Shown here: positions 1 to 64,000 of the stretch, in pieces
Numbering within the stretch: position 1 is the first letter of the stretch
How the letters are laid out: every line of letters starts with the position of its first letter
Assembly: GCF_001543145.1 (NCBI RefSeq)
Contig: NZ_CP014160.1
Location: forward strand, 1,550,001 to 1,614,000
Reading direction: 5' to 3'
Length of the DNA stretch: 64,000 nucleotides
DNA from: Aerococcus sanguinicola
Lineage (GTDB): Bacteria > Bacillota > Bacilli > Lactobacillales > Aerococcaceae
The notes under the pieces: generated by a model
What the model saw: the letters and a program-made list of their open reading frames with translations, nothing else
Databases searched by the model: none
Told to the model about the DNA's origin: nothing
Made by a program: the position numbers and the translations under genes

Positions 1-584
1 GGGTCTACGGGGGCTATTCCTTGCTCTTCGACGTGGATATGGACAACATGGTCAATGCCCTCCGTCCTAACCAGAAAAAAATCGAGTCGAAAGGGATCAA
101 GTCTGTGCGCAGCCGGGTCGGGAACTTGCGCGACTATGTGGACCCTGAATACAAGGACCTGACTAGTGAAGAATTCCTAGAACTCATCCTAGTGAAGACA
201 GCGGGCGTCGAATCCTATGACCAGATCAAAAAATACCAACTAACCGATGAAGACTGGGCAGCCATCGACCAAATGATGGAAGAAAAATATGCCAACTGGG
301 ATTGGATCTTTGGTGCCTCTCCACGCTTCGAATACAACCGCAATGAACACTTCAAGGGGGGTACCTTCGACATTAGCCTGGCCATCGAACAAGGCCGGAT
401 CAAGGACTGCAAGATCTACGGCGACTTCTTCGGCAGCCAACCCATCTCGGATATTGAATCGGCCCTGGTTGGCACCCCACTCCGCCGCCAAGACCTCCTC
501 GACCAGCTCAAGCAATTTGACCTCAGCCAATACTTCGGAACCATCACAGCAGATGAGATTGTGGGCTTGATTTTGGAGCAGTAA
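1..584 (+). CDS. lplA: lipoate-protein ligase, C-terminal part (5' end outside window)
   Basis: The reading frame is open from the first bases of the window (frame 3, beginning VYGGYS), so this is the 3' part of a longer gene. The motif KGIKSVRSRVGNL matches the conserved region of LplA-type lipoate-protein ligases, and the rest fits their C-terminal accessory domain. The family activates lipoate with ATP and transfers it to the lysine of lipoyl domains of 2-oxoacid dehydrogenases or GcvH in the cytoplasm. The lipoate-binding catalytic domain lies upstream and cannot be checked. The stop is followed by a repeat-rich intergenic stretch, so this is the last gene of its unit. Confidence 0.85.
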   Translation, partial: VYGGYSLLFDVDMDNMVNALRPNQKKIESKGIKSVRSRVGNLRDYVDPEYKDLTSEEFLELILVKTAGVESYDQIKKYQLTDEDWAAIDQMMEEKYANWDWIFGASPRFEYNRNEHFKGGTFDISLAIEQGRIKDCKIYGDFFGSQPISDIESALVGTPLRRQDLLDQLKQFDLSQYFGTITADEIVGLILEQ

Positions 585-759
585 GAGAAGTTAAATCGCG
601 GAGGTGAGCATCCGTTCCGCTTTGAAATTGATCATTAAATTTCAGAGGGTCAAGAACGGCTTTCGCCGTTTTGTACTTTATCCGTAAGTCGCTAGCGCTC
701 CAACGGCTAAAGCAGCACCGGGGCGAGCCAAGGTCTCTCGCCTAGCGAGATTCAAAATT

Positions 760-870
760 AGAGTGCGACAAAAGTCGTTAAGCTCTGAACCACTGGAATA
801 AAGGATGGAAGAGCCTTGAAGAGGCTCGGCCAACCTTTGTGAAGTGGAGTCAGAGCTGACTTTTGGAGCA
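760..870 (+). repeat. divergent copy of the ~118-bp structured repeat
   Basis: Outer arm AAAAGTC pairs with GACTTTT and inner arm AGCTCTGA pairs with TCAGAGCT. Between them is the family's internal loop (CTGGA opposite GTGAAG). The 3' conserved tail CGAACCCGACTA is not preserved, so this copy is degenerate at one end. Confidence 0.55.
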
Positions 871-914
871 GGTTTTGGCTTGTACGGCTTACGCCGACTA
901 GCCGTAATTCACAT

Positions 915-1045
915 CTAGTCGGGTTCGGTCTGGCAGCTTTCGTGTCACTTCACAAGTCTCCGCCGCAGTCTTGCAGACTACTCTGGCGACTTGCTCCAGT
1001 GAACGAAAGCTAACCGCCAGCCCTCTCACCCTGAAACTTGCTTGG
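915..1045 (-). repeat. ~118-bp structured repeat, reverse orientation
   Basis: Read on the minus strand this has GGGTGAGAG, arm GGCTGGC, bulge GGTT, arm AGCTTTCG, the CTGGAGC / TGTGAAG internal loop, and the closing GAACCCGACTA. It is nearly identical to the third copy of the array at 63040-63160, which lies in the opposite orientation 62 kb away. Confidence 0.75.
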
Positions 1046-1246
1046 TCACGGCTAAGGGCCAACTTCAACGCTTCACTCCTGCTCACAATTAATCTGCTTA
1101 GCTGCTCTTATGGAAGTGTTGATAGCTGTTGATATAAATAACTGCAAATTAAAAAGCACGATGCCTTGTTTTGGCAGCCGTGCTTTTAAAAATGCTTGTA
1201 TGAAACGGATGCTCAATCATACGATTGAAGAAATAATTTTATAAAT

Positions 1247-1771
1247 TTACGCCCAATCACAGGCCGCTTGGTGGGGGTTGAAGGCGCCGATGGCTTCGAG
1301 GAAGGCGGTCATGGTGGCGGGGCCGATGTAGGTGAAGCCGTCCTTCTTCATCGCCTTGAGGATTTTTTGGCTCATTGCGTCATTGGAGTCGCTTTGCTTC
1401 TTGGTGTCATCGATCAGGTCCCAGAGATAATCAGCGAAAGTTTCCCCCTCCGCCAAACGGTCAACCAAGACTTGGGCATTGTGGATAATGGCCTGGATCT
1501 TGCGCCGGTTGCGGATAAGTCGGCTGTCTTGGAGGAGCCCTTGGTACTTGTAGCGGTCATAGCGGGCGATCTTTCGGTAGTCGAACTGGTCGTAGGCTGA
1601 ATCGAAGTCCTCAGCTTTCTTAAGGACGGTTTCCCAGGACAGGCCACCTTGCATGATTTCCAGGCTTAGGGCTTTGAAGAGGGCCTGGTCATCAGTGGTC
1701 GGTCTGCCCCAAATCTGGTCGTGGTAGGCAATAAGTTCGGGCGTCGTGGCCCAGCTGCAACGTGCTGTCAT
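1247..1771 (-). CDS. tag: DNA-3-methyladenine glycosylase I
   Basis: The 174-residue protein is close to the usual Tag length (about 187). Tag removes 3-methyladenine from alkylated DNA as the first step of base excision repair. The structural zinc-snap residues are all visible: Cys5 and His17 at the N-terminus, His167 and Cys171 in the C-terminal NPHQAACDW. The family motif GGLSWETVLKK is present. The ATG at 1771 is preceded by a GGAAAGG ribosome-binding site. The gene stands alone, convergent with lplA across a repeat block. Another alkylation-repair gene (ogt) lies at the far end of the window. Confidence 0.93.
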   Translation of the reverse strand: MTARCSWATTPELIAYHDQIWGRPTTDDQALFKALSLEIMQGGLSWETVLKKAEDFDSAYDQFDYRKIARYDRYKYQGLLQDSRLIRNRRKIQAIIHNAQVLVDRLAEGETFADYLWDLIDDTKKQSDSNDAMSQKILKAMKKDGFTYIGPATMTAFLEAIGAFNPHQAACDWA

Positions 1772-1939
1772 CTGTTTGCGTCATCCTTTCCATTTGCTTT
1801 ACTACCATTATAGCATGCTTGTTCAGGAATGATGGGGAAGAACTATCAGTCGGGAGAGGCTTTCATTTCTCAAAGGACAAGGAATGTGTTAGACTAAGAC
1901 CATAAAACTTATAAAAAGTAAGCAGATAGGAGTGTTCGT

Positions 1940-2776
1940 ATGCACAAATTTAAAACAGCAGTCCTTGCCGTCTTGGCTCTCTTGACTCTGGGAGCTTGCG
2001 GTTCTAACCAGGCCTCACAGAATGAGGCAGCTGCCGAGGATAGCCAGGATATCCGTCTCGCCACCTCGCCGGGCCCCTATAGCGATCTTTTCCTTGATGT
2101 GGTAAAACCAATTCTCGAAGAAGATGGCTACAAGGTCGAAACCGTCGAATTCACCGACCTGCGTGAAGCAGACGTGGCCCTCGAAGAGAAGGCAGCTGAC
2201 CTCAATATCGAGCAGCACACCCTCTACATGGAGAACTTCAACGAGGAAAAAGATGCCCACCTGACCAATATCCAACCCTTGCCGACCGTTCCTATGGCCA
2301 TCTTCCCAGGCCAAAAGGATAGCTTCGACAGCCTAGAAGCCGGCGATCAAATCGGGGTGCCGGACGATCCATCCAACCTGTCCCGCGACTTGCTCTTACT
2401 GGAAAAAGAAGGACTGATTACCCTCGACCCTAATGCAGACAAGGCCAACTTGAATGTGGAGCACATTACTGAAAATCCTAAGAACTTAAAGATTGAAGTT
2501 ATTAGCTCTCCTAACTTGGCCCGAACCACACCGGACCTGGCCCTAGCTGCCATCCCAGGTTCGCGCGCCTTCGATGCCGGCATTGACTTCCAGACCGCCC
2601 TGGCCTATGAAGACGTGGCACCAGAATTCATGCTTCAATTGGTTGTGCGTGAAGAAGACAAGGATAAGGACTGGGTCAAGGCCGTTTCCAAAGCCTACAA
2701 GTCCGACCAAGTCAAAGATGCCGTTGAAAAAATCAACCAAGAATCCAGTCAAGCTTACTGGATCTTACCGGAATAG
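1940..2776 (+). CDS. MetQ/NlpA-family substrate-binding lipoprotein
   Basis: The signal peptide ends in a lipobox (LTLGAC, lipidated Cys20), so the protein is anchored outside the membrane. The body matches the NlpA/MetQ family: RLATSPGPYSDLF at the start of the mature domain, the IGVPDDPSNLSRDLLLLEK stretch, and a terminal YWILPE. Family members bind L-methionine or related amino acids for an ABC importer. No metN or metI neighbour is present, so this is an orphan binding protein relying on a transporter elsewhere, and its ligand is uncertain. A strong terminator follows immediately. Confidence 0.85.
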   Translation: MHKFKTAVLAVLALLTLGACGSNQASQNEAAAEDSQDIRLATSPGPYSDLFLDVVKPILEEDGYKVETVEFTDLREADVALEEKAADLNIEQHTLYMENFNEEKDAHLTNIQPLPTVPMAIFPGQKDSFDSLEAGDQIGVPDDPSNLSRDLLLLEKEGLITLDPNADKANLNVEHITENPKNLKIEVISSPNLARTTPDLALAAIPGSRAFDAGIDFQTALAYEDVAPEFMLQLVVREEDKDKDWVKAVSKAYKSDQVKDAVEKINQESSQAYWILPE

Positions 2777-2790
2777 TAGACTTAGAGACT

Positions 2791-2832
2791 ATGTTCCAAA
2801 GGTCGGGCAGACCTGACTTTTGGAACATTTTT
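2791..2832 (+). terminator. Rho-independent terminator of the MetQ-like gene
   Basis: An inverted repeat (TGTTCCAAAGGTC with GACCTGACTTTTGGAACA) is followed by TTTTT, 15 bp after the stop codon. Confidence 0.85.
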
Positions 2833-2879
2833 CTTGTTTAAAGAGAGGCCGGGGGTTTGCTCCTGGTCTTTTATTTTGT

Positions 2880-2915
2880 TGAGCATCCCTTCTGCTTTGA
2901 AATGGATCGTTAAAT
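2880..2915 (+). repeat. solo left end of the TGAGCA repeat element
   Basis: TGAGCATCCCTTCTGCTTTG followed by AAATGGATCGTTA matches the left terminal repeat of the elements at 605 and 42037. No matching right end follows, so it is a decayed or half copy between the terminator and the infC promoter. Confidence 0.6.
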
Positions 2916-2981
2916 GCAATTAGCAGTGTAAGTAGAATCCAAGATTTTTTTTGATAGCCTACGATTTTTTCGAATTTCCCC

Positions 2982-3010
2982 TTGACCCGGGGAGGGGGAC
3001 ATGGTATGAT
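2982..3010 (+). promoter_or_regulatory. sigma-A-type promoter of the infC operon
   Basis: TTGACC (2982-2987) and TATGAT (3005-3010) are separated by 17 bp, upstream of the attenuator leader. Confidence 0.75.
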
Positions 3011-3011
3011 A

Positions 3012-3150
3012 GCAAAGTGAGACAAGAAGCAGAGACCTACCCGTTTCTCACCTGAGTTGACAAAGACGTCCTCGGGTTGATAGATTCAAGTGCACAAGGG
3101 ACCCTTGTGCGAGCAGCGACGGGTAATTTTAATTTTCCGTCGCTTTTTCT
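3012..3150 (+). promoter_or_regulatory. L20-type ribosomal protein leader with attenuator terminator
   Basis: The untranslated leader before infC-rpmI-rplT contains the hairpin GCACAAGG/CCTTGTGC (3092-3110). It then has a strong terminator, AGCGACGG pairing with CCGTCGCT followed by TTTTT, at 3115-3149. In Firmicutes this position is held by the L20 leader, where excess L20 binds the RNA and favours termination. The terminator and position are seen. L20 binding is inferred from the family. Confidence 0.7.
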
Positions 3151-3203
3151 ATGCTGAAATCTCAAAGAATGATGAATGCAAATTTGAACTATGGAGGGGG
3201 ATA

Positions 3204-3731
3204 ATTATCGCAAAAGAAAAAGATAACATCGTCAATGGATCGATTCGAGCACGCGAAATGCGCGTGATTGATCCTGAGGGTGAACAGTTGGGTGTTCTTT
3301 CTAAGAAAGATGCTCTTGATAAAGCGAGTGAATATGAACTTGACCTTGTTCTCGTGTCACCAGGTGCTAAGCCACCGGTTGCGCGGATCATGGACTATGG
3401 CAAGTTCCGTTACCAACAACAACGTAAGGCCCGTGAACAGCGTAAGAACCAACGGACCATCCAAGTTAAAGAAATTCGTTTGAGCCCAGCCATTGATGAC
3501 AATGATTTCAATACGAAATTACGTCAAGGCCGCAAGTTCATCAAGAAGGGTGACAAGGTTAAGGTATCCATCCGTTTCAAAGGCCGTGCCATTACGCACA
3601 AGGACTTAGGACGTGAGGTACTGGAACGTTTTGCTGACGAGATGAGCGATATCGCCACCGTTGAGCAAAAACCTAAGATGGAAGGCCGGTCTATGCAGCT
3701 TATGCTAGCACCTAAGCCTGAAGACAAATAA
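3204..3731 (+). CDS. infC: translation initiation factor IF-3
   Basis: IF-3 keeps 30S subunits free and checks start-codon selection. The protein shows [18 protein letters not shown] N-terminal sequence, the linker KAREQRKNQ, and the C-terminal [13 protein letters not shown] and KPKMEGR regions. The best start is ATT at 3204 (ATC at 3207 is possible), six bases after GGAGGGGG (3193-3200), giving about 175 residues. An upstream in-frame GTG at 3090 lies inside the attenuator hairpins without a ribosome-binding site and is rejected. A rare non-AUG start is typical of infC and lets IF-3 repress itself. It is the first gene of the infC-rpmI-rplT operon. Confidence 0.95.
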
Positions 3732-3761
3732 TCCAATTAACAAAAATGGGAGGAAATTATT

Positions 3762-3962
3762 ATGCCTAAACAAAAAACACACCGTGCATCGGCTAAACGC
3801 TTCAAATTTACCGCTTCAGGTAAGTTAAAACGTAGTCATTCAGAACGCTCTCACCGTTTCCATGGTAAGACCAAGAAACAACGTCGTCAGCACAAACCAG
3901 CTGCAATGGTTCACCAATCTGACCAAAAACGTATCCAACAAATGTTAGATACTTACAAATAA
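3762..3962 (+). CDS. rpmI: 50S ribosomal protein L35
   Basis: The 66-residue, very basic protein starts [15 protein letters not shown] and carries the L35 signature [18 protein letters not shown]. It belongs to the large ribosomal subunit. It lies 30 bp after infC and 34 bp before rplT with a GGGAGG ribosome-binding site, in the conserved bacterial order, and is presumably controlled by the shared leader. Confidence 0.97.
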
Positions 3963-3996
3963 GCAATAATCTAGAGAAACAAGGAGGAATTTTCGA

Positions 3997-4356
3997 ATGG
4001 CTCGAGTTAAAGGTGGAACAGTTAGTCGTAAAAGACGTAAAAAATATATTAAATTAGCAAAAGGTTATTACGGATCTAAAAGTGTAAACTACAAGATGGC
4101 TAAACAAGCTGTCATGAAGTCCTACATGTACGCTTACCGCGACCGTCGTCAGAAAAAACGTGACTTCCGTCGTCTATGGATCACCCGTATCAATGCCCAA
4201 GCACGTGTTAACGGCTTAAGCTACAGCAAATTAATCAACGGCTTAAAACAAGCTGGCATTGAAATCAACCGTAAAATGCTTGCTGACCTTGCAGTCAACG
4301 ATGCTGATGCCTTCGCATCAATCTGCGACCAAGCAAAAGCAGCATTAGAAAAATAA
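3997..4356 (+). CDS. rplT: 50S ribosomal protein L20
   Basis: The 119-residue basic protein contains L20 hallmarks: [40 protein letters not shown] and INALxxGL-type helices. L20 is an early 23S rRNA binder in 50S assembly and in Firmicutes is the repressor acting on the operon leader. It is the last gene of the operon and is followed at once by a terminator. Confidence 0.97.
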
Positions 4357-4370
4357 TCATATAAAGCAGT

Positions 4371-4399
4371 AAAGCACCGCCCACCGTGGCGGTGCTTTT
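4371..4399 (+). terminator. Rho-independent terminator after rplT
   Basis: AAAGCACCGCC pairs with GGCGGTGCTTTT across a short loop, 15 bp after the rplT stop. Confidence 0.9.
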
Positions 4400-4464
4400 C
4401 CTTTGGGATAAGAGTGGTTGGCGGGCGCTAGGTCCGCCTTCCTTGTATTGTATGGATGGTGGGG

Positions 4465-4493
4465 AAAGCAGAGGCTGGGGCCTCTGCTTTTTC
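4465..4493 (+). terminator. second hairpin with T-tract after rplT
   Basis: AAAGCAGAGGC pairs with GCCTCTGCTTTTT, with loop TGGG. It may be a back-up terminator or the remnant of another unit, since no gene lies between the two hairpins. Confidence 0.75.
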
Positions 4494-4550
4494 GTTGTAG
4501 GGGGCTAGAGAAATTGCTTATTTTGGATGGGGATGGGGGTGTTTTATTAA

Positions 4551-4830
4551 GAAACTGCCAATTCCCAAGGGAAAAGGCAGTAAGATCAATAGAAACTGCC
4601 AGTTCTTAAGGGAATAGGCAGTAAGAGTAATAGAAACTGCCAGTTCTCAAGAGAAGAGGCAGTAAGAGTAATAGAAACTGCCAGTTCCCAAGAGAAGAGG
4701 CAGTAAGAACAATAGAAACTGCCAGTTCTTAAGGGAAAAGGCAGTAAGATCAATAGAAACTGCCAGTTCTCAAGAGCAGAGGCAGTAAGAGTAATAGAAA
4801 CTGCCAGTTCTCAAGAGAAAAGGCAGTAAG
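4551..4830. repeat. seven tandem 41-bp hairpin repeats
   Basis: Units start at 4551, 4592, 4633, 4674, 4715, 4756 and 4797, an exact 41-bp period. Each unit contains ACTGCC...GGCAGT as an outer stem and a variable inner stem (TTCCC/GGGAA, TTCTC/GAGAA, TTCTT/GGGAA) around a small loop, then a spacer TAAGANNAATAGAA. Inner-stem changes mostly keep pairing, some through G-U pairs. The array lies between rplT and the convergent NERD gene. No gene is supported in 4400-4908. Confidence 0.9.
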
Positions 4831-4908
4831 TCAGTGAAAGCCTGATATCTTTTAGGCGCTGCTATGATCATTGTATTCATTTCAAAAATATTCTAAGTAT
4901 TATGGCTC

Positions 4909-5889
4909 TTAGGTTAAAAATTTTTGATGAATCCAATAATAATCGCGTTCTAAGTCAATAGGCCAAACGATTTTATGAGAAATATCAGGATCTTGCTTGA
5001 AGGGGTTGTGGTAGCTGTTTCTTTTAACGCGATTGAAATTTTTGTTAAAAATACGATACAAGCTGCGGTCTGAACATTGTTTTCCTAAAAATTCCCGTGC
5101 TAGTGATAGGCTCAGCGGTTGGTCATAAAGAAGAACTGATAGCTCACATAAGTGGCGATGAACTAGACTTTCTGAATTCTCAATAAAACCACAATTGTTA
5201 CAAGAAATGCGTCTCCGGTTATAAATATTCCCAAGCCTCGCCCGGCACCGCCAACAATAAATCCCTCCCTGCATCCGCGCCCAGTGGTCAGTTGTGGCTT
5301 GGCATTTCTCATAGGGGTTGGGGCGCAATTTCCCTTGGACCAAGCCTAGGAGCTGGTCTGTCTTGTATCGCGCTGGTGCTTGGGCTAGGTCTCTCAAGAA
5401 TTCCCAGATATCGTTGCGACGCAGGACACCGTGGCTCCAGCTCTCGTCGACAGTGACTTGGTGGCGTTCGTTAATGAAGACTAGGTAGCCTTGCTTGCCT
5501 TGGGGGCGGCCGTGTCCGTCTAGGTCTTGGTTGAAACGGTCGACCATCCGCTCCAGCTGGATAAAAATATTGTGGCGCCAGCGCTTGTCGTTGTGGTAAA
5601 AAGTTCCCGCTTCATAGCGGACCGGCGACCGGTAATTCTTGACGTCAAAGAGATAGTAGCCGCTGGGGCAGACCAGGATCGCGTCGACTTGGGTGGGGTT
5701 GGCTTCGCCGAAGTAACAATCCGTCAATAGGTAAAAATCGCCCGTCAAATATTTCTTCAAAATCCGCTGGAACTCCCACTCGCCCCAGTAGCCCAGGCGC
5801 AAGGCGTGCAGGCGTTCGGCTTGGTCGGCGTCCAGGCACTGGCGGTGATTCAAAATTTCCAGGCTTAATAATTCATGGGTCATCTGCAT
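4909..5889 (-). CDS. NERD-domain protein with a C-terminal zinc-ribbon
   Basis: The N-terminal half is a NERD (nuclease-related) domain: LGYWGEWEFQRILKKY, then TQVDAILVCPSGYYLFDVKN, giving the D...D-x-K pattern of PD-(D/E)XK-like folds. The middle has a Cys4 zinc ribbon (CWRC then CNNC), and the C-terminal ~100 residues match no family I recognise. NERD proteins are thought to act on nucleic acids, but their substrates are mostly unknown. The 3' part of the gene is clearly more AT-rich than the 5' part. It is a single gene, divergent from the alanine symporter. Function is not assigned beyond the domains. Confidence 0.7.
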   Translation of the reverse strand: MQMTHELLSLEILNHRQCLDADQAERLHALRLGYWGEWEFQRILKKYLTGDFYLLTDCYFGEANPTQVDAILVCPSGYYLFDVKNYRSPVRYEAGTFYHNDKRWRHNIFIQLERMVDRFNQDLDGHGRPQGKQGYLVFINERHQVTVDESWSHGVLRRNDIWEFLRDLAQAPARYKTDQLLGLVQGKLRPNPYEKCQATTDHWARMQGGIYCWRCRARLGNIYNRRRISCNNCGFIENSESLVHRHLCELSVLLYDQPLSLSLAREFLGKQCSDRSLYRIFNKNFNRVKRNSYHNPFKQDPDISHKIVWPIDLERDYYWIHQKFLT

Positions 5890-6147
5890 GTAAATCCCTC
5901 CTATTCATATATAAACGAAAGTGTCTAAAATTCATCAAACAAAATTAAATGTTATAAAATCTCCCCAGAATAAATGCAATAATTGTTCAAAAATTGAAAA
6001 AACTATAAAAATCAAGTGAATGTGGCATAAAAATTGACATTCCACAAATCCCTGAAATCACGGTCGCCAGCCAATCGACAATGTTATAAAAACTTACATC
6101 ACTCGACCATCCATAAGCATAACCAATCGTAAAATAAAGATTAGAAA
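5890..6147. other. AT-rich divergent intergenic region
   Basis: This region separates the NERD gene from the symporter. Apart from the symporter promoter at its right edge I see no gene, repeat or clear hairpin. Confidence 0.5.
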
Positions 6148-6176
6148 TTGACGGCAATTATAAGATCCCTTATTCT
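6148..6176 (+). promoter_or_regulatory. promoter of the AGCS symporter gene
   Basis: TTGACG and TATTCT are spaced by 17 bp, with the GAGGAGGAG ribosome-binding site about 25 bp further on. Confidence 0.6.
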
Positions 6177-6214
6177 AGAGAAAAAGAAAACTTTTCGAAG
6201 AGGAGGAGATTTGG

Positions 6215-7633
6215 ATGTCAGAAATGATTACAGGCTTTCTAAGTCCAATCAGCGATTTCTTATACTATCCAGTCCTGATTATCTTATTGCTAGGAATAGG
6301 CCTTTATTTCACATTCCGAACCAAATTTGTTCAATTAAGTAACTTTAAAGAAGCTGTCCATGTGGTTATGGAAGCGCCGGAGGAAGAGGGATCGGTGTCC
6401 TCCTTCCAGGCACTGATGATCTCAACCGCCTCGCGGGTAGGGACCGGGAACATCGTCGGGGTGGCCACGGCTATCTGCCTCGGGGGCTACGGCGCCGTCT
6501 TCTGGATGTGGATCGTGGCTCTGATCGGGGGCGCTTCAGCCTTCATCGAATCGACCCTAGCCCAGATCTACAAGCGTCGGGACACCTTCTCTGGCGAGAG
6601 CTACGGGGGACCGTCCTACTATATTGAATCGGCCCTCCACAGCCGGACCTTGGGGATTATTTTCTCCATCTTCCTGATCCTAACCTATGCGGTGGGCTTC
6701 AACATGCTGGCCGCCTTCAACCTCCGCGATTCCTTCCAGGTCTATGATTTCTACGACCCACAGTGGACACCGATCCTGGTGGGTGCCGGCCTAGCCTTAG
6801 TAACGGCCTACTGCGTCCTCGGTGGGGGCAAGCGGATTATCCAGTTCACCAGCTTCCTCGTTCCCTTCATGGGCATGATCTACGTGGCGGTGGCAGTCCT
6901 CATGATCATCCTCAACCTCAACTACATGCCGACCGTCTTCAAGCTCGTCTTCCAGGATGCCTTCAACTTCAAGGCTATCTTCTCAGGGATCGCGGGCTCC
7001 AGCATGATGTACGGGATCAAGCGTGGCCTCTTCTCCAACGAAGCCGGGATCGGGTCAGCGCCTAACGCAGCGGCAGCCGCCCACGTCTCCCACCCCGTCA
7101 AGCAAGGTCTCGTCCAAATGATGTCCGTCTTCATCGACACCCTGGTTATCTGCTCGGCGACAGCCTTCATGTGTCTGAGCTCAGGTGTGACACCAAGCCC
7201 AGAACTCTCAGGCGCACCTTACGTCCAAGCCGCCCTGTCCACCTTCCTCGGGGGCTATGGGAATCTCTTCATCACCATCTCCCTCATGCTCTTTGGCTTC
7301 ACCACCCTGATCGGCAACCTCTACTACGTGGATAACAACCTGGCCTACATCTTCGGCAAAATGCCCCGGGCCTCCTTCATGATAGCCTTCCGCCTGGTCG
7401 CTGCAGGCGTCATCTTCCTCGGCGCCATCCAACAAGCCGACCTCGTCTGGTTAATGGCCGACGTCATGATGGCACTCATGGCCCTAATCAACCTACCGTC
7501 CATCCTAATCCTCGGCAAAACAGCCCTAGCTGCGCTCTCCGACTACAGCAAACAGCGCAAAGCCGGACAAAAACCCGTCTTCTACGCCAAAAATATCGGC
7601 CTAGACGACAGCCAACTGGATTATTGGAAATAA
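6215..7633 (+). CDS. AGCS-family sodium:alanine (amino acid) symporter
   Basis: The 472-residue polytopic membrane protein has about ten hydrophobic segments. Family signatures are SRVGTGNIVGVATAI, the FWMWIVALIGGASAFIEST stretch, the LAQIYK motif and the later GLFSNEAGIGSAPNAAA motif. The AGCS family imports alanine or glycine with Na+. The ATG at 6215 follows GAGGAGGAG. It is a monocistronic unit with its own promoter and terminator. The substrate is inferred from the family. Confidence 0.9.
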   Translation: MSEMITGFLSPISDFLYYPVLIILLLGIGLYFTFRTKFVQLSNFKEAVHVVMEAPEEEGSVSSFQALMISTASRVGTGNIVGVATAICLGGYGAVFWMWIVALIGGASAFIESTLAQIYKRRDTFSGESYGGPSYYIESALHSRTLGIIFSIFLILTYAVGFNMLAAFNLRDSFQVYDFYDPQWTPILVGAGLALVTAYCVLGGGKRIIQFTSFLVPFMGMIYVAVAVLMIILNLNYMPTVFKLVFQDAFNFKAIFSGIAGSSMMYGIKRGLFSNEAGIGSAPNAAAAAHVSHPVKQGLVQMMSVFIDTLVICSATAFMCLSSGVTPSPELSGAPYVQAALSTFLGGYGNLFITISLMLFGFTTLIGNLYYVDNNLAYIFGKMPRASFMIAFRLVAAGVIFLGAIQQADLVWLMADVMMALMALINLPSILILGKTALAALSDYSKQRKAGQKPVFYAKNIGLDDSQLDYWK

Positions 7634-7649
7634 AAAATAGCTAAATTGT

Positions 7650-7684
7650 GCTAGAACATTCGCTTCGCTTTGAGTTTGGTCGTT
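7650..7684 (+). repeat. solo left end of the TGAGCA repeat element
   Basis: GAACATTCGCTTCGCTTTG followed by AGTTTGGTCGTTA resembles the left terminal repeat of the 175-bp element. It lies directly before the symporter terminator with no right end nearby. Confidence 0.5.
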
Positions 7685-7687
7685 AAA

Positions 7688-7731
7688 AATCCCCTAAGAA
7701 TAGACGCTAAAAAATCTATTCTTAGGGGATT
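7688..7731 (+). terminator. terminator of the symporter gene
   Basis: ATCCCCTAAGAATAGA is repeated as its reverse complement TCTATTCTTAGGGGAT, a 16-bp stem. A T-rich stretch follows. Confidence 0.8.
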
Positions 7732-7885
7732 ACTATTTTCTATAAAAAAGGATACTTCTTAAATTAGACGCACATGCTTTTGAATAGGCCACTGTTTAAT
7801 AAGGGAAAAATTATTCACAGAATCGAATGGTCTGCCTTTCCCTAAGCTCGAATACCACTTAAAAGTTCATCACCCAATTCATTGA

Positions 7886-8060
7886 TGAGCAGGAGTGGAG
7901 CGTTGAAGTTGGTCCTTAGCCATGAAAAGCAAGTAAAGCGAATTACGGAGCGTAGGCGATAGCCGTACGGTCCGTTTGAGATTTGTTAGGCGAGAGACCA
8001 AGGCTCGAGCCGGTGCCATGGCTCTTCAAGGACCAAATTCAACAGCGCAACGGATGCTCA
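7886..8060 (-). repeat. 175-bp TGAGCA terminal-inverted-repeat element
   Basis: It begins TGAGCAGGAGTGGAGCG and ends CGCAACGGATGCTCA. The inner flank of the right end (GGACCAAATTCAACAGCG) matches the element at 40289-40463, as do the core GGCTCGAGCCGGTGCCATGG and the total length of 175 bp. It lies between the symporter and the capsule operon. The remaining bases in 7732-8306 hold no supported gene. Confidence 0.85.
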
Positions 8061-8128
8061 CCAGCACAATTCCCAAACCATAATCTCGACCACAAATCCA
8101 TTCATAGGCGCTAATTGTTAAGACAATG

Positions 8129-8134
8129 TATAAT
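8129..8134 (+). promoter_or_regulatory. possible -10 element of the capsule operon
   Basis: TATAAT stands about 180 bp before the first capsule gene; a second TATAAT is at 8182-8187. Neither has a good -35 at the right distance, so the exact promoter is uncertain. Confidence 0.35.
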
Positions 8135-8220
8135 GTCACAGATTTGTAATAAAAAAAGTGTGAAAAAAGAGTGAAATATCTTATAATTTCCTTTAAGATT
8201 ATAGATAGTGTAAAAAGAGT

Positions 8221-8259
8221 GTCGGCTAAATGAGACGTGACTTTAGACGACCTTTTTTT
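8221..8259 (+). terminator. leader terminator before the capsule operon
   Basis: GTCGGCTAAA pairs imperfectly with TTTAGACGAC and is followed by seven T. It lies downstream of the candidate promoters and upstream of the first gene, the position of a transcription attenuator. Confidence 0.5.
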
Positions 8260-8306
8260 GTGAATAGAAGCAGGTGCCAAGAACTCGGCACCGATGAGGA
8301 GGCAAT

Positions 8307-9074
8307 ATGGAAACGACTGAAGAAATCTCGCTCGTAGAACTCTTTCACATTCTACGGCAAGGCTTAGGACGGATTATCGTCACCACCGTGGCTGGCTTGG
8401 CTGTAGCGGCCGTGCTGACCTTTGTCGTGATGACCCCTAAGTACCAATCAACGACTGACTTGGTGGTTAATGACACCAATTCCAACAGTGAGCAGGTGGA
8501 CCAATCCACCCTCCAGGCCAATCTGACGCTCTTGAATACCTATCAGAGCATCATCAAGAAGCCCGTGGTCCTGGAGAAGGTGATCGAAGAGACGGGAGTA
8601 GACTTGAGCGTCCAGGAATTAAACGACATGATCAGTGTCCAAAACGACAATAATTCCCTGGTCTTCTCGGTAACGGTCCAGTCCACCTCACCTAAAGTGT
8701 CGGCGACCCTGGCCAATTCGATTGCCAAGCACTTCTCCGAAGAAGTCAAACGGATTATGAATGTGAACAATGTGTCCATCCTGACCGTGGCAGAACCAGC
8801 CCAAGGGCCGGTCTCACCTAAACCCATCCTCAACCTCTTGATTGGGGCTATTATCGGTGGGGCTATCGGTGTCATCTGGCAGCTGATCCGCTATGCGACC
8901 GACCGGACCGTCAAGGATGAAGCCTTCTTCGACGAGATCGGCTTGCCCGTCTTAGGTCTCATCCCCGAGATATCTGAAAAGGAAGTCGCCGAGTCTCGGC
9001 TCAAGTCCATCTCTAGCCAAAAAACATCAGAAGCGCGTCGGACCTTCCGTCGCCGTAAAGGAGGTGAGGACTAA
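8307..9074 (+). CDS. capsule chain-length / tyrosine kinase adaptor (CpsC, Wzd, CapA family)
   Basis: This is a polysaccharide co-polymerase of the Wzz family. The protein has two membrane segments (about residues 23-43 and 172-195) flanking an extracellular domain, with the proline-rich motif PKPILNLLIG before the second. In Gram-positives this protein activates the separate cytoplasmic kinase CpsD and sets polymer length. Its stop overlaps the kinase start by one base (TAATG), so the two are translationally coupled. The basic C-terminal tail RRTFRRRKGG probably faces the kinase. It is the first gene of the capsule locus. No CpsA/LytR or CpsB phosphatase gene precedes it. Confidence 0.9.
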   Translation: METTEEISLVELFHILRQGLGRIIVTTVAGLAVAAVLTFVVMTPKYQSTTDLVVNDTNSNSEQVDQSTLQANLTLLNTYQSIIKKPVVLEKVIEETGVDLSVQELNDMISVQNDNNSLVFSVTVQSTSPKVSATLANSIAKHFSEEVKRIMNVNNVSILTVAEPAQGPVSPKPILNLLIGAIIGGAIGVIWQLIRYATDRTVKDEAFFDEIGLPVLGLIPEISEKEVAESRLKSISSQKTSEARRTFRRRKGGED

Positions 9075-9811
9075 TGTTTAACCACAAAGGGAAGAAACTT
9101 GAACAACTCAACCGCAACCAGCGCCTGGGGGCTTCGATGATCACAGCTGTTAAGCCTAATCATCCCATCTCAGAAGCCTTCCGGACCGTGCGGACCAACA
9201 TTGAATTCTCCATGGTCGACGGGACCCTCAACTCGCTCATGCTGACTTCAACCGGACCCTTCGAAGGTAAGTCCACCGTGGCAGCCAACCTGGCTTCGGT
9301 GATGGCCGACACCGGCAAGCGGGTCCTCTTAGTGGATGCCGACATGCGGAAGCCGACCGTTCGTAACACCTTCAACCTGAAGACCAATTACGGGCTGACC
9401 AATCTCTTGACCCAGAACGAAGCCCAGACCATGGACATGATCCGCTATGTACCGGAAGCCAATGTCTACGTCCTCGCCGCTGGGCCCAAGCCACCCAATC
9501 CATCTGAGTTGCTTCAATCCAACAAGATGAACGACCTAATGAAGACTCTAGAGACCATGTTCGACCTGGTCATCTACGACGCACCGCCCTTGCTCTCAGT
9601 GGCCGATTCCCAGATCCTCTCTCGTAAAGTTGACGGGGTCGTCTTCGTCGCCCGGGAAGGAATCGCGGAACGTCCCAATATTACCAAGGCCAAGGACCTG
9701 CTCGACGCAGCCGAAGCCAATATCCTAGGCGTGGTCTTCAATGGCGTGTCCAAGGAACATACCGGTTACGGCTATGGCTACGGTTATGGCTATGGCCATG
9801 AGGAAGATTAA
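9074..9811 (+). CDS. capsule BY-family tyrosine kinase (CpsD, Wze, CapB family)
   Basis: A cytoplasmic autokinase working with the preceding CpsC-like protein. Walker A is GPFEGKST (residues 61-68), Walker A' is VLLVDADMRKP (84-94), and Walker B is LVIYDAPP. The C-terminal tyrosine cluster of alternating Tyr and Gly (about residues 232-241) is the autophosphorylation tail. Phosphorylation cycling controls polymer assembly and export. No cognate phosphatase (CpsB/Wzh) is found in the window, so dephosphorylation must come from a gene elsewhere. It is followed by a 62-bp gap and then the CapD-like gene. Confidence 0.93.
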   Translation: MFNHKGKKLEQLNRNQRLGASMITAVKPNHPISEAFRTVRTNIEFSMVDGTLNSLMLTSTGPFEGKSTVAANLASVMADTGKRVLLVDADMRKPTVRNTFNLKTNYGLTNLLTQNEAQTMDMIRYVPEANVYVLAAGPKPPNPSELLQSNKMNDLMKTLETMFDLVIYDAPPLLSVADSQILSRKVDGVVFVAREGIAERPNITKAKDLLDAAEANILGVVFNGVSKEHTGYGYGYGYGYGHEED

Positions 9812-9873
9812 GCCGACTTAAGCAGCCATTGACTCTTCCTGATAGTGCATGTAATTAGAATAGGAAGTGAAAC

Positions 9874-11673
9874 ATGTCTCGGAAAACAAAAAAACTCATC
9901 CTCATGCTCAACGACTTGGTCTGTGTGGGCATAGGAGCCCTCTTAACCGTTTATTTAATTAAGTATTATGTCGCTACCGACTTTGGCCACTATTCCATCG
10001 TCACAGGCATCTACTATCTGATCTATGTCCTAGCTGGCCTCTACTTCCACAACTTCTCCGCCTTGGTCCGTTTCTTCGGCCTGCGGGATGCCCAGGAAGT
10101 CGTCGTCGCTAACTTGATCGCTGGGGCGGGGGCCTTCATCGTGGGGACCATCCTCTTCACCGTAATCAGCCACCGCTACCTCTTCCTCCTCCTGCTCTTC
10201 GCGACAGTGGGGATGATCTTGACCCGGGTCATCTGGCGGCTCTATATTGACCGGAAGAATGGGGTCAAAATGGCTGAAAACGAAGCTACCCGCCTGCTCA
10301 TTGTCGGGGCAGGCCAGGCCGGCAACCTCTTCATTGAGAACTTCTCCAAGCACCCTGAGAAGTACGCTATCATTGGGGCAGTGGACAATGACCCGCAGAA
10401 ACAAAATATCTACATCAAAGGCGTGCCTATCCTAGGAACCATCGCCGATATTCCCCAAATTGTGGAGAACAAACGCATCGACATGATCACCATCACCGCC
10501 CCTTCCATGCCAGCTGATGCGGTGGAAGAAGTGGTCCGGATGGGGAACGCGCTCGACATCACCGTCAACCAGATGCCTGAAGTAGAACGCGTCCTGGCCG
10601 GGGAATACAAGATGGCCATGAAAGAAATTGAAATCTCTGACCTCCTAGGACGAAAGGAAATTGAATTGGACGATGAACCCGTCATTGACTCCATCTCCAA
10701 CCAAGTCATCCTAGTCACGGGGGCAGGGGGCTCAATCGGATCCGAAATCTGCCGGCAGATCGTCCGCTTCGGCCCTGCCCAACTGATCCTCCTGGGCCAT
10801 GGGGAGAATTCCATCTACCTGATTAACCAGGAGCTTCGGAGCTTAGAACTCGCAAATACGAAAATTACTCCAGTAATTGCGGATATCCAGGACAAGGAAC
10901 ATCTAGACTTCCTCATGCAGCGCTACCAGCCGGATATTGTCTACCATGCGGCGGCCCACAAGCACGTGCCCCTTATGGAATGGAATCCGACCGAAGCCGT
11001 TAAGAACAACATCTACGGGACCTACAATGTCGCTAAGGCTGCGGAAAAGGCTGGCGTCAAGAAGTTCGTCATGATTTCCACCGACAAGGCCAATAATCCA
11101 CCTAATGTCATGGGCGCCACCAAACGGATCGCGGAAATGATAGTTACTGGCCTCAACAAGGACAGCCAGACCACCTTCTCAGCCGTCCGCTTCGGCAATG
11201 TCCTGGGCAGCCGGGGATCGGTCATCCCGCTCTTCAAGAAGCAAATCGCTGCGGGAGGCCCCGTCACCGTGACCCACCCGGACATGCGCCGCTACTTCAT
11301 GACCATCCCTGAAGCCAGCCGCCTGGTCATCCAGGCTGGTGCCCTGGCAGAAGGGGGCGAGCTCTTCATCCTTAACATGGGAGAAGAAGTCTACATCAAG
11401 GACCTGGCCAAGAAGATGATTGCTTTGTCCGGCCACTCGGAAGACGAAATCGAAATCATCTACACCGGCATGCGACCAGGGGAGAAGCTCTACGAAGAAC
11501 TCCTCCTCAACGACGAAACCACCGACCGACAAATCGATGACAACATCTTCGTCGGCCGCGTCCATAACAAGAGTCTCGAAGAAATCAAAGCCTTCGTTGA
11601 GAGCCTGGACCTCGTCACAGACCAGGGCGACCTCAATGAGAAATTGACCAGCTTTGTGCATCGGGATGTGTAA
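9874..11673 (+). CDS. capD: membrane UDP-GlcNAc 4,6-dehydratase, CapD/PglF/EpsC type
   Basis: This 599-residue protein has about four N-terminal membrane helices (residues 8-115), a nucleotide-binding domain (VGAGQAGNLFIEN), then a short-chain dehydrogenase domain starting VTGAGGSIGSEICRQI. The active-site region STDKAN...MGATKR has the Met-for-Tyr replacement typical of long CapD/PglF enzymes. They convert UDP-GlcNAc to UDP-4-keto-6-deoxy-GlcNAc. The following monotopic transferase and CapN-like reductase suggest the product becomes UDP-D-FucNAc, as in S. aureus CP5/CP8 synthesis. Codon use is GC-rich, as in cpsC and cpsD, unlike the genes downstream. Confidence 0.88.
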   Translation: MSRKTKKLILMLNDLVCVGIGALLTVYLIKYYVATDFGHYSIVTGIYYLIYVLAGLYFHNFSALVRFFGLRDAQEVVVANLIAGAGAFIVGTILFTVISHRYLFLLLLFATVGMILTRVIWRLYIDRKNGVKMAENEATRLLIVGAGQAGNLFIENFSKHPEKYAIIGAVDNDPQKQNIYIKGVPILGTIADIPQIVENKRIDMITITAPSMPADAVEEVVRMGNALDITVNQMPEVERVLAGEYKMAMKEIEISDLLGRKEIELDDEPVIDSISNQVILVTGAGGSIGSEICRQIVRFGPAQLILLGHGENSIYLINQELRSLELANTKITPVIADIQDKEHLDFLMQRYQPDIVYHAAAHKHVPLMEWNPTEAVKNNIYGTYNVAKAAEKAGVKKFVMISTDKANNPPNVMGATKRIAEMIVTGLNKDSQTTFSAVRFGNVLGSRGSVIPLFKKQIAAGGPVTVTHPDMRRYFMTIPEASRLVIQAGALAEGGELFILNMGEEVYIKDLAKKMIALSGHSEDEIEIIYTGMRPGEKLYEELLLNDETTDRQIDDNIFVGRVHNKSLEEIKAFVESLDLVTDQGDLNEKLTSFVHRDV

Positions 11674-11699
11674 TTCGAGTAAAGATTGGAGAGATAAGA

Positions 11700-12326
11700 A
11701 TGTATGTAAAGATTAAACGCTTGATAGACTGTATCCTAGCTTTAATCGGACTGATCATTCTCTCTCCTTTATTTTTGTTTATTGCCATATGGATTAAACT
11801 GGACTCCAAGGGTCCTGTTTTCTTTAAGCAGAAACGAATTGGTAAGGATAGAGAATTTTTTGAAATTTATAAATTTCGTTCCATGTTAGCTGAAACACCC
11901 GCTGATATGCCAACCCATCTCTTAAACGATCCCCAAGCCTTCATTACCAAGTCCGGCGCCTTCTTAAGAAAGACCAGCCTGGACGAGCTGCCTCAAATTA
12001 TCAACATCCTCAAAGGTGAAATGGCGATTATTGGCCCACGACCAGCGCTCTGGAACCAAGATGACCTGGCAGATGAACGGGACCGTTATGGGGCTAATGA
12101 TGTGCTACCAGGCCTATCTGGCTGGGCGCAGATCAATGGCCGGGACGAATTGCCTATCGATGTCAAGGCACGCCTGGACGGACAATACGTCGAAAATATG
12201 GGCCCTATAATGGACTTCAAATGTTTCTTTGGGACAATCATCAGCGTCCTCAAGCACGATGGGGTTGTCGAAGGTGGCACAGGAGCCATCGAACAAGCAA
12301 AAGCAGAACTACAGGAGGAAGAATAG
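11700..12326 (+). CDS. capM: monotopic phosphoglycosyl transferase (CapM-like initiating sugar transferase)
   Basis: A bacterial sugar transferase of the PglC/CapM type that moves a sugar-1-phosphate onto undecaprenyl phosphate at the inner membrane. It has one N-terminal re-entrant helix (about residues 8-32), the motif KFRSM, the catalytic Asp-Glu in KTSLDELPQ, and GPRPAL. The CapD/CapN neighbours suggest D-FucNAc-1-P as donor. Base composition changes inside the gene: the first ~190 bp are AT-rich, the rest GC-rich until the AT-rich genes begin at 12326. This suggests a recombination joint. Confidence 0.88.
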   Translation: MYVKIKRLIDCILALIGLIILSPLFLFIAIWIKLDSKGPVFFKQKRIGKDREFFEIYKFRSMLAETPADMPTHLLNDPQAFITKSGAFLRKTSLDELPQIINILKGEMAIIGPRPALWNQDDLADERDRYGANDVLPGLSGWAQINGRDELPIDVKARLDGQYVENMGPIMDFKCFFGTIISVLKHDGVVEGGTGAIEQAKAELQEEE

Positions 12327-13171
12327 TGAAGAGAGTACTAGTCACTGGGAAGAATTCTTATTTGGGAGACCGCTTCACTGATTATCTCTCTCAATGGCCT
12401 GATCAGTATGAAGTCGTTCAAACTTCACTTAAAGATACGAATTGGCAGGATGAAAATTGGGGAGAGTATGATTCAATTCTTAATGTTGCAGGCATTGCTC
12501 ATAATTCTTCAGATCCTAAACTAAAGGATCTCTATTACCAAGTTAACCGTGATTTAGCAATCGCTGCAGCCCAAAAAGCCAAAAGTGATGGTGTCCAGCA
12601 ATTTATCCACCTATCAAGTATGATTGTCTTTGGTAGTCAAATTGAAAAAATTACCAAAGATACTCCTCCAAATCCAGATAACTTTTATGGTGATAGTAAA
12701 TTGCAAGGGGAAATAGGTCTTCAAAAATTAGAAGACGAAACTTTTAAAATTGCGATTGTAAGACCGCCAATGGTTTATGGGCCACATTCAAAAGGAAACT
12801 TCCCTAGATTAGTCAAACTCGCAAAATCAACTCCAATTTTTCCAGATTATTCTAATCGAAGAAGTATGATCTATGTTGATAATTTAATGGCTGAATTAAA
12901 GGCGATAATTGATCAAGAACTATCCGGTACAATGCATCCCCAAAATGAGGAATATACATGTACCAGTCAAATGGTTGGCCAAATCGCTAAACTCTCTAGT
13001 CATCGCTTGGCTACAACTCGGGCTTTTAATCCACTAATTAAAAAAATGGCTAGTAAAGGAACGCTTGGAAAAGTTTTCGGTAATCTTTACTATGATGAGA
13101 TGTTAAATTACAGAGAAGAAAATATCAGTTTGGAAGAGTCCATCAAACGTTCACTAATAGATGAGGAGTAA
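12326..13171 (+). CDS. capN: NAD-dependent sugar reductase/epimerase, CapN-like
   Basis: An extended short-chain dehydrogenase with an N-terminal Rossmann motif VLVTGKNSYLG, HLSSMIVFG and the Y-x3-K motif YGDSK; IVRPPMVYGPHSKGNFPR is close to CapN/WbpV-type proteins. CapN reduces the 4-keto sugar from CapD to UDP-D-FucNAc. The start is GTG at 12326, overlapping the previous stop by one base and preceded by AGGAGGAAG, giving 281 residues. A longer frame from 12221 overlaps capM and is not used. The assignment depends partly on context. Confidence 0.75.
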   Translation: MKRVLVTGKNSYLGDRFTDYLSQWPDQYEVVQTSLKDTNWQDENWGEYDSILNVAGIAHNSSDPKLKDLYYQVNRDLAIAAAQKAKSDGVQQFIHLSSMIVFGSQIEKITKDTPPNPDNFYGDSKLQGEIGLQKLEDETFKIAIVRPPMVYGPHSKGNFPRLVKLAKSTPIFPDYSNRRSMIYVDNLMAELKAIIDQELSGTMHPQNEEYTCTSQMVGQIAKLSSHRLATTRAFNPLIKKMASKGTLGKVFGNLYYDEMLNYREENISLEESIKRSLIDEE

Positions 13172-13172
13172 T

Positions 13173-14393
13173 ATGATAAAGAAGATACTAATAATCAGTC
13201 AGTATTTCTATCCTGAAGATTTTAGAATCAATGATATTGCGGTAGAGCTCTCTAATAGAGGTTATGAGGTAAAAGTTCTTACAGGAATACCAAATTATCC
13301 TGAAGGTAAATTTTATTCTGGCTATGACTATAAGTCCAAAAGAACTGAGAACTATAAGGGCGTAGAAATCATTAGGATTCCGTTGATTGCTAGAGGGAAG
13401 TCCTCGGTACAATTAGCTTTTAACTATGTATCCTTTGTTATGTCAGGTTACTACTTTGCCAAAACAACAAAGTTAAAACCGGATGTCATATTTACCTATG
13501 AAGTGAGTCCAATGACTCAGGCTTTAATCGGGCCATGTTTAGCCAAAAGATTAAAAATAAAATCATTGCTATATGTATTAGATTTATGGCCTGAAAATTT
13601 GGAAGTAGCTGCAGGAATAAAGCATCCAGCAATAATCAATAATGTCAAAAAAATGGTAACTTCCATATATAAAAATACGGATATGATAATGGCTTCATCG
13701 AGGAGTTTTGTAAATTCCATTCAATCTGATTATGATATTGATTCAGATAAGGTTAAATATTGGCCACAATATGCTGAAGAAATCTATTATACTAAAGAAA
13801 AAAATAAAGAAGATTATCAATGGGTCAATCGACCTGATTTATTCACTATTGGTTTTACAGGAAATATAGGTTATGCGCAAGGCTTACAAATATTACCTAA
13901 AGTAGCTTATGAATTAAAGAAAAAAGCTGATCAGATTCTGTTCTTAATTGTAGGTGATGGGCGTGCTAAGGAAGATTTATTAAGAGAAATCAGTCGATTA
14001 GATGTTGAAGAATATTTTCAATTTATAGATCGACAACTTTCAACAAAAATTTCTGATATTTTATCCGAAGTTGATGTTGCTTTCCTAAGTTTTGATGAAC
14101 ATCCGATTTATGATAAAACAATCCCTGCTAAGATGCAGACCTATATGGCTTGTGGAAAGCCTTTGTTGGTTAGTGCAAGTGGGGAAGTTGAACAGATTGT
14201 TAATGAAAGTCAATCTGGACTAACTTGTAAGGCCGGAAATGTTTCTGAATTAACGAACCTGATAAGAGAATACTTAGCAATGAGTAAAAAGCGTTTGGAT
14301 GAAATGGCAGTTAATTCGAAACAGTATGCGGAAAAATATTTTTCTAAAGAACGATTGATGGATCAACTTGAAGAATTTATTAATGAAAGGTAG
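13173..14393 (+). CDS. capL: glycosyltransferase family 4, CapL/WbuB-like
   Basis: A 406-residue GT-B glycosyltransferase. The N-terminus IISQYFYPEDFRINDIA and the NYPEGK motif are typical of the WbuB/CapL group that adds L-FucNAc. The donor-binding C-terminal domain shows GFTGNIGYAQGL and the E-x7-E-like region ending near IPAKMQTYMACGKPLL. ATG 13173 follows GAGGAG. Context (L-FucNAc pathway genes next door, D-FucNAc initiating transferase upstream) suggests it joins L-FucNAc to lipid-linked D-FucNAc. The linkage is an inference. Confidence 0.72.
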   Translation: MIKKILIISQYFYPEDFRINDIAVELSNRGYEVKVLTGIPNYPEGKFYSGYDYKSKRTENYKGVEIIRIPLIARGKSSVQLAFNYVSFVMSGYYFAKTTKLKPDVIFTYEVSPMTQALIGPCLAKRLKIKSLLYVLDLWPENLEVAAGIKHPAIINNVKKMVTSIYKNTDMIMASSRSFVNSIQSDYDIDSDKVKYWPQYAEEIYYTKEKNKEDYQWVNRPDLFTIGFTGNIGYAQGLQILPKVAYELKKKADQILFLIVGDGRAKEDLLREISRLDVEEYFQFIDRQLSTKISDILSEVDVAFLSFDEHPIYDKTIPAKMQTYMACGKPLLVSASGEVEQIVNESQSGLTCKAGNVSELTNLIREYLAMSKKRLDEMAVNSKQYAEKYFSKERLMDQLEEFINER

Positions 14394-14400
14394 AGGACAT

Positions 14401-15450
14401 ATGTCACTTTTTAAAGATAAAACCCTTTTAATTACTGGTGGAACAGGCTCATTTGGTAACGCTGTCTTAGATGGCTTCCTAAAAACAGACCTTAAAGAAA
14501 TCCGTATTTTTTCTAGGGATGAGTTAAAACAAGATAATATGCGCCATAAATACCAACAAATTGCTCCAGAATTTAGTGATAAGTTGAAATTTTACATTGG
14601 TGATGTTAGAGACATAGATAGCATTCGTCCTGCCGTTCGCAATGTAGACTATATCTTCCACGCAGCGGCCTTAAAACAAGTCCCATCATGCGAATTCTTC
14701 CCAATTGAAGCCGTTAAGACAAATATCTTAGGGACTGAAAATTTATTAACAGCAGCTATTGAAGCTGGCGTAAAAAAAGTAATTTGTCTATCTACTGATA
14801 AAGCAGCTTACCCAATCAATGCGATGGGAATTTCTAAAGCCTTGATGGAGAAAGTAATTGTTGCCAAATCAAAAACCGTTGATCCTGAAGATACTATGAT
14901 TTGCTGTACGCGCTACGGTAATGTATTAGCATCTCGCGGTTCTGTGGTACCATTATTCATTGAACAAATGAAGAAAGGCAAGACCTTAACTGTGACAGAT
15001 CCACTCATGACACGATTTATTATGACCCTGGAAGAGGCTGTAGACTTGGTTCTTTATGCCTTTGAGCATGCTGAATCGGGAGACATTATGGTTCAAAAAG
15101 CGCCAGCTTCTACCATCGGAGATTTGATGGAAGCTACACGGCAGCTCTTTAATCCAGACGCTCCTAGCCAAGTAATTGGGATTCGCCATGGAGAGAAAAT
15201 GTATGAAACCCTTCTGACTAATGAAGAGTGTGCCCATGCCATTGATATGGGGAATTTCTATCGGGTGCCGGCAGATAAACGTGATTTAAATTATGATAAA
15301 TACTTCAAAGAAGGGGATGAAGAACGTAACCCTCTTGAAGAATTTAACTCCGATAATACAGTTCTAATGACAGTCGAAGAAGTAAAAGAAAAACTTCTAA
15401 CTGTTCCACTTATTCAAGAAGAATTGCGTAAATGGAAGGAAGAAAATTAA
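14401..15450 (+). CDS. capE: UDP-GlcNAc 4,6-dehydratase / 5-epimerase, CapE/FnlA type
   Basis: A soluble short-chain dehydrogenase of 349 residues, the usual CapE length. It shows ITGGTGSFGNAVL at the NAD site, AAALKQVPSCEFFP, and the active region STDKAAYPINAMGISKALMEK. In S. aureus CapE makes the first intermediate toward UDP-L-FucNAc by dehydrating and epimerising UDP-GlcNAc. ATG 14401 is chosen over an upstream in-frame codon because GGTAGAGG lies just before it. It is the first of three contiguous genes forming the complete CapE-CapF-CapG pathway. Confidence 0.92.
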   Translation: MSLFKDKTLLITGGTGSFGNAVLDGFLKTDLKEIRIFSRDELKQDNMRHKYQQIAPEFSDKLKFYIGDVRDIDSIRPAVRNVDYIFHAAALKQVPSCEFFPIEAVKTNILGTENLLTAAIEAGVKKVICLSTDKAAYPINAMGISKALMEKVIVAKSKTVDPEDTMICCTRYGNVLASRGSVVPLFIEQMKKGKTLTVTDPLMTRFIMTLEEAVDLVLYAFEHAESGDIMVQKAPASTIGDLMEATRQLFNPDAPSQVIGIRHGEKMYETLLTNEECAHAIDMGNFYRVPADKRDLNYDKYFKEGDEERNPLEEFNSDNTVLMTVEEVKEKLLTVPLIQEELRKWKEEN

Positions 15451-15452
15451 TA

Positions 15453-16565
15453 ATGAAGGTATTAGTGACAGGGGCTCAAGGTTTTATTGGGCGCAATCTT
15501 ATTGCTAGCTTACATTATATGGATGATATAGAAGTCTTAGCCTATGAACTCAATTCATCTGAAGAAGACTTAGAGAAATATACTAAAGAAGCTGATTTTG
15601 TTTTCCACCTAGCTGGAATCAACCGACCAAAAGATGAGAGTGAATTCAAAAAAGGCAATGCAGACCTTACTCAAAAATTATTAGATCAGTTAGTAAAAAA
15701 TAATAATCCAGCCCCAGTATTAGTGACAAGTTCAATTCAGGCAGAAAGAGATAATGCTTATGGACAAAGCAAAAAATTAGCTGAGGACTATATCTTCGAT
15801 TATGGCAAGAAAAATAGTGTTCAAGTTTATGTTTACCGTTTATCGAATGTCTTTGGTAAATGGTCGCGTCCAAATTATAATACTGTTATTGCAACCTTCT
15901 GTTACAATATTGCGCGCGGTTTACCTATCCAAGTCAACGATGAAAAAGTAGTCCTCAATCTGATGTATATTGATGACGTGGTTGATGAATTTATTCGAGC
16001 TATGCAGGGAGAGGGAAATCAAGACGGTGAATATTATAAGGTTCCGGTTTCTTATCCTAGAAGTCTAGGCGAGATTGTCGGTCTACTTGAATCTTTTAAA
16101 TCTTCGCGTGAAAACCGTATAATCCCTAATTTATCTGATGATTTTACTAATAAATTGTATGCTACCTATTTAAACTTCCTACCTGAAGACCAATTTTCTT
16201 ATCCATTACTTATGCACGAGGATAATCGTGGATCATTTACTGAATTTGTTAAATCTCCTTATGCTGGACAGATTTCAATTAATGTTTCAAAACCTGGTAT
16301 TACAAAAGGTGATCATTGGCATCATACAAAAAATGAAAAGTTCCTGGTTGTTTCAGGAACTGGGGTTGTAAAATTTAGAAAATTAGATTCAGACAAGGTA
16401 ATTGAATATCCCGTCTCGGGAGAGGAACTTGAAGTTGTGGATATTCCAACTGGCTATACCCATTCCATTGTCAATACAGGGGAAACTGATTTAGTTACTG
16501 TGATGTGGGTGAATGAAATGTTTGATCCCAATAATCCTGACACATATCCATTGGAGGTAGAATAA
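15453..16565 (+). CDS. capF: bifunctional 3-epimerase / NADPH reductase, CapF/FnlB
   Basis: The N-terminal ~250 residues are a short-chain dehydrogenase reductase (VTGAQGFIGRNL). The C-terminal ~110 are a metal-binding cupin with GDHWHHTKNEKFLVVSG and MWVNEMFDPNNPDTYPLE, the architecture seen in CapF (about 369 residues; 370 here). The cupin performs the 3-epimerisation and the reductase the 4-keto reduction to UDP-L-6dTalNAc. ATG 15453 follows GGAAGGAAG two bases after the capE stop. All expected metal-ligand histidines are visible in the HWHH motif. Confidence 0.95.
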   Translation: MKVLVTGAQGFIGRNLIASLHYMDDIEVLAYELNSSEEDLEKYTKEADFVFHLAGINRPKDESEFKKGNADLTQKLLDQLVKNNNPAPVLVTSSIQAERDNAYGQSKKLAEDYIFDYGKKNSVQVYVYRLSNVFGKWSRPNYNTVIATFCYNIARGLPIQVNDEKVVLNLMYIDDVVDEFIRAMQGEGNQDGEYYKVPVSYPRSLGEIVGLLESFKSSRENRIIPNLSDDFTNKLYATYLNFLPEDQFSYPLLMHEDNRGSFTEFVKSPYAGQISINVSKPGITKGDHWHHTKNEKFLVVSGTGVVKFRKLDSDKVIEYPVSGEELEVVDIPTGYTHSIVNTGETDLVTVMWVNEMFDPNNPDTYPLEVE

Positions 16566-17689
16566 TGCAGAAACTTAAAGTCATGACTGTAGTAGGGACT
16601 CGCCCTGAGATTATCCGCCTATCATCAGTTATTCAAAGTTTAGAAGCTTCAGAAGCCATCGAACATATCCTTGTCCATACTGGTCAGAACTATGATTATG
16701 AATTAAATGAAGTTTTCTTTGAAGATTTTGGTCTTAGAAAACCTGATTACTTCCTCAATGCAGCAGGTGATTCACCAATGGCCACTGTGGGACAAATTCT
16801 AGCCAATATTGATCCTATATTAAATGATGAAGCGCCCGATGCTTTCTTGGTGCTTGGAGATACAAATTCCTGTCTCTGTGCTATTGCAGCAAAACGCCAC
16901 CATATTCCTATTTTCCATATGGAAGCGGGTAACCGTTGTTTTGACCAACGTGTACCAGAAGAAACTAATCGAAAAATTGTTGATCATATCTCAGATATTA
17001 ATCTAACTTATTCAGATATTGCTAGGGAATATCTCCTAGCAGAAGGTTTACCCGCTGATCAAGTTATTAAGACAGGAAGCCCAATGTTTGAGGTGCTTCA
17101 TAATAAATTAGATGAGATCCAAAAAGCAGAAAGTTACCAAAAATTAGACTTGGAAAAAGGCAAATATTTTGTGGTATCAGCCCATCGTGATGAAAATATT
17201 TCTTCAGAAAGAAACTTCTTAAATTTAGTTGATTCTCTGAACGCAGTGGCTGAGCACTATCAATTACCAGTTATTGTTTCAACTCATCCAAGAACTCGAA
17301 AAATGATTGAAGATAAAGGCGTTAAGTTTAACGACCTTATTCATCTCATGAAGCCAATGGGATTTATTGATTATAATAATCTTCAATTGAATGCTAAATC
17401 AGTTCTTAGTGACAGCGGAACAATCTCTGAAGAGTCTTCCATCTTAGGTTTTAGAGCCCTCAACCTACGTGAAGCTCACGAGAGACCAGAAGCAATGGAA
17501 GAAGCCGCTGTGATGATGGTTGGCTTAAATAAGGAGCGCATTCTTCAAGGACTGACTATCTTAGAAACACAAGAGAAAGATACACTAAGACAAGTGGCTG
17601 ATTATTCAATGCCAAATGTATCAGATAAGGTATTGAGGATTATTGTTTCTTATACAGATTATGTAAATCGTGTGGTGTGGAGTAAGTAA
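16565..17689 (+). CDS. capG: UDP-sugar 2-epimerase, CapG/FnlC
   Basis: A non-hydrolysing UDP-HexNAc 2-epimerase fold (GT-B-like), starting KVMTVVGTRPEIIRLS and containing HTGQNYDYELNEVFF, HMEAGNRCFDQRVPEETNR and a C-terminal DSGTISEESS region. CapG converts UDP-L-6dTalNAc to UDP-L-FucNAc, completing the three-enzyme branch. The WecB family shares the fold, but immediate linkage to capE and capF supports CapG. Start and previous stop overlap by one base (TAATG). Confidence 0.92.
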   Translation: MQKLKVMTVVGTRPEIIRLSSVIQSLEASEAIEHILVHTGQNYDYELNEVFFEDFGLRKPDYFLNAAGDSPMATVGQILANIDPILNDEAPDAFLVLGDTNSCLCAIAAKRHHIPIFHMEAGNRCFDQRVPEETNRKIVDHISDINLTYSDIAREYLLAEGLPADQVIKTGSPMFEVLHNKLDEIQKAESYQKLDLEKGKYFVVSAHRDENISSERNFLNLVDSLNAVAEHYQLPVIVSTHPRTRKMIEDKGVKFNDLIHLMKPMGFIDYNNLQLNAKSVLSDSGTISEESSILGFRALNLREAHERPEAMEEAAVMMVGLNKERILQGLTILETQEKDTLRQVADYSMPNVSDKVLRIIVSYTDYVNRVVWSK

Positions 17690-17690
17690 A

Positions 17691-18839
17691 ATGAAAGTTT
17701 TACAGATAAATTCAGTAATCGATTTTGGGTCTACTGGACGTATTTGCAGAGACTTATATGATTTTCTTGAAGAAAATGGTCACGAATGTGTCATTGCCTA
17801 TGGAAGAGGAAAGTCTACTCCTGGCTATAAGACTATTAAAATTGGCTCAAAAATAGATCAGGCGTTACATGGAGTTTATTCTCGATTATTCGATCGTCAT
17901 GGATTTGCCTCAAGACAAGCTACTAGACAGTTAATTGAAGAGATTGAAGAATTTGATCCAGATATTATTCATCTTCATAATATACATGGCTACTATTTAA
18001 ATATTGAGATTTTATTCAATTATTTATCGACAAAAGATACGCCTGTTGTTTGGTTATTGCATGATCAATGGTCAATTTCAGGTCACAGTGCAAACTTTAA
18101 TTTAAATGATGACGGCACCCTTCCTACTAGTCTTAAAAATCGTGATGAGTTAAAAAATTATCCTAAAACAGTTGGTTTTGGGCAGTTTAAAAAAAATTTA
18201 CGAGATAAGGAAAAATTGTTTACGTCAATTAAAAATATGACTATTGTAACTCCTTCTCATTGGCTAGAAAGTATTGTGTCAAAATCTTTTTTAAATAAGT
18301 ATCCCATCATGACTATTTATAACGGAGTAAATACCGATATCTTTAAAATTGATTTTAATAAGAGCAATTATCTAAGAAAGCAATGGAACTCAGAACAAAA
18401 AATTGTAATATTGGGAGTAGCATCTATTTGGGATCCTAGGAAAGGTCTAGATGATTTTATAAAACTGTCTCAACTGTTATCTCCAGCTGACTATCAAATA
18501 GTATTAGTAGGAAGTGACCCTCAAATCAAAAATAAATTACCAAGAGATATTGTAACTATTGAGAGAACGAATTCTGTTGAAGAACTAAAAGATATCTATA
18601 ATGCGAGTGATGTTTTTGTAAATCCAACTTATTTTGATAATTTTCCTACTGTAAACATAGAAGCTTTGGCTTGTGGAACTCCAGTAATAACTTATGATAC
18701 TGGAGGAAGCGGTGAAAGTATAAATGAAAATACTGGAACTATTGTTGACCAAGGAAATTTTGATATGTTACTAAATGCTATTGAAAAGTGGGGAGGTAAA
18801 GTTCCAGCTGTTAAAAAAACTGTCGTAGAAGAGTATTAG
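17691..18839 (+). CDS. glycosyltransferase family 4, C-terminus cut by a frameshift
   Basis: A GT-B transferase: VLQINSVIDFGSTGRI and HLHNIHGYYLN in the N-domain, VNPTYFDNFPTVNIEALACGTPVITYDTGGSGE with the donor-site E-x7-E in the C-domain. It adds a sugar to the growing repeat unit, and the donor is unknown. The frame stops with VVEEY, but 22 codons of a typical C-terminal helix follow in another frame (18839-18910), so one base has probably been lost near 18835-18840. The catalytic core is intact. ATG 17691 is chosen because the earlier in-frame start lies within capG. Confidence 0.78.
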   Translation: MKVLQINSVIDFGSTGRICRDLYDFLEENGHECVIAYGRGKSTPGYKTIKIGSKIDQALHGVYSRLFDRHGFASRQATRQLIEEIEEFDPDIIHLHNIHGYYLNIEILFNYLSTKDTPVVWLLHDQWSISGHSANFNLNDDGTLPTSLKNRDELKNYPKTVGFGQFKKNLRDKEKLFTSIKNMTIVTPSHWLESIVSKSFLNKYPIMTIYNGVNTDIFKIDFNKSNYLRKQWNSEQKIVILGVASIWDPRKGLDDFIKLSQLLSPADYQIVLVGSDPQIKNKLPRDIVTIERTNSVEELKDIYNASDVFVNPTYFDNFPTVNIEALACGTPVITYDTGGSGESINENTGTIVDQGNFDMLLNAIEKWGGKVPAVKKTVVEEY

Positions 18840-18910
18840 AGAAGTTCAATAAAGAGAAGAATTACAAACAATATTTAAATTTATACAAGGAACGATTAAA
18901 TTTGAATTAA
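18839..18910 (+). pseudogene. out-of-frame C-terminal tail of the preceding glycosyltransferase
   Basis: Read from 18839 this encodes EKFNKEKNYKQYLNLYKE and a few more residues before a stop. That is the usual end of WcaC/EpsF-like glycosyltransferases. It has no start codon of its own and abuts the upstream stop, so it is the displaced tail of that gene. Confidence 0.65.
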
Positions 18911-18974
18911 AAAGATTAATCTATCTTTGAACTGAGCTGTTCACTAATAAATTAACTGGGAAAGGAGGAAAATA

Positions 18975-20060
18975 ATGACGATATATGAGTGGATATTTTT
19001 GTTTATTACATTATATGCGATTATTTGTAGTTTCATTCCTGATGATAAGATAAGTAGATTGCTTTTTACTATATTTAGTTCACTTCATTTGTTTATTGTT
19101 CAGGGATTGAGGGGGACACATGTAGGAGGAGACCTTCCAGGTTACCAAACCTTTTATAATCTAACATCCAATTTTGATAAGATAATAGATGGACAATTTG
19201 AGATAGGATATAATTTTATTAGTTATATTTTTAATGTATTACATATAAATTTTCAAGTTTTTATAGGTATAGTTTCTTTATTTGTCTTCTTAATACTCTC
19301 AATATATATTTATAAGTACTCTAAGAATATTTATATGTCCTACGGCTTATATTTATATTTTGGTTTATACGATTTTGGTTTTAGTGGTTTGAGACAAATA
19401 ATTGCAATGAGTATTTTACTTATTTCTTTTAAATTTTTGATCGAGAAGAATTTAGTGAAATTCTTGATAGTTACAACATTAGCAACATTAGTCCATACAA
19501 CCGCTATAAGTTTTTTTATAGTTTATCCACTAGTTAACTCAAAATTTATCCAAAAAATCTATAATAAACTTTTTGTATTGGTACTACCTGTAGTGTTTTA
19601 TTTTGGAGGTTTAATAGTTTATGAAGTATTAAAGTGGTTTCAACCACTTTTACTCACAAATTTTAATTTTTCATACATGGATGGTTTTGGCATGGATGAA
19701 ATATTTATAATAGTTATATATATAGCTGGGATATTGTTACCGTTGTTTGAAAAAACTGTAAAGCAAGATAAACTATATAGGTCCTTACAAGTATTATCTT
19801 CAATTACATTAGGGGTTCAACTTCTATCGCCCTATTCTTATTATTTTACAAGATTTAATTTGTATTATTATCAATTTATGATTATCTTTGTACCCTATCT
19901 TTTCGAAAGTTATATGGGATATTTTCTAAGAAAAAATAAAACTCTTCACCTATTTACTCGTTATTCAACTTTAGTTCTATTCTTTATTGCGATAGTATTG
20001 TTTTATCATGGTTATATTCAAACAAATCCTCATAAAATTGTTCCATATTCTTTCTTTTAG
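18975..20060 (+). CDS. wzy: Wzy-type polysaccharide polymerase (EpsG family)
   Basis: A 361-residue protein with about ten membrane helices. After the second helix comes GLRGTHVGGDLPGYQTFY, like the R-x-x-x-x-G-x-D-x-x-x-Y motif of EpsG/Wzy polymerases, and FSGLRQIIAMSI is typical of the family. It would link undecaprenyl-bound repeat units outside the membrane. Being the only polytopic non-flippase protein in the locus supports the role. GGAAAGGAGG precedes ATG 18975. Such polymerases diverge rapidly, so substrate linkage cannot be read. Confidence 0.82.
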   Translation: MTIYEWIFLFITLYAIICSFIPDDKISRLLFTIFSSLHLFIVQGLRGTHVGGDLPGYQTFYNLTSNFDKIIDGQFEIGYNFISYIFNVLHINFQVFIGIVSLFVFLILSIYIYKYSKNIYMSYGLYLYFGLYDFGFSGLRQIIAMSILLISFKFLIEKNLVKFLIVTTLATLVHTTAISFFIVYPLVNSKFIQKIYNKLFVLVLPVVFYFGGLIVYEVLKWFQPLLLTNFNFSYMDGFGMDEIFIIVIYIAGILLPLFEKTVKQDKLYRSLQVLSSITLGVQLLSPYSYYFTRFNLYYYQFMIIFVPYLFESYMGYFLRKNKTLHLFTRYSTLVLFFIAIVLFYHGYIQTNPHKIVPYSFF

Positions 20061-20080
20061 AGAGGGGGTTAGTAATTGAT

Positions 20081-21013
20081 ATGCTAGTTTCAATTATAAT
20101 AGCAGCATATAATGAAGAAAAAAATATTGCCCGAATGTTAGACTGCATCATGAACCAATCATATAATGAGTTGGAAGTGATTATTATTGATGATGGCTCA
20201 ACTGATACTACAAGTACTATTTGCAAAAAATATGCAGAAAAAGATTCAAGATTCCACTATCATTATAAAGAAAATGGGGGAGTTGCAGCAGCTAGAAATT
20301 TAGGATTAAAACTTATGACGGGTAATCTTGTAACTTTCCTTGATGGTGACGACTACATTGAGAATAACTTTATTGAAAAACTTTTTGAACCGTTTCAGAA
20401 TGAAAAAAATATTGACTTAACGATTTGTAGTTATTACCAAAATGACAAGCTCATTAGATTTAATGAATGTATTGAAAATAAGGAACAAGTGTTGCTTGAT
20501 ATTATACGACCAAATGGTAGTAAAGGATATTTGTGGAATAAATTATTTTCAACACAGATTATTAGAGAAAGAAAAATAAAATTCAACGAAAAAATTAAAG
20601 TGACAAGTGACTTACCTTTTGTTGTTGAGTATGTTTTGAATTGTACTCGAATCCAATATTTATCCAAACCTTTGATTCATTATTCAATTAATGATGGTTC
20701 TATTTCTAATAACTTAAATAATAAAAAAATTCTTACTCAAATTTATTCGTCACAGTTATGTATTGATTTGTTGAAGAGAGCAAAAATGGATATCTCTATA
20801 GTACAAAAATACATTGAATCTTATTTTAGAATGTTAACTGGAACCATATTGAAGAAGAAGTTTAAAACAACATTAGATGATTTAATATATTTGAAAGAAT
20901 CATTATATAGATATGAATTTAAGAATATTGATCATAAAATCACTAGGTTGAAGTTTTTCTTAGCAAAAAATAAACTTAACTATGAAATCAAATTATCAAA
21001 GTTGAAAGGATAG
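20081..21013 (+). CDS. glycosyltransferase family 2
   Basis: A GT-A transferase: VSIIIAAYNEEKNIARML, IIIDDGSTDTT, and the metal-binding DGDDYI motif near residue 90, followed by GYLWNKLFS typical of capsule GT2 enzymes. No membrane helix is evident, so it acts at the cytoplasmic face. It lies 20 bp after the polymerase gene with a GAGAGGGGG ribosome-binding site. The sugar and linkage are unknown. Confidence 0.85.
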   Translation: MLVSIIIAAYNEEKNIARMLDCIMNQSYNELEVIIIDDGSTDTTSTICKKYAEKDSRFHYHYKENGGVAAARNLGLKLMTGNLVTFLDGDDYIENNFIEKLFEPFQNEKNIDLTICSYYQNDKLIRFNECIENKEQVLLDIIRPNGSKGYLWNKLFSTQIIRERKIKFNEKIKVTSDLPFVVEYVLNCTRIQYLSKPLIHYSINDGSISNNLNNKKILTQIYSSQLCIDLLKRAKMDISIVQKYIESYFRMLTGTILKKKFKTTLDDLIYLKESLYRYEFKNIDHKITRLKFFLAKNKLNYEIKLSKLKG

Positions 21014-21021
21014 TAATTTCT

Positions 21022-21933
21022 ATGCAGCCTTTAGTGTCAGTTATTATGCCAGTGTATAATGTGGAGGAATATTTAGAGGAAGCTTTATTATCTGTGTTTA
21101 ATCAAAGCTATGAAAATATTGAGATAGTATTGATTAACGATGGAAGTACAGATGCTTCTTTATCAATTGCGAAGAAACTGAAAGAAAAAAGTGAATTTCA
21201 ATTTCGTATTCATTCACAAGCTAATGGTGGATTATCGAATGCACGAAATAATGGTTTGAAATTAGCTAAAGGTGAATATATATACTTTTTTGATAGTGAT
21301 GATTTGATTGAAAAAGAGATGATAAAGAACCTAGTAAATAATATGGAAAAATATCAATCAGATGTTATTCGATTTAATGCTGAAAGTTTTTTTGATCAAA
21401 ATTATACAAAAGAAAATTATAGTGAAACATTATATAGTTCTCAAGAACTTAACGAAAATTATGTTTACAGTATAAACGATTTTTTTAAAGTTCAAGATAT
21501 TATTCCTTCTTCTGTGTGTATTTATTTTTTTAAAGCAAATTTATTAAAAGATAATAATCTCCATTTCTTAGAAGGCATTATACATGAAGATGAATTATTT
21601 ACGCCAATTGCTCTATCTCATGCTAATCGTTTAATGTTTGTTAATGAACCTTATTTTAAAAGAAGATATCGTAATAATTCTATAATGACAAGAGCTAAAT
21701 CGTCCAGACAACATGCAATAGGATATTTTACTGTAGTAAAAGAACTTAACCGATACGTAAGTGAGAATAATTTAGATAAAGAAGTTAAAGAATATTTTTC
21801 AAAAACTATTAATCGATTAGGATCAATGATTTTTGGCTCTTCTAAATTAACTCTCAAAGAAAATATGTATTTGATAAAAATAGGGATTAAACCTGTAAAT
21901 TCTATTTTGAAAAAGATTAAATCGAAAATATGA
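21022..21933 (+). CDS. glycosyltransferase family 2
   Basis: A second GT-A enzyme, 8 bp after the first: VSVIMPVYNVEEYLEEAL, VLINDGSTDAS, NGGLSNARNNGL and the catalytic FDSDDLIE. It resembles CpsI/WaaV-like transferases. The two GT2 and two GT4 genes, plus the initiating transferase, suggest a repeat unit of about four to five sugars. Specificity is unknown. Confidence 0.85.
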   Translation: MQPLVSVIMPVYNVEEYLEEALLSVFNQSYENIEIVLINDGSTDASLSIAKKLKEKSEFQFRIHSQANGGLSNARNNGLKLAKGEYIYFFDSDDLIEKEMIKNLVNNMEKYQSDVIRFNAESFFDQNYTKENYSETLYSSQELNENYVYSINDFFKVQDIIPSSVCIYFFKANLLKDNNLHFLEGIIHEDELFTPIALSHANRLMFVNEPYFKRRYRNNSIMTRAKSSRQHAIGYFTVVKELNRYVSENNLDKEVKEYFSKTINRLGSMIFGSSKLTLKENMYLIKIGIKPVNSILKKIKSKI

Positions 21934-21969
21934 TTAGATATATGCCTTGTAAATTTAACCTAATTTAAT

Positions 21970-22062
21970 ATCGTAGCAATTGTTAATATGTTCTTTTTCT
22001 TCTTCCAAATGCTGGTAGATTTTGGTATCGCTATCAATTATTCAAAGAAGAATATTAAATTT
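21970..22062 (+). pseudogene. remnant of a wzx flippase gene
   Basis: This piece encodes IVAIVNMFFFFFQMLVDFGI and a little more. It matches at both DNA and protein level the segment of the intact wzx gene near 23027-23110 (IVAIVNVFLVFFQLLADFGI). It has no start, and only about 30 codons survive. It marks an earlier flippase gene lost or replaced at this position. Confidence 0.75.
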
Positions 22063-22162
22063 AAACATTTGAGGAGGTGAGGCCTCTAGGATAGGCCATC
22101 CAGTCTTAGAGTAAATATTGTAGTACAGCACAAAGGAAAATTTTATTTATAAAGGAGTCTTT

Positions 22163-22693
22163 ATGGCAAGAAAATATTATGACGAAAATGGAAATGAAGT
22201 AAAACGCGGGGGTTGCTTGAAGTGGGGTGGCATTGCTTTTGGTGTCATTATTCTGATTGGCGCTTGTGGTACTATATTTTCTGACTCTGACACACAAGAT
22301 ACAAGTAACAACGAAGCTAAGACGGAAGAGGTTGCACAAGAATCGAAAGCGTCGGCGGAATCTCAAGAAAAAGAAGAAGAGAAAGTGCCACAAGAGTATA
22401 AGAATGCCTTAAAGAAGGCAGATAGCTATGCTAATAGAATGTACATGTCAAAAGCGGGCGTTTATGATCAGCTGACTTCTGAGTATGGTGAAGGTTTTGC
22501 TCCAGAAGCGGCCCAATATGCTATCGACAATGTAGAAGCCGATTGGAAGGAAAATGCCCTTAATAAGGCAAAAAGTTATTATGAAGACATGGCACTCTCT
22601 AGAGATGGAGTATATGATCAATTAGTTTCTGAGTATGGCGAACAGTTTACTCCAGAAGAAGCCCAATATGCTATCGACAATTTGCCTGAGTAA
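22163..22693 (+). CDS. Ltp-repeat cell-surface protein
   Basis: A 176-residue protein: polar N-terminus, a hydrophobic segment (about 22-36) ending in an LIGAC lipobox-like motif (Cys35), a Glu/Ser-rich linker, then two ~46-residue repeats. Each repeat has the pattern AL-KA-SY...MSK-GVYDQL-SEYGE-F-PE-AQYAIDN, which is the Ltp (host cell surface-exposed lipoprotein) domain. In phage TP-J34 an Ltp protein blocks DNA injection of superinfecting phages. AAAGGAG precedes the ATG. It sits between the capsule GTs and wzx and has its own terminator, so it is a cargo gene rather than a biosynthesis gene. Its function here is inferred. Confidence 0.8.
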   Translation: MARKYYDENGNEVKRGGCLKWGGIAFGVIILIGACGTIFSDSDTQDTSNNEAKTEEVAQESKASAESQEKEEEKVPQEYKNALKKADSYANRMYMSKAGVYDQLTSEYGEGFAPEAAQYAIDNVEADWKENALNKAKSYYEDMALSRDGVYDQLVSEYGEQFTPEEAQYAIDNLPE

Positions 22694-22709
22694 CAAATGA
22701 ATTTTGTCC

Positions 22710-22737
22710 AAGGTTGGATTTAAATCCAACCTTTTAA
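22710..22737 (+). terminator. terminator of the Ltp gene
   Basis: AAGGTTGGATT pairs with AATCCAACCTT, then TTT, 17 bp after the stop codon. Confidence 0.8.
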
Positions 22738-22785
22738 TGAAAGAAGTTTACAGCTTTAAAAATTCTAAACTTCTTTCATTAAAAG
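22731..22785. repeat. perfect 20-bp inverted repeat
   Basis: The arms at 22731-22750 and 22766-22785 are exact reverse complements (CTTTTAATGAAAGAAGTTTA and its complement) with a 15-base loop. It overlaps the T-tract of the preceding terminator. It could be a second, minus-strand terminator or a decayed mobile end. Confidence 0.85.
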
Positions 22786-22896
22786 TTGATAATTATCAGA
22801 TAATCCATGCACCTATTGAAGTTGAATATAGAAGGACCTAGCAAAAGCTCTGATAAGATAGAATTGAAGGCTTTTCATATTTGTTAGAAAGTAGGA

Positions 22897-24318
22897 ATGA
22901 TATTGAACAAATTAAAAGAGGGAATCATCTACAATGCTATCGGTAAGTATTCCAATGTGGTTATACAAATACTTCTCCAAGTAATACTAGCACGTCTTAT
23001 CACACCAGCTGAGTTTGGGATTGTAGCAATTGTCAATGTGTTCTTGGTTTTCTTCCAACTTCTAGCAGATTTCGGCATTGGACCAGCAATTATACAAAGA
23101 AAAGATATTGATCGTCATGAAACCAATCAAATTTATTCTTTTTCGATCTATTTTTCTTTATTTTTAGCGATTATTTTTGCGGTGCTTGCCCACCCAATTA
23201 GTCAATTTTACAATAAACCGGAGCTTGTTCGAGCAGTTCCTGTTATGGCGATTGCCTTGCTTTTTAACAGTTTGTGCATGGTTCCCCAAAATTTATTGCT
23301 AAAAGAAAAACGTTTTAAACAGGTGAATTTTACCCAAGTCATGGGTAGTTTGTTTAATGGAATTTTTTCTGTGACCTTTGCTTATTTGGGCTTCTCTTTT
23401 TACTCCATTATCTTTGGTAATATTGCAAGAGCGCTTGTTCAATTAGTGATTTATTTATTTAGTACCAAATTGAAGTTCGCTTTTAAAGTTTCACTTGAAC
23501 CCCTTAAAAAGATTTTTCCTTTTGCTAAGAACCAGATGTTGTTTAATATCATCAATTACTTTTCAAGAAACTTGGATAGTATCTTAATTGGGAGATATAT
23601 GCCAGCAGACCAGTTAGGTTATTATGATAAATCCTATCAGTTAACTTTGTATCCCAATACTATTTTTACTGGGGTCATTACTTCTGCAATCCAACCGATT
23701 TTTTCTGATTTTCAAAATGATCTCATTCAGATTAAAAACGGTTATCTTAATATATCTAAGGTATTAGCTAATTTCGCCATTCCTTTGACAATCTTTTTAT
23801 TCTTCTCAGCAGAAGATATTATTTATTTTCTCTACGGTGCCCAGTGGGGAGAGAGTGTGCTCGTCTTTCAAATTTTAAGTATCTCAATATGGATCCAGAT
23901 GTTGCAATCAACAACTGGGGCTTTTTTCCAATCAGCCAATCGAACAGATCTCTTGCTCTTATCAGGCATACTATCAACAACGCTCAATATCATTAGTATC
24001 ATTATTGGAGTTTACAAGGGTTCCATTTATTGGGTTGCAACGATGGTCGTTATCAGCTTTAGCCTAAACTTTTTCCAGACTAATTACTTAATGTTAAATA
24101 AAGCCTTTAATAGTAACATAAGAGAGTTCCTATTCGTGCTGATTAAACCATTGATTATTGGATTCATAACTTTACTAGCTTTTATCATACTACCAAGCTT
24201 ACCTTTTAACTCATTCATTAACTTGTTTATTAAAGGAATTATCTTCTTAGTCAGCTTGCTCATTGGTCTGTTAGTTACTAAGCAATGGGAAGACTTGATG
24301 AAGCTGATAAGAGGATAA
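22897..24318 (+). CDS. wzx: Wzx-type polysaccharide flippase
   Basis: A 473-residue MATE/MOP-superfamily protein with 12-14 membrane helices. It begins with NKLKEGIIYNAIGKYSN and shows LITPAEFGIVAIVNVF and DFGIGPAIIQ, typical of the PST/Wzx group that flips lipid-linked repeat units across the membrane. The ATG at 22897 sits very close to GTAGGA, and TTG at 22903 has better spacing, so the protein may be two residues shorter. It is the last capsule gene. A fragment of a related flippase lies 0.9 kb upstream. Confidence 0.9.
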   Translation: MILNKLKEGIIYNAIGKYSNVVIQILLQVILARLITPAEFGIVAIVNVFLVFFQLLADFGIGPAIIQRKDIDRHETNQIYSFSIYFSLFLAIIFAVLAHPISQFYNKPELVRAVPVMAIALLFNSLCMVPQNLLLKEKRFKQVNFTQVMGSLFNGIFSVTFAYLGFSFYSIIFGNIARALVQLVIYLFSTKLKFAFKVSLEPLKKIFPFAKNQMLFNIINYFSRNLDSILIGRYMPADQLGYYDKSYQLTLYPNTIFTGVITSAIQPIFSDFQNDLIQIKNGYLNISKVLANFAIPLTIFLFFSAEDIIYFLYGAQWGESVLVFQILSISIWIQMLQSTTGAFFQSANRTDLLLLSGILSTTLNIISIIIGVYKGSIYWVATMVVISFSLNFFQTNYLMLNKAFNSNIREFLFVLIKPLIIGFITLLAFIILPSLPFNSFINLFIKGIIFLVSLLIGLLVTKQWEDLMKLIRG

Positions 24319-24468
24319 GTGTTTTTAGGAATCTAAATAATAAACTATTTTGTACTCTTTAGCTTTTCTTTTATTGTTCTAGATTTATCTGTGTAAAAAA
24401 TGTATTATTAAGTTGTAGTAAAGTGAAGTATGCATGGGAAGTAATCAATATATTATATATCTTAATAA

Positions 24469-24506
24469 ATAATCCCTCTAAAAAGCTTATCTTTTAGAGG
24501 GATTAT
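24469..24506. terminator. bidirectional terminator after the capsule locus
   Basis: ATAATCCCTCTAAAA is repeated in inverse as TTTTAGAGGGATTAT. It separates wzx from the convergent acyltransferase pseudogene. No other feature is seen in 24319-24693. Confidence 0.75.
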
Positions 24507-24693
24507 GTTATGATTGAAAACTTTTTATCTCTATATTCTTTAGGATCTACTAAGTTTTCAAATTGATTACTGTATTTAAATTTTTATTACATAATTTTAT
24601 TAGAAGAGAAGTATATCATTAGAATGATAGGTATCAGATTTTTGCTATATCTAAGTAGAGATTTAAAATTTTGAATTCTATAATTTTGACAAA

Positions 24694-25806
24694 TTATCCG
24701 AACATCATCTTTTTACATATGTCATAAATTTTAGCTAACGCGTTTATTAGGTTATCGGCGTATTTATCCACAATGACCATAAAAGGCTTCTCAAAAAATT
24801 TTTGCCTTATTAAATCTATCACCGTGCATATTGCATAAACTAATAAGACCACAATAATAGAGTACGGGATTAAAAGTAAGGAATTTTGATATTGATAATT
24901 TTGGAAAATATTAATCCATAAAATAGGCCTTAATATAATATTCTCGTGAATAAGATACACACCAAAAGTTGCAGTTGCTAATGTATTTATAGAGTTAGTA
25001 TAGTTCATTTGAAGATTTGTAAATGCTAAGAATAGGGTCAGGGAAATTAGTAGAACAGGTATCTTTTCCATACCATAAAAATATGTTGCATAGGTGGAAA
25101 AGATATTCCATTGTGTTCCTAATAAAGTAAAAACTATACTCGATAAATACGTTAATAATGAAAAGATTCCGCACATTATAAAATATCTTTTAGTGGTAAA
25201 GGTGTGGTTAAATCCATATAAACGAACATATCCAGCGAGCGCGTATAAAGTTACGAACCACCACAAGGGATTACTTTGAAAGTCTGAAGTTGTAAAGGTA
25301 GGGATGACTGACCACATGATAATAAGCAATGTTAGAAAAATTTGATAAGTCTTCTTACTCAGTGAATTGAGTAATATATTTAAAAATGGATGAATAATGT
25401 ACAGCACGAAATAAGTACTTGCAAACCACCATGAAGAGAAAGTGATCGGGAATAGCGATTTTACAGCTGTTATGATTTCATAATCATGAATCTTAAATAT
25501 CGAACATATAGCAAATATACTTAGTGAGTAAAAAATTATCTGTCCCCAAAGTTTTATGATTTTTCTAATATCAAGAATTTTGCTACAGTTTGTTATAAGA
25601 AAATATCCTGTTATTAGAATAAAAATATTAACGCCAACCTTGCCGCCTAATACAATTAAATTATACCAAAGACGGGGTATGGTAATAATTGACGTTTCCT
25701 AATTAAATCCACCATGTACTGCAAAATGGTGAAAAATAATCATTATAATTGAAATTATTCTTAATAGTTCAATGTTACTTTGCCTGTTTAGTTTTGAGCT
25801 TTTCAT
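24694..25806 (-). pseudogene. acyltransferase-3 family gene with an in-frame stop
   Basis: From ATG 25806, after AAAGAAAGGAG, the frame reads MKSSKLNRQSNIELLRIISI and on to FHHFAVHGGFN, the start of an acyltransferase-3 (OafA/WecH-like) protein. Codon 36 is TAG (25699-25701). The frame then stays open to 24694, so the whole ~370-residue protein is preserved apart from one nonsense codon. Such proteins O-acetylate surface polysaccharides, and this one adjoins the capsule locus. The 3' part from 25407 could be made only from a poor internal GTG. A recent inactivation, an allelic phase or a sequence error are all possible. Confidence 0.8.
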
Positions 25807-25966
25807 ACTATACAGAAACTCCTTTCTTTTATTGTTATACCGTTAGTATTCAATCATTGTAGGTAACTATGTATGTGAAAATTAAACTAGAGTATTTTAT
25901 AGATTATACTAGATTAGTTAGATATAATTAAATTAGTAACTATTTTAGATTTGAGGAGGAGTCGTT

Positions 25967-26851
25967 ATGAATTTAGACACAGTGGTAAATCAGATTCGAA
26001 ATTCAAATATTATTCATCTCCATATGTGTCAAAAGAATCCTCAAGGATACGTAACTTTTACACCAAATATCACAGATCAGGTTAAAAATGAGCTTAAGAG
26101 AATATCAATTGATTATCTTGAGACTAAAGCAAACATTAAGCAAGTCGAATATAACCCAACAAGAACTATTTCAGGAACAGTTGAAACCGTTAAATTCCAA
26201 GATTTTGATTCAGTTACTGAATTTTTTGAAACTTTTAAAGAAGAGGCTGGAATTGGTGAAATAACACCTATTCTTATAGATTTTTTCATATATGAATTTG
26301 AAATTCAAGATAAAAGTATTTATCTCTTTAGGAGACACAATAAGAATAAGGCACTTAGAAAAGGTATACTTGGTAAAATATTAAAAGGCTATTATAAGAG
26401 TATTGAAACCGAGGATATATTAACAATAGATGATAAAATTGATTTTTTAGTATACGAAAATGAGATTATTGTATTTTATCATACTGCTTTTGAGAGAATA
26501 TTTAATTTAGATGCCGAATTTTACGATAAAGCTGAAATTGTATTGGAAGCAGATATGTTTAAAAATAAAATAATTGGATATGATGCTTTAAAAGAAGATC
26601 TTCTGGATAATAAAAATTTGGTTAAAAGAGTTTCAAAATTAGAAGGTGATATAGATAAAGCCACTATGTTTTTAAAGCATATGCGTAGAACGGAGGCTGT
26701 AATAAATCGTTTTGATTTACCGATTTCTATAATTGGGGATCAAATTTGTTACGAAGATAAGAGTCAGTTAGGAGAAATTGTACTTTTGATGCAGGATGCA
26801 TATTACAGAACTTTTATTGGAGAGGAAGACGGAGTAGACGAAGGGAGATAA
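25967..26851 (+). CDS. kwaB: Kiwa anti-phage protein KwaB (DUF4868)
   Basis: The 294-residue soluble protein matches the DUF4868/KwaB pattern: an N-terminal alpha/beta region, a central segment of alternating strands (IYLFRRHNKNKA), then DKIDFLVYENEIIVFYHTAFERIF, the most recognisable part. In Kiwa, membrane KwaA senses phage attack and KwaB binds DNA to block phage replication and transcription. ATG 25967 follows GAGGAGGAG. It ends 7 bp before a membrane-protein gene that fits KwaA. The order kwaB-kwaA is the reverse of the E. coli operon. AT-rich composition agrees with acquisition. Confidence 0.75.
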   Translation: MNLDTVVNQIRNSNIIHLHMCQKNPQGYVTFTPNITDQVKNELKRISIDYLETKANIKQVEYNPTRTISGTVETVKFQDFDSVTEFFETFKEEAGIGEITPILIDFFIYEFEIQDKSIYLFRRHNKNKALRKGILGKILKGYYKSIETEDILTIDDKIDFLVYENEIIVFYHTAFERIFNLDAEFYDKAEIVLEADMFKNKIIGYDALKEDLLDNKNLVKRVSKLEGDIDKATMFLKHMRRTEAVINRFDLPISIIGDQICYEDKSQLGEIVLLMQDAYYRTFIGEEDGVDEGR

Positions 26852-26858
26852 AGTTATT

Positions 26859-27401
26859 ATGAACCTTTTGTTTAGGATCCTTTTATATATATCATCATAT
26901 CTTCCACTTGTTGTTTTGATTTTCATTCAAAATATGTATGATTTAACTTGGAAAGCTGCCTATAAGACACTAGTAAACAATATTTTTTTTTGGAAAGTAG
27001 TATTTTTAGCAGTATTATTTTCAAGTATGGCATTAATATTCTGGTTAATTGCTATAAAAAAGGAAAGTGCATCTGATGGCAGGAAATATAGTGTTGATAA
27101 TTTGAAAGAAATTGATGTAGAAGTACTGAATTATTTTGTAACCTACATAGTACCTTTGTTATCATTAGATATATCTTCTAAAACTAGTATACTAGTTAAT
27201 TTTCTGTTTATTGTATTATTAGGAATATATTTCGTAAGGAATAATGCTCTCCATTTTAATATTATGTTAATTTTATTAGGATACCATATATACACGAATG
27301 ATAAAGATCATATTATTATTTCTAAAAGAACATTATATGAAATAAAAAATAACGCTCTCAAAGCTGATCAAATAGGTACTAGTCAAATTTTTTACATTTA
27401 A
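26859..27401 (+). CDS. kwaA: Kiwa anti-phage membrane protein KwaA
   Basis: A 180-residue protein with four predicted membrane helices (about residues 6-25, 43-63, 86-102 with the preceding NYFVTYIVPLLSLD, and 109-141). Its hydrophilic C-terminus ends in a DKDHIIISKRTLYEIK stretch. Length, topology and pairing with a DUF4868 gene fit KwaA. On its own the similarity is weaker than that of KwaB, so the call rests partly on context. The two genes are 7 bp apart and share a terminator. Confidence 0.65.
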   Translation: MNLLFRILLYISSYLPLVVLIFIQNMYDLTWKAAYKTLVNNIFFWKVVFLAVLFSSMALIFWLIAIKKESASDGRKYSVDNLKEIDVEVLNYFVTYIVPLLSLDISSKTSILVNFLFIVLLGIYFVRNNALHFNIMLILLGYHIYTNDKDHIIISKRTLYEIKNNALKADQIGTSQIFYI

Positions 27402-27485
27402 CTTTTTTAATATTATAGATATTCGTTAATAAACTATATTCTTAAGTTAATAAAAGATCAAACTGAAAGATTAAATTTTAAAATC

Positions 27486-27553
27486 AAGGCAACTGAAAAT
27501 GTAGATTATAAGCAGATTTACATACCCATTAACACATTTTCAGTTGCCTTTTA
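27486..27553 (+). terminator. terminator after kwaA
   Basis: AAGGCAACTGAAAATGT is repeated as its exact reverse complement ACATTTTCAGTTGCCTT across a ~32-base spacer, followed by TTT. Confidence 0.75.
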
Positions 27554-27608
27554 ATCTAGTGTTTCAGATTGACTTTTTAGAATAAAATAAATGAAAGCGA
27601 GAATACCG

Positions 27609-30281
27609 ATGAAAAAATCCTTCCTACCTCTAGCCACGACTTCCTTGATCCTCACCGCATTTCTTGCCCAGGGCGAGCAGGTCCAGGCCGAAGAGCAGCC
27701 CGCTGCAGAATACGCTGCGAGTGATAAGCTAGTTGAAAGCAGCCCAGCAGCAGATTTAGCTAGACCAAGCGAAGTAAAACCAGCGCCAACTCGTCCAGAA
27801 TCTGCTCCTAGTGAGGAAGCAAGTTCAAGCTCTGCCGATGACCGCCACCAAGCCTATCGTAAAGAGCAGGATCAGAAGGTTATTGAAGACTATGAGAAAT
27901 TAGTTGAAACGCCGGTTGAGGTGGTGATTTCTAATACTAATGAGAGTATTAAAATGCCTCCCCAGGATGAAAACGAGGATGTCATTTATAAGCAAACTTA
28001 TACCGGCAAAGCTGTTATTCCAAAAGGTGAATCTATACCAACCTTGGACTTGGATACTAATTTGGATGAACCAATTATTCTGCAGTCATTCGTAAATCTT
28101 GATCAAGAAAAAGCTAAAATAGATGGCCTAGCAGCGATTAAAGAATTACGTTCGATTGTTTGGGATATGGAAGGAAACAGTGAATTAATCGGTGAACAAG
28201 TTAATCCTAAAACTGGCGAACGGGTTGAGGGGGTTTGGATTAATGGTAAACGTCTTCGAGATCGATTGAAAGCTGAAGGTATTAGTACCAAGGAAGAATA
28301 TGTTAATCGTCTTTCGTGGAATAGTGATTTAGAAAATTTAGCTTTGTTAAATCTAGGGGAAGCTAAGGATGCTTATTTTTCTTTAAGAGATTATGAAGAG
28401 CTTTCTAAAACGACTAATGCTAATGAATCATATTGCGATAGAGTAGTCCTTAATGAAATTAATAGTTCTTTGACTTTAAAAGAAAATATTGTTAAACAGT
28501 TTGGGTTAGATGTTATAACTCAGCATAGTTATAATCAAGGGATAGAAGAATCAAATATTTCAAAATTTTTGAATCTAGTATTAAATCCTAGAAATAGGTC
28601 ATTCGCCTTAGCTGTAGATTATCAGCCATGGGAATCAGATAGACCTAAATCATTTAGTCTAATATCTTCAGATAAATATCAGGAAAAAGATGCTTCCAAG
28701 AATTATAAAGGCGAATTTATTATTCTGTTTAACCAAAATTTTAAAGAGCATAGCCAATATCAAAGTATTGATTTTCCACCAATTTTTGAAGGATCACAAT
28801 ATGAATTGCCAATTTTTGTAAACTCTTATGGTGCGAGTCGTAGATTGGTACACAGCTTTGAAGGAAATAGGTATTCATTAAATTCTGAAATTGTTAAATT
28901 CAATGAGGATGGGTCAATAACAGCTCTTAAGCCTGGAAAAACAATTTTATTTATTAATATTGACGGTATACTTAAATCGATGACTGTGGAAGTTGTACCT
29001 TCACCGATTGTTGAAGATAAAATAACTGTATGGGACGGTAAATATGTTTACCCAATATACATAAAAAATCCTGATATGTATGTTGGAGAAGAGCGCGTGA
29101 TAGAGGAGGGTCGACCTTCTTTACGCTATTATTTAACCCGAGATATTTTATCGGTAGATGGTAAATTTTTAAATAGAGAGTTTTTGAAAGATTGGGAGAT
29201 TCCAGGGATTGATCAGGTTATTGAATATGGAACTAAGAAAAGACCTGATAAGAAAGCTGCACCTAGAGATGTAATTACAGGCCACCTTTACGAATCCATC
29301 CCCGGTTACTTCGAAGTTCTCCCAGGCTACCACATCCGCCTGGTCCCTGAAACCGAAGATCAGGTGCTTCGAATTAATGAGCAGAATTTCAAGACGGTGA
29401 TTCAGCCGCGCGACGATCTGGCTTTGGGTGAGCATGTGATCATCCAGGACGGCGTGAATCGCTATACCGAGGTCACCAATCGGATTTATAAGGGCCACCA
29501 GAATAATATCCTCAAGACCCAGGAGATTTCTCGCCAGGACTTCCCCGGCCAAGACCTGATTATTGGTGTTGGCACAGGCAAGGGTGGTGCAGAACTTCCT
29601 GGAGAGGAGGGCCCTGTAGAGAAAGCACCAGCTTCAAGAGTTCCTGAAGAGACTGTTTCTGAGACGAAAGTAACGCCAGTTAAGGAGACGGGTGAAAAAG
29701 CACCGAATCTTAGCCCAGGTCATGCGGCTAAGCAAGAGGGGACTGAGATGCCTCATGTAGAGGAGGATAGACCGACTCCTTCGCGCAACGGACAGGCTGA
29801 GGAAGAAGGTTTTGATCAGGTGACGACGGGTGCTGTAAGTACGGAAGCTTCTGTTGAAGGTCCAGTTGTGGCAGCAGCTCAAGACGAAGTTGGTCCTGAT
29901 CTAGTAAGTGCAGTAGCAGTGTCTATAGATTCTGGTCAGATGAGTCAAGGTATTGATGAAGTATCTGCAAGTGAAGCGCTTGCATCTCAAGATGAGAAGT
30001 CAATGGATCACTCGGAAGCTCAAGGAAGCCGAGCAGGTGCCTCAGAAGAGTCTGATTCAGCGAAGGACCAAGCAAAGGGTAAGATTGCTCAAGTGACAGC
30101 TTCTAGTCAGTCGCAAGTAAGGTCCAGTTCAGATCCATTTGTTCACAGCCCAAGCGTTTCCACCCAGCTCCCCAAGACAGGCGCACGATCACTCCAGCCT
30201 GCCCTAAGCCTAGGACTGTCTAGCCTAGCACTCGGCTTGTGTCTAAGTTTGCGTGCTGGCAAGAAGGGGAGAAAAGAGTAA
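27609..30281 (+). CDS. LPXTG-anchored surface protein, mosaic
   Basis: An 890-residue wall protein: signal peptide ending near VQAEE, a Ser/Pro/Glu-rich segment, a central region with a divergent CAP/SCP-like stretch (LSWNSDLENLALLNLGEA), a Big-2-like piece (ALKPGKTILFIN), a low-complexity stalk, then the sorting signal LPKTG, a hydrophobic helix and a basic tail. Sortase would attach it to peptidoglycan. Codons for about 27950-29270 are AT-rich while both ends are GC-rich, suggesting a swapped central domain. An upstream in-frame ATG at 27591 has no ribosome-binding site. ATG 27609 is preferred weakly. The ligand is unknown. Confidence 0.82.
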   Translation: MKKSFLPLATTSLILTAFLAQGEQVQAEEQPAAEYAASDKLVESSPAADLARPSEVKPAPTRPESAPSEEASSSSADDRHQAYRKEQDQKVIEDYEKLVETPVEVVISNTNESIKMPPQDENEDVIYKQTYTGKAVIPKGESIPTLDLDTNLDEPIILQSFVNLDQEKAKIDGLAAIKELRSIVWDMEGNSELIGEQVNPKTGERVEGVWINGKRLRDRLKAEGISTKEEYVNRLSWNSDLENLALLNLGEAKDAYFSLRDYEELSKTTNANESYCDRVVLNEINSSLTLKENIVKQFGLDVITQHSYNQGIEESNISKFLNLVLNPRNRSFALAVDYQPWESDRPKSFSLISSDKYQEKDASKNYKGEFIILFNQNFKEHSQYQSIDFPPIFEGSQYELPIFVNSYGASRRLVHSFEGNRYSLNSEIVKFNEDGSITALKPGKTILFINIDGILKSMTVEVVPSPIVEDKITVWDGKYVYPIYIKNPDMYVGEERVIEEGRPSLRYYLTRDILSVDGKFLNREFLKDWEIPGIDQVIEYGTKKRPDKKAAPRDVITGHLYESIPGYFEVLPGYHIRLVPETEDQVLRINEQNFKTVIQPRDDLALGEHVIIQDGVNRYTEVTNRIYKGHQNNILKTQEISRQDFPGQDLIIGVGTGKGGAELPGEEGPVEKAPASRVPEETVSETKVTPVKETGEKAPNLSPGHAAKQEGTEMPHVEEDRPTPSRNGQAEEEGFDQVTTGAVSTEASVEGPVVAAAQDEVGPDLVSAVAVSIDSGQMSQGIDEVSASEALASQDEKSMDHSEAQGSRAGASEESDSAKDQAKGKIAQVTASSQSQVRSSSDPFVHSPSVSTQLPKTGARSLQPALSLGLSSLALGLCLSLRAGKKGRKE

Positions 30282-30303
30282 TGATAGAGGATAGCTAAAT
30301 AAG

Positions 30304-30341
30304 GACATCCCCCTAGAAGTAGTGTTTCTAGGGGGATGTAT
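30304..30341 (+). terminator. terminator of the LPXTG gene
   Basis: ACATCCCCCTAGAA pairs with TTCTAGGGGGATGT, 22 bp after the stop. A near-copy of this hairpin ends the lipoprotein gene at 32418. Confidence 0.8.
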
Positions 30342-30523
30342 TGTGCATGGAAGCTTTTTTGCTTTTTGAGGTGGTATAATAGAGGTGAATTTGTGGTGGG
30401 AGGACTGGCAAAAACTATCAATCTGAAATTAGCTTTGATATTTGGAGAACAATTATTTTGAGAGTAAAGTAATTTTATGAGACAAATTTTTTAAGTTATT
30501 GAAGTTTAGAAAAATTAGATGGG

Positions 30524-31624
30524 GTGTTTTATATCAATCAACATGAACAAGTAAATTTACTATCAAAAAGTTTAATTAGTTATGATGGTCAGACATTGTT
30601 AAGGTTAATGTCAACAGTAAATGATGGTGTCTTTATATTGTTTATACTACCTTATTTAGCTTTACATATACGTTCTTCAAGTGAATTTTTAGAATTAGAA
30701 ATGAATAATGATGATTTCGTTGAAAAAGTAAAAGATATTAGGAATGGTCTTAAGTTTTTCTCTGATGGCCATTCTAAAACTCGTAGAAAGGTCAAAGAAG
30801 TATCTGATACACAAGATAATTTTTTTGTAAATCTAATGCGATTTCCTATACTTAAAAATTTAAAATTGCATTATGATTTAGGAATATATTTTGATGAAAA
30901 AGGTAACTTGATTGGGAATACTCAATGCGCTTCAATATGCTTAAATATAGAATATGATCAAAACATTTTAGGAGAAGAGTGTTTTAAAATAGGATGTGGA
31001 ATGGGCTCTCAAATACGGTCTATAGTAGAATATAATAGATGTTTTATTGACTTTTCAGATGTGACTTTATTTAAGGATAAAAAACCTGTTCTATTTTATA
31101 AAGATTATCATACAGATAAAATGGATAATGTATTTCGAATAGCTCTAAGTAAAGAGCAGAATTTAATGTTACTTCATTTAGCCAGTATATTGGGGTTCAC
31201 CAATAATTATCTTTTGAGATATCTTGATGCCGATAATAACTGGGTATTTCGTATTCTATATGTTAACGTTCATAATGTTTTTACCGCATTAAATAGATTT
31301 GAAGCATATTTACAACAAAACGATAAGGAGAAAATTAATCTCTCTCAATTAACTTCATTGCTAAATTATGGGAAAAAGGAAATTATTTCTAGTACTTTTA
31401 GAAATTGTATGATGCACTATGGATTTATTGATAAAAATTCCAGTGTAGTGATATCAAAAAATAATTTTAACACAGGGAAAATGTGGTTTGGTTTAGTAGA
31501 AGAGTGTTTTAATGGTAAAAAATATGAAGAATACCATCAAGATTTAATACAATATTCAAAAGAACTAGAACAATGGTTAAATTCTTTCTTTAATTTTGAA
31601 AAAGAAAGGTTAACTAGACTTTAG
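30524..31624 (+). CDS. unknown AT-rich protein with HEPN-like R-N-x3-H motif
   Basis: A 366-residue soluble protein with no family I recognise. Near residues 287-292 the sequence TFRNCMMHYGF has the R-N-x-x-x-H pattern of HEPN RNases, set in a mostly helical C-terminal region. The N-terminal ~200 residues have no identifiable domain. It stands alone between an LPXTG gene and a lipoprotein gene in the accessory region. HEPN proteins often act as toxins or abortive-infection effectors, but no antitoxin neighbour is visible. The GTG start at 30524 is weakly supported, as its ribosome-binding site is poor. Confidence 0.5.
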   Translation: MFYINQHEQVNLLSKSLISYDGQTLLRLMSTVNDGVFILFILPYLALHIRSSSEFLELEMNNDDFVEKVKDIRNGLKFFSDGHSKTRRKVKEVSDTQDNFFVNLMRFPILKNLKLHYDLGIYFDEKGNLIGNTQCASICLNIEYDQNILGEECFKIGCGMGSQIRSIVEYNRCFIDFSDVTLFKDKKPVLFYKDYHTDKMDNVFRIALSKEQNLMLLHLASILGFTNNYLLRYLDADNNWVFRILYVNVHNVFTALNRFEAYLQQNDKEKINLSQLTSLLNYGKKEIISSTFRNCMMHYGFIDKNSSVVISKNNFNTGKMWFGLVEECFNGKKYEEYHQDLIQYSKELEQWLNSFFNFEKERLTRL

Positions 31625-31697
31625 TAGCTTAGTTTAAAGTATTGGAAACTAATTTTTTTAGCTAGCCATGATATTTTAGATAGAGAGGAAGTATCCT

Positions 31698-32393
31698 ATG
31701 AAAGGCAAAATAAGTTTACTTTTACTCGCTAGCCTGGCCTTGTCCGCCTGCGCTGGATCGACCACTGACCAGGGAGCGGCATCAAGTGTTTCTGAATCTG
31801 CACCTAAACAAGCAGTTTCATCAGTCGCCAAAGTTCAATCTTCTAGCACTTCATCAAGTGAGAGCTCAAGCCAACCCAACAGCTCTGAGAGTCAGGCACC
31901 AGCTAAGCGCGAGGAAGCACCAGTTGAGCCAGATTCCAGAGCTCTCTACCAAGCCGAGGAGTACCAAGAATCCAAGGAATATCCCGGCTACACCAACAAA
32001 GAAGTTGAAATGGTCCGGGTCTGGTTAAGTTTAATGGATAATACCGAGCTTTTTCCTTATGGCAATGATGGCGACCACATAGACGCTAGTTTCTTACCAG
32101 CAGGAAGCCCAGTGGATCCCAACGCGCCAGAGCTTTCTCCAGTCTGGCCCAATGACACCTGGAGTTTACATATGGGCAAAACCATGGCAGGGGCTTCCAT
32201 CTTCCAATATTCCAGTAATTACGATGGCACGGTTACTATTTATCGGTGCCCCTACCACTGGCACAGTAGTCCAGAAGCCGACGCAGCACTTGCAGTCGAA
32301 GTCTTAGAAAATGCCTTCGTACTACCTGTCGAACCCTACACCCCAAGCCAAGTCCAACCACTCCTCGATGCATTGCAAATATGGGACGAGTGA
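31698..32393 (+). CDS. putative lipoprotein of unknown function
   Basis: The signal peptide ends in the lipobox ALSACA (Cys19), followed by a Ser-rich linker (about residues 25-75) and a ~130-residue globular domain. That domain resembles uncharacterised secreted domains of lactic acid bacteria (EVEMVRVWLSLM, YSSNYDGTVTIYRCPYHW). ATG 31698 follows AGAGAGGAAG. GC content is higher than that of its neighbours, so it looks like a core surface gene among acquired ones. The function is not known. Confidence 0.75.
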   Translation: MKGKISLLLLASLALSACAGSTTDQGAASSVSESAPKQAVSSVAKVQSSSTSSSESSSQPNSSESQAPAKREEAPVEPDSRALYQAEEYQESKEYPGYTNKEVEMVRVWLSLMDNTELFPYGNDGDHIDASFLPAGSPVDPNAPELSPVWPNDTWSLHMGKTMAGASIFQYSSNYDGTVTIYRCPYHWHSSPEADAALAVEVLENAFVLPVEPYTPSQVQPLLDALQIWDE

Positions 32394-32417
32394 AAGACTT
32401 CCCACATAACCGCAAAA

Positions 32418-32450
32418 AATCCCCCTAGAACTAGCAGCCTCTAGGGGGAT
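32418..32450 (+). terminator. terminator of the lipoprotein gene
   Basis: ATCCCCCTAGA pairs with TCTAGGGGGAT, almost identical to the hairpin at 30304. Confidence 0.8.
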
Positions 32451-32622
32451 ATCTTGTAATGTAGATCTATCTGTGCTCAGTGTATTGTTCTAGTGGTTGA
32501 ACGCTATTCTTGGTGGTTGAACAAGAAGTGATAATCGACTAGCCCATACTAACCCACACGCTTATCCCACACCTAAGCGATAAATATTCCGTGAAGCTAG
32601 AACTTTAAGGGAGTGAGCTGAC

Positions 32623-32691
32623 ATGATTGGTCTACATACTTTCTACGGTTATTATAGCATTGAATGGGACGATTGGGTAATTGTGGATTAA
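32623..32691 (+). CDS. possible 22-residue peptide
   Basis: ATG 32623 lies nine bases after GGGAG and opens a frame encoding MIGLHTFYGYYSIEWDDW and a few more residues. It has no similarity I recognise. The rest of 32394-32977 holds only the terminator and AT-rich sequence. Support is limited to the ribosome-binding site and the unusual aromatic, acidic composition. Confidence 0.2.
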   Translation: MIGLHTFYGYYSIEWDDWVIVD

Positions 32692-32977
32692 ATTTATTAA
32701 CTACGACTCGATTTCAATTGCAGGGGGTCCATATTCATTTGAAAATTTAGTTTAGTCTATTAAATTACTGATGAAACACATAATCTGTATTTTTTCTTTT
32801 GGCTTTTAACAATGACACAACACTGAAATCTAAGGTAAAGGTTAATCTCAAAGTATTGTGTAGATTAAATTCAAATAATAATTCTGGAAAACACTAGATA
32901 TAGTGCGAAGGTTATGTTGAAAAAACTATATGTAGTCGTTTAGAATTGAACTATAAGAATTATGGAGGGGATTAATA

Positions 32978-33982
32978 ATGAGATTAAGCAAGTATAACTT
33001 AGAAGAAGACTTTGTAATCGAAGGTTTGTGGTTTTTGGATGGTCAAAATATTAGAGATCACTATTTTGGAAGTTTAACATATAATTCAGATAATATTATA
33101 TTAAGAATTCAGGGTTTAGATGTAGAAACAGATCAAATCCAAAGATTATATGGTTTATCGCAAGATGGAAAACTTATAATTTTGAATAATATTATCATGA
33201 AGAAGTGGAATAGTTCAATACCCGGCTACGTAGTTAGTGATTTTATAGTAAATTCATTTTTTATCATTGAAGTGCTTTTTGGCGAGGCTTTCAATGAGAA
33301 TGGTATAAACTCTGATGTGTTGGATCTTTTTTCAAAAGACTACAGAATATTAAAAGTTGATAAATTAAAGTTTGGGATCGAGACGATTACTGATATTTTA
33401 AATAGGAAAAACTTTGAAGAAATAGAAGATCGAATTAATAGTACCTATCAGTTTATATTTAAACCTTCCTCGGCGATAAAATACACTATTACAGATCAAA
33501 ACCTTCTAATTAAAGAAGTGCTACAACCTATACCCCATCATGGATGGCATAGTTTTACATATAAGGAAGAGATTAATTATATTTTATCTAGTACAAATGG
33601 AGTGATCGATTTTTATGAATTGCTAGATCACGCAAATTATATAAAAAATTTGTATGAATTTGTCTTATTTAAAAGTTTAAGACATACGTTCATAGAATTC
33701 ACTAAAGAATTGAATAATGATAATCAAAATGTACAAAATACAAAGGTTCAGATAGAACAGAATAAAGAAAAAAATAGAGCTCCAATAGTCAAAGGAAGAT
33801 ATTATTATACTCAATTATGCAGTAATAATGTAGTAGGAAAAGGGTTAAGAATGACTGCAAATTCAATATTTAAAAATTTCGAAGATTTGATTCAAAGTTG
33901 GTATCAAGAAAAAGAGAAGTTGCAGTTCATTGTTGACGGTATTATTGCTGATTTTATCAATGCCAACTTTTGCAGAAAATAA
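32978..33982 (+). CDS. ApeA-like abortive-infection protein, N-terminal part
   Basis: Residues 8-70 (EDFVIEGLWFLDG, then HYFGSLTYNSDNIILRIQG, then LYGLSQDGKLIIL) fit the N-terminal domain of ApeA. A middle helical region follows, including LLDHANYIKNLYEFVLF. ApeA proteins are single-chain anti-phage effectors whose C-terminal HEPN RNase domain cleaves RNA after infection. Here the frame ends at 33982, just after IVDGIIADFIN, and the expected HEPN part continues in the +1 frame. GGAGGGG precedes ATG 32978. The gene is therefore frameshifted, or split with an unusual decoding step. Confidence 0.65.
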   Translation: MRLSKYNLEEDFVIEGLWFLDGQNIRDHYFGSLTYNSDNIILRIQGLDVETDQIQRLYGLSQDGKLIILNNIIMKKWNSSIPGYVVSDFIVNSFFIIEVLFGEAFNENGINSDVLDLFSKDYRILKVDKLKFGIETITDILNRKNFEEIEDRINSTYQFIFKPSSAIKYTITDQNLLIKEVLQPIPHHGWHSFTYKEEINYILSSTNGVIDFYELLDHANYIKNLYEFVLFKSLRHTFIEFTKELNNDNQNVQNTKVQIEQNKEKNRAPIVKGRYYYTQLCSNNVVGKGLRMTANSIFKNFEDLIQSWYQEKEKLQFIVDGIIADFINANFCRK

Positions 33983-34460
33983 ACTATTGAATTTAATTAG
34001 ATATTTAGAAGTATTCTGCAGGAATTATAGAGAAATAAAGGATAATAAACCTCAAGAATACTATGAAAATCAAGCTAGAATTTTAGAATATATTCAAGAT
34101 AATGTAGATGTTGAATTTACTAAGGTTTTTTCTGAGAATATTAAATATGATGATGAAAAAAACCTTAGGAAAAAATTAAATACATTATTTAAAGAGCTTC
34201 CTGATCCAATAAAAAGTGAAATAAAACAAGAAGACAAGAGTCCTTCCAAGTCAATATCTAGTCTTGCACACAAGTTAGTTGATACTCGAAATTATCGTAC
34301 TCATGGAGATGATCCTGATAAATATAAAAGTAGAATTACAGATCCTAATGAGGTCGTAGAGATACTAAATCTTCTAGAGCAGATTCTGCACTACTTAGTA
34401 ATGAATGAACTTGGAGTACCAAAAACAGCGATTAGAGAATTTCAGATGAATCGTTTTTAA
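33930..34460 (+). pseudogene. HEPN RNase part of the ApeA-like protein (out of frame)
   Basis: This frame overlaps the previous one by 53 bp and encodes PTFAENKLLNLIRYLEVFCR. It then has a helical domain with LVDTRNYRTHGDD, the HEPN catalytic R-N-x3-H motif. It fits the C-terminal half of ApeA. No ribosome-binding site stands before its first ATG (33960) or TTG (33930), so separate translation is unlikely. One inserted base near 33950-33960 would explain the split. A +1 shift at AAA-TAA (33977-33982) is an alternative. Confidence 0.65.
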
Positions 34461-34516
34461 AGTATATTTACTTTTTGAATTTTTGAGATATGCAGAATTA
34501 ATTTGAAGGAGAATGT

Positions 34517-36028
34517 ATGGACTTAATTACTTTGAAAAATATTGGCTTAAATAAAGGGATAAATACTGAAGATTTAAGAAAAAGTGGGATTAGCTTGAGA
34601 GATGAAGAATTTGAATCTATCTCAAAGCTAGTAGACAAACTGTTATCTTTGGAAGGAGTAGAAATTGATAAGTTTATAAAGAAAAGTAATGGATTTGAAT
34701 GTGGATATGAAATACCACAAATTGGAAAAGAATTCGATTTGCTAAGATTTGGAAATAACTATAATTTAAATATTGAAATAAAAAATGGATCAACCATGGA
34801 AAAACAAATGAGTCAAATTCATAGAAATGAGTATTATTTAAAGGCAATAAATAATAACTTTGAAATTATTTCTGTAGATACGGGAACTAATACTTGTTTG
34901 GCTAGTAGTATTAAAAATGGAAATATTAATAGTATTATTGAGGTTGACTTTCTTTATATTTATAAAATGATCATTAACCAAGATATTATCCAAATGAGTA
35001 ATTTAGACGAGATATTTCATCCTAAATATTACTTAGTAAACCCTTTCAATAACACAAAAAAATTTTTAAAAGAAGAATATATGTTAACGAGTCATCAAGA
35101 AGAAATCCTAAAAACGTATCATAAAAGTTATTGTATAGCGGTCGAGGGTGGGCCTGGAACAGGTAAATCTCTATTGTTATATAGCATTGTGCAAGATTTG
35201 ATTAATAATTGCAATAAGACTAAAGAAGATATCTTAATTATACATTGTGGGACTTTGAATAGTGGGCATAGAAAATTACAGGAAAATGGTTTTAATATAG
35301 TCGAATCTAGATTTTTTAAAGCAGGAAAAATTTCTGAAAGCACTAAATATATATTTATTGATGAAGCACAAAGAATATTTCCAAATCAAATGGAAAATGT
35401 TATGAATCAGGCTGAAGAAAAAAATATACTGTTAAATTTTTTCTTTGATCCTTTTCAAACTTTTTTTGAAAATAGTGAAGGTGAAGAAGCAAAAGCAAAA
35501 TTTTTTGAATATATAGAGGAACATGATGGAAGAAAATATAAGTTAAGTAAGAATATTAGAACTAACCAAGATTTATCGGTATTTATAGATCAAGTTATGG
35601 AGTATAGACCAAAGCAAATTAAAGTTATTGATAACTCTGATGAGAAAATAAAATTAATTTACACTGCAGATCATGAACAAACTAAAGCAATATGTAAAGC
35701 ATATGGATATAAAAGATATAAAATATTGAGTTATACTCCTTCACAATACGACTATGATTTATTTGACGATTATAAAATAAGTGAAAACATTCCACAATAT
35801 ACGATAGGTCAAGAGTTTGACAAGACGGTAGTTATAATACCTGAATTCTTCTATTATGAGAGAAATCAAGAAGGAAAAATGGAAATAAAAAGTCCAACGA
35901 GAGGTAGTTATTACTCAGGACCGAAGATGTTATTTCAAAATATCACTAGGGCAACAACAGAAATAGTCTTTGTTATTGAAAATAATGAGGAAGTTTTCAA
36001 CTCGTTAATAAAATTTTTAAGTAGATAA
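34517..36028 (+). CDS. PD-(D/E)XK-like nuclease fused to a DUF2075-type helicase
   Basis: The N-terminal ~170 residues contain EFDLLRFGNNYNLNIEIKNG, the D...E-x-K pattern of a restriction-like nuclease. The C-terminal ~320 residues are a superfamily 1 helicase of the DUF2075/Schlafen-like group: Walker A VEGGPGTGKSLL, Walker B IFIDEAQRI, SKNIRTNQDL, YTIGQEFDKTVVII and the NITRATTEIVF motif VI. It probably acts on foreign DNA or RNA. AAGGAG precedes ATG 34517. It follows the ApeA-like frames by 56 bp on the same strand, suggesting a linked defence unit. I know of no named system with this exact pair. Confidence 0.7.
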   Translation: MDLITLKNIGLNKGINTEDLRKSGISLRDEEFESISKLVDKLLSLEGVEIDKFIKKSNGFECGYEIPQIGKEFDLLRFGNNYNLNIEIKNGSTMEKQMSQIHRNEYYLKAINNNFEIISVDTGTNTCLASSIKNGNINSIIEVDFLYIYKMIINQDIIQMSNLDEIFHPKYYLVNPFNNTKKFLKEEYMLTSHQEEILKTYHKSYCIAVEGGPGTGKSLLLYSIVQDLINNCNKTKEDILIIHCGTLNSGHRKLQENGFNIVESRFFKAGKISESTKYIFIDEAQRIFPNQMENVMNQAEEKNILLNFFFDPFQTFFENSEGEEAKAKFFEYIEEHDGRKYKLSKNIRTNQDLSVFIDQVMEYRPKQIKVIDNSDEKIKLIYTADHEQTKAICKAYGYKRYKILSYTPSQYDYDLFDDYKISENIPQYTIGQEFDKTVVIIPEFFYYERNQEGKMEIKSPTRGSYYSGPKMLFQNITRATTEIVFVIENNEEVFNSLIKFLSR

Positions 36029-36250
36029 TCATTTTTATATGTTGAAATGTAACTTAAAGCTACTATAAATTTATTATCATAATTGGATATAAATTTTATA
36101 TTTAAACTATATTTTTATGGTGAAACTGCTCCTAGATTTTAAAAATCATAAGATTAGATAAAAACTTTCACACCCATTAAGATCTTTGATACACCACCAT
36201 CCCCCAATTTGCTATAATTTTCTCATTATGGATTGTGGAGGAAGTGACTG

Positions 36251-37336
36251 ATGAGGAAATTATACCGCTTGGCCTTGCTGGTTATAGTAGGCCTGGTTTT
36301 GTGTGCTTGTGAGAAGGAATCACCGTCGTCTGCCTTACCGGGAGCTTATCGCTCAGATAAGTTGAAGCTCTATGAGAATGTGCCCGAGGATTTTGACGGG
36401 ACCTACCTGGATACGGTGGATATTGATATCGAGATAGAGGACGTCCGTGTCCTGCCTGTTGGGGCCGAGGGTAACGAAGAGGGGGAGGCCCCTGTGATTG
36501 CCTTCTGGTACCAAGCGACCAACAAGTCGGAGGAAGAGCTATCGCCTTTCGAGGCTTGGATCCGCTGTTTTGTTCCAACCCAGCACCAAGATCAGTTGGA
36601 TGATAACTTGGACAATGACCTGGCTATCGCCAAACTTCCGGATGCTCGTTACAGGAAGACCCAGAACAAGAAACTGAAGCGAAACGAAAGTGCTAAGACC
36701 GCCATTGCTTTCAAGATCGCGGATATGAAGGCGCCGGTGACCCTGTTCGCCAAGACTGCTCAGGGCAAACTTCTAGGCAGTCAGGACTATAACCCTGCTG
36801 ACCTATTGAAGGACCGCTTGCTCAAGAAGACGGCGAGTGGACAGAAGGCTGACGCCACATCTTCGACTGCAAGAGGGACTAAGACCAAGCAGAAGGGGAA
36901 TTATCCTTCTAAGCGGGTGGAAGGGGCAATCATTGAGAGCTTGAACGCCATGTTGAATGGCGCCGTCACTAAAGGCAATATTATTTATTGGTTGAAGGCA
37001 GAAGGTTACACAGATGCCGAAATTAATGAGGCTTTGACCTATATCGATCTCGATGACTTATATGGTTCAACAACTTATGGTGGGCGTGATCCCTATGATG
37101 CTACCCCTGAACCTATCCAGCCTAGTGGAGCATCTGATACGAGCTACCCTGAAGGTCTCCCATCTGATGATGGCCAAGCGCCTTATATACAGCCGGGTTC
37201 ATCGTCGCCTTCTCCTAGTGCCCCATCTGCTGGACCTGGAGCTAGCGGTTATATAGATGATGCACCAGTAGACGATTACGATTACTCAGGTGATTGGCCA
37301 GACTGGAGTGCAACAAATCCAGCACCATCCTATTAG
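36251..37336 (+). CDS. putative lipoprotein with DUF5067-like domain
   Basis: The signal peptide ends in LVLCAC (lipidated Cys20). Residues ~50-185 resemble the DUF5067 surface domain (VIAFWYQATNKSEEELSPFEAW). Next come a linker and a short helical segment (VEGAIIESLNAMLNG...GYTDAEINEALTYI), then a Pro/Ser/Asp-rich tail ending DWSATNPAPSY. It is GC-richer than the defence genes around it. ATG 36251 follows GGAGGAAG. The role is unknown, presumably at the cell surface. Confidence 0.75.
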   Translation: MRKLYRLALLVIVGLVLCACEKESPSSALPGAYRSDKLKLYENVPEDFDGTYLDTVDIDIEIEDVRVLPVGAEGNEEGEAPVIAFWYQATNKSEEELSPFEAWIRCFVPTQHQDQLDDNLDNDLAIAKLPDARYRKTQNKKLKRNESAKTAIAFKIADMKAPVTLFAKTAQGKLLGSQDYNPADLLKDRLLKKTASGQKADATSSTARGTKTKQKGNYPSKRVEGAIIESLNAMLNGAVTKGNIIYWLKAEGYTDAEINEALTYIDLDDLYGSTTYGGRDPYDATPEPIQPSGASDTSYPEGLPSDDGQAPYIQPGSSSPSPSAPSAGPGASGYIDDAPVDDYDYSGDWPDWSATNPAPSY

Positions 37337-37352
37337 ATATTTCATGAACGAA

Positions 37353-37398
37353 GGCTCTCTCCTAAGTCAATTAGAAGACTTAGGGGAGGGCTTTTTTT
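37353..37398 (+). terminator. terminator after the DUF5067-like gene
   Basis: GCTCTCTCCTAAGTC pairs with GACTTAGGGGAGGGC, followed by seven T. Confidence 0.85.
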
Positions 37399-37476
37399 CT
37401 TAGGCGTAGGATGATCTCAGTCGTCTTTCTTGGCCATTTCTGCTACAATGAGCTTAATGAGAGAGGGGGGATTTGA

Positions 37477-38628
37477 ATGCCGACAGCTCGCGTGCCAGTT
37501 AATCCGAAGCTGATTAAATATTACATGGATCAAGCCTTCTTAACGGAAGTTGACCTATCGAATAAGTCTACTTTTAAGAAACTTGACGAGTGGTTATCAG
37601 GGGAAATTTATCCTACTTTTAAGCAGCTTGTCGATTTAAGTAAGGAACTGCATGTACCAGTTGGTTATTTTTTCCTTGAGCAGCCAGTTGACGATACACC
37701 AGATCTGATTGCTTATCGGACTTTGGGGTCTAAAGAAGATCATTCATCTGTTTCCCGTGAACTGATTGAGAGTATTCAATGGGTAGAGGATCAACAGGCT
37801 TTTTTATCAGACTATCGTAAGCGGCAAGGCTTTGAGAACTTGGACTATGTCGCTAAATATAAAACATACGCGGTGGACGATGTTGAAGAACTTGCGAATG
37901 AAGCAAGAAAACTTTTAGGGCTTCCGCATGTTTGGCAAAAAGATCTCCAAGGGCAAGGCGCTTTTAAATATTTTAGACAGCGCTTGAATGCTATAGGGAC
38001 GAGTGTGGTCGTCCAATCGCAAGTTGCTTTGAATACGCATCGGTCGCTTGATTTGGATGAATTTAGAGCTTTCGTCATCTTGGACGACTATGCTCCCTTT
38101 ATATTTATCAATGGCAAGGATTCTAAGAATGGACGCTTATTCTCTCTTCTCCATGAATTTGGGCATATTTTGTTAGGCCAAGAAGATGTTTTGTCAGCTA
38201 ATAAGATGCCAAATGATCTTAGCCAGTCTGAGAGACTATGCAATGCTTTTGCGGCTGAAATTTTAGTCCCTCGAGCTGCTTTTCTGAAGTCTTGGCATGA
38301 CCAGACCCCAACTAGAGCTTTAATTGAAGACTTATCTAGGAAATTTAAGGTGAGCCAAATCGTTATTGCGCGCCGTGCTTTAGATGCCGACTTTATTGAC
38401 CAAACCTTATATCAAGAAGTTGCCGAAGAAGTCAGTGAACAATTTAGGCAAAGTGAAGCTAAAAGAAAACAAGCTTCAGGAGGTCCTGATTTTTGGACAA
38501 CTTTGCAGTCCCGGCTCGATCCTCTCGTAACGGAGACTGTGTTCAATGCCTATTATGCAGGGGATATTAGATACAGTGATGCAGCTAATTTATTGAATAT
38601 GCCACTTAGTATGTTACAAAAGCTGTAG
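37477..38628 (+). CDS. XRE-type regulator with ImmA/IrrE metallopeptidase domain
   Basis: The 383-residue protein has an N-terminal helix-turn-helix-like region (about 15-70, KLDEWLSGEIYPTFKQLVDLSKELHV) and a central zinc peptidase with the H-E-x-x-H motif (LLHEFGHILLG), followed by the downstream Glu in NAFAAEILVP. This COG2856-type fusion is common in toxin-antitoxin modules, prophages and defence loci, where the protease cleaves a repressor or antitoxin. GAGAGGGGGG precedes ATG 37477. It lies upstream of the toxin-antitoxin-chaperone genes but is separated by a hairpin and ~260 bp, so a link is possible but unproven. Confidence 0.8.
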   Translation: MPTARVPVNPKLIKYYMDQAFLTEVDLSNKSTFKKLDEWLSGEIYPTFKQLVDLSKELHVPVGYFFLEQPVDDTPDLIAYRTLGSKEDHSSVSRELIESIQWVEDQQAFLSDYRKRQGFENLDYVAKYKTYAVDDVEELANEARKLLGLPHVWQKDLQGQGAFKYFRQRLNAIGTSVVVQSQVALNTHRSLDLDEFRAFVILDDYAPFIFINGKDSKNGRLFSLLHEFGHILLGQEDVLSANKMPNDLSQSERLCNAFAAEILVPRAAFLKSWHDQTPTRALIEDLSRKFKVSQIVIARRALDADFIDQTLYQEVAEEVSEQFRQSEAKRKQASGGPDFWTTLQSRLDPLVTETVFNAYYAGDIRYSDAANLLNMPLSMLQKL

Positions 38629-38776
38629 TCATAACTTAACTTTTTGGTATCATTATATTAGAAAAATTGATTTGATTGAATGAAATATAGGAAGGTTTAG
38701 CTTTTGTCTAGCTAACAAACTAGTGAAATGTTATAATCAATTTGTGGAAGAGAAGAAGTCAATTATTTACCAATCG

Positions 38777-38806
38777 TACCCTTAGTAATTACTTAATCTA
38801 AGGGTA
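38777..38806 (+). terminator. hairpin between the ImmA gene and the toxin operon
   Basis: TACCCTTAG pairs exactly with CTAAGGGTA, followed by TTATTGT. It is a weak terminator or leader hairpin. Confidence 0.5.
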
Positions 38807-38891
38807 TTATTGTATATACTTTTAGCAAGGATCCTTCCAAAGTCATATATTAATTTAATAATTACTTTGTAGCAATGAAAAGGTGAATACG

Positions 38892-39449
38892 GTGACCGAT
38901 GATGTAATATATTATCTTCTCTATCATGGAACAACTGCTAGAGGTGCTACTGAAATCCTTAAAAACAAAGAATTTACTTTCAGAAAAAGAAATGATCATT
39001 GGTTAGGAAATGGAATTTATTTCTTTATAAATGACCTTGAAAAAGCAAAATGGTGGGGCGTACAGGCGTGTAGACGTGATAGATTAAAAAAACTAGCTAT
39101 ATTACAAATACAAAACTTTAAGATCAATAGAAACGATTTACTTGATTTAGATACTGAGGAAGATAGACAAAAACTATTTAATTTCTTGCAAGAATTAAAG
39201 TCACAAGGCATTAGTTTAAATACTGATCAAATGGTTAATGAAATTGAAATGCGAGCCTATTTAATTGAAATGTATGTTAAATATACCTCTAAAATTGCAA
39301 GTAAACAAACTTACTATAAACCTTCTCCTAAGCATTTATGGAACTTAGAGGAATTTGGTATTTTTAATTTACAAGTTCAGTTTTGTATTTATGATAATGA
39401 AAGTATTGATTTTGAAAAAGTCCAATTATTTTTAGAGGAGGAGATTTAA
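38892..39449 (+). CDS. ADP-ribosyltransferase-like toxin (CmdT-like)
   Basis: A 185-residue protein with ART-fold motifs: LLYHGTTARGATEIL at the N-terminus (the His-containing NAD motif), then DHWLGNGIYFFINDLEKAKWWG (Tyr-containing second motif), and acidic residues such as NEIEMRAYLIEMY where the third motif could lie. It is followed 2 bp later by a small protein and then a SecB-like chaperone. That is the toxin-antitoxin-chaperone order of CmdTAC, whose toxin ADP-ribosylates mRNA during phage infection. GTG 38892 is preferred over GTG 38883 because AAAAGG is well spaced. Homology to CmdT itself is inferred. Confidence 0.65.
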   Translation: MTDDVIYYLLYHGTTARGATEILKNKEFTFRKRNDHWLGNGIYFFINDLEKAKWWGVQACRRDRLKKLAILQIQNFKINRNDLLDLDTEEDRQKLFNFLQELKSQGISLNTDQMVNEIEMRAYLIEMYVKYTSKIASKQTYYKPSPKHLWNLEEFGIFNLQVQFCIYDNESIDFEKVQLFLEEEI

Positions 39450-39451
39450 TT

Positions 39452-39727
39452 ATGATAGACCTAAAAAAGTTGGAACAAATAGCTAATGAGATGGATATAG
39501 AGATTAGAACTGATTTAAAACCAGGCTTTTATTCTCAAGATAAGTATGCATCTTACAGCTCAATTTTTTCTATAAATATGGAGGGTATCTACTCATATAA
39601 AACTAAAATTCAAGAAAATGAAAATGATAATATACAAAAGAAATCAAAGAAGAGACTGTATTTTGAAACATTTAATTATAAGTCGAATGCATATCAAGAA
39701 ATACAGAATCTTTCGTGTGCAGTGTAG
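39452..39727 (+). CDS. candidate chaperone-dependent antitoxin (CmdA-like)
   Basis: A 91-residue polar protein without a family I recognise (MIDLKKLEQIANEMDIEIRT start). Its position between an ART-like toxin and a SecB-like chaperone, 2 bp after the toxin stop and behind GAGGAGGAG, is that of the antitoxin in toxin-antitoxin-chaperone operons. In those systems the C-terminal tail holds the chaperone-addiction segment. Here the tail is SNAYQEIQNLSCAV, partly hydrophobic. The role is inferred from context only. Confidence 0.55.
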   Translation: MIDLKKLEQIANEMDIEIRTDLKPGFYSQDKYASYSSIFSINMEGIYSYKTKIQENENDNIQKKSKKRLYFETFNYKSNAYQEIQNLSCAV

Positions 39728-39742
39728 AAAGGAAGCTCTTCA

Positions 39743-40150
39743 ATGGATAATCAACCTGTAATTGAGCTATTGAGTTATCGCATTTCAAACATTAGATTGC
39801 AACATTTCAATGAACTAAATGAAGTTAATAATTTAGATCCTAAGATAGGGGATATTTCTGCAAATATTGGTGTAAGTGAGGATAAAGAAATTGCCCAAAT
39901 CGAATTATCGACTTCTGTAGCTGCTAGAAGTAAAAATAATGATATTCAGCGGGCGATTAGTATGACGGTAGTCGGACAATTTAAAATTAATGAAAAAATT
40001 AATCACATCGATTATCTTAGAGTTAATGGTACGGCAATTCTTTTCCCATATTTAAGAACATTTATTTCAGTTGTTAGCTCATTAGATAATGAAGATGCAA
40101 TTGTTATACCAACAGTAAATACTAATAATTTCACAAGTGAAAGTGAATGA
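39743..40150 (+). CDS. SecB-like chaperone of a toxin-antitoxin-chaperone system
   Basis: The 135-residue protein has SecB features: a beta-rich body, then GTAILFPYLRTFISVVSS followed by a proline-containing end (IPTVNTNNF), matching SecB's LFPY-R signature and final PxNF-like motif. Firmicutes normally lack housekeeping SecB, so a dedicated solitary SecB-like chaperone beside a toxin pair is the hallmark of TAC modules. It would protect and fold the antitoxin, and disturbance by phage could free the toxin. ATG 39743 follows AAAGGAAG, 15 bp after the antitoxin stop. Confidence 0.78.
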   Translation: MDNQPVIELLSYRISNIRLQHFNELNEVNNLDPKIGDISANIGVSEDKEIAQIELSTSVAARSKNNDIQRAISMTVVGQFKINEKINHIDYLRVNGTAILFPYLRTFISVVSSLDNEDAIVIPTVNTNNFTSESE

Positions 40151-40288
40151 TGAAATTTTATAGGTACAAAACGATTTTTGTAGCAGGGCACACTATTCAA
40201 AAGTAAACCGTCTATTTGATTTCCTGTCATTTCTATAGCTAGCAATGTGGAAAATAGCACTTCTATAGTTTAAGCACCATTATGATTC

Positions 40289-40463
40289 TGAGCAGGAGTG
40301 GAGCTCGAGTTTGATCGTTAGCCATGACCAAGCAAACGAAGCGAATTAGGGAGAGTTGGCGTAAGCCTTACTCTCCCTTTAAGTCTCGTTAGGCGAGAGA
40401 CCTTGGCTCGAGCCGGTGCCATGGCTTTTCAAGGACCAAATTCAACAGCGCAACGTATGCTCA
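40289..40463 (-). repeat. 175-bp TGAGCA terminal-inverted-repeat element
   Basis: It begins TGAGCAGGAGTGGAGC, carries the conserved core AGGCGAGAGACC...GGCTCGAGCCGG, and ends GCGCAACGTATGCTCA. It has the same length as the copy at 7886. It lies before the PTS gene, while an oppositely oriented 124-bp copy lies after it. Nothing else is seen in 40151-40590. Confidence 0.85.
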
Positions 40464-40590
40464 GAGCACAATTCACTTTGCATCATCCAAAAAGTATAGA
40501 ATTTTCCACATTCTAGCCCACTTCTTCCCTATTTAAGCCTTTTCATCTCTTCTATAATTCAACTATAGAAGTTATGAGGAGGTTTTTCTT

Positions 40591-41955
40591 GTGTTTGAAC
40601 AGGAATCCCGGGCCATTTTGGCTGCCTTAGCCGGCTCGGACAATATTAAATATATCGAATTAGTAGATGAGGGAATTGAGCTAGAACTCAAAGACCTCTC
40701 CTTAGTGAAATTGGACCAATTGGCCAGTCTTGACGGCATCCAGTCCCTGGACCTGGACGGCTACCAGCTGACCCTCCACATCCAGAACAGCCGCCAGGAA
40801 ATCTATGAGAAGGTCCTCGACCTGATGGACCAAGGTCCGAAAGAAGAAGCCAAGGAAGAGAAGAAGGAATCCGTCTTCAACAAGGCAATCAAGGCCATCA
40901 CGGCATCCCTTTCTCCAGTGGTTCCGATCATGGCTGGGGCTGGGCTAGGTAAGGTCATTGTCCTAGTCCTTAACCTGACCGGCGTCTTGGCTGAGGACGA
41001 TAGCTTGTACATCTTCCTGAAGTTTATCTTTGATACGTCTTACTACTTCCTGCCCGGCTATGTCGGTTTCTCGGCTGCCAAGGTCTTCGGGGCCAACCGC
41101 TACCTAGGTGCCTTCATGGGCTTGATGACTGTCCACCCCACTTGGGTTAAGATGATTGAAGCGGGAACGGATGTTAATTTCTTGGGCTTCCATATTCCCC
41201 TGATTGAGTATGACACGACCCTGGTTTCGGCCCTCCTGACGGTCTGGATGATGTCTTACATTGAACGTTTCTTCCGCAAGTTTATCCCAGATATGATCAA
41301 GGTCTTCGGCGTTCCCTTGATGACCATGTTGGTAACTGCACCGCTGACCTTCCTTGTCTTTGGTCCGGTCGGCGACTGGGTCTCCCATGTGATCGCAGAT
41401 GGGTCAGTTTGGCTCTATGACAACATTGGCTTTATCGCCATTCCACTCCTGGCTGCGGCCTATCCATGGTTGGTTTCCATTGGTGTCCACAAGTCGCTCA
41501 GTCCTATCTCCATTACCCTGGTGGCGGAGCAGGGCTACGACCCCATTATCCGCGTGGTTGCCCTCTGCGCCAACATGTCCCAAGCCGCTGCCGGTCTCGC
41601 CATCGGTCTGCGGGCTAAGAACAAGGAGCTGAAGTCCCTGGCCTTTTCAACCGGACTGACTGCCTTACTGGGTGGGACAACCGGTCCTGTCATGTACGGG
41701 GTTAACCTGCCTTTGAAAAAACCGATGTACGCTTCCATGATCGGTGCCTGTGCTGGTGGGATCTTCGCCAGCTTGATGAAGATGAAGGCCTTTATCTACG
41801 TGACGCCGGCCCTTCTGAGCCTGCCTATGTGGGTGTCCAAGGACCAATCCTATCTCGTTGAAGCCATCATCACGATCTTAATTGTGACCGTTGTGACGAT
41901 CGTGGCTCAGTTCCTGCTCGGCTTCGATGAATCGGACTACAAGGTTAAAGACTAG
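40591..41955 (+). CDS. PTS IIBC-type membrane protein with cysteine-less IIB domain
   Basis: The N-terminal ~75 residues align with the IIB domain of glucose/beta-glucoside PTS permeases (NIKYIELVDEGIELELKD against the usual N-I-x5-C-x-TRLR). However, Val25 stands where the phosphorylated Cys should be, and no Cys is present in the domain. From about residue 95 it is a IIC permease with about ten helices, including PVVPIMAGAGLGK and GGTTGPVMYGVNLPLKKP. GTG 40591 follows GAGGAGG. It needs a separate IIB, or acts as a sensor. The substrate is unknown. An HptRSA-like regulatory operon follows. Confidence 0.78.
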   Translation: MFEQESRAILAALAGSDNIKYIELVDEGIELELKDLSLVKLDQLASLDGIQSLDLDGYQLTLHIQNSRQEIYEKVLDLMDQGPKEEAKEEKKESVFNKAIKAITASLSPVVPIMAGAGLGKVIVLVLNLTGVLAEDDSLYIFLKFIFDTSYYFLPGYVGFSAAKVFGANRYLGAFMGLMTVHPTWVKMIEAGTDVNFLGFHIPLIEYDTTLVSALLTVWMMSYIERFFRKFIPDMIKVFGVPLMTMLVTAPLTFLVFGPVGDWVSHVIADGSVWLYDNIGFIAIPLLAAAYPWLVSIGVHKSLSPISITLVAEQGYDPIIRVVALCANMSQAAAGLAIGLRAKNKELKSLAFSTGLTALLGGTTGPVMYGVNLPLKKPMYASMIGACAGGIFASLMKMKAFIYVTPALLSLPMWVSKDQSYLVEAIITILIVTVVTIVAQFLLGFDESDYKVKD

Positions 41956-41963
41956 ATCAAAAA

Positions 41964-42006
41964 GAACAGAAATTTTGTCTTAAGGGACGGGATTTCTGTT
42001 TTTTTG
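41964..42006 (+). terminator. terminator of the PTS gene
   Basis: AACAGAAAT pairs with ATTTCTGTT, followed by a run of T, about 10 bp after the stop. Confidence 0.8.
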
Positions 42007-42036
42007 AAGTCTTGCTTCCTTTTTAAATTGTACTAG

Positions 42037-42160
42037 TGAGCATACGTTCTGCTTTAATTTTTGGTCGTTATAGAGCCATGGCACCGGCTCGAGCCAAGGT
42101 CTCTCGCCTAGCGAGACTCAAATGGCTAACGACCAAAATTAAAGCGCCACTCCTGCTCAA
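42037..42160 (+). repeat. 124-bp TGAGCA terminal-inverted-repeat element
   Basis: This compact copy shows the plan most clearly. The left end is TGAGCATACGTTCTGCTTT then TTTGGTCGTTA. The core is GCCATGGCACCGGCTCGAGC then CAAGGTCTCTCGCCTAGCGA. The right end is TAACGACCAAAATTAAAGCG then CCACTCCTGCTCA. The ends pair except for a central 8-base mismatch, and the core is itself palindromic at CGGCTCGAGCC. Confidence 0.9.
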
Positions 42161-42235
42161 AATAGAAATGCTTCTTAAATTTAGTAGTCATCAATAATAA
42201 AATAATGAATTTTTTATTTCAAAATATCTTTGGTA

Positions 42236-42268
42236 AGCATTCATTCTTCTTTAATTTTTGGCCTTTGT
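42236..42268 (+). repeat. solo left-end relic of the TGAGCA element
   Basis: AGCATTCATTCTTCTTTAAT followed by TTTTGGCC is a decayed match to the left end of the copy 200 bp upstream. Confidence 0.4.
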
Positions 42269-42306
42269 GGCTGAGGAAAGAGATAAAAGAAGACTTTTTG
42301 CCTGCA

Positions 42307-42387
42307 CCGGCATTGTCATTAGAGATAATGCCGAATCAAAAGAGCTACCGGCATTAACGCTTAAGAAGATGCCGGTACCGGGATAAT
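42307..42387. repeat. two 41-bp hairpin repeats
   Basis: CCGGCATT occurs at 42307 and 42348, 41 bp apart. Each unit closes with AATGCCG or GATGCCGG to form a hairpin. The period equals that of the seven-unit array at 4551 though the sequence differs. Confidence 0.65.
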
Positions 42388-42452
42388 CATGAAATTTAAT
42401 TCGTGTTTTTTCTTTTAAATGGTCTATACTAGATAAGCAAGGAGGTGGGCTT

Positions 42453-44039
42453 ATGGCTCAGACGTTTCGAGAATCTTTGGAGCGGGATATGGTAAGGATT
42501 GGGACGCTCTCGGTGGTCCTGGTGTCGACGATTCTTGTACTTGTTTTTATGGCCTATGCTTATATTGAGCAGACGACCCAGTTGCGGCGCGATACGGAGG
42601 GGATTGCGGCGGCTTTTGCGGATGATTTAGCTGGGGCGGACCGGGTCCTCGAGGCCATGTTAGCGGCAGAGGGACCGGGGCGGGACTTGTCCTACCGCTT
42701 CTACCGGACCCAGGCTGACAACCACTTGGAGGGACAAGTTTTCCTGCTCGATGGGGAGGGGGAAGAAGTCTATAATAATGCACCCGACCGGCCCTTGCCG
42801 GCAAGCTACCGCCAGCTCTTGGCCGGTGGCGAGGGTGAGGCAGGGCGATTGACTTATTTCGATGTGGCGGGCCAGCCTTACTTGATGGTCTACCGTCGCC
42901 AGCCGGATAAGCTGGCGGTTTACTTGATCAAGGGCCAGGACCTGGTTCAGGCAGACCGGATCGATGCGGTATCCTATATCCTCTTGAATCCCTATAGCCG
43001 CGTCCTGGCTTCTGACAAGTCTGCGAATCTTGATCATGTGGCGGGGCGTGGACATTTTGCCTGGGTCAATAACCAGGTCTACCTTAGACAGCAGACGCCC
43101 CTCGCTTCCGGCTTCCAGCTCCAGACCCAGATTCTCTTCCTGCCTATCCTGTCGCTCTTGGCGATTTCTCTGGCTGGACTCCTACTTTTGATTCTTTTCA
43201 TGGTGGGATTGACCAATCATTTCGCGGCTTATCTGGCCAAGCACAACAGCCAGGCTATCGATAGTTTGGTGGGAGAGACCCGGCGCATTTCCCAGGGGGA
43301 CCAGGAGCGTCTTGAGGGGGACTATGAGGCAGACTTTGCCTACTTAGCCCAGGCCATGAACCTGATGTTGGCGCGGATCCGCCAGCTCAATGCCGACCAG
43401 ATTGACTTGGAGCGGGACCGGGTCAATTATGAGCGCAAAATGTTGGAGGCCCAGTTCAACCCCCACTTTCTCTACAATACGCTGGAGACGATCCGGATCA
43501 CTAGCCAGTTTGACCCCAAAGTCTGCAGCCAGTTGATCCGCTCGCTGACGACCATCCTCCGCTATTCCATGGGTGGGCAGATGGCGGATGCTGCCCTGGC
43601 TGAAGATCTGAAGGTGATTGACCATTATCTCCAGGTCACCCAGGTGCGCTTTCCCCAATTTTCTTATGCCATTCACTGTCCGGAGGCTTTGGGCCAGGTC
43701 CAGGTGCCCCGGCTCTTCTTGCTTTCGGCGATTGAGAATGCCATTAAGTATGGGCGGGACCAGCGGCCGGACTTGCGGATTGACTTGACCGTGGATTGCG
43801 AGGAGGACCAGGTCTTCTTTTGTCTGGCCGATAATGGGCCGGGCTTTAGTCAGGAGGCGCGGGCTCATTTAGCCGCAGACTTGGCTGCCAACCGCGGCCA
43901 GCACGGCTTGATGAATTCGATCAAGCGCCTGCATTTTCTATACCCTGAGGCCCAGTTGGAAGTGAAGGACTCGGACGAGGGGGCGTGTTTAATTTATTGG
44001 ATAAGGAGGCCGGCTCATGTACCGGATTGTGATCGTTGA
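42453..44039 (+). CDS. LytS/YesM-type sensor histidine kinase (HptS-like)
   Basis: A 528-residue membrane kinase: helix at ~18-38, extracellular sensor domain, second helix at ~228-252, HAMP-like linker, His_kinase domain with LEAQFNPHFLYNTLETI (phospho-acceptor His near residue 338), then an ATPase domain with AIENAIKYG and DNGPGF. It overlaps the regulator gene by 23 bp, and a binding-protein gene ends the operon. This arrangement is that of S. aureus HptRSA, which senses hexose phosphates. GGAGGTGGG precedes ATG 42453. The ligand here is not known. Confidence 0.87.
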   Translation: MAQTFRESLERDMVRIGTLSVVLVSTILVLVFMAYAYIEQTTQLRRDTEGIAAAFADDLAGADRVLEAMLAAEGPGRDLSYRFYRTQADNHLEGQVFLLDGEGEEVYNNAPDRPLPASYRQLLAGGEGEAGRLTYFDVAGQPYLMVYRRQPDKLAVYLIKGQDLVQADRIDAVSYILLNPYSRVLASDKSANLDHVAGRGHFAWVNNQVYLRQQTPLASGFQLQTQILFLPILSLLAISLAGLLLLILFMVGLTNHFAAYLAKHNSQAIDSLVGETRRISQGDQERLEGDYEADFAYLAQAMNLMLARIRQLNADQIDLERDRVNYERKMLEAQFNPHFLYNTLETIRITSQFDPKVCSQLIRSLTTILRYSMGGQMADAALAEDLKVIDHYLQVTQVRFPQFSYAIHCPEALGQVQVPRLFLLSAIENAIKYGRDQRPDLRIDLTVDCEEDQVFFCLADNGPGFSQEARAHLAADLAANRGQHGLMNSIKRLHFLYPEAQLEVKDSDEGACLIYWIRRPAHVPDCDR

Positions 44040-44778
44040 AGATGAAGAATGGATTCGTAAGTGGTTGGTCTACGGTGTGGACTATGCCCAGCTGGGAGCC
44101 CTGGTGGTCGGCGAGGCCTCGAATGGTCAGGAGGGCGCAGCTTTGATCCGCGACAGCCAGCCCGACCTGGTGCTGACGGATATCACCATGCCCTTCATGG
44201 GGGCTTTTGAGATGTTTGACGCCGTGTCAGACCTGACTTTTGAGAAGATTATTATCTCGGGCTACAATGATTTCGCCAATGCCAAGGCGGCTATCCGCTA
44301 CGGGGTGGTGAACTTTGTGACCAAACCGATCGATGAAGAGGAACTCCTGGCTTCTGTCCGCGAAGCCTTGTCCCGGCTGGCACCGGAAGAGGAAAGGCAG
44401 GGTCTGGCAGATGAGCTCTTGTCTGGCCTCGTTGCAGACCCTGATGCCCTCGTCCAGGAGGTTCTCGCCTATGTCCACACCCACTTCAAGGAGAAGCTGA
44501 CCATGGCGCGGATGGCAAAGGTCCTGGTTTACAGCGAGTCCTATCTCTACCGGAAGATCAAGGCCAGTCTGACCGTTAGCCTGAGCGACTATATCCAGCG
44601 CTATCGAATTTCCCAAGCCGTCCAACTCTTAGAAGCCCAGGAAGACTTGAGGATTTCAGACTTGGCTACAGACCTTGGCTTTTCCGATTATAACTACTTC
44701 GACCAGGTCTTTAAGAAGTATGTGGGGATGACTCCCACAGCCTTTAGAAAGGGAGGCCAGGATGAGAAAACAGACTAA
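44017..44778 (+). CDS. AraC-family response regulator (HptR/YesN-like)
   Basis: The receiver domain (residues 1-120) has acidic pocket EDEE, phospho-acceptor Asp55 (LVLTDITMP), and Lys in VTKPID. The C-terminal ~100 residues hold two helix-turn-helix motifs of AraC type (SYLYRKIKASLTVSLSDYI, then LGFSDYNYFDQVFKKYVGMTP). It is presumed phosphorylated by the overlapping kinase and to activate nearby transport genes. It overlaps both its neighbours, which implies translational coupling. The target is not visible. The upstream PTS gene is one candidate. Confidence 0.9.
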   Translation: MYRIVIVEDEEWIRKWLVYGVDYAQLGALVVGEASNGQEGAALIRDSQPDLVLTDITMPFMGAFEMFDAVSDLTFEKIIISGYNDFANAKAAIRYGVVNFVTKPIDEEELLASVREALSRLAPEEERQGLADELLSGLVADPDALVQEVLAYVHTHFKEKLTMARMAKVLVYSESYLYRKIKASLTVSLSDYIQRYRISQAVQLLEAQEDLRISDLATDLGFSDYNYFDQVFKKYVGMTPTAFRKGGQDEKTD

Positions 44779-45841
44779 ATTTTGGCTGGGACTTGGCCTA
44801 GTCCTGCTCTTGCTTCTAGGCCTGGTTTATTTTCAATCAACTAGGCAAGTGGAGGAAAAAGACTCCGGTCCAGAAAAAAGCCTGGTGATTTATTCGCCCA
44901 ATTCGGAGGCTTTGTTGGCAACGGTCGTTCCCGCTTTCGAGCAGGCTTATGGGGTCAAGGTTCAAGTCATCCAGGATGCAACAGGCAAGCTTTTTGATCG
45001 ACTCAAATCGGGCCAGGGCGATCCTGCTCCAGACCTGCTTTTTGGCGGATCGAGCCTCTGGTATGAAGCTAACCGGGATTATTTTATCCCCTATACTGCC
45101 AAGGGAGCGGATAAGCTGCCAGCTATCTTCCGGTCTAAGGACCAGACCTATACGCCCTATGCCATGGAGGGGACGGTGATTTTGGCCAACCGCCAGCTGA
45201 CCCAGGATTTGACTATTCATTCTTATGGAGATTTGCTCGATCCGGCGCTCAAGGGTAAGATTGGTCTGGCCGACCCCCGGCTCTCTTCCAGTGGCTTCTC
45301 CCAATTACTGACTATTCTTTTGGCCAAGGGCGGCTATCAATCGGACGCGGCTTGGGACTATGTGCGCCAACTTTACCTGGCCCAGGAAGCCCAGATCTAT
45401 AAGGAATCTTCGGAGGTCAACCAGAGTCTCGTCCAAGGGCAAGTGGCAGTCGGCTTGTCTACAGAAGCTGTGGCCCAACAAATGATTGCCGATGGGGCAG
45501 AATTGGACTTGATCTACCCTGAGGAGGGCACCCTCTACCTGCCCGCTGCAGTCGGCATCGCCAAGGGGACCAAGCACTTGGACCTGGCCCAGGAATTCGT
45601 CGACTACCTCTTATCAGCCCCCGTCCAAAGCTCCCTAGCCGATAGTTTATACCAACGTCCCATCCTAGCTAACCAAGGCCAGACCTCCAAGCTCCGTGAC
45701 TGGCAAAGCATCAACCGCCTATCCGACGAAAGCTGGGACATCCTGGACCAACAAAAACAAATCCAAAATCGGTTTCAACAAGAGGGTGTGAAGGCTAGCG
45801 GGAGAAATAGACCTCTGGAACCAAAAGCCAGAGAAGACTGA
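44762..45841 (+). CDS. membrane-anchored substrate-binding protein (HptA-like)
   Basis: A 359-residue extracellular binding protein with an N-terminal signal anchor and no lipobox (FWLGLGLVLLLLLGLVYF). The type-2 periplasmic-binding fold shows LVIYSPNSEALLATVVPAFEQAYG, PDLLFGGSSLWYEAN, YTPYAMEGTVILANR and LADPRLSSSGF, as in Fe3+/phosphonate/hexose-phosphate binding families. With the kinase and regulator it forms a three-part sensor, with no permease gene beside it. The last ~20 codons and the TGA stop lie inside a ~118-bp structured repeat, so its native C-terminus has been replaced. Confidence 0.82.
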   Translation: MRKQTKFWLGLGLVLLLLLGLVYFQSTRQVEEKDSGPEKSLVIYSPNSEALLATVVPAFEQAYGVKVQVIQDATGKLFDRLKSGQGDPAPDLLFGGSSLWYEANRDYFIPYTAKGADKLPAIFRSKDQTYTPYAMEGTVILANRQLTQDLTIHSYGDLLDPALKGKIGLADPRLSSSGFSQLLTILLAKGGYQSDAAWDYVRQLYLAQEAQIYKESSEVNQSLVQGQVAVGLSTEAVAQQMIADGAELDLIYPEEGTLYLPAAVGIAKGTKHLDLAQEFVDYLLSAPVQSSLADSLYQRPILANQGQTSKLRDWQSINRLSDESWDILDQQKQIQNRFQQEGVKASGRNRPLEPKARED

Positions 45842-46061
45842 AAGACTTCGTCGGATTTTGGTGAAGAGGAGCTATTTCTGCTAGCCTGAACCCGACTAGA
45901 GGGTGTGAGCAAGAGCGGCTAGACTTGAATGACTGGAGCCCAAGCGGAAAAGAGCGGCTTTAGCCGATCGTTCCGATTGGGTGAAGTCACTTCAAGTCTG
46001 CTCTTGCGAACCCGACTATACAGGGCGTGAGGAAGAGGGGGTAGCTTGCATTCACTGGAGC
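45782..46061 (+). repeat. tandem array of the ~118-bp structured repeat (two full, one truncated)
   Basis: Copy 1 (45782-45899) has arms AGGCTAGC/GCTAGCCT and AGAAATAG/CTATTTCT. Copy 2 (45899-46018) has GCAAGAGC/GCTCTTGC and AGACTTGAA/TTCAAGTCT. Copy 3 (from 46021) loses its right half near 46061. All keep GGGTGTGAG or GGGCGTGAG at the left, and the full copies keep GAACCCGACTA at the right. Copy 2 is nearly identical to the first copy at 62801 apart from its outer arms, where both sides changed together. Confidence 0.9.
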
Positions 46062-46120
46062 AAATGAGATTCAGGTAAGCAGTACTTAAAGCTTTTCTAC
46101 TTGCATATGGAAGGTCTATA

Positions 46121-46327
46121 TGCAAATAGCGAGAGTGAATTTGCGCTCGACAACTTTATGTGCAAATTGGGAGTGTGAATTTGCGTTCACGAGCTTTGAG
46201 TGCAAATTGAAAACATGAGTTTGTGCTCGACAACTTTATGAGCAAATTGGGAATATGAGTTTGCGTTCGGCAGCTTTATGAGCAAATTGGGAATATGAGT
46301 TTGCGTTCATCAGATTTGAGTGCAAAT
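46121..46327. repeat. five tandem 40-bp hairpin repeats
   Basis: GCAAAT recurs at 46122, 46162, 46202, 46242, 46282 and 46322 with an exact 40-bp period. Each unit forms a hairpin GCAAATT...(A)TTTGC and has a spacer such as GTTCGGCAGCTTTATGA. The array immediately follows the truncated ~118-bp repeat. Confidence 0.85.
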
Positions 46328-46359
46328 CAAAAGCCAGAGATAACAAAGCACAGCATCAA

Positions 46360-46393
46360 AAAGCGGACCAGCCCAAGCTCGTCCGCTTTCTTT
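46360..46393. terminator. bidirectional terminator
   Basis: AAAGCGGAC pairs with GTCCGCTTT. It ends the minus-strand small gene at 46394 and can also serve the plus strand (CTTTCT tail). Confidence 0.7.
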
Positions 46394-46661
46394 CTACTGA
46401 CTGATTTCCATGCCATCACGGAGAATGCGGCTGGCATGGATGACCTGGGTCGTCTCTTGGTCGCTATTTAATCGCAAGGGGGCAAGGTCTACGCTCTCCC
46501 CACCTATGATGGTGTAGGCTTCGTATGGGTCGCCAGCTTTCAATTGGTCGGGGTCGATCCCGTAAGGCATGGCCATCACGAAGTAGAAGCCTTGCTTATC
46601 TTGGGCAAGGATGGTAGGGAAGGCCTCGTCATGGTAGGCGGGGATCGGGCACTTTTTTCAT
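46394..46661 (-). pseudogene. small gene frameshifted in a run of six A
   Basis: On the minus strand AAGGAG precedes ATG 46661, followed by six A (46653-46658). In the ATG frame translation stops after ten codons. With one A fewer it would read MKKCPIPAYHDEAFPTILA and continue through 46394 as an ~88-residue acidic protein ending ASRILRDGMEISQ. The family is not recognised. The homopolymer suggests a slip mutation, phase variation or sequence error. Confidence 0.6.
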
Positions 46662-46747
46662 GAGGGGGCTCCTTGCTATTTTTAATTTAAGTTTAGAAAG
46701 TTCGACCCTGCCTGTCAAGCTTGATGTAAACCTTTTCAGGATATCTC

Positions 46748-46776
46748 TTGACTTTGTTAGGGGGGCTGGCTATAAT
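46748..46776 (+). promoter_or_regulatory. promoter of the riboflavin operon
   Basis: TTGACT and TATAAT lie 17 bp apart, 17 bp before the riboswitch. Confidence 0.85.
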
Positions 46777-46792
46777 ATAGGCAGTTGAATAT

Positions 46793-46900
46793 CTATCTTC
46801 AGGGCAGGGTGCAAGTCCCTACCGGTGGTAAAGCCCACGAGCCGCAAGGTTGATTTGGTGAGATTCCAAAGCCGACAGTATAGTCTGGATGAAAGAAGAT
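46793..46900 (+). promoter_or_regulatory. FMN riboswitch (RFN element)
   Basis: The conserved RFN core is present: ATCTTCAGGGCAGGGTG at the 5' end, then CCCTACCGGTGGTAAAGCCC, GAGCCGC, GATTTGGTGAGATTCC, GCCGACAGTATAGTC and the closing GGATGAAAGAAGAT. FMN binding switches off the downstream biosynthesis genes. Confidence 0.95.
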
Positions 46901-46924
46901 CGAAAGAAGAAATTAGCGCTTTTG

Positions 46925-46968
46925 AATGCTCTGGAATGACAATGATCGTTTCAGAGTATTTTTTTATT
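46925..46968 (+). terminator. riboswitch-controlled terminator
   Basis: ATGCTCTG pairs with CAGAGTAT, followed by seven T, directly between the RFN aptamer and ribD. It is the expression platform for FMN-dependent termination. Confidence 0.85.
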
Positions 46969-47042
46969 AGCCAAATTAAATCTTTTCTTTGTAATGTCTT
47001 GGATAGCTCTATTCAAGGCATTATTTTTTTGGAGGTGTTTCG

Positions 47043-48143
47043 ATGCGAGATGAAGAATGGATGCAGCAAGCCCTGGACCTGGCTGAAAAAGGTCGGGGCT
47101 GGGTGAATCCGAATCCCTTAGTGGGAGCCGTGATCGTTAAGGAGGGCCGGGTCTTAGGCCAGGGTTACCACACAGCTTACGGCAAGCCCCATGCGGAGAG
47201 GGAAGCTTTGGCTGCGTGTCAGGAAGATCCTCAGGGGGCTACCCTCTATGTGAACTTGGAACCTTGTTGCCACTATGGAAAGACCCCGCCTTGTACGGAA
47301 GCTGTGATTGAAAGTGGGATCCAGCGGGTGGTTGTCGGAAGCCTAGACCCCCATGACAAGGTGGCAGGCAAGGGGGTTCAAGCCCTCAAGGAAGCGGGCT
47401 TGGAAGTTAAAGTTGGTGTCCTAGAAAAAGAATGCCAGCACTTAAACCGGGTCTTTGAAAAATTTATCGTTAGTCATAGGCCTTATATGGTAGCCAAGTA
47501 CGCCATGACTTTAGACGGTAAGATTGCTACGCGGACGGGGGCCTCGCGCTGGGTGACGGGGCCGGAAGCCCGCCAGCGTGTCCACCAGACCCGCCATGCG
47601 CTCTCAGCGATCATGGTGGGGGTCAATACCATCCTGGCTGATGATTCCCTCCTGACCTGCCGGCTGGATGGGGGCATGGACCCAGTCCGGATTATCTGCG
47701 ACTCAGAGCTCAGAACGCCTTTAGACAGTCAAGTCGTCCGGACGGCTGACCAAGTACCTAGCTATCTGGCGACGACCTGCCGGGAGGCGGACCGCCAAGC
47801 GCCTTACCGAGACGCGGGCTGTGGCATCATCGAGCTGGGCCGCCGCCAAGGTCACTTGGACCTGGTTGAATTGATGACCCGACTCGGGGAGATGGATCTG
47901 GATAGCGTCCTCTTAGAAGCAGGGGGCACCCTGACCTGGTCAGCTCTGGCGCTGGGCCTTGTCGATGAAGTCCACGCTTACATCGCTCCTAAGCTATTCG
48001 GTGGCCAGGCCATGTCGCCGGTCGCTGGCCAAGGCGTTGAAACGCCAGACCAAGCTATTCAACTCGAATCCTTTGCCTGGTCTCAAGTCGGAAAAGATGT
48101 TTTGATAGAAAGTAAGGTGGTGACCGGATGTTTACCGGATTAA
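47043..48143 (+). CDS. ribD: riboflavin-specific deaminase / reductase
   Basis: The bifunctional enzyme carries out the second and third steps of riboflavin synthesis. The N-terminal deaminase has the zinc site His50 and Glu52 (KPHAERE), Cys75 and Cys84 (PCCHYGKTPPC). The C-terminal reductase starts near residue 145 (YMVAKYAMTLDGKIA) and contains SRWVTGPEARQRVH and LEAGGTL. ATG 47043 follows GGAGGTG. It overlaps ribE by 16 bp and lies under the FMN riboswitch. Confidence 0.97.
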   Translation: MRDEEWMQQALDLAEKGRGWVNPNPLVGAVIVKEGRVLGQGYHTAYGKPHAEREALAACQEDPQGATLYVNLEPCCHYGKTPPCTEAVIESGIQRVVVGSLDPHDKVAGKGVQALKEAGLEVKVGVLEKECQHLNRVFEKFIVSHRPYMVAKYAMTLDGKIATRTGASRWVTGPEARQRVHQTRHALSAIMVGVNTILADDSLLTCRLDGGMDPVRIICDSELRTPLDSQVVRTADQVPSYLATTCREADRQAPYRDAGCGIIELGRRQGHLDLVELMTRLGEMDLDSVLLEAGGTLTWSALALGLVDEVHAYIAPKLFGGQAMSPVAGQGVETPDQAIQLESFAWSQVGKDVLIESKVVTGCLPD

Positions 48144-48763
48144 TTGAAGAAGTAGGGAAGATCAAGGCCATCAAGAAGTCCTCCCAGGCCTGTGTGGTCC
48201 AAATTGGGGCTGCCAGGGTTCTTGAGGGCATCCAAGTAGGGGATAGTGTGGCGGTCAATGGGATCTGCCTGACCGTGACCGATTTTGACCAATCTTCTTT
48301 CACAGTTGACGTGATGCCCCAGACCTGGCAGATGACCGCTCTGGCCCAGCTCGACCGGGGATCCGCAGTCAACCTGGAACGGGCCATGGCAGCTTCGGAC
48401 CGTTTAGGCGGTCACTTTGTTTCGGGCCATATTGATGGTAAGGCCCAGCTTCAAGCCATCCGTCCCCAGGGCAATGCGGTACTCTATGATTTTAGGGCGG
48501 GCAAGGATCTCTTGGACGATATGGTCAACCAGGGCAGTGTGGCCATCGATGGGATAAGCTTGACCCTGGTCCAAGTCGACCAGCAAGGCTTTCGGGTGTC
48601 TATCATCCCTCATACCCTGGACCAGACCAACCTGACACAGAAGAAGGTCGGCGATTGGGTCAATATTGAGACCGATATGATTGGTAAATATGTGAAACGT
48701 TTTATGGCTAAGGCAGAATCTTCTGACCTGACTGAGGCCTACTTGCGCGAGCAAGGATTCTAG
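48128..48763 (+). CDS. ribE: riboflavin synthase alpha chain
   Basis: It dismutates two lumazine molecules to riboflavin. Two homologous barrels are visible: MFTGLIEEVGKI with VNGICLTV in the first, and the second from LGGHFVSGHIDG with AIDGISLTLV. At 211 residues it is the usual length. It overlaps ribD at its start and is followed by ribBA after 13 bp with AGGAGGA. Confidence 0.96.
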   Translation: MFTGLIEEVGKIKAIKKSSQACVVQIGAARVLEGIQVGDSVAVNGICLTVTDFDQSSFTVDVMPQTWQMTALAQLDRGSAVNLERAMAASDRLGGHFVSGHIDGKAQLQAIRPQGNAVLYDFRAGKDLLDDMVNQGSVAIDGISLTLVQVDQQGFRVSIIPHTLDQTNLTQKKVGDWVNIETDMIGKYVKRFMAKAESSDLTEAYLREQGF

Positions 48764-48776
48764 GAGGAGGATAAGG

Positions 48777-49985
48777 ATGTTTAAAGAACGTGTGGAAAAG
48801 GCATTAGCTGCCCTTAAAGCAGGCAAGCTGGTGCTTGTCATGGACGATGAGGACCGTGAAAACGAGGGGGATTTGATCTGTGCCGCCGAATTTGCGACCA
48901 CAGACAATGTCAACTTCATGGCTAGCCAGGCAAAGGGCTTGATCTGCATGCCGATGAGCGAAGCCATTGCCCAAAAACTCGACTTCCAGCCCATGGTGGC
49001 CCACAATACTGACAACCACCAGACGGCCTTTACGGTTTCTATCGACCATGTGGCGACGACGACGGGGATTTCAGCCGAAGAGCGGGGCTTGACGGCCCGT
49101 AAAGTTGTAGCTGAAGATGCCTGTCCTGAAGACTTTCGCCGGCCGGGTCACATGTTTCCCTTGGTGGCCAAGTCGGGTGGGGTCCTGGAACGCAATGGCC
49201 ATACGGAAGCGACGGTTGACCTGGTGGCCTTGGCTGGTTTAGAGGCTTGTGGGCTCTGCTGTGAAATCATGGCGGACAATGGCCAGATGATGCGAGGGCC
49301 CGAGCTCAAGGCTTTTGCCAAGGATCACGGCTTGGACTTCTTGACCATTGAAGACCTCCAAGCCTACCGCAAACGTTATGACCAGCTCCTGGACAAGCTA
49401 GCCGACGTGGCCCTGCCCACGCGCTATGGGGACTTCCGCCTGGCTTGTTTCGTCGACCGCTTGACCGGTCAAGAGCACCTGGCCTTGACCATGGGGGACT
49501 TGGACCAGGCAGAGGACGTCATCTGCCGCCTGCACTCGGAATGCCTGACTGGGGATGTCTTTGGCTCAGAGCGCTGTGACTGCGGCGCCCAGCTCGACCA
49601 GGCTTTGGCTCAGATTAGCCAAGCGGGCCAGGGCGTCCTCCTCTATATGCGCCAGGAAGGTCGGGGGATTGGCCTGGTTAACAAGCTCAAGGCCTATCAC
49701 CTGCAGGAGGAAGGACTGGATACCCTGGAAGCCAACCTTGCTCTAGGCCAACCTGCCGATGCTCGGGAATACTATCTCGGGGCGCAGATGCTCCGGGCTT
49801 TAGGGCTTCGCTCGGTTCACTTGCTGACCAACAACCCTGACAAGGTCCAAGAACTCGAAGCCAATGGTATCGCGGTTACAGAGCGCCTGCCTCTGGAAAT
49901 TCCAGCCAATGCCCACGATGCCAACTACCTATTGACCAAGAAAATTAAGATGGGACACCTATTAGACTTAAAGGAGGACAATTAA
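48777..49985 (+). CDS. ribBA: DHBP synthase / GTP cyclohydrolase II
   Basis: A bifunctional fusion supplying both precursors of lumazine. Residues ~1-200 are dihydroxybutanone phosphate synthase (MDDEDRENEGDLICAAEF, RPGHMFPLVAKSGGVL, GHTEATVDL). The rest is GTP cyclohydrolase II with the zinc cysteines in SECLTGDVFGSERCDCGAQL and YMRQEGRGIGL. It is complete (402 residues). The next gene begins directly after its stop codon. Confidence 0.97.
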   Translation: MFKERVEKALAALKAGKLVLVMDDEDRENEGDLICAAEFATTDNVNFMASQAKGLICMPMSEAIAQKLDFQPMVAHNTDNHQTAFTVSIDHVATTTGISAEERGLTARKVVAEDACPEDFRRPGHMFPLVAKSGGVLERNGHTEATVDLVALAGLEACGLCCEIMADNGQMMRGPELKAFAKDHGLDFLTIEDLQAYRKRYDQLLDKLADVALPTRYGDFRLACFVDRLTGQEHLALTMGDLDQAEDVICRLHSECLTGDVFGSERCDCGAQLDQALAQISQAGQGVLLYMRQEGRGIGLVNKLKAYHLQEEGLDTLEANLALGQPADAREYYLGAQMLRALGLRSVHLLTNNPDKVQELEANGIAVTERLPLEIPANAHDANYLLTKKIKMGHLLDLKEDN

Positions 49986-50468
49986 ATGACAAGATTTGAA
50001 GGCAACTTATACACAGAAGATATGAAAGTAGGGATTGTTGTTTCCCGCTTCAATGATTTTATTACGTCAAAACTCTTATCCGGCGCCCTCGACAGCCTCA
50101 AGCGCGAAGGCGTGGCAGAAGCAGCCATCGATGTGGCCTGGGTTCCTGGGGCTTTCGAAATCCCCTTGCTCGCTAAGAAAATGGCTGAGACGGGCCGCTA
50201 TGACGCCATTATTTGCCTGGGTGCCGTGATCCGCGGGGCAACTTCCCACTATGACTATGTCTGCGCCGAAGTCTCCAAGGGCATTTCACAAGTATCTATG
50301 GCGACAGGGCTCCCTGTCCTCTTCGGTGTTATCACGACCGATACCATCGAACAAGCCATCGAGCGGGCCGGTTCCAAGGCAGGTAACAAGGGTTCTGAGT
50401 GTGCCCAAGCAGCTATCGAAATGGTCAATGTTATACGCGCCGTGGAAGGACCATCTGATAAAGACTAA
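49986..50468 (+). CDS. ribH: 6,7-dimethyl-8-ribityllumazine synthase
   Basis: It condenses the pyrimidine and butanone precursors to lumazine. Signatures are [40 protein letters not shown] with the catalytic His, and [17 protein letters not shown]. It is the last gene of the operon, starting one base after the ribBA stop behind AAGGAGG. Confidence 0.97.
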
Positions 50469-50488
50469 TCGTCAATTTTTTAACCCAG

Positions 50489-50524
50489 AAAAAGTAGCCG
50501 GGAACCAGCGCGGCTACTTTTTGT
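50489..50524 (+). terminator. terminator of the riboflavin operon
   Basis: AAAAAGTAGCCG pairs with CGGCTACTTTTT, 20 bp after ribH. Confidence 0.88.
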
Positions 50525-50605
50525 TATTTGAGGCTTGGGCACTGAATAATTGTCTGGAATGTGTTACCCTTATTGTGAGAATAATCACGAAAGAGGGGAA
50601 GCAAA

Positions 50606-52474
50606 ATGACTGATCAAGAATTGCGTTACCAGCCGGGGACCTACCAGGTGGAGGCAGCTGGCCATAACAGCGCTTTGCCTATGGAGGTTGAGCTCTCGGA
50701 AGACCGGATTGAACGGATCGAAGTTGATGCCAGTTCGGAGAGTAAGGGGATTGCCAACCCGGTATTCGTCAAGGTTCCGGCTGATATCATCGAAGGGCAG
50801 ACCTTGAATGTGGATGCCGTCTCAGGAGCAACGGTCTCCAGCCAAGGGATTATTGATGGGGTAGCCGAAGCTGTGCGCCAGGCCGGAGCTGATCCCGAAG
50901 TCTTAAAAGCTCGTCCTAAGGTCCAACACCAGGCAGCCGAAGCCCTGGAAGAAACGACAGATGTCCTCGTGATTGGGGGCGGGGGTGCTGGTTTAGCCGC
51001 TGCTGCCTCAGCTATTCAAGCAGGCAAGCAAGTTATCGTCCTGGACAAGTTCCCAGCTATTGGGGGCAATACCGTGCGAACAGGGGGACCGATGAATGCG
51101 GCTGACCCAGACTGGCAAAATCAATTTGCTGCTTTGCCAGGCGAAGGGCATACGCTAGAAGAGATTGCAGCGACGCCTGAAGCGGAGATTGATGACGAAT
51201 ACTTAGAAGACTTCCGCGAACTTCGCCAACAAATCCAAGACTATTTAGAAGCTAATGAAGAAGGGGAGGCCTATCTCTTTGACTCGGTTCTCCTTCACCG
51301 CATTCAAACCTATCTGGGTGGCAAACGTGAAGACTTGTCTGGTAACCGGGTTTATGGTAACTATGACTTGGTTAAGACCTTGACAGACAATGTTTTAGAC
51401 AGTGTGAACTGGTTAACTGAGCTTGGTGTGGACTTCGACCGCGACCATGTTGATATGCCAGTGGGGGCTATGTGGCGGCGGGGTCACAAGCCACGTTCCG
51501 ATGAAGGCTATGCCTATGTCCACGCCCTTGAGAGCTTTATCGAAAAAGAGGGGGGCAGCATTTATACGGAAGCTGATGTGACTGAGCTGATCCAAGACGA
51601 CCAAGGCCAAGTCGTCGGCGCAAAAGGGACCTATCAAGGCGCGGCCATGCGGATCGAAGCCCAGGCTCTTGTTTTAGCAACGGGTGGTTTCGGGGCCAAT
51701 ACCCCCATGCTCCAAGAGTATAATACTTACTGGGAACGGATTGATGATGATGTGAAGACCTCTAATTCGCCAGCGATTACAGGTGACGGCATCCGTCTGG
51801 GCCAAGCAGTCGGCGCTGACCTAGTGGATATGGGCATGATTCAGATGCTGCCAACCTGTGACCCAGAAACAGGTGCCCTCTTCACAGGTCTCCAAGTCCC
51901 ACCCGCTAACTTCCTTATGGTTAACCAGGAAGGCCAACGTTTCGTTAATGAATTTGGCACGCGTGATGAGATTTCAGCTGCGGCGATCGCTAATGGTGGC
52001 CTCTTCTACCTGATTGCGGATGAACGCATCAAGGCTACGGCCTATAACACCAGCCAGGAAAAGATTGACCAACAAGTTGCTGACGGGACCCTCTACAAGG
52101 CCGATACGGTCGCAGATTTGGCTCGGCAGATTGATATGGATCCTGAGCAATTGGAAGAGACTGTGAAAAAATATAACTCTTATGTGGAAGCTGGAGAAGA
52201 CCCTGACTTCAACAAAGGAGCTTTTGATCTCAAAGTAGAGGAAGCCCCCTTCTATGCAACGCCGCGCAAGCCGGCCATCCACCATACCATGGGCGGCTTG
52301 CGGATCAATAGCCAGGCCCAAGTCCTCGATGCAGATGGCCAAGCGATACCAGGTCTCTATGCGGCAGGTGAAGTAGCAGGCGGTATCCATGCAGGCAACC
52401 GCTTAGGCGGCAACTCCCTAGCCGACATCTTCACCTTCGGACGAATCGCTGGTCAAGAAGCCAGTCAGTCCTAA
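50606..52474 (+). CDS. flavoprotein reductase with FMN-binding domain (fumarate/urocanate reductase type)
   Basis: Residues ~10-90 are an FMN_bind domain whose [10 protein letters not shown] motif (Thr76) is the site where ApbE attaches FMN covalently. From ~115 comes an FAD-binding domain ([18 protein letters not shown]), a substrate domain, and a C-terminal [15 protein letters not shown]. The family reduces fumarate, urocanate or related enoates as electron sinks. No signal peptide is present, so it is cytoplasmic. GAGGGGAAG precedes ATG 50606. Placement right after the riboflavin operon fits its double flavin need. The exact substrate cannot be read. Confidence 0.87.
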
Positions 52475-52476
52475 CA

Positions 52477-52905
52477 GGGTGAGAGCAAGAGCGTTTAGCT
52501 TTGGATGCTTGGAGTAAGTTAGGATAAGGGCAAGCATCGCTTGCACGTTCCCAACTTGCGAAAGCACTCCAAAGCTGCTCTTGCGAACCCGACTAGAAGG
52601 GTGAGAGAGGATGCGTTTAGAAAGGGACCTCTGGAGCAAAAGGACAGAGAAAGCTATAAGCTATCGACGGCCTTTTGTGAAGAGGAGCCCTTTCTGCATC
52701 CTCGAACCCAACTAGAAAGGGTGAGAGCAGAGGCGGTTAGAAGCTTAGCACTGGAGCACGAACGAAAAAGGGCAAGCCATGCTTGCACGTTTTGATCGTG
52801 TGAAGTGGAGAAGCTTCTGCCTCTGCGAATCCGACTAGAAAGGGTGAGAGCAAAGGCGTTCAGAAGCTTTGCACTGGAGCACGAGCGAAAAAGGGCAAGC
52901 CTATT
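52477..52905 (+). repeat. tandem array of the ~118-bp structured repeat (three full, one truncated)
   Basis: Copies start at about 52479, 52598, 52717 and 52841. Outer arms are GCAAGAGC/GCTCTTGC, GAGGATGC/GCATCCTC and GCAGAGGC/GCCTCTGC. Inner arms are AGCTTTGGA/TCCAAAGCT, AGAAAGGG/CCCTTTCT and AGAAGCTT/AAGCTTCT. The fourth copy is cut at ~52900. The array starts three bases after the reductase stop codon. Frames seen across it on either strand are artefacts of the repeats. Confidence 0.92.
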
Positions 52906-53172
52906 TAGTTTTGGATTGTTCAAACTTAAGACAAGAGACTGCTTAGAAGGGCTAGTCTCTTGTCTTTTTATGGCACAACGTAAAGTAATCTAACGTATTA
53001 TGTTATGCTTCATCCATTCTTATAGCAAAAATAAGCAATTTGTTTCAATATCACGCGTCAATTCGCCTTATCAGTAAAAGATTATTTTATTTACGATATG
53101 TTTTATAACATAAAATTTTTAGATTATGATAAAATAGTAAGTAAATAAAACTGATTAATGCGAGGTGCGCTT
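52906..53172. other. AT-rich region upstream of the glutamate symporter
   Basis: An inverted repeat (AAGACAAGAGACTG with CTAGTCTCTTGTCTTTTT, 52925-52970) can act as a terminator for the upstream unit. A TATGAT-like -10 stands near 53126, but no good -35 is seen. No gene is supported. Confidence 0.5.
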
Positions 53173-54390
53173 ATGTTGACCATTGAATTTGATAGTATCC
53201 AGTCCATGGGTTTTGCTGTTTTAACCCTCTTATTTGGGAAATGGATCATCAATAAATTCCCCAAGCTAGAAGAATACTCTTTGCCTCCAGCCATTGTAGG
53301 GGGCTTGATCTTCGCCGTTGTAAATACGATTTTAAGGCTGGCTAACTTGATGGTGATTAAAATTGATACGGAATATGCCATGCTCTTTATGGTGATCTAC
53401 TTTACCACCATCGGCTTTGAGGCGAGCTTGCAGGCCCTGGTTCGCGCTAAGGGGATTGTTAGTAAATTCCTCTTTGTTTCGATTTTAGCGATCTTTGTCC
53501 AGAATTTTCTGGCTTTAGGTCTGGGTAAGGCTTTCGGCATTCCAGGGCCTCTAGCCCTCCTACTGGGATCGCCAGCCTTAGTTGGTGGTCCGGGGACAGC
53601 TGCAGCGGTTTCGCCTTCTATTGAGGCCCTGGGCTTTGATACGGCAACTTCGGTCGGTGTGATTGCTGCCACCCTGGGCATTGTCCTCGGTTCGGTGTCG
53701 GGTGGGCCGGTCGCTTCCACGGCTATCAAGAAGCACAATCTTTCAGCTAAGGACCCGGATGCTTCAGCCAATACGGGCGACCGCTACAAGTCGCACAGCC
53801 AGCGGCAGAAGATGACGGGGGAACGGATTGCAGTCATGCTTTATGGGACCCTGGTTGTTATCTTTTTAGGGATTTTTGTGACCAAGCTGCTCAACTTCTT
53901 TGTGGGTTATTTGGTAGGCGGAATCAGCTTCCCCCTCTATATCGGCCCCATGATTGTGGCTGCTACCGTGCGGAATATCTCAGATGCCCGGGATAAGCCC
54001 ATCCTAGATGACGAGGCCCTGGGCTTTACCTCTGATATTTCCCTCAACATCTTCCTGTCCCTGACCATGGTGGGCCTAGAGCTCTGGACCATTCTCGATA
54101 TGGCTATTCCAATGCTCATTATCATTGCCCTGGAAGCTATTATCACCATCGCTTTTGCTCGCTATGTGGTTTATAAACTGATGGGGAACAACTACGACGC
54201 AGCAGTAATGACAGCCGGTTTTATCGGCTTTGGGATGGGGTCTTCCTCTAACGCCATGGCCTGCATGCAGCAGCTTACCAAGGAATACGGACCGAGTCCC
54301 TTGGCCTTCCTGGCTGTTTCCATCGTCGGCGCCCTCTTCATTGATTTTGTGAATATTTTTATGATTTATGGCTTTATCAACTTCCTTTAG
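53173..54390 (+). CDS. gltS: sodium:glutamate symporter, GltS family
   Basis: A 405-residue polytopic protein of the ESS family. Hallmarks are LPPAIVGGLIFAV, the first re-entrant loop GSPALVGGPGTAAAVSPSIE, and the mirrored C-terminal motif GFGMGSSSNAMACMQQLTKEYGPS. It imports glutamate with Na+. ATG 53173 is chosen because GAGGTG lies eight bases before it. The longer frame from 53158 would place the start upstream of that site. It has its own terminator. Confidence 0.93.
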   Translation: MLTIEFDSIQSMGFAVLTLLFGKWIINKFPKLEEYSLPPAIVGGLIFAVVNTILRLANLMVIKIDTEYAMLFMVIYFTTIGFEASLQALVRAKGIVSKFLFVSILAIFVQNFLALGLGKAFGIPGPLALLLGSPALVGGPGTAAAVSPSIEALGFDTATSVGVIAATLGIVLGSVSGGPVASTAIKKHNLSAKDPDASANTGDRYKSHSQRQKMTGERIAVMLYGTLVVIFLGIFVTKLLNFFVGYLVGGISFPLYIGPMIVAATVRNISDARDKPILDDEALGFTSDISLNIFLSLTMVGLELWTILDMAIPMLIIIALEAIITIAFARYVVYKLMGNNYDAAVMTAGFIGFGMGSSSNAMACMQQLTKEYGPSPLAFLAVSIVGALFIDFVNIFMIYGFINFL

Positions 54391-54399
54391 TTGCAAAAG

Positions 54400-54437
54400 C
54401 AGCCGAGCTCGATTAGCCGAGTTCGGCTTTTTTTGAT
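54400..54437 (+). terminator. terminator of gltS
   Basis: AGCCGAGCTCG pairs with CGAGTTCGGCT, followed by seven T. Confidence 0.88.
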
Positions 54438-54503
54438 AAAAACTTTTTCTTTACCTAGGGCCCTTGTGCTATACTTAGGAGACTTTAGCTGAGGAGGGAT
54501 TGG

Positions 54504-55007
54504 ATGTCAGATAAGCGTTTATCTTGGATAGCTTTGGCTTTGATTGTTTTAGTTTTTATAGGGACCTGGGTGTCTTCATCTATGCCTTATGAAGCCCAGA
54601 GTCTCCAACCTATTCTGCGCCGCCTGCTAGCGGGCGAACCTTTTGCTGGGCTCTTAGCGCCAATTCGCTTTACTTATGCGGGAGAAAAAATTAGCATCGA
54701 GGCTTTGTCCTATGCCGGATTTGTGGAATTTTTTATCCGCAAGGGGGTCCATTTTGTCCTCTTCGGCAGCTTGGGAGTCCTCCTCTACCTGGCCCTCCGC
54801 CCCTATTGCCGGGGTCGGGGCCTGACTTTCTTTCTCAGCCTGGCCCTGACTTTTGGTTTTGCTTCCTTTGATGAGCTCCGCCAAACGATTACGGTTAACC
54901 GGTCAGGTCTGGTTGAGGATGTCTTCCTGGACACTTGCGGAGCCTTGTGTTTGCTCTTAATCTACCAGCTGATTGAAAAGATTTTCCGCAAGAGGCCTAT
55001 TGAGTAG
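54504..55007 (+). CDS. VanZ-family membrane protein
   Basis: A 167-residue protein with four predicted membrane helices. The VanZ pattern is visible as KGVHFVLFGSLGVLLYLAL, then FGFASFDELRQTI and VEDVFLDTCGAL. VanZ of Tn1546 gives slight teicoplanin resistance, but most chromosomal relatives have no known role. GGAGGGA precedes ATG 54504. It is monocistronic and convergent with the MscS gene. Confidence 0.82.
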   Translation: MSDKRLSWIALALIVLVFIGTWVSSSMPYEAQSLQPILRRLLAGEPFAGLLAPIRFTYAGEKISIEALSYAGFVEFFIRKGVHFVLFGSLGVLLYLALRPYCRGRGLTFFLSLALTFGFASFDELRQTITVNRSGLVEDVFLDTCGALCLLLIYQLIEKIFRKRPIE

Positions 55008-55020
55008 TTTGCTTTTGCTG

Positions 55021-55072
55021 TAAAAATAGCCTTGTCCCTTCTTCTTATGAAGTGAGGGGCAAGGCTATTTCT
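55021..55072. terminator. bidirectional terminator between vanZ-like and mscS
   Basis: AAATAGCCTTGTCCC pairs with GGGGCAAGGCTATTT, with A and T tracts on opposite sides. It serves both convergent genes. Confidence 0.85.
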
Positions 55073-55081
55073 TTGTCATTT

Positions 55082-56194
55082 TTACTGGATTTCTTCAGGT
55101 GTATGTTGTTTGCCTGTTTTGTTATCCATATGGTTGAGGATGCGGACGTCTTGGCGGGGGTAGGGGAATTCGATGCCGCCTTCTTCAAAGAGTTTGAAGA
55201 TTTCATAGTGGATTTCGGTGGTGATGATTTGTTCTCGTTCGTTATTTTGCTGGCTGAGCCAGAACCAGAGTTCAAAGTTAATGGAAGAGTCCGCGAATTC
55301 GGTGAGGAAGACCCTAGCCTTGGGTTCATCGAGGATTTCTGGATACTGGGCTTGGACGTTCTTCAGGGCCTGGAGGAGGAGCTGGCGGGCCAATTGGAGG
55401 TCTGAATCATAGTCGATGCCGACAGACACGGTGACGCGGATTTCTGGATCGCCATAAGATCGGTTGACGAAGGAATTCTCCAAAAAATAGCTGTTAGGGA
55501 TCAGCATCCGCTCATTGCGGCGGGTACGCACGATGGTTTCCCGGATGCGGATTTCTTCAACCGTTGCGACAGTATCTTCAACTTCAACGAGGTCGCCGAC
55601 GCGGATGGGCCGGCTGAAGAGGATGATCAAACCGGAGATGAAGTTGTTCATGATATTGCGGATCCCGAAGCCGACACCAACCCCGATCACGCCAGCGAAG
55701 ACGCTCAGGCTAGTCAGGTCGAAGTTGAGCTGTTTGAGGGTAATGAAGACTACCGCAATCAGGACAATGTAGGTGAAGAGGGTAGTGATGGTCGCCTGGG
55801 CCCCTGGATCGATGTCATAGCGACGGAAGATGGAAGGCAAGAGGAAGCGCTTGACCCCATTGACGAAGCGGATGGCTAAAAGAATAGCAAAGCCAACTGA
55901 GAAGAGCAGGAAGGCAGAGACATCCGTTTGCCCTAGCTTGAAGAGGGGGTTGAAGAACCAGCGGGAGTGGGAGAAATAGGAAATAAAGAAAATAATAAAA
56001 ACAAAGGAGGCCAGCCAGTTGAGGATGGACTGGAGCAGGAGGAAGAGGGAATGGTCTCGGTTGAAGCGCTGGAGGAGCTTACGGCAGAGGAAGTAGAGGG
56101 CAAGGAGGAGGAGAAAGCTGAGCAGGCCGGCAATCCAGTAGCCGATCCCGTGGGCACTGAGATAGTCGAGCCAATCTTTAAGAATTTGAGTCAT
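55082..56194 (-). CDS. mscS: small-conductance mechanosensitive channel, MscS family
   Basis: A 370-residue protein with several N-terminal membrane helices and the MscS core: GVGVGFGIRNIMNNFISGLIIL (pore helix), then RPIRVGDLVEVEDTVATVEEI, and LIPNSYFLENSFVNRS of the beta domain. MscS releases solutes under osmotic downshock. The length exceeds E. coli MscS (286), with extra helices at the N-terminus, as in many Firmicutes. It is monocistronic. Confidence 0.9.
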   Translation of the reverse strand: MTQILKDWLDYLSAHGIGYWIAGLLSFLLLLALYFLCRKLLQRFNRDHSLFLLLQSILNWLASFVFIIFFISYFSHSRWFFNPLFKLGQTDVSAFLLFSVGFAILLAIRFVNGVKRFLLPSIFRRYDIDPGAQATITTLFTYIVLIAVVFITLKQLNFDLTSLSVFAGVIGVGVGFGIRNIMNNFISGLIILFSRPIRVGDLVEVEDTVATVEEIRIRETIVRTRRNERMLIPNSYFLENSFVNRSYGDPEIRVTVSVGIDYDSDLQLARQLLLQALKNVQAQYPEILDEPKARVFLTEFADSSINFELWFWLSQQNNEREQIITTEIHYEIFKLFEEGGIEFPYPRQDVRILNHMDNKTGKQHTPEEIQ

Positions 56195-56293
56195 AAGGCA
56201 CCTTCTTTTTTGGTCCTATTATAGCAGATTCAAGCTTTTCTTTCGTGCTTGAAGGCTATTCGGCTTATAATGAAGGGAGAAAGGGTGGGAGAA

Positions 56294-57307
56294 ATGAAAT
56301 TAATTACGGTAGAAGAACACTATATGTCAAAGACTATTAATGACCAGTACCAGGCCCTCAATCAGGCTGACCTATCGCCTGAGCAGGCAGCCAAGGCTTC
56401 CTTTGTTTCCAACTACTTGGATCGGATGGTGGAGACCGGGGGACCGATTGTCGATTTGGACCAAAAACGCCTGGCATATATGGACCAGTCCGGGGTTTCG
56501 GTTCAAATTCTGAGCTACGGCAATAACAGCCCCATGGATCTCAAAGGAGAGGCAGCTGTCGACCTGGCCCAGCAAGCCAATGATAACTTGTTTGAGGCTT
56601 GCCAGAAGCATCCTGACCGCTTCTATGGACTGGCTTGCTTACCGGTGGACCGGCCTCAAGCGGCAGCAGCAGAATTAGAACGTACAGTCAACGAACTAGG
56701 CTTCAAGGGCGCCTTGCTCCAGGGGACTTTCCAGGAAGAATTTCTCGATGCCAAGCGCTATGATCCTATCTTTGCCAAGGCGGAAGCGCTGGGTGTCCCC
56801 CTGCAAATCCATCCAGGCGAAATCAAGCAGGATGTGCTGACCGCTTACTATAAGGGCGATTGGTCGGACCAAGTGATGACGGTCCTGTCTGGCCACGGCA
56901 TGGGCTGGCACTATGAAGCTGGCGTCCACATGCTCCGTCTGATTTTGTCGGGGATTTTCGACCGCTATCCAAAGCTCCAATTGGTAGCCGGCCACTGGGG
57001 GGAAGGCCTGCCTTACTTCCTCGAACGTTTGGATGAGAACTTGCCCGTGGACCTGACCCACTTGGACCACAATATTGCCTATTACCTCAAGCACAATTTC
57101 TACTATACGCCGAGTGGGATGTTCTATGACGGCCCCTTTAAGCTCTGCCTGGATTACTTTGGCCCCGAACGGATTGTCTGGTCGGTGGACTACCCCTATG
57201 TGATCCGGGACAATGCTTGGGACTATCTGGCTAATTTTGGCCTAGCCCAAGAAGACCTCGAAGCCATCGCCTATGCCAATGCGGAAAAACTTTATGGGAT
57301 TGGATAA
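56294..57307 (+). CDS. amidohydrolase-2 family protein, decarboxylase type
   Basis: A 337-residue TIM-barrel metal enzyme of the ACMSD / gamma-resorcylate decarboxylase group. It begins KLITVEEHY, with the E-x-H metal motif that replaces H-x-H in decarboxylases of this family. It continues with GLACLPVDRP, QIHPGE (metal His), AGHWGEGLPYFLERLDE, and WSVDYPYV holding the catalytic Asp. It likely acts on an aromatic or enol acid. ATG 56294 follows GGGAG; an earlier in-frame ATG at 56249 lacks one. The next two genes may share a pathway. Confidence 0.8.
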   Translation: MKLITVEEHYMSKTINDQYQALNQADLSPEQAAKASFVSNYLDRMVETGGPIVDLDQKRLAYMDQSGVSVQILSYGNNSPMDLKGEAAVDLAQQANDNLFEACQKHPDRFYGLACLPVDRPQAAAAELERTVNELGFKGALLQGTFQEEFLDAKRYDPIFAKAEALGVPLQIHPGEIKQDVLTAYYKGDWSDQVMTVLSGHGMGWHYEAGVHMLRLILSGIFDRYPKLQLVAGHWGEGLPYFLERLDENLPVDLTHLDHNIAYYLKHNFYYTPSGMFYDGPFKLCLDYFGPERIVWSVDYPYVIRDNAWDYLANFGLAQEDLEAIAYANAEKLYGIG

Positions 57308-57395
57308 TGGTGCTTATAAAATTATAAAACCCGCTCCTTTCTCCGAAAGCGTGCTATACTGAAAATAGCAATGAAAAAAATAAGGAGGAATTTTC

Positions 57396-57836
57396 ATGAC
57401 AGAATCGATGCGTGACCAAGTGATTGGTGCTTGGGAATTGATATCTTATCAAACGACTGATGAATCCGGCCAAGTGGTCTATCCTTTAGGTGAGGATGCT
57501 AAGGGCTTCATCCTCTATACTCCCGATGGCTATATGTCCGCTCAGCTTATGGCGCAAGGCCGGCCAGCCTATGCGTCAGGGGACCTGCACAAGGGGACCC
57601 AAGAGGAAATGGCTCAGGCGGCTGCCGGTTACTTGGCTTATTCTGGCCGCTATGAAATCGATGAAGACAAGGGAGAATTGACCCACCACATGGATGTCTC
57701 CATGAATCCAACCTGGCTCGGTCAGTCCCAACCTCGTGTGGCCCAAATTAAAGATGGCAAATTGAAGATCTATAACGGTTTGAAGCCTGAAGACCAATTA
57801 GTGTGGAAACGGGCGGAAGATCACAGTCAAGCTTAA
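57396..57836 (+). CDS. lipocalin-like domain protein
   Basis: The 146-residue protein fits the lipocalin-like family: VIGAWELISYQTTDESGQVVYPLG, GFILYTPDGYMSAQLM, then YEIDEDKGELTHHMDVS and LVWKRA. These small beta-barrels have unclear roles and are often found beside oxidoreductase genes. GGAGGAA precedes ATG 57396. It lies 12 bp before the SDR gene, so the two are probably one unit. Confidence 0.75.
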   Translation: MTESMRDQVIGAWELISYQTTDESGQVVYPLGEDAKGFILYTPDGYMSAQLMAQGRPAYASGDLHKGTQEEMAQAAAGYLAYSGRYEIDEDKGELTHHMDVSMNPTWLGQSQPRVAQIKDGKLKIYNGLKPEDQLVWKRAEDHSQA

Positions 57837-57848
57837 GGAGGAAATGAA

Positions 57849-58604
57849 ATGAGTGAACGTACAGTTGTTGTCACTGGGGCAGCCCAGGGGATTGGCTATG
57901 CCATTGCTGAACACTTTGTCAAGGCTGGAGACTGGGTGGCTATCTTGGACCTGAACCAGGAAGCCGCTGAAGAAGCTGCTCAAGCGCTCGGTCAGGCGCA
58001 AGGCTATGGGGTCGATGTGTCGAAGGAAGACCGGGTGAAGGCAGTGATGGAAGAGATTGTTGACCAACGCGGGGCCATTGATGTGCTCGTGAACAATGCC
58101 GGCATGCAGTATATTTCTTCCGTTGAAGACTTCCCATATGAGAAATTCCAACAAGTCTTTAATGTGATTATGGGAGGAACCTTCCTCTGCACCAAGTATG
58201 CCCTGCCTTCTATGAAAGCCCAGTCTAAGGGGCGGATTATTACTATTTCCTCAGGCCACGGCCGTCGTCCCGATAAATACAAGTCCGCCTATTGTGCGGC
58301 TAAATCCGCCCAAATCGGCTTCAGCAATGTGGTGGCTAAGGAATATGCCCAGGATGGCATTACGGCCAACTGTGTCCTGCCTGGCCCAACCCACACCAAG
58401 CTGATCGACAACCAATTAGCTAAATTGGCTGAGGAAGATGGCACGAGTGAAGACGAAGCGCTCAAGACCCATATTATCGGCGGCCAATGGTTAGGACGTC
58501 TCTTGGAAGCCGATGAAATTGCTTCAGCCGTCTACTTCCTGGCTTCCGATGCGGCAGCTGCCATTACCGGGGAAGCGCTCGGTGTAACCGGTGGCGAAGG
58601 TTAG
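57849..58604 (+). CDS. short-chain dehydrogenase/reductase
   Basis: A classical 251-residue SDR: TGAAQGIGYAIAE cofactor motif, LVNNAGMQ, catalytic Ser in TISSG, and Y-C-A-A-K. LDLNQ after the second strand suggests NAD+ preference. It resembles 3-hydroxybutyrate and sugar-alcohol dehydrogenases, but the substrate is unknown. It follows the lipocalin-like gene closely with AAGGAGGAAA before its ATG, and with the amidohydrolase may form a small catabolic cluster. Confidence 0.88.
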   Translation: MSERTVVVTGAAQGIGYAIAEHFVKAGDWVAILDLNQEAAEEAAQALGQAQGYGVDVSKEDRVKAVMEEIVDQRGAIDVLVNNAGMQYISSVEDFPYEKFQQVFNVIMGGTFLCTKYALPSMKAQSKGRIITISSGHGRRPDKYKSAYCAAKSAQIGFSNVVAKEYAQDGITANCVLPGPTHTKLIDNQLAKLAEEDGTSEDEALKTHIIGGQWLGRLLEADEIASAVYFLASDAAAAITGEALGVTGGEG

Positions 58605-58631
58605 TAAAATTAAAAAAAGATTAAAATCAGC

Positions 58632-58659
58632 TTGACTATCTCTTAGACTGTGTTATCAT
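58632..58659 (+). promoter_or_regulatory. promoter of the T-box operon
   Basis: TTGACT and TATCAT with 16-bp spacing, 20 bp before the T-box leader. Confidence 0.7.
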
Positions 58660-58678
58660 AAGGATAATTTCATAAAGA

Positions 58679-58942
58679 AACGATGACGAAGTAGTAGTAG
58701 CCAGTCCTCGTCAGCCTAGAGAGTCCCTGTTTGCTGGAAGGGGACCTGACAAGCTGGTGAACTCGACTTTTAGGATGAGCTGATGACTCAGTCGAAGTGC
58801 TCAATCCCAGCATCTGGTGCCCCCATTAACCGGCATTCCCCTAGGGGAAGAGAGTTGGCCAGCTTTTGCCTGGCAACAAAGGTGGTACCGTGCTAGCGCA
58901 CCCTTTGAGGACCGCAGAGGTTCTTGAAGGGTGCTTTTTTAT
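58679..58942 (+). promoter_or_regulatory. T-box leader, probably leucine-specific, with terminator
   Basis: The tRNA acceptor-binding box AAAGGTGGTACCG (58878-58890) identifies a T-box. Stem I is seen as CCAG/CTGG, GTCAG/CTGAC and GTCCC/GGGGAC. After it the loop reads TGAACTCG, placing CTC (Leu) at 58762-58764 as specifier. A terminator GCACCCTT/GAAGGGTGC with TTTTTT follows (58898-58942). Uncharged tRNA-Leu would stabilise read-through into the permease gene. The specifier is inferred by position. Confidence 0.82.
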
Positions 58943-58984
58943 CCGAGAATTCGTCTGAATATTCTAAAAGAGGAGGAAATGTAA

Positions 58985-60283
58985 ATGAATAGTCTTATTA
59001 TTTTTGGGGCCATTATCTTGGCAATTGTGATTGGGGAGCGTTTCCGTTTAAATGCGGGACTAGTCGCGGTCGCTTTTGCTTATTTATTGGCGGTCTTTGT
59101 CTTTGGTTTTACTACGGACCAAGTCTTCGCTCTATGGCCTATCGAGCTATTCATGGTGATCTTTGGGGTTTCCTTCTTCTTTAGTTTTGCTAAGATGAAC
59201 GGCACCTTGGAGGCGGTGGGCCACCACATGATCTACCGCTTCCGCCACCATACCTCACTCATTCCCTTGGGTCTCTATCTGACCGCGGCCCTCTTGTCTG
59301 GTTTGGGGGCAGGGACTTGGGGTTCTGTGCCGATTGTCGGAGCGATTGCCCTCCAGCTCTGCCGGCAGACCAAGATGAATGAGACAGTGGCTGCGATCTC
59401 CGTTATCCTAGGGGGGATGAATGGCGGGAATATTCCTTTTGGCCCCCATGGCGCGATCATCCTCGGGGTCCTCTCTGAATCGGGCTTTGCTGACCAGGCG
59501 GCTGAGATGACTTGGAAGATCTTCGGCGTGTCGATCCTCTATCCCTTGGTGCTTATTGCCGGGCTCAGTCTCTGGCAACACTACCGCTACGGCCAGGAGA
59601 GTGTCGAAATTGATCCGCCTCAAGCCTTTACTTCCAAGCAAAAACAAACCCTGGCCTTGATCGCTTGTTTTGCTGTGGTGCTCTTGCTTCCCGCCATGAT
59701 TACCAACTTTACTGATGCCTTCCCAACTTTGATTTTTATTAGTGAACACATCAACCTCAGCTTCCTGACCATTATCTTCGGGATTATTGCCTATATGATG
59801 AACTTGGCGCCCCGGGACAAGGTCTTTGACCAGATTCCTTGGCAGACGATTTGGGTGGCCTGCGGGATGACCTTCTTGATTAGTCTGGGAATTGAGCTGG
59901 GCATCACGGAAGAGATGGCCAAGTTGATCTCTTACATGCCTAAGCTAACCATTCCAATTGTCCTAACCATTCTGTGTGGCCTGATGTCAATCTTCAGTTC
60001 GACCATCGGCGTCCTGGCACCGCTCTTCTTCCCAGCCTTGGCTGCCATTTCGGGGGCGACGGGTTGGCCAGTTCTTCTATTGGCCTGCTTGGTCATTGTC
60101 GGCGGTTTCTCAACAGGGGCTTCGCCTTTCTCCGATACGGGTAGCCTCTACCTGGCGACTGGCTCTTACTGCCAAGACAGCCAGCGTGCCCTCTACCGTC
60201 GCCTCTTGTTCAAAGTGGCCCCAACCTGCATGGGCGCTGCCGTCGCAACGGCCATGGTCTTATCAGTATTCGCTATCTTATAA
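58985..60283 (+). CDS. SLC13/MatC-like carboxylate permease under T-box control
   Basis: A 432-residue protein with about 11-12 helices of the ion-transporter superfamily. MatC-like motifs are LSGLGAGTWGSVPIVGAIAL, VILGGMNGGNIPFGPHGAIIL and STGASPFSDTGSLYLATG. Relatives carry dicarboxylates or other organic anions. The Leu-type T-box suggests a substrate tied to leucine supply, such as a 2-oxoacid or related acid. That is inference. GAGGAGG precedes ATG 58985. A terminator separates it from the DUF969 gene. Confidence 0.75.
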   Translation: MNSLIIFGAIILAIVIGERFRLNAGLVAVAFAYLLAVFVFGFTTDQVFALWPIELFMVIFGVSFFFSFAKMNGTLEAVGHHMIYRFRHHTSLIPLGLYLTAALLSGLGAGTWGSVPIVGAIALQLCRQTKMNETVAAISVILGGMNGGNIPFGPHGAIILGVLSESGFADQAAEMTWKIFGVSILYPLVLIAGLSLWQHYRYGQESVEIDPPQAFTSKQKQTLALIACFAVVLLLPAMITNFTDAFPTLIFISEHINLSFLTIIFGIIAYMMNLAPRDKVFDQIPWQTIWVACGMTFLISLGIELGITEEMAKLISYMPKLTIPIVLTILCGLMSIFSSTIGVLAPLFFPALAAISGATGWPVLLLACLVIVGGFSTGASPFSDTGSLYLATGSYCQDSQRALYRRLLFKVAPTCMGAAVATAMVLSVFAIL

Positions 60284-60319
60284 GAACTGATCGTGAAAAA
60301 ATATGGATGACTTGAAAGC

Positions 60320-60368
60320 AAAAGCAGACCCAGTGACAGGAACTTTCCTGCACCTGGTCTGCTTTTTT
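60320..60368 (+). terminator. terminator of the T-box permease gene
   Basis: AAAGCAGACCCAGTG pairs with CACCTGGTCTGCTTT, followed by a T run. Confidence 0.85.
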
Positions 60369-60497
60369 GCTTGCCTGTTTAGCCTTGCTAGCAGGGTATT
60401 TTTGGCAGCTAAGAAGCAATCAGGAAAATTTTATATTAGGTCAGCCGCTAATGGAATGCTATAATAATAGATGAAATTTATATAGGAGGAAAATATT

Positions 60498-61196
60498 ATG
60501 TCCTATCTACCCTTACTAGGCATCCTGATCATTGTGATCGGTTTTGCCTTGAAGTTGGATACTATTGCCGTGGTGGTGATCGCAGCAGCTGTTACCGCCC
60601 TCGCTTCAGGCATGTCGATTGCCGAATTTTTGACCAGCCTGGGGGACGCCTTTGTGGCCAACCGCCTGGTCACGCTCTTTGTCCTAACCCTTCCCATTGT
60701 GGGCTTATCGGAGCGCTATGGCTTAAAAGAGCAGGCCATCCGTTTAGTCAACCGCATCCAGGGCTTGACGGCGGGAAAATTTCTCAGCCTCTATCTCTTA
60801 ATCCGGGAAGTGGCAGGAATTATCTCAGTTCGCTTGGGTGGCCACCCTGCCTTTGTCCGGCCCCTGGTGGAACCCATGGCCCAGTCCGCTGCTAAGGCCC
60901 GTTACCAAAAGACGGACGCTAAGAGCCAGGAATTAATCAAGGCTCAGTCGGCTGCCATGGAAAATATCGGGAATTTCTTCGCCCAGAACGGCTTTGTTGG
61001 TGCGGCGGGCACCCTGCTTATCGTGGGCACCATGGAGTCCTTGGGCTATCCCGTTGACGCGGCGCAAATTGCCCTGGCCTCCTTAGTTGTTGCCTTCCTG
61101 GCCTTCGTCTTTGGCCTGCTTTCGAACTATATCTTTGACCGCCGGCTGGACCGGTTGAACACTTATAGCAAGTCGGATAGGGGAGGGAAAGACTAA
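60498..61196 (+). CDS. DUF969 membrane protein
   Basis: A 232-residue membrane protein with about five helices. The family-typical VRLGGHPAFVRPLVEPMAQSA and the ENIGNFFAQNGFVGAAGTLL segment are present. DUF969 is found almost always paired with DUF979 and often with a pyroglutamyl peptidase, as here, so the pair is probably a two-subunit transporter for pyroglutamate or a related compound (inference). GGAGGAAA precedes ATG 60498. The stop overlaps the DUF979 start. Confidence 0.85.
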   Translation: MSYLPLLGILIIVIGFALKLDTIAVVVIAAAVTALASGMSIAEFLTSLGDAFVANRLVTLFVLTLPIVGLSERYGLKEQAIRLVNRIQGLTAGKFLSLYLLIREVAGIISVRLGGHPAFVRPLVEPMAQSAAKARYQKTDAKSQELIKAQSAAMENIGNFFAQNGFVGAAGTLLIVGTMESLGYPVDAAQIALASLVVAFLAFVFGLLSNYIFDRRLDRLNTYSKSDRGGKD

Positions 61197-62125
61197 TGAC
61201 CATGGAAACTTTATTTAGCTATGTTTTAGAATTTTTCTTTATCTTGAGTGGGTTAATCTTCTTCTATTCCGCCTATCAAGGGGCCCAGGATACCACTAAT
61301 CCCAAACGTTGGGGAACTGCAGCTTTTTGGGCCATTCTGGGATTGCTCTTTGTCTTCGGCCGCCTCTTACCTGGTCTGCTTTCTGGGATCTTGGTGGTCC
61401 TCTTGGGTGTTATCACCTTGTTCAAGCAATTTGGGGCAGGAACGGCCTTTGTTGAAGATAAAGTCAAGCAGGAAGCCGCTGCTAAGCGCTTTGGTTGGAA
61501 ACTCTTCTTGCCAGTCTTGGTGATGGCCCTGTCCGCTGTCATTGTGGCCCGACTGATTCCAGAGTCCAGTGCCTCTTCGATTGGGATTGGCTCGCTCTTG
61601 GGAACTCTGGTCGCCCTGGCTCTCTTTAAGCCTTCAGCCAAGGAGGCCCTCTATGAGACGGACCGGATGACCCAGCAAGTCGGTACGACAAGCATCCTGC
61701 CCCAGCTCTTAGCGGCTCTGGGGGTGATTTTTGTCAATGCCGGGGTAGGGGAGATTGTGGCCCAGCTCTTGGCAGGTGTTGTCCCAGCGGGTTCTCGCTT
61801 CTGGGGGACGGTGGCCTATGTCTTGGGCATGGTCTTCTTCACCGCTGTGATGGGGAATGCCTTCTCCGCCTTTACGGTCATCACGGCTGGTATCGGGGTT
61901 CCCTTTGTCCTGATGCAGGGAGCGGATCCAGTTGTTGTGGGTGCCTTAGGGATGACAGCCGGTTTTTGTGGGACCTTGCTGACACCGATGGCAGGGAATT
62001 TCAACGCCCTCCCTGTGGCCTTGCTTGAGATGACTGATCCCAATGGCGTCATCAAGCGCCAGTTGCCTTTTGCCCTTATTATGATCGTGGTCCATATTGT
62101 GCTCTTATATATTTGGGCCTTTTAA
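61196..62125 (+). CDS. DUF979 membrane protein
   Basis: A 309-residue protein with eight or nine helices, the partner of DUF969. It has the GNAFSAFTVITAGIGVPF and GMTAGFCGTLLTPMAGNFN segments conserved in this family. It overlaps DUF969 by one base (TAATG) and is followed 21 bp later by pcp. The three genes form one operon. The transport role is inferred from topology and linkage. Confidence 0.85.
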   Translation: MTMETLFSYVLEFFFILSGLIFFYSAYQGAQDTTNPKRWGTAAFWAILGLLFVFGRLLPGLLSGILVVLLGVITLFKQFGAGTAFVEDKVKQEAAAKRFGWKLFLPVLVMALSAVIVARLIPESSASSIGIGSLLGTLVALALFKPSAKEALYETDRMTQQVGTTSILPQLLAALGVIFVNAGVGEIVAQLLAGVVPAGSRFWGTVAYVLGMVFFTAVMGNAFSAFTVITAGIGVPFVLMQGADPVVVGALGMTAGFCGTLLTPMAGNFNALPVALLEMTDPNGVIKRQLPFALIMIVVHIVLLYIWAF

Positions 62126-62146
62126 TAAAAGAAAGGAGCTTTATCG

Positions 62147-62797
62147 ATGAAAATTTTAGTTACAGCTTTTGATCCTTTTGGTGAAGATAAGATCAACCCG
62201 GCCACTGAAGCCGTCAAAACACTTCCTGACCAAATTGCCGGAGCAGAAGTCATTAAGTTAGAAATTCCGACAGTCTTTGTGAAAAGTGCGGAGGTTGTGA
62301 GCCAGGCCATCGCAGACCATCAACCTGACTATGTGGTCAATGTGGGCCAGGCAGGGGGACGCTATGCCTTAACCCCAGAACGGGTGGCTATTAACTGGGA
62401 TGATGCCCGGATTGCGGATAACGAGGGCAAGCAACCCATCGACCAGCCTATCCAAGCGGACGGCCCAGCAGCCTACTTCTCCAGCCTCCCTATCAAAGCT
62501 ATGGTAGCGGCTATTAAGGAAGCCCAACTGCCTGCAGAAGTCTCTAATACAGCCGGCACCTTCGTCTGCAACCACATCATGTACCAGACCCTCTACCTGA
62601 TCGACAAGACTTATCCCGAAGTTAAGGGCGCCGGCTTCATCCATATCCCTTACCTTCCCGAACAAGTCGTGGACCGTCCCAACACCCCATCTATGGGCCT
62701 CACCGACATCAGCCGAGGCCTAGAAGCCGCCATCTCAGCCATCGTCGCCTATGACGGCAAAGAAGACCTCCACAGCGTCGGAGGAAAAACGCATTAA
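62147..62797 (+). CDS. pcp: pyroglutamyl-peptidase I
   Basis: A cytoplasmic cysteine peptidase removing N-terminal pyroglutamate from peptides. Family motifs are [10 protein letters not shown], the catalytic Glu in [14 protein letters not shown], the catalytic Cys in [11 protein letters not shown], and His in [10 protein letters not shown]. At 216 residues it is full length. It ends the DUF969-DUF979-pcp operon, and a structured-repeat array begins seven bases after its stop. Confidence 0.96.
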
Positions 62798-62800
62798 ATA

Positions 62801-63185
62801 AGGGTGAGAGCAGTTGCGCCTAGACTTGAATGACTGGAGCCCAATCGGAAAAGAGCGGCTTTAGCCGATCGTTCCGATTGGGTGAAGTCACTTCAAGTCT
62901 GCAACTGCGAACCCGACTATAGGGTGTGAGGGAGCGCGGGTAGAAGTGGACCGCTGGAGCAAAGCGACAGAGAAGACTGAAAGTCTTCGACGGCGCTTTG
63001 TGAAGAGGAGCCACTTCTGCGCGACCGAACCCGACTAGGAAAGGGTGAGAGGGCTGGCGGTTAGCTTTACTTCACTGGAGCAAGTCGCCAGAGCAGTCTG
63101 CAAGACTGCGGCGGAGACTTGCGAAGTGACAGGAAAGCTGCTAGCACGAACCCGACTAAAGGGTGCGGGGGCTGGCGGTTAAATT
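62801..63185 (+). repeat. tandem array of the ~118-bp structured repeat (three full, one truncated)
   Basis: Copies start at about 62801, 62920, 63040 and 63163. Outer arms are GCAGTTGC/GCAACTGC in copy 1, GGAGCGCG/CGCGACC (imperfect) in copy 2, and GGGCTGGC/GCTAGCAC (one mismatch, one G-T) in copy 3. Inner arms are AGACTTGAA/TTCAAGTCT, AGAAGTGG/CCACTTCT and AGCTTT/AAAGCT. The last copy ends after AGGGTGCGGGGGCTGGCGG. No gene is supported between pcp and 63632. Confidence 0.92.
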
Positions 63186-63285
63186 GACCAAGATCCAATT
63201 AAATGCTGTGATTGTGGGTCAATGATGACCAACATTCAAATAGAGCTTTCGATTGTGGGTTGACATACTGAATAAAACCATCCCC

Positions 63286-63357
63286 AAAAAGCGGTGGGAG
63301 TCCAAAGCCTATCCAGCGACTCTTCTCGATAGGCAGATAGGACTTCCATCGCTTTTT
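63286..63357 (+). terminator. branched hairpin terminator
   Basis: AAAAAGCGGTGGGAGTCC pairs with GGACTTCCATCGCTTTTT. An inner stem GCCTATC/GATAGGC makes the structure two-tiered. Confidence 0.75.
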
Positions 63358-63361
63358 AATA

Positions 63362-63389
63362 TTGAAACGTTTTCACAAACTGTTATAAT
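63362..63389 (+). promoter_or_regulatory. promoter upstream of ogt
   Basis: TTGAAA and TATAAT with 16-bp spacing, about 240 bp before the ogt start. The stretch between holds an open frame encoding a hydrophobic segment (LAIGLLLLVVGTAFL) that lacks a usable start codon. Confidence 0.55.
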
Positions 63390-63631
63390 GAATAGAGAAA
63401 GTTATTATAGAAAGGTCCTTGTTAGGAAGACAAAGCGGTTGCGCCTAACACCTGGGACTTTGTCTTAGCGATTGGCCTTCTCTTGTTGCTAGTGGTTGGG
63501 ACAGCCTTTCTTACCAAATACATGCGCCAGCCGGAAGATAAGGACTAGCTTTTCGCTTTCATCTCTGGGTAAAATTTTGTACACTTGACTTGAAGCTTGG
63601 GACGGTCAGATTCAATGAAAGGGGGCTTAGG

Positions 63632-64000
63632 GTGCTGAGTGCTTATTATCAATCTAAATTGGGAGTCATCCAACTGACTTATCAAGGGGACCACTTATAT
63701 GGGCTCAGCTTTGACGATGACCTGCCCCAGGATAGTCAACCGGCAGATAGCTGCCCTGAGCTGGAGGAAGTCTGCCAGGCCTTAGATGCTTATTTCGCCG
63801 GGCAAGCCGTCCAGCTAGCGCCTGAGAGCCTGGTTCTCCAGGGAACACCCTTCCAGGAGCGGGTTTGGGCCTTATTAAGGGAGATTCCCTATGGCCAGGT
63901 AACGACTTATGGCGACCTGGCTAAGACCTATGAAGTCCGTTACCAGACCTCCATGTCTGCCCAGGCAATCGGCGGCGCAGTGGGCCGCAATCCCATTGCC
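63632..64000 (+). CDS. ogt: methylated-DNA--protein-cysteine methyltransferase (3' end outside window)
   Basis: GTG 63632 follows AAAGGGGG and opens a frame to the window end encoding LSAYYQSKLGVIQLTYQGD, then GTPFQERVWALLREIPYGQ, TTYGDLAKTY and QAIGGAVGRNPIA. This is the Ogt/Ada C-terminal family, which removes alkyl groups from O6 of guanine by suicide transfer. The sequence ends just before the expected catalytic P-C-H-R motif, so the active Cys is outside the window. With tag it gives two alkylation-repair genes in the region. Confidence 0.9.
   Translation, partial: MLSAYYQSKLGVIQLTYQGDHLYGLSFDDDLPQDSQPADSCPELEEVCQALDAYFAGQAVQLAPESLVLQGTPFQERVWALLREIPYGQVTTYGDLAKTYEVRYQTSMSAQAIGGAVGRNPIA

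Follow-up and report, generated by a model that had tools for sequence, protein, structure and literature searches.

A covarying hairpin repeat placed behind stop codons in Aerococcus sanguinicola, with relatives in other genera of Bacilli

The genome of Aerococcus sanguinicola carries a repeated unit of about 118 nt that forms, on its sense strand, one long hairpin with covarying arms. The sense strand folds better than its complement, the units lie mainly just behind stop codons, and they are joined in one-way arrays with cut-down copies at the 3' end; between sister species most of the units at shared sites have been replaced, and another genus contains identical dispersed copies. We favor the interpretation that this is a 3'-UTR hairpin, spread by mobility or by recombination, in which the folded sense strand is what counts. 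Put as a family of non-autonomous, probably transcribed interspersed elements with hairpin units behind stop codons, the proposal has, in our estimate, an even chance of being right.

Hairpin units in the window

The window is the whole 64-kb stretch that was analyzed (G000:C1:1550001-1614000), part of a 2.03-Mb single-contig genome, G000. The nine full copies reported in an earlier note, which was made from the sequence alone, are all present among matches to model R1, which was built from 44 copies of G000. R1 finds ten matches in the window, namely, the nine full units and one divergent unit, and three further copies, read from the sequence, open with the 5' motif near 46023, 52842, and 63161 and retain the left arm in part. 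The features are as follows.

763..869, plus strand: divergent unit (R1, 67.8 bits, model positions 3-110)
916..1031, minus strand: full unit, GGGCTGGC subtype (R1, 115.7 bits)
45784..45898, plus strand: full unit, first of array (R1, 111.3 bits)
45901..46018, plus strand: full unit, GCAAGAGC subtype (R1, 117.7 bits)
46023..46062 (end approximate), plus strand: 3'-truncated copy with 5' motif GGGCGTGAGG and left arm (read)
52477..52595, plus strand: full unit (R1, 113.2 bits)
52599..52714, plus strand: full unit, GAGGATGC subtype (R1, 113.3 bits)
52719..52837, plus strand: full unit, GCAGAGGC subtype (R1, 97.7 bits)
52842..52902 (end approximate), plus strand: 3'-truncated copy, left arm to about the apical loop (read)
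52928..52969, plus strand: terminator-like hairpin with T run, 3' of the array (by eye)
62802..62919, plus strand: full unit (R1, 118.1 bits)
62922..63037, plus strand: full unit, GGGAGCGC subtype (R1, 110.6 bits)
63043..63158, plus strand: full unit, GGGCTGGC subtype (R1, 106.6 bits)
63161..63182 (end approximate), plus strand: 3'-truncated copy (read)

Two of the three plus-strand arrays begin immediately after a gene: the unit at 52477..52595 starts 2 nt past the stop codon (52472-52474) of ORF 50606-52474, and that at 62802..62919 starts 4 nt past the stop codon of ORF 62147-62797. The unit at 45784..45898 is overlapped by 58 nt (distance, -58) by the upstream ORF 44762-45841. By eye, a similar remnant occupies the place of the copy at 63161..63182 in the sister species G003.

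Fold and covariation

The hairpin has the 4-base bulge, the AG/CT helix end, the 5-bp helix, and the TGGA/GAA loop as first described, and it is closed by a GGGT/ACCC foot with a GNGA/GA loop that was absent from the first description. The loops (GNGA/GA at the foot, the 4-nt 5' bulge, and GGA/GA in mid-hairpin) are fixed, and the arms vary freely and covary. The RNA fold of 62801-62920 has a z score of -10.8, with none of 200 shuffles as good.

The claim that the helices change on both sides together is borne out within the genome and, in a larger alignment, across genera. In alignment A1 (one genome), 25 of 34 pairs given by RNAalifold changed on both sides. Paired cells made up 95.9% of A1, compared with 68.2% when shuffled and 33.6 to 45.4% when partners were slid, a comparison biased in favor of structures that were drawn from the alignments on which they are scored. 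The covariation score of A1 was 0.680 against 0.177 in shuffles, with related rows counted many times in this and the other covariation figures; neither the paired share nor this score was matched in any of 500 shuffles. Further pair types in A1 were not above shuffles (335 of 500 as high). Alignment A3, a sequence-based alignment of 36 units from G000 and other genomes, has both sides altered in 22 of 25 pairs, 91.8% of cells paired (62.0% in shuffles), and a covariation score of 0.759 (0.193 in shuffles). These results support the reading of the first description, a structured repeat under selection for its fold.

Columns invariant across genera are mostly loops and their closing pairs, including TG..A at the foot, CG before the bulge, and TGGA with an A of GAA in the middle. 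Measured at fixed offsets from the unit ends, the outer arms depart from perfect pairing at four or more of eight positions in 22 of 205 units, and several units with mismatched outer arms resemble, by eye, recombinants between subtypes. Units end in GGGTG on one side and GACTA or AACTA on the other; in other genera, the ends are GAGTG and others and TTTA and others.

Copy number and distribution

A search of the whole G000 genome with R1 gave at least 150 matches, and a search of 75 loci (about 15% of the genome) chosen around high-scoring copies gave 212. After exclusion of the seven weakest matches (21.4 to 37.9 bits, some with internal deletions), 205 units were kept, all at distinct places and a few of them partial. 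They form 95 chains, 32 of single units and 63 arrays of 2 to 6 units, and cover 23,906 bases, at least 1.2% of the genome. Among the matches listed, spacing within arrays is 2 to 5 nt, once 17 nt, and gaps of 121 to 248 nt fit further units in between.

R1 found the element in 11 of 15 Aerococcus genomes, 40 of 76 genomes in the family, and 68 of 395 in the order. With model R2, it was found in 19 of 398 genomes in the class, and families outside the order showed copies in tandem; of 398 genomes drawn across the phylum, G000 alone had it, and the other 397 gave no match. Because the draws overlap and the larger searches were filtered more strictly, these counts are lower bounds on the range. 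Carriers recognized by pattern in 24 stretches include Jeotgalibaca, Trichococcus, Desemzia, Carnobacterium, and a Streptococcus strain; the Streptococcus stretch (L224), the one pattern stretch checked by model, has two units. Relatives of the element occur in other genera across Bacilli.

Two queries of a phage collection gave no match. Four viral contigs match a short pattern and none a second pattern, and R2 found no unit in the stretches of the four that were examined. In plasmid records, three element queries gave matches confined to Aerococcus tenax CP127381, with one query giving none at all; this 591-kb record carries dnaA and rpoB and so looks like a piece of chromosome. The earlier note recognized no known family in the element, in agreement with Rfam, which has no match to any element in the window, its only match there being an FMN riboswitch (46791-46904; 120.3 bits). 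At five loci searched with E values of up to 10, Rfam gave six weak matches, all below threshold and all outside the elements (positions 1501-1620). A description of the element was not found in the literature, searched among open-licence papers, which is weak evidence of novelty.

Which strand is folded

RNA parameters make the sense strand more stable than its complement in 199 of 202 distinct units, and DNA parameters do so in 195 of 202. In the paired columns of 146 out of 150 copies, there are 4,564 Watson-Crick cells, 201 G.T, 38 A.C, and 160 others; when columns 38-83 and 39-82, in which G.T is common, are dropped, 61 G.T remain against 38 A.C. Since the copies are related, neither the strand stabilities nor the G.T and A.C counts are independent observations. 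The excess of G.T over A.C argues against a two-strand cruciform, which predicts equality. The fold had been proposed to act "as RNA or extruded DNA": selection on the fold stands, and, of the two forms, the strand asymmetry and the sense placement described below favor a single strand. The evidence favors one folded sense strand under selection, an asymmetry that fits RNA and single-stranded DNA alike. As the sense strand folds better, one strand seems to be selected, and that strand is most likely RNA, the units being probably transcribed.

Position relative to genes and terminators

Genes were called with a simple codon-usage ORF caller script, and neighbors were judged for 92 of the 95 chains, the other three being near the edge of the available DNA. 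The upstream gene is on the same strand in 76 chains and on the opposite strand in 14; in 2 chains, there is none within 1.5 kb. Sixty of the 76 same-strand chains start between -25 and +10 nt from the stop codon, 44 of them at 0 to 5 nt, 1 at 7 nt, and 15 at -1 to -22 nt, where the reading frame ends inside the unit; the unit at 45784, at -58, is a further same-strand case. Within 300 nt, 42 of 92 chains have a terminator-like hairpin downstream and 9 have one upstream; by eye, a few first units start directly after a T run resembling a terminator. Standing just behind stop codons, usually in the sense direction and often before a terminator, the units would join the 3' UTR of the mRNA. Targeting could account for the placement, and so could selection against other sites.

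Similar placement is seen elsewhere. Aerococcus tenax has 26 matches on 300 kb (read from tables), with clusters 6 to 10 nt past the stop codons of lysS, rplL, trpB, and two other genes; other matches are antisense to both neighbors. In other genomes, a same-strand ORF of at least 80 codons ends at -25 to +12 nt of the unit start at 24 of 62 loci, some of which are inner units of arrays, compared with 111 of 2,480 random positions. At none of the 62 loci does the 3' end of the unit coincide with the end of an opposite-strand ORF.

Polarity and turnover of arrays

The 5' motif, called at 7 or more of 9 bases, recurs within 8 nt after the last unit in 63 of 94 chains, compared with 26 of 2,000 random positions. 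The likeness of these cut-down copies to the unit extends for 8 to 68 positions, about to the apex, and 56 of the 63 have the left arm only. The other 7 show a right end close by as well: five have lost an internal part, and for two the sign is a weak motif. Before the first unit, 1 of 94 chains has the 3' motif when at least 9 of its 11 bases must match; when 7 suffice, 7 of 94 have it, as expected by chance (137 of 2,000 random positions). Simple decay is no explanation for copies that stop at the apex. First units have a median R1 score of 112.9 against 109.1 for last units, and the first unit outscores the last in 41 of 63 arrays.

The sister species G003 is 91% identical to G000 over one gene. 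Over about 395 kb compared, 11 loci have both flanks, and 9 of them are occupied in both species, six directly behind the G000 stop codon (259518, 346414, 504608, 1602477, 1612802, and 1628697). The site at 519497 is empty in G003, and the locus at 323799 is without units there. A motif script extracted 23 G003 units from eight of the nine loci (none at 269639, with others hidden by N runs); among the G000 units compared, the nearest one at the same locus was the best match for 1 of the 23 and the second best for 3. The rarity of nearest units at the same locus indicates that most, not all, units differ between the species. At 1602477, G003 has the shared unit in first place and G000 has it in second, which agrees with growth at the stop-codon end. 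The locus at 346414 speaks against this: the local unit of closest similarity comes first in G003 but is the final full unit of the array in G000, an order not given by simple growth at that end. By eye, the 3' cut-down copy looks shared in about six of the nine loci.

In G201, from another family of the order, nine dispersed copies among the matches listed have identical 93-nt cores. Each copy is part of a 171-bp stretch with a terminator-like hairpin at its end, and seven of the nine start -8 to 20 nt from a same-strand ORF end. Insertion into preexisting terminators, suggested by complementary-looking flanks in G201, was unsupported (1,291 of 5,000 permutations as good). No general target duplication (TA or longer) was seen when junctions were compared by eye; one clean empty site has, by eye, a possible 5-bp repeat.

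Proposed explanation and alternatives

In the favored interpretation, the folded molecule would be RNA, and some activity would mobilize units, while recombination between arrays would swap them. New units may tend to enter at the stop-codon end and older units at the far end to lose their right arm, steps for which one locus speaks in favor and one against. Hosts might tolerate the units because a compact hairpin past the stop codon would leave the message intact or shield its 3' end. Counting against the proposal, the upstream gene has the other orientation in 14 of 90 chains, the families searched yielded no transposase or other partner, and neither long terminal inverted repeats nor a general target duplication were seen. 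A more specific version is tentative, and we think it somewhat unlikely to hold in full: a Bacilli-wide mobile hairpin, recognized in folded form as RNA or single-stranded DNA and driven by a host activity, would insert in the sense direction behind stop codons, build one-way arrays, and leave half-hairpin remnants at the far end.

Alternatively, the unit may be a single-stranded DNA hairpin recognized by a recombinase. Integron attC arrays have a conserved fold, free arm sequence, and fixed extrahelical bases, and they run one way. The present units resemble them in all these respects, keeping the fold rather than the sequence, and the strand asymmetry fits single-stranded DNA as well as RNA (195 of 202 with DNA parameters). 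No cassettes were seen between units, and an attC-like site would not be expected to stand behind stop codons in the sense orientation. No integron integrase over the TIGR02249 cutoff was found in any of 11 genomes; weaker matches to the wider recombinase family occur in all 11 and likewise in 14 control genomes. We consider this alternative unlikely.

The units could also be a host 3'-UTR RNA element, regulatory or protective, spread by recombination rather than by mobility of its own. The occupation of the same sites at 9 of 11 comparable sister-species loci, the placement behind stop codons, and the tandem G.A loops, which are typical of protein-binding RNA, are as such an element would have them. 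Most units at the shared sites differ between the two species, however, G201 has identical dispersed copies, and no units were seen in 4 of 15 Aerococcus genomes, of which two are just 85% complete. Nor does any gene family recur beside units in many genomes beyond common ones, the largest being an ABC transporter family. On balance, we regard a host element of this kind as similarly unlikely.

A REP/RAYT or IS200-type element, or a MITE of a DDE insertion sequence, would be similar in size, copy number, and palindromy, but it is very unlikely, since Y1_Tnp has no match in six Aerococcus genomes with many units (G000, G002, G003, G010, G011, and G012) and the ends, GGGTG and GACTA, are without long terminal inverted repeats. 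The only inverted repetition near the unit ends is the GGGT/ACCC pairs, and GTAG or CGTC at the palindrome end, a REP trait, is absent from them. Y1_Tnp is present in 36 of 76 genomes of the family, some of them carriers. RVT_1 was found in six of 11 genomes searched, including G000, and not in the carriers G002, G011, and G012. As required partners, Y1 transposase, reverse transcriptase, and integron integrase are not common to the carriers. That arm covariation arose without selection through quasi-palindrome repair during replication, which can copy one arm onto the other, is hardly credible, because such repair would tend to erase asymmetric loops, which are among the most conserved parts and are observed to be kept while the arms vary.

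Relation to known repeats

ERIC and YPAL of enterobacteria are interspersed repeats of a similar kind, 127 and 168 bp long, with strong folds; they are cotranscribed or cotranslated with their neighbors, and YPAL targets span or adjoin dyad symmetry (PMC2229807). They belong to another phylum, and the portions of PMC2229807 drawn on here describe neither one-way tandem arrays nor covarying subtypes. BOX, RUP, and SPRITE of pneumococcus are likewise interspersed elements of a Lactobacillales genome with predicted RNA folds, SPRITE being terminator-like (PMC3049150; PMC10969869, a review). BOX, as described in the parts of these sources used here, is a composite of boxA, boxB, and boxC with tandem modules, in contrast to the single 118-nt hairpin repeated in Aerococcus. 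REPs are palindromic repeats as well but measure 20 to 40 bp and end in GTAG or CGTC, compared with about 118 nt here; the CGTC palindromes, according to the account consulted, are also without a dedicated transposase (PMC3733652).

If transcribed, the unit would be part of the message 3' end for dozens of genes. The element is unannotated and would be a new RNA family for annotation. It would also be a natural case for studying how repeats become placed at stop codons, and arrays with a stop-codon end and a remnant end offer a record of how palindromic repeats spread without a known transposase. As the arrays differ between species that are 91% alike at one marker gene, they may serve in strain typing.

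Other repeats near the units

Several other repeats lie close to the units. Just 3' of the array at 45784 is a tandem array of 4.3 copies of a 40-bp unit (46136-46308), and GCAAAT-bearing repeats also follow the array at genome position 497272. A second tandem array, with 6.9 copies of a 41-bp unit, lies at 4550-4830. At about 600-915, a second, longer repeat (from about TTTCAGAGGGTCAAGAACGGC) ends beside the minus-strand unit, and similar sequence comes after the units at 519497 and 346414. The array at 62802 and several other arrays, including some in the sister species, are followed by short repeats such as CAACATTCA and GATTGTGGGTTGAC (about 63180-63260 in the window). At L167 (G000:C1:996297-996411 and downstream), several tandem copies of the unit's 3' end, GAACCCGACTA, come after the unit itself.
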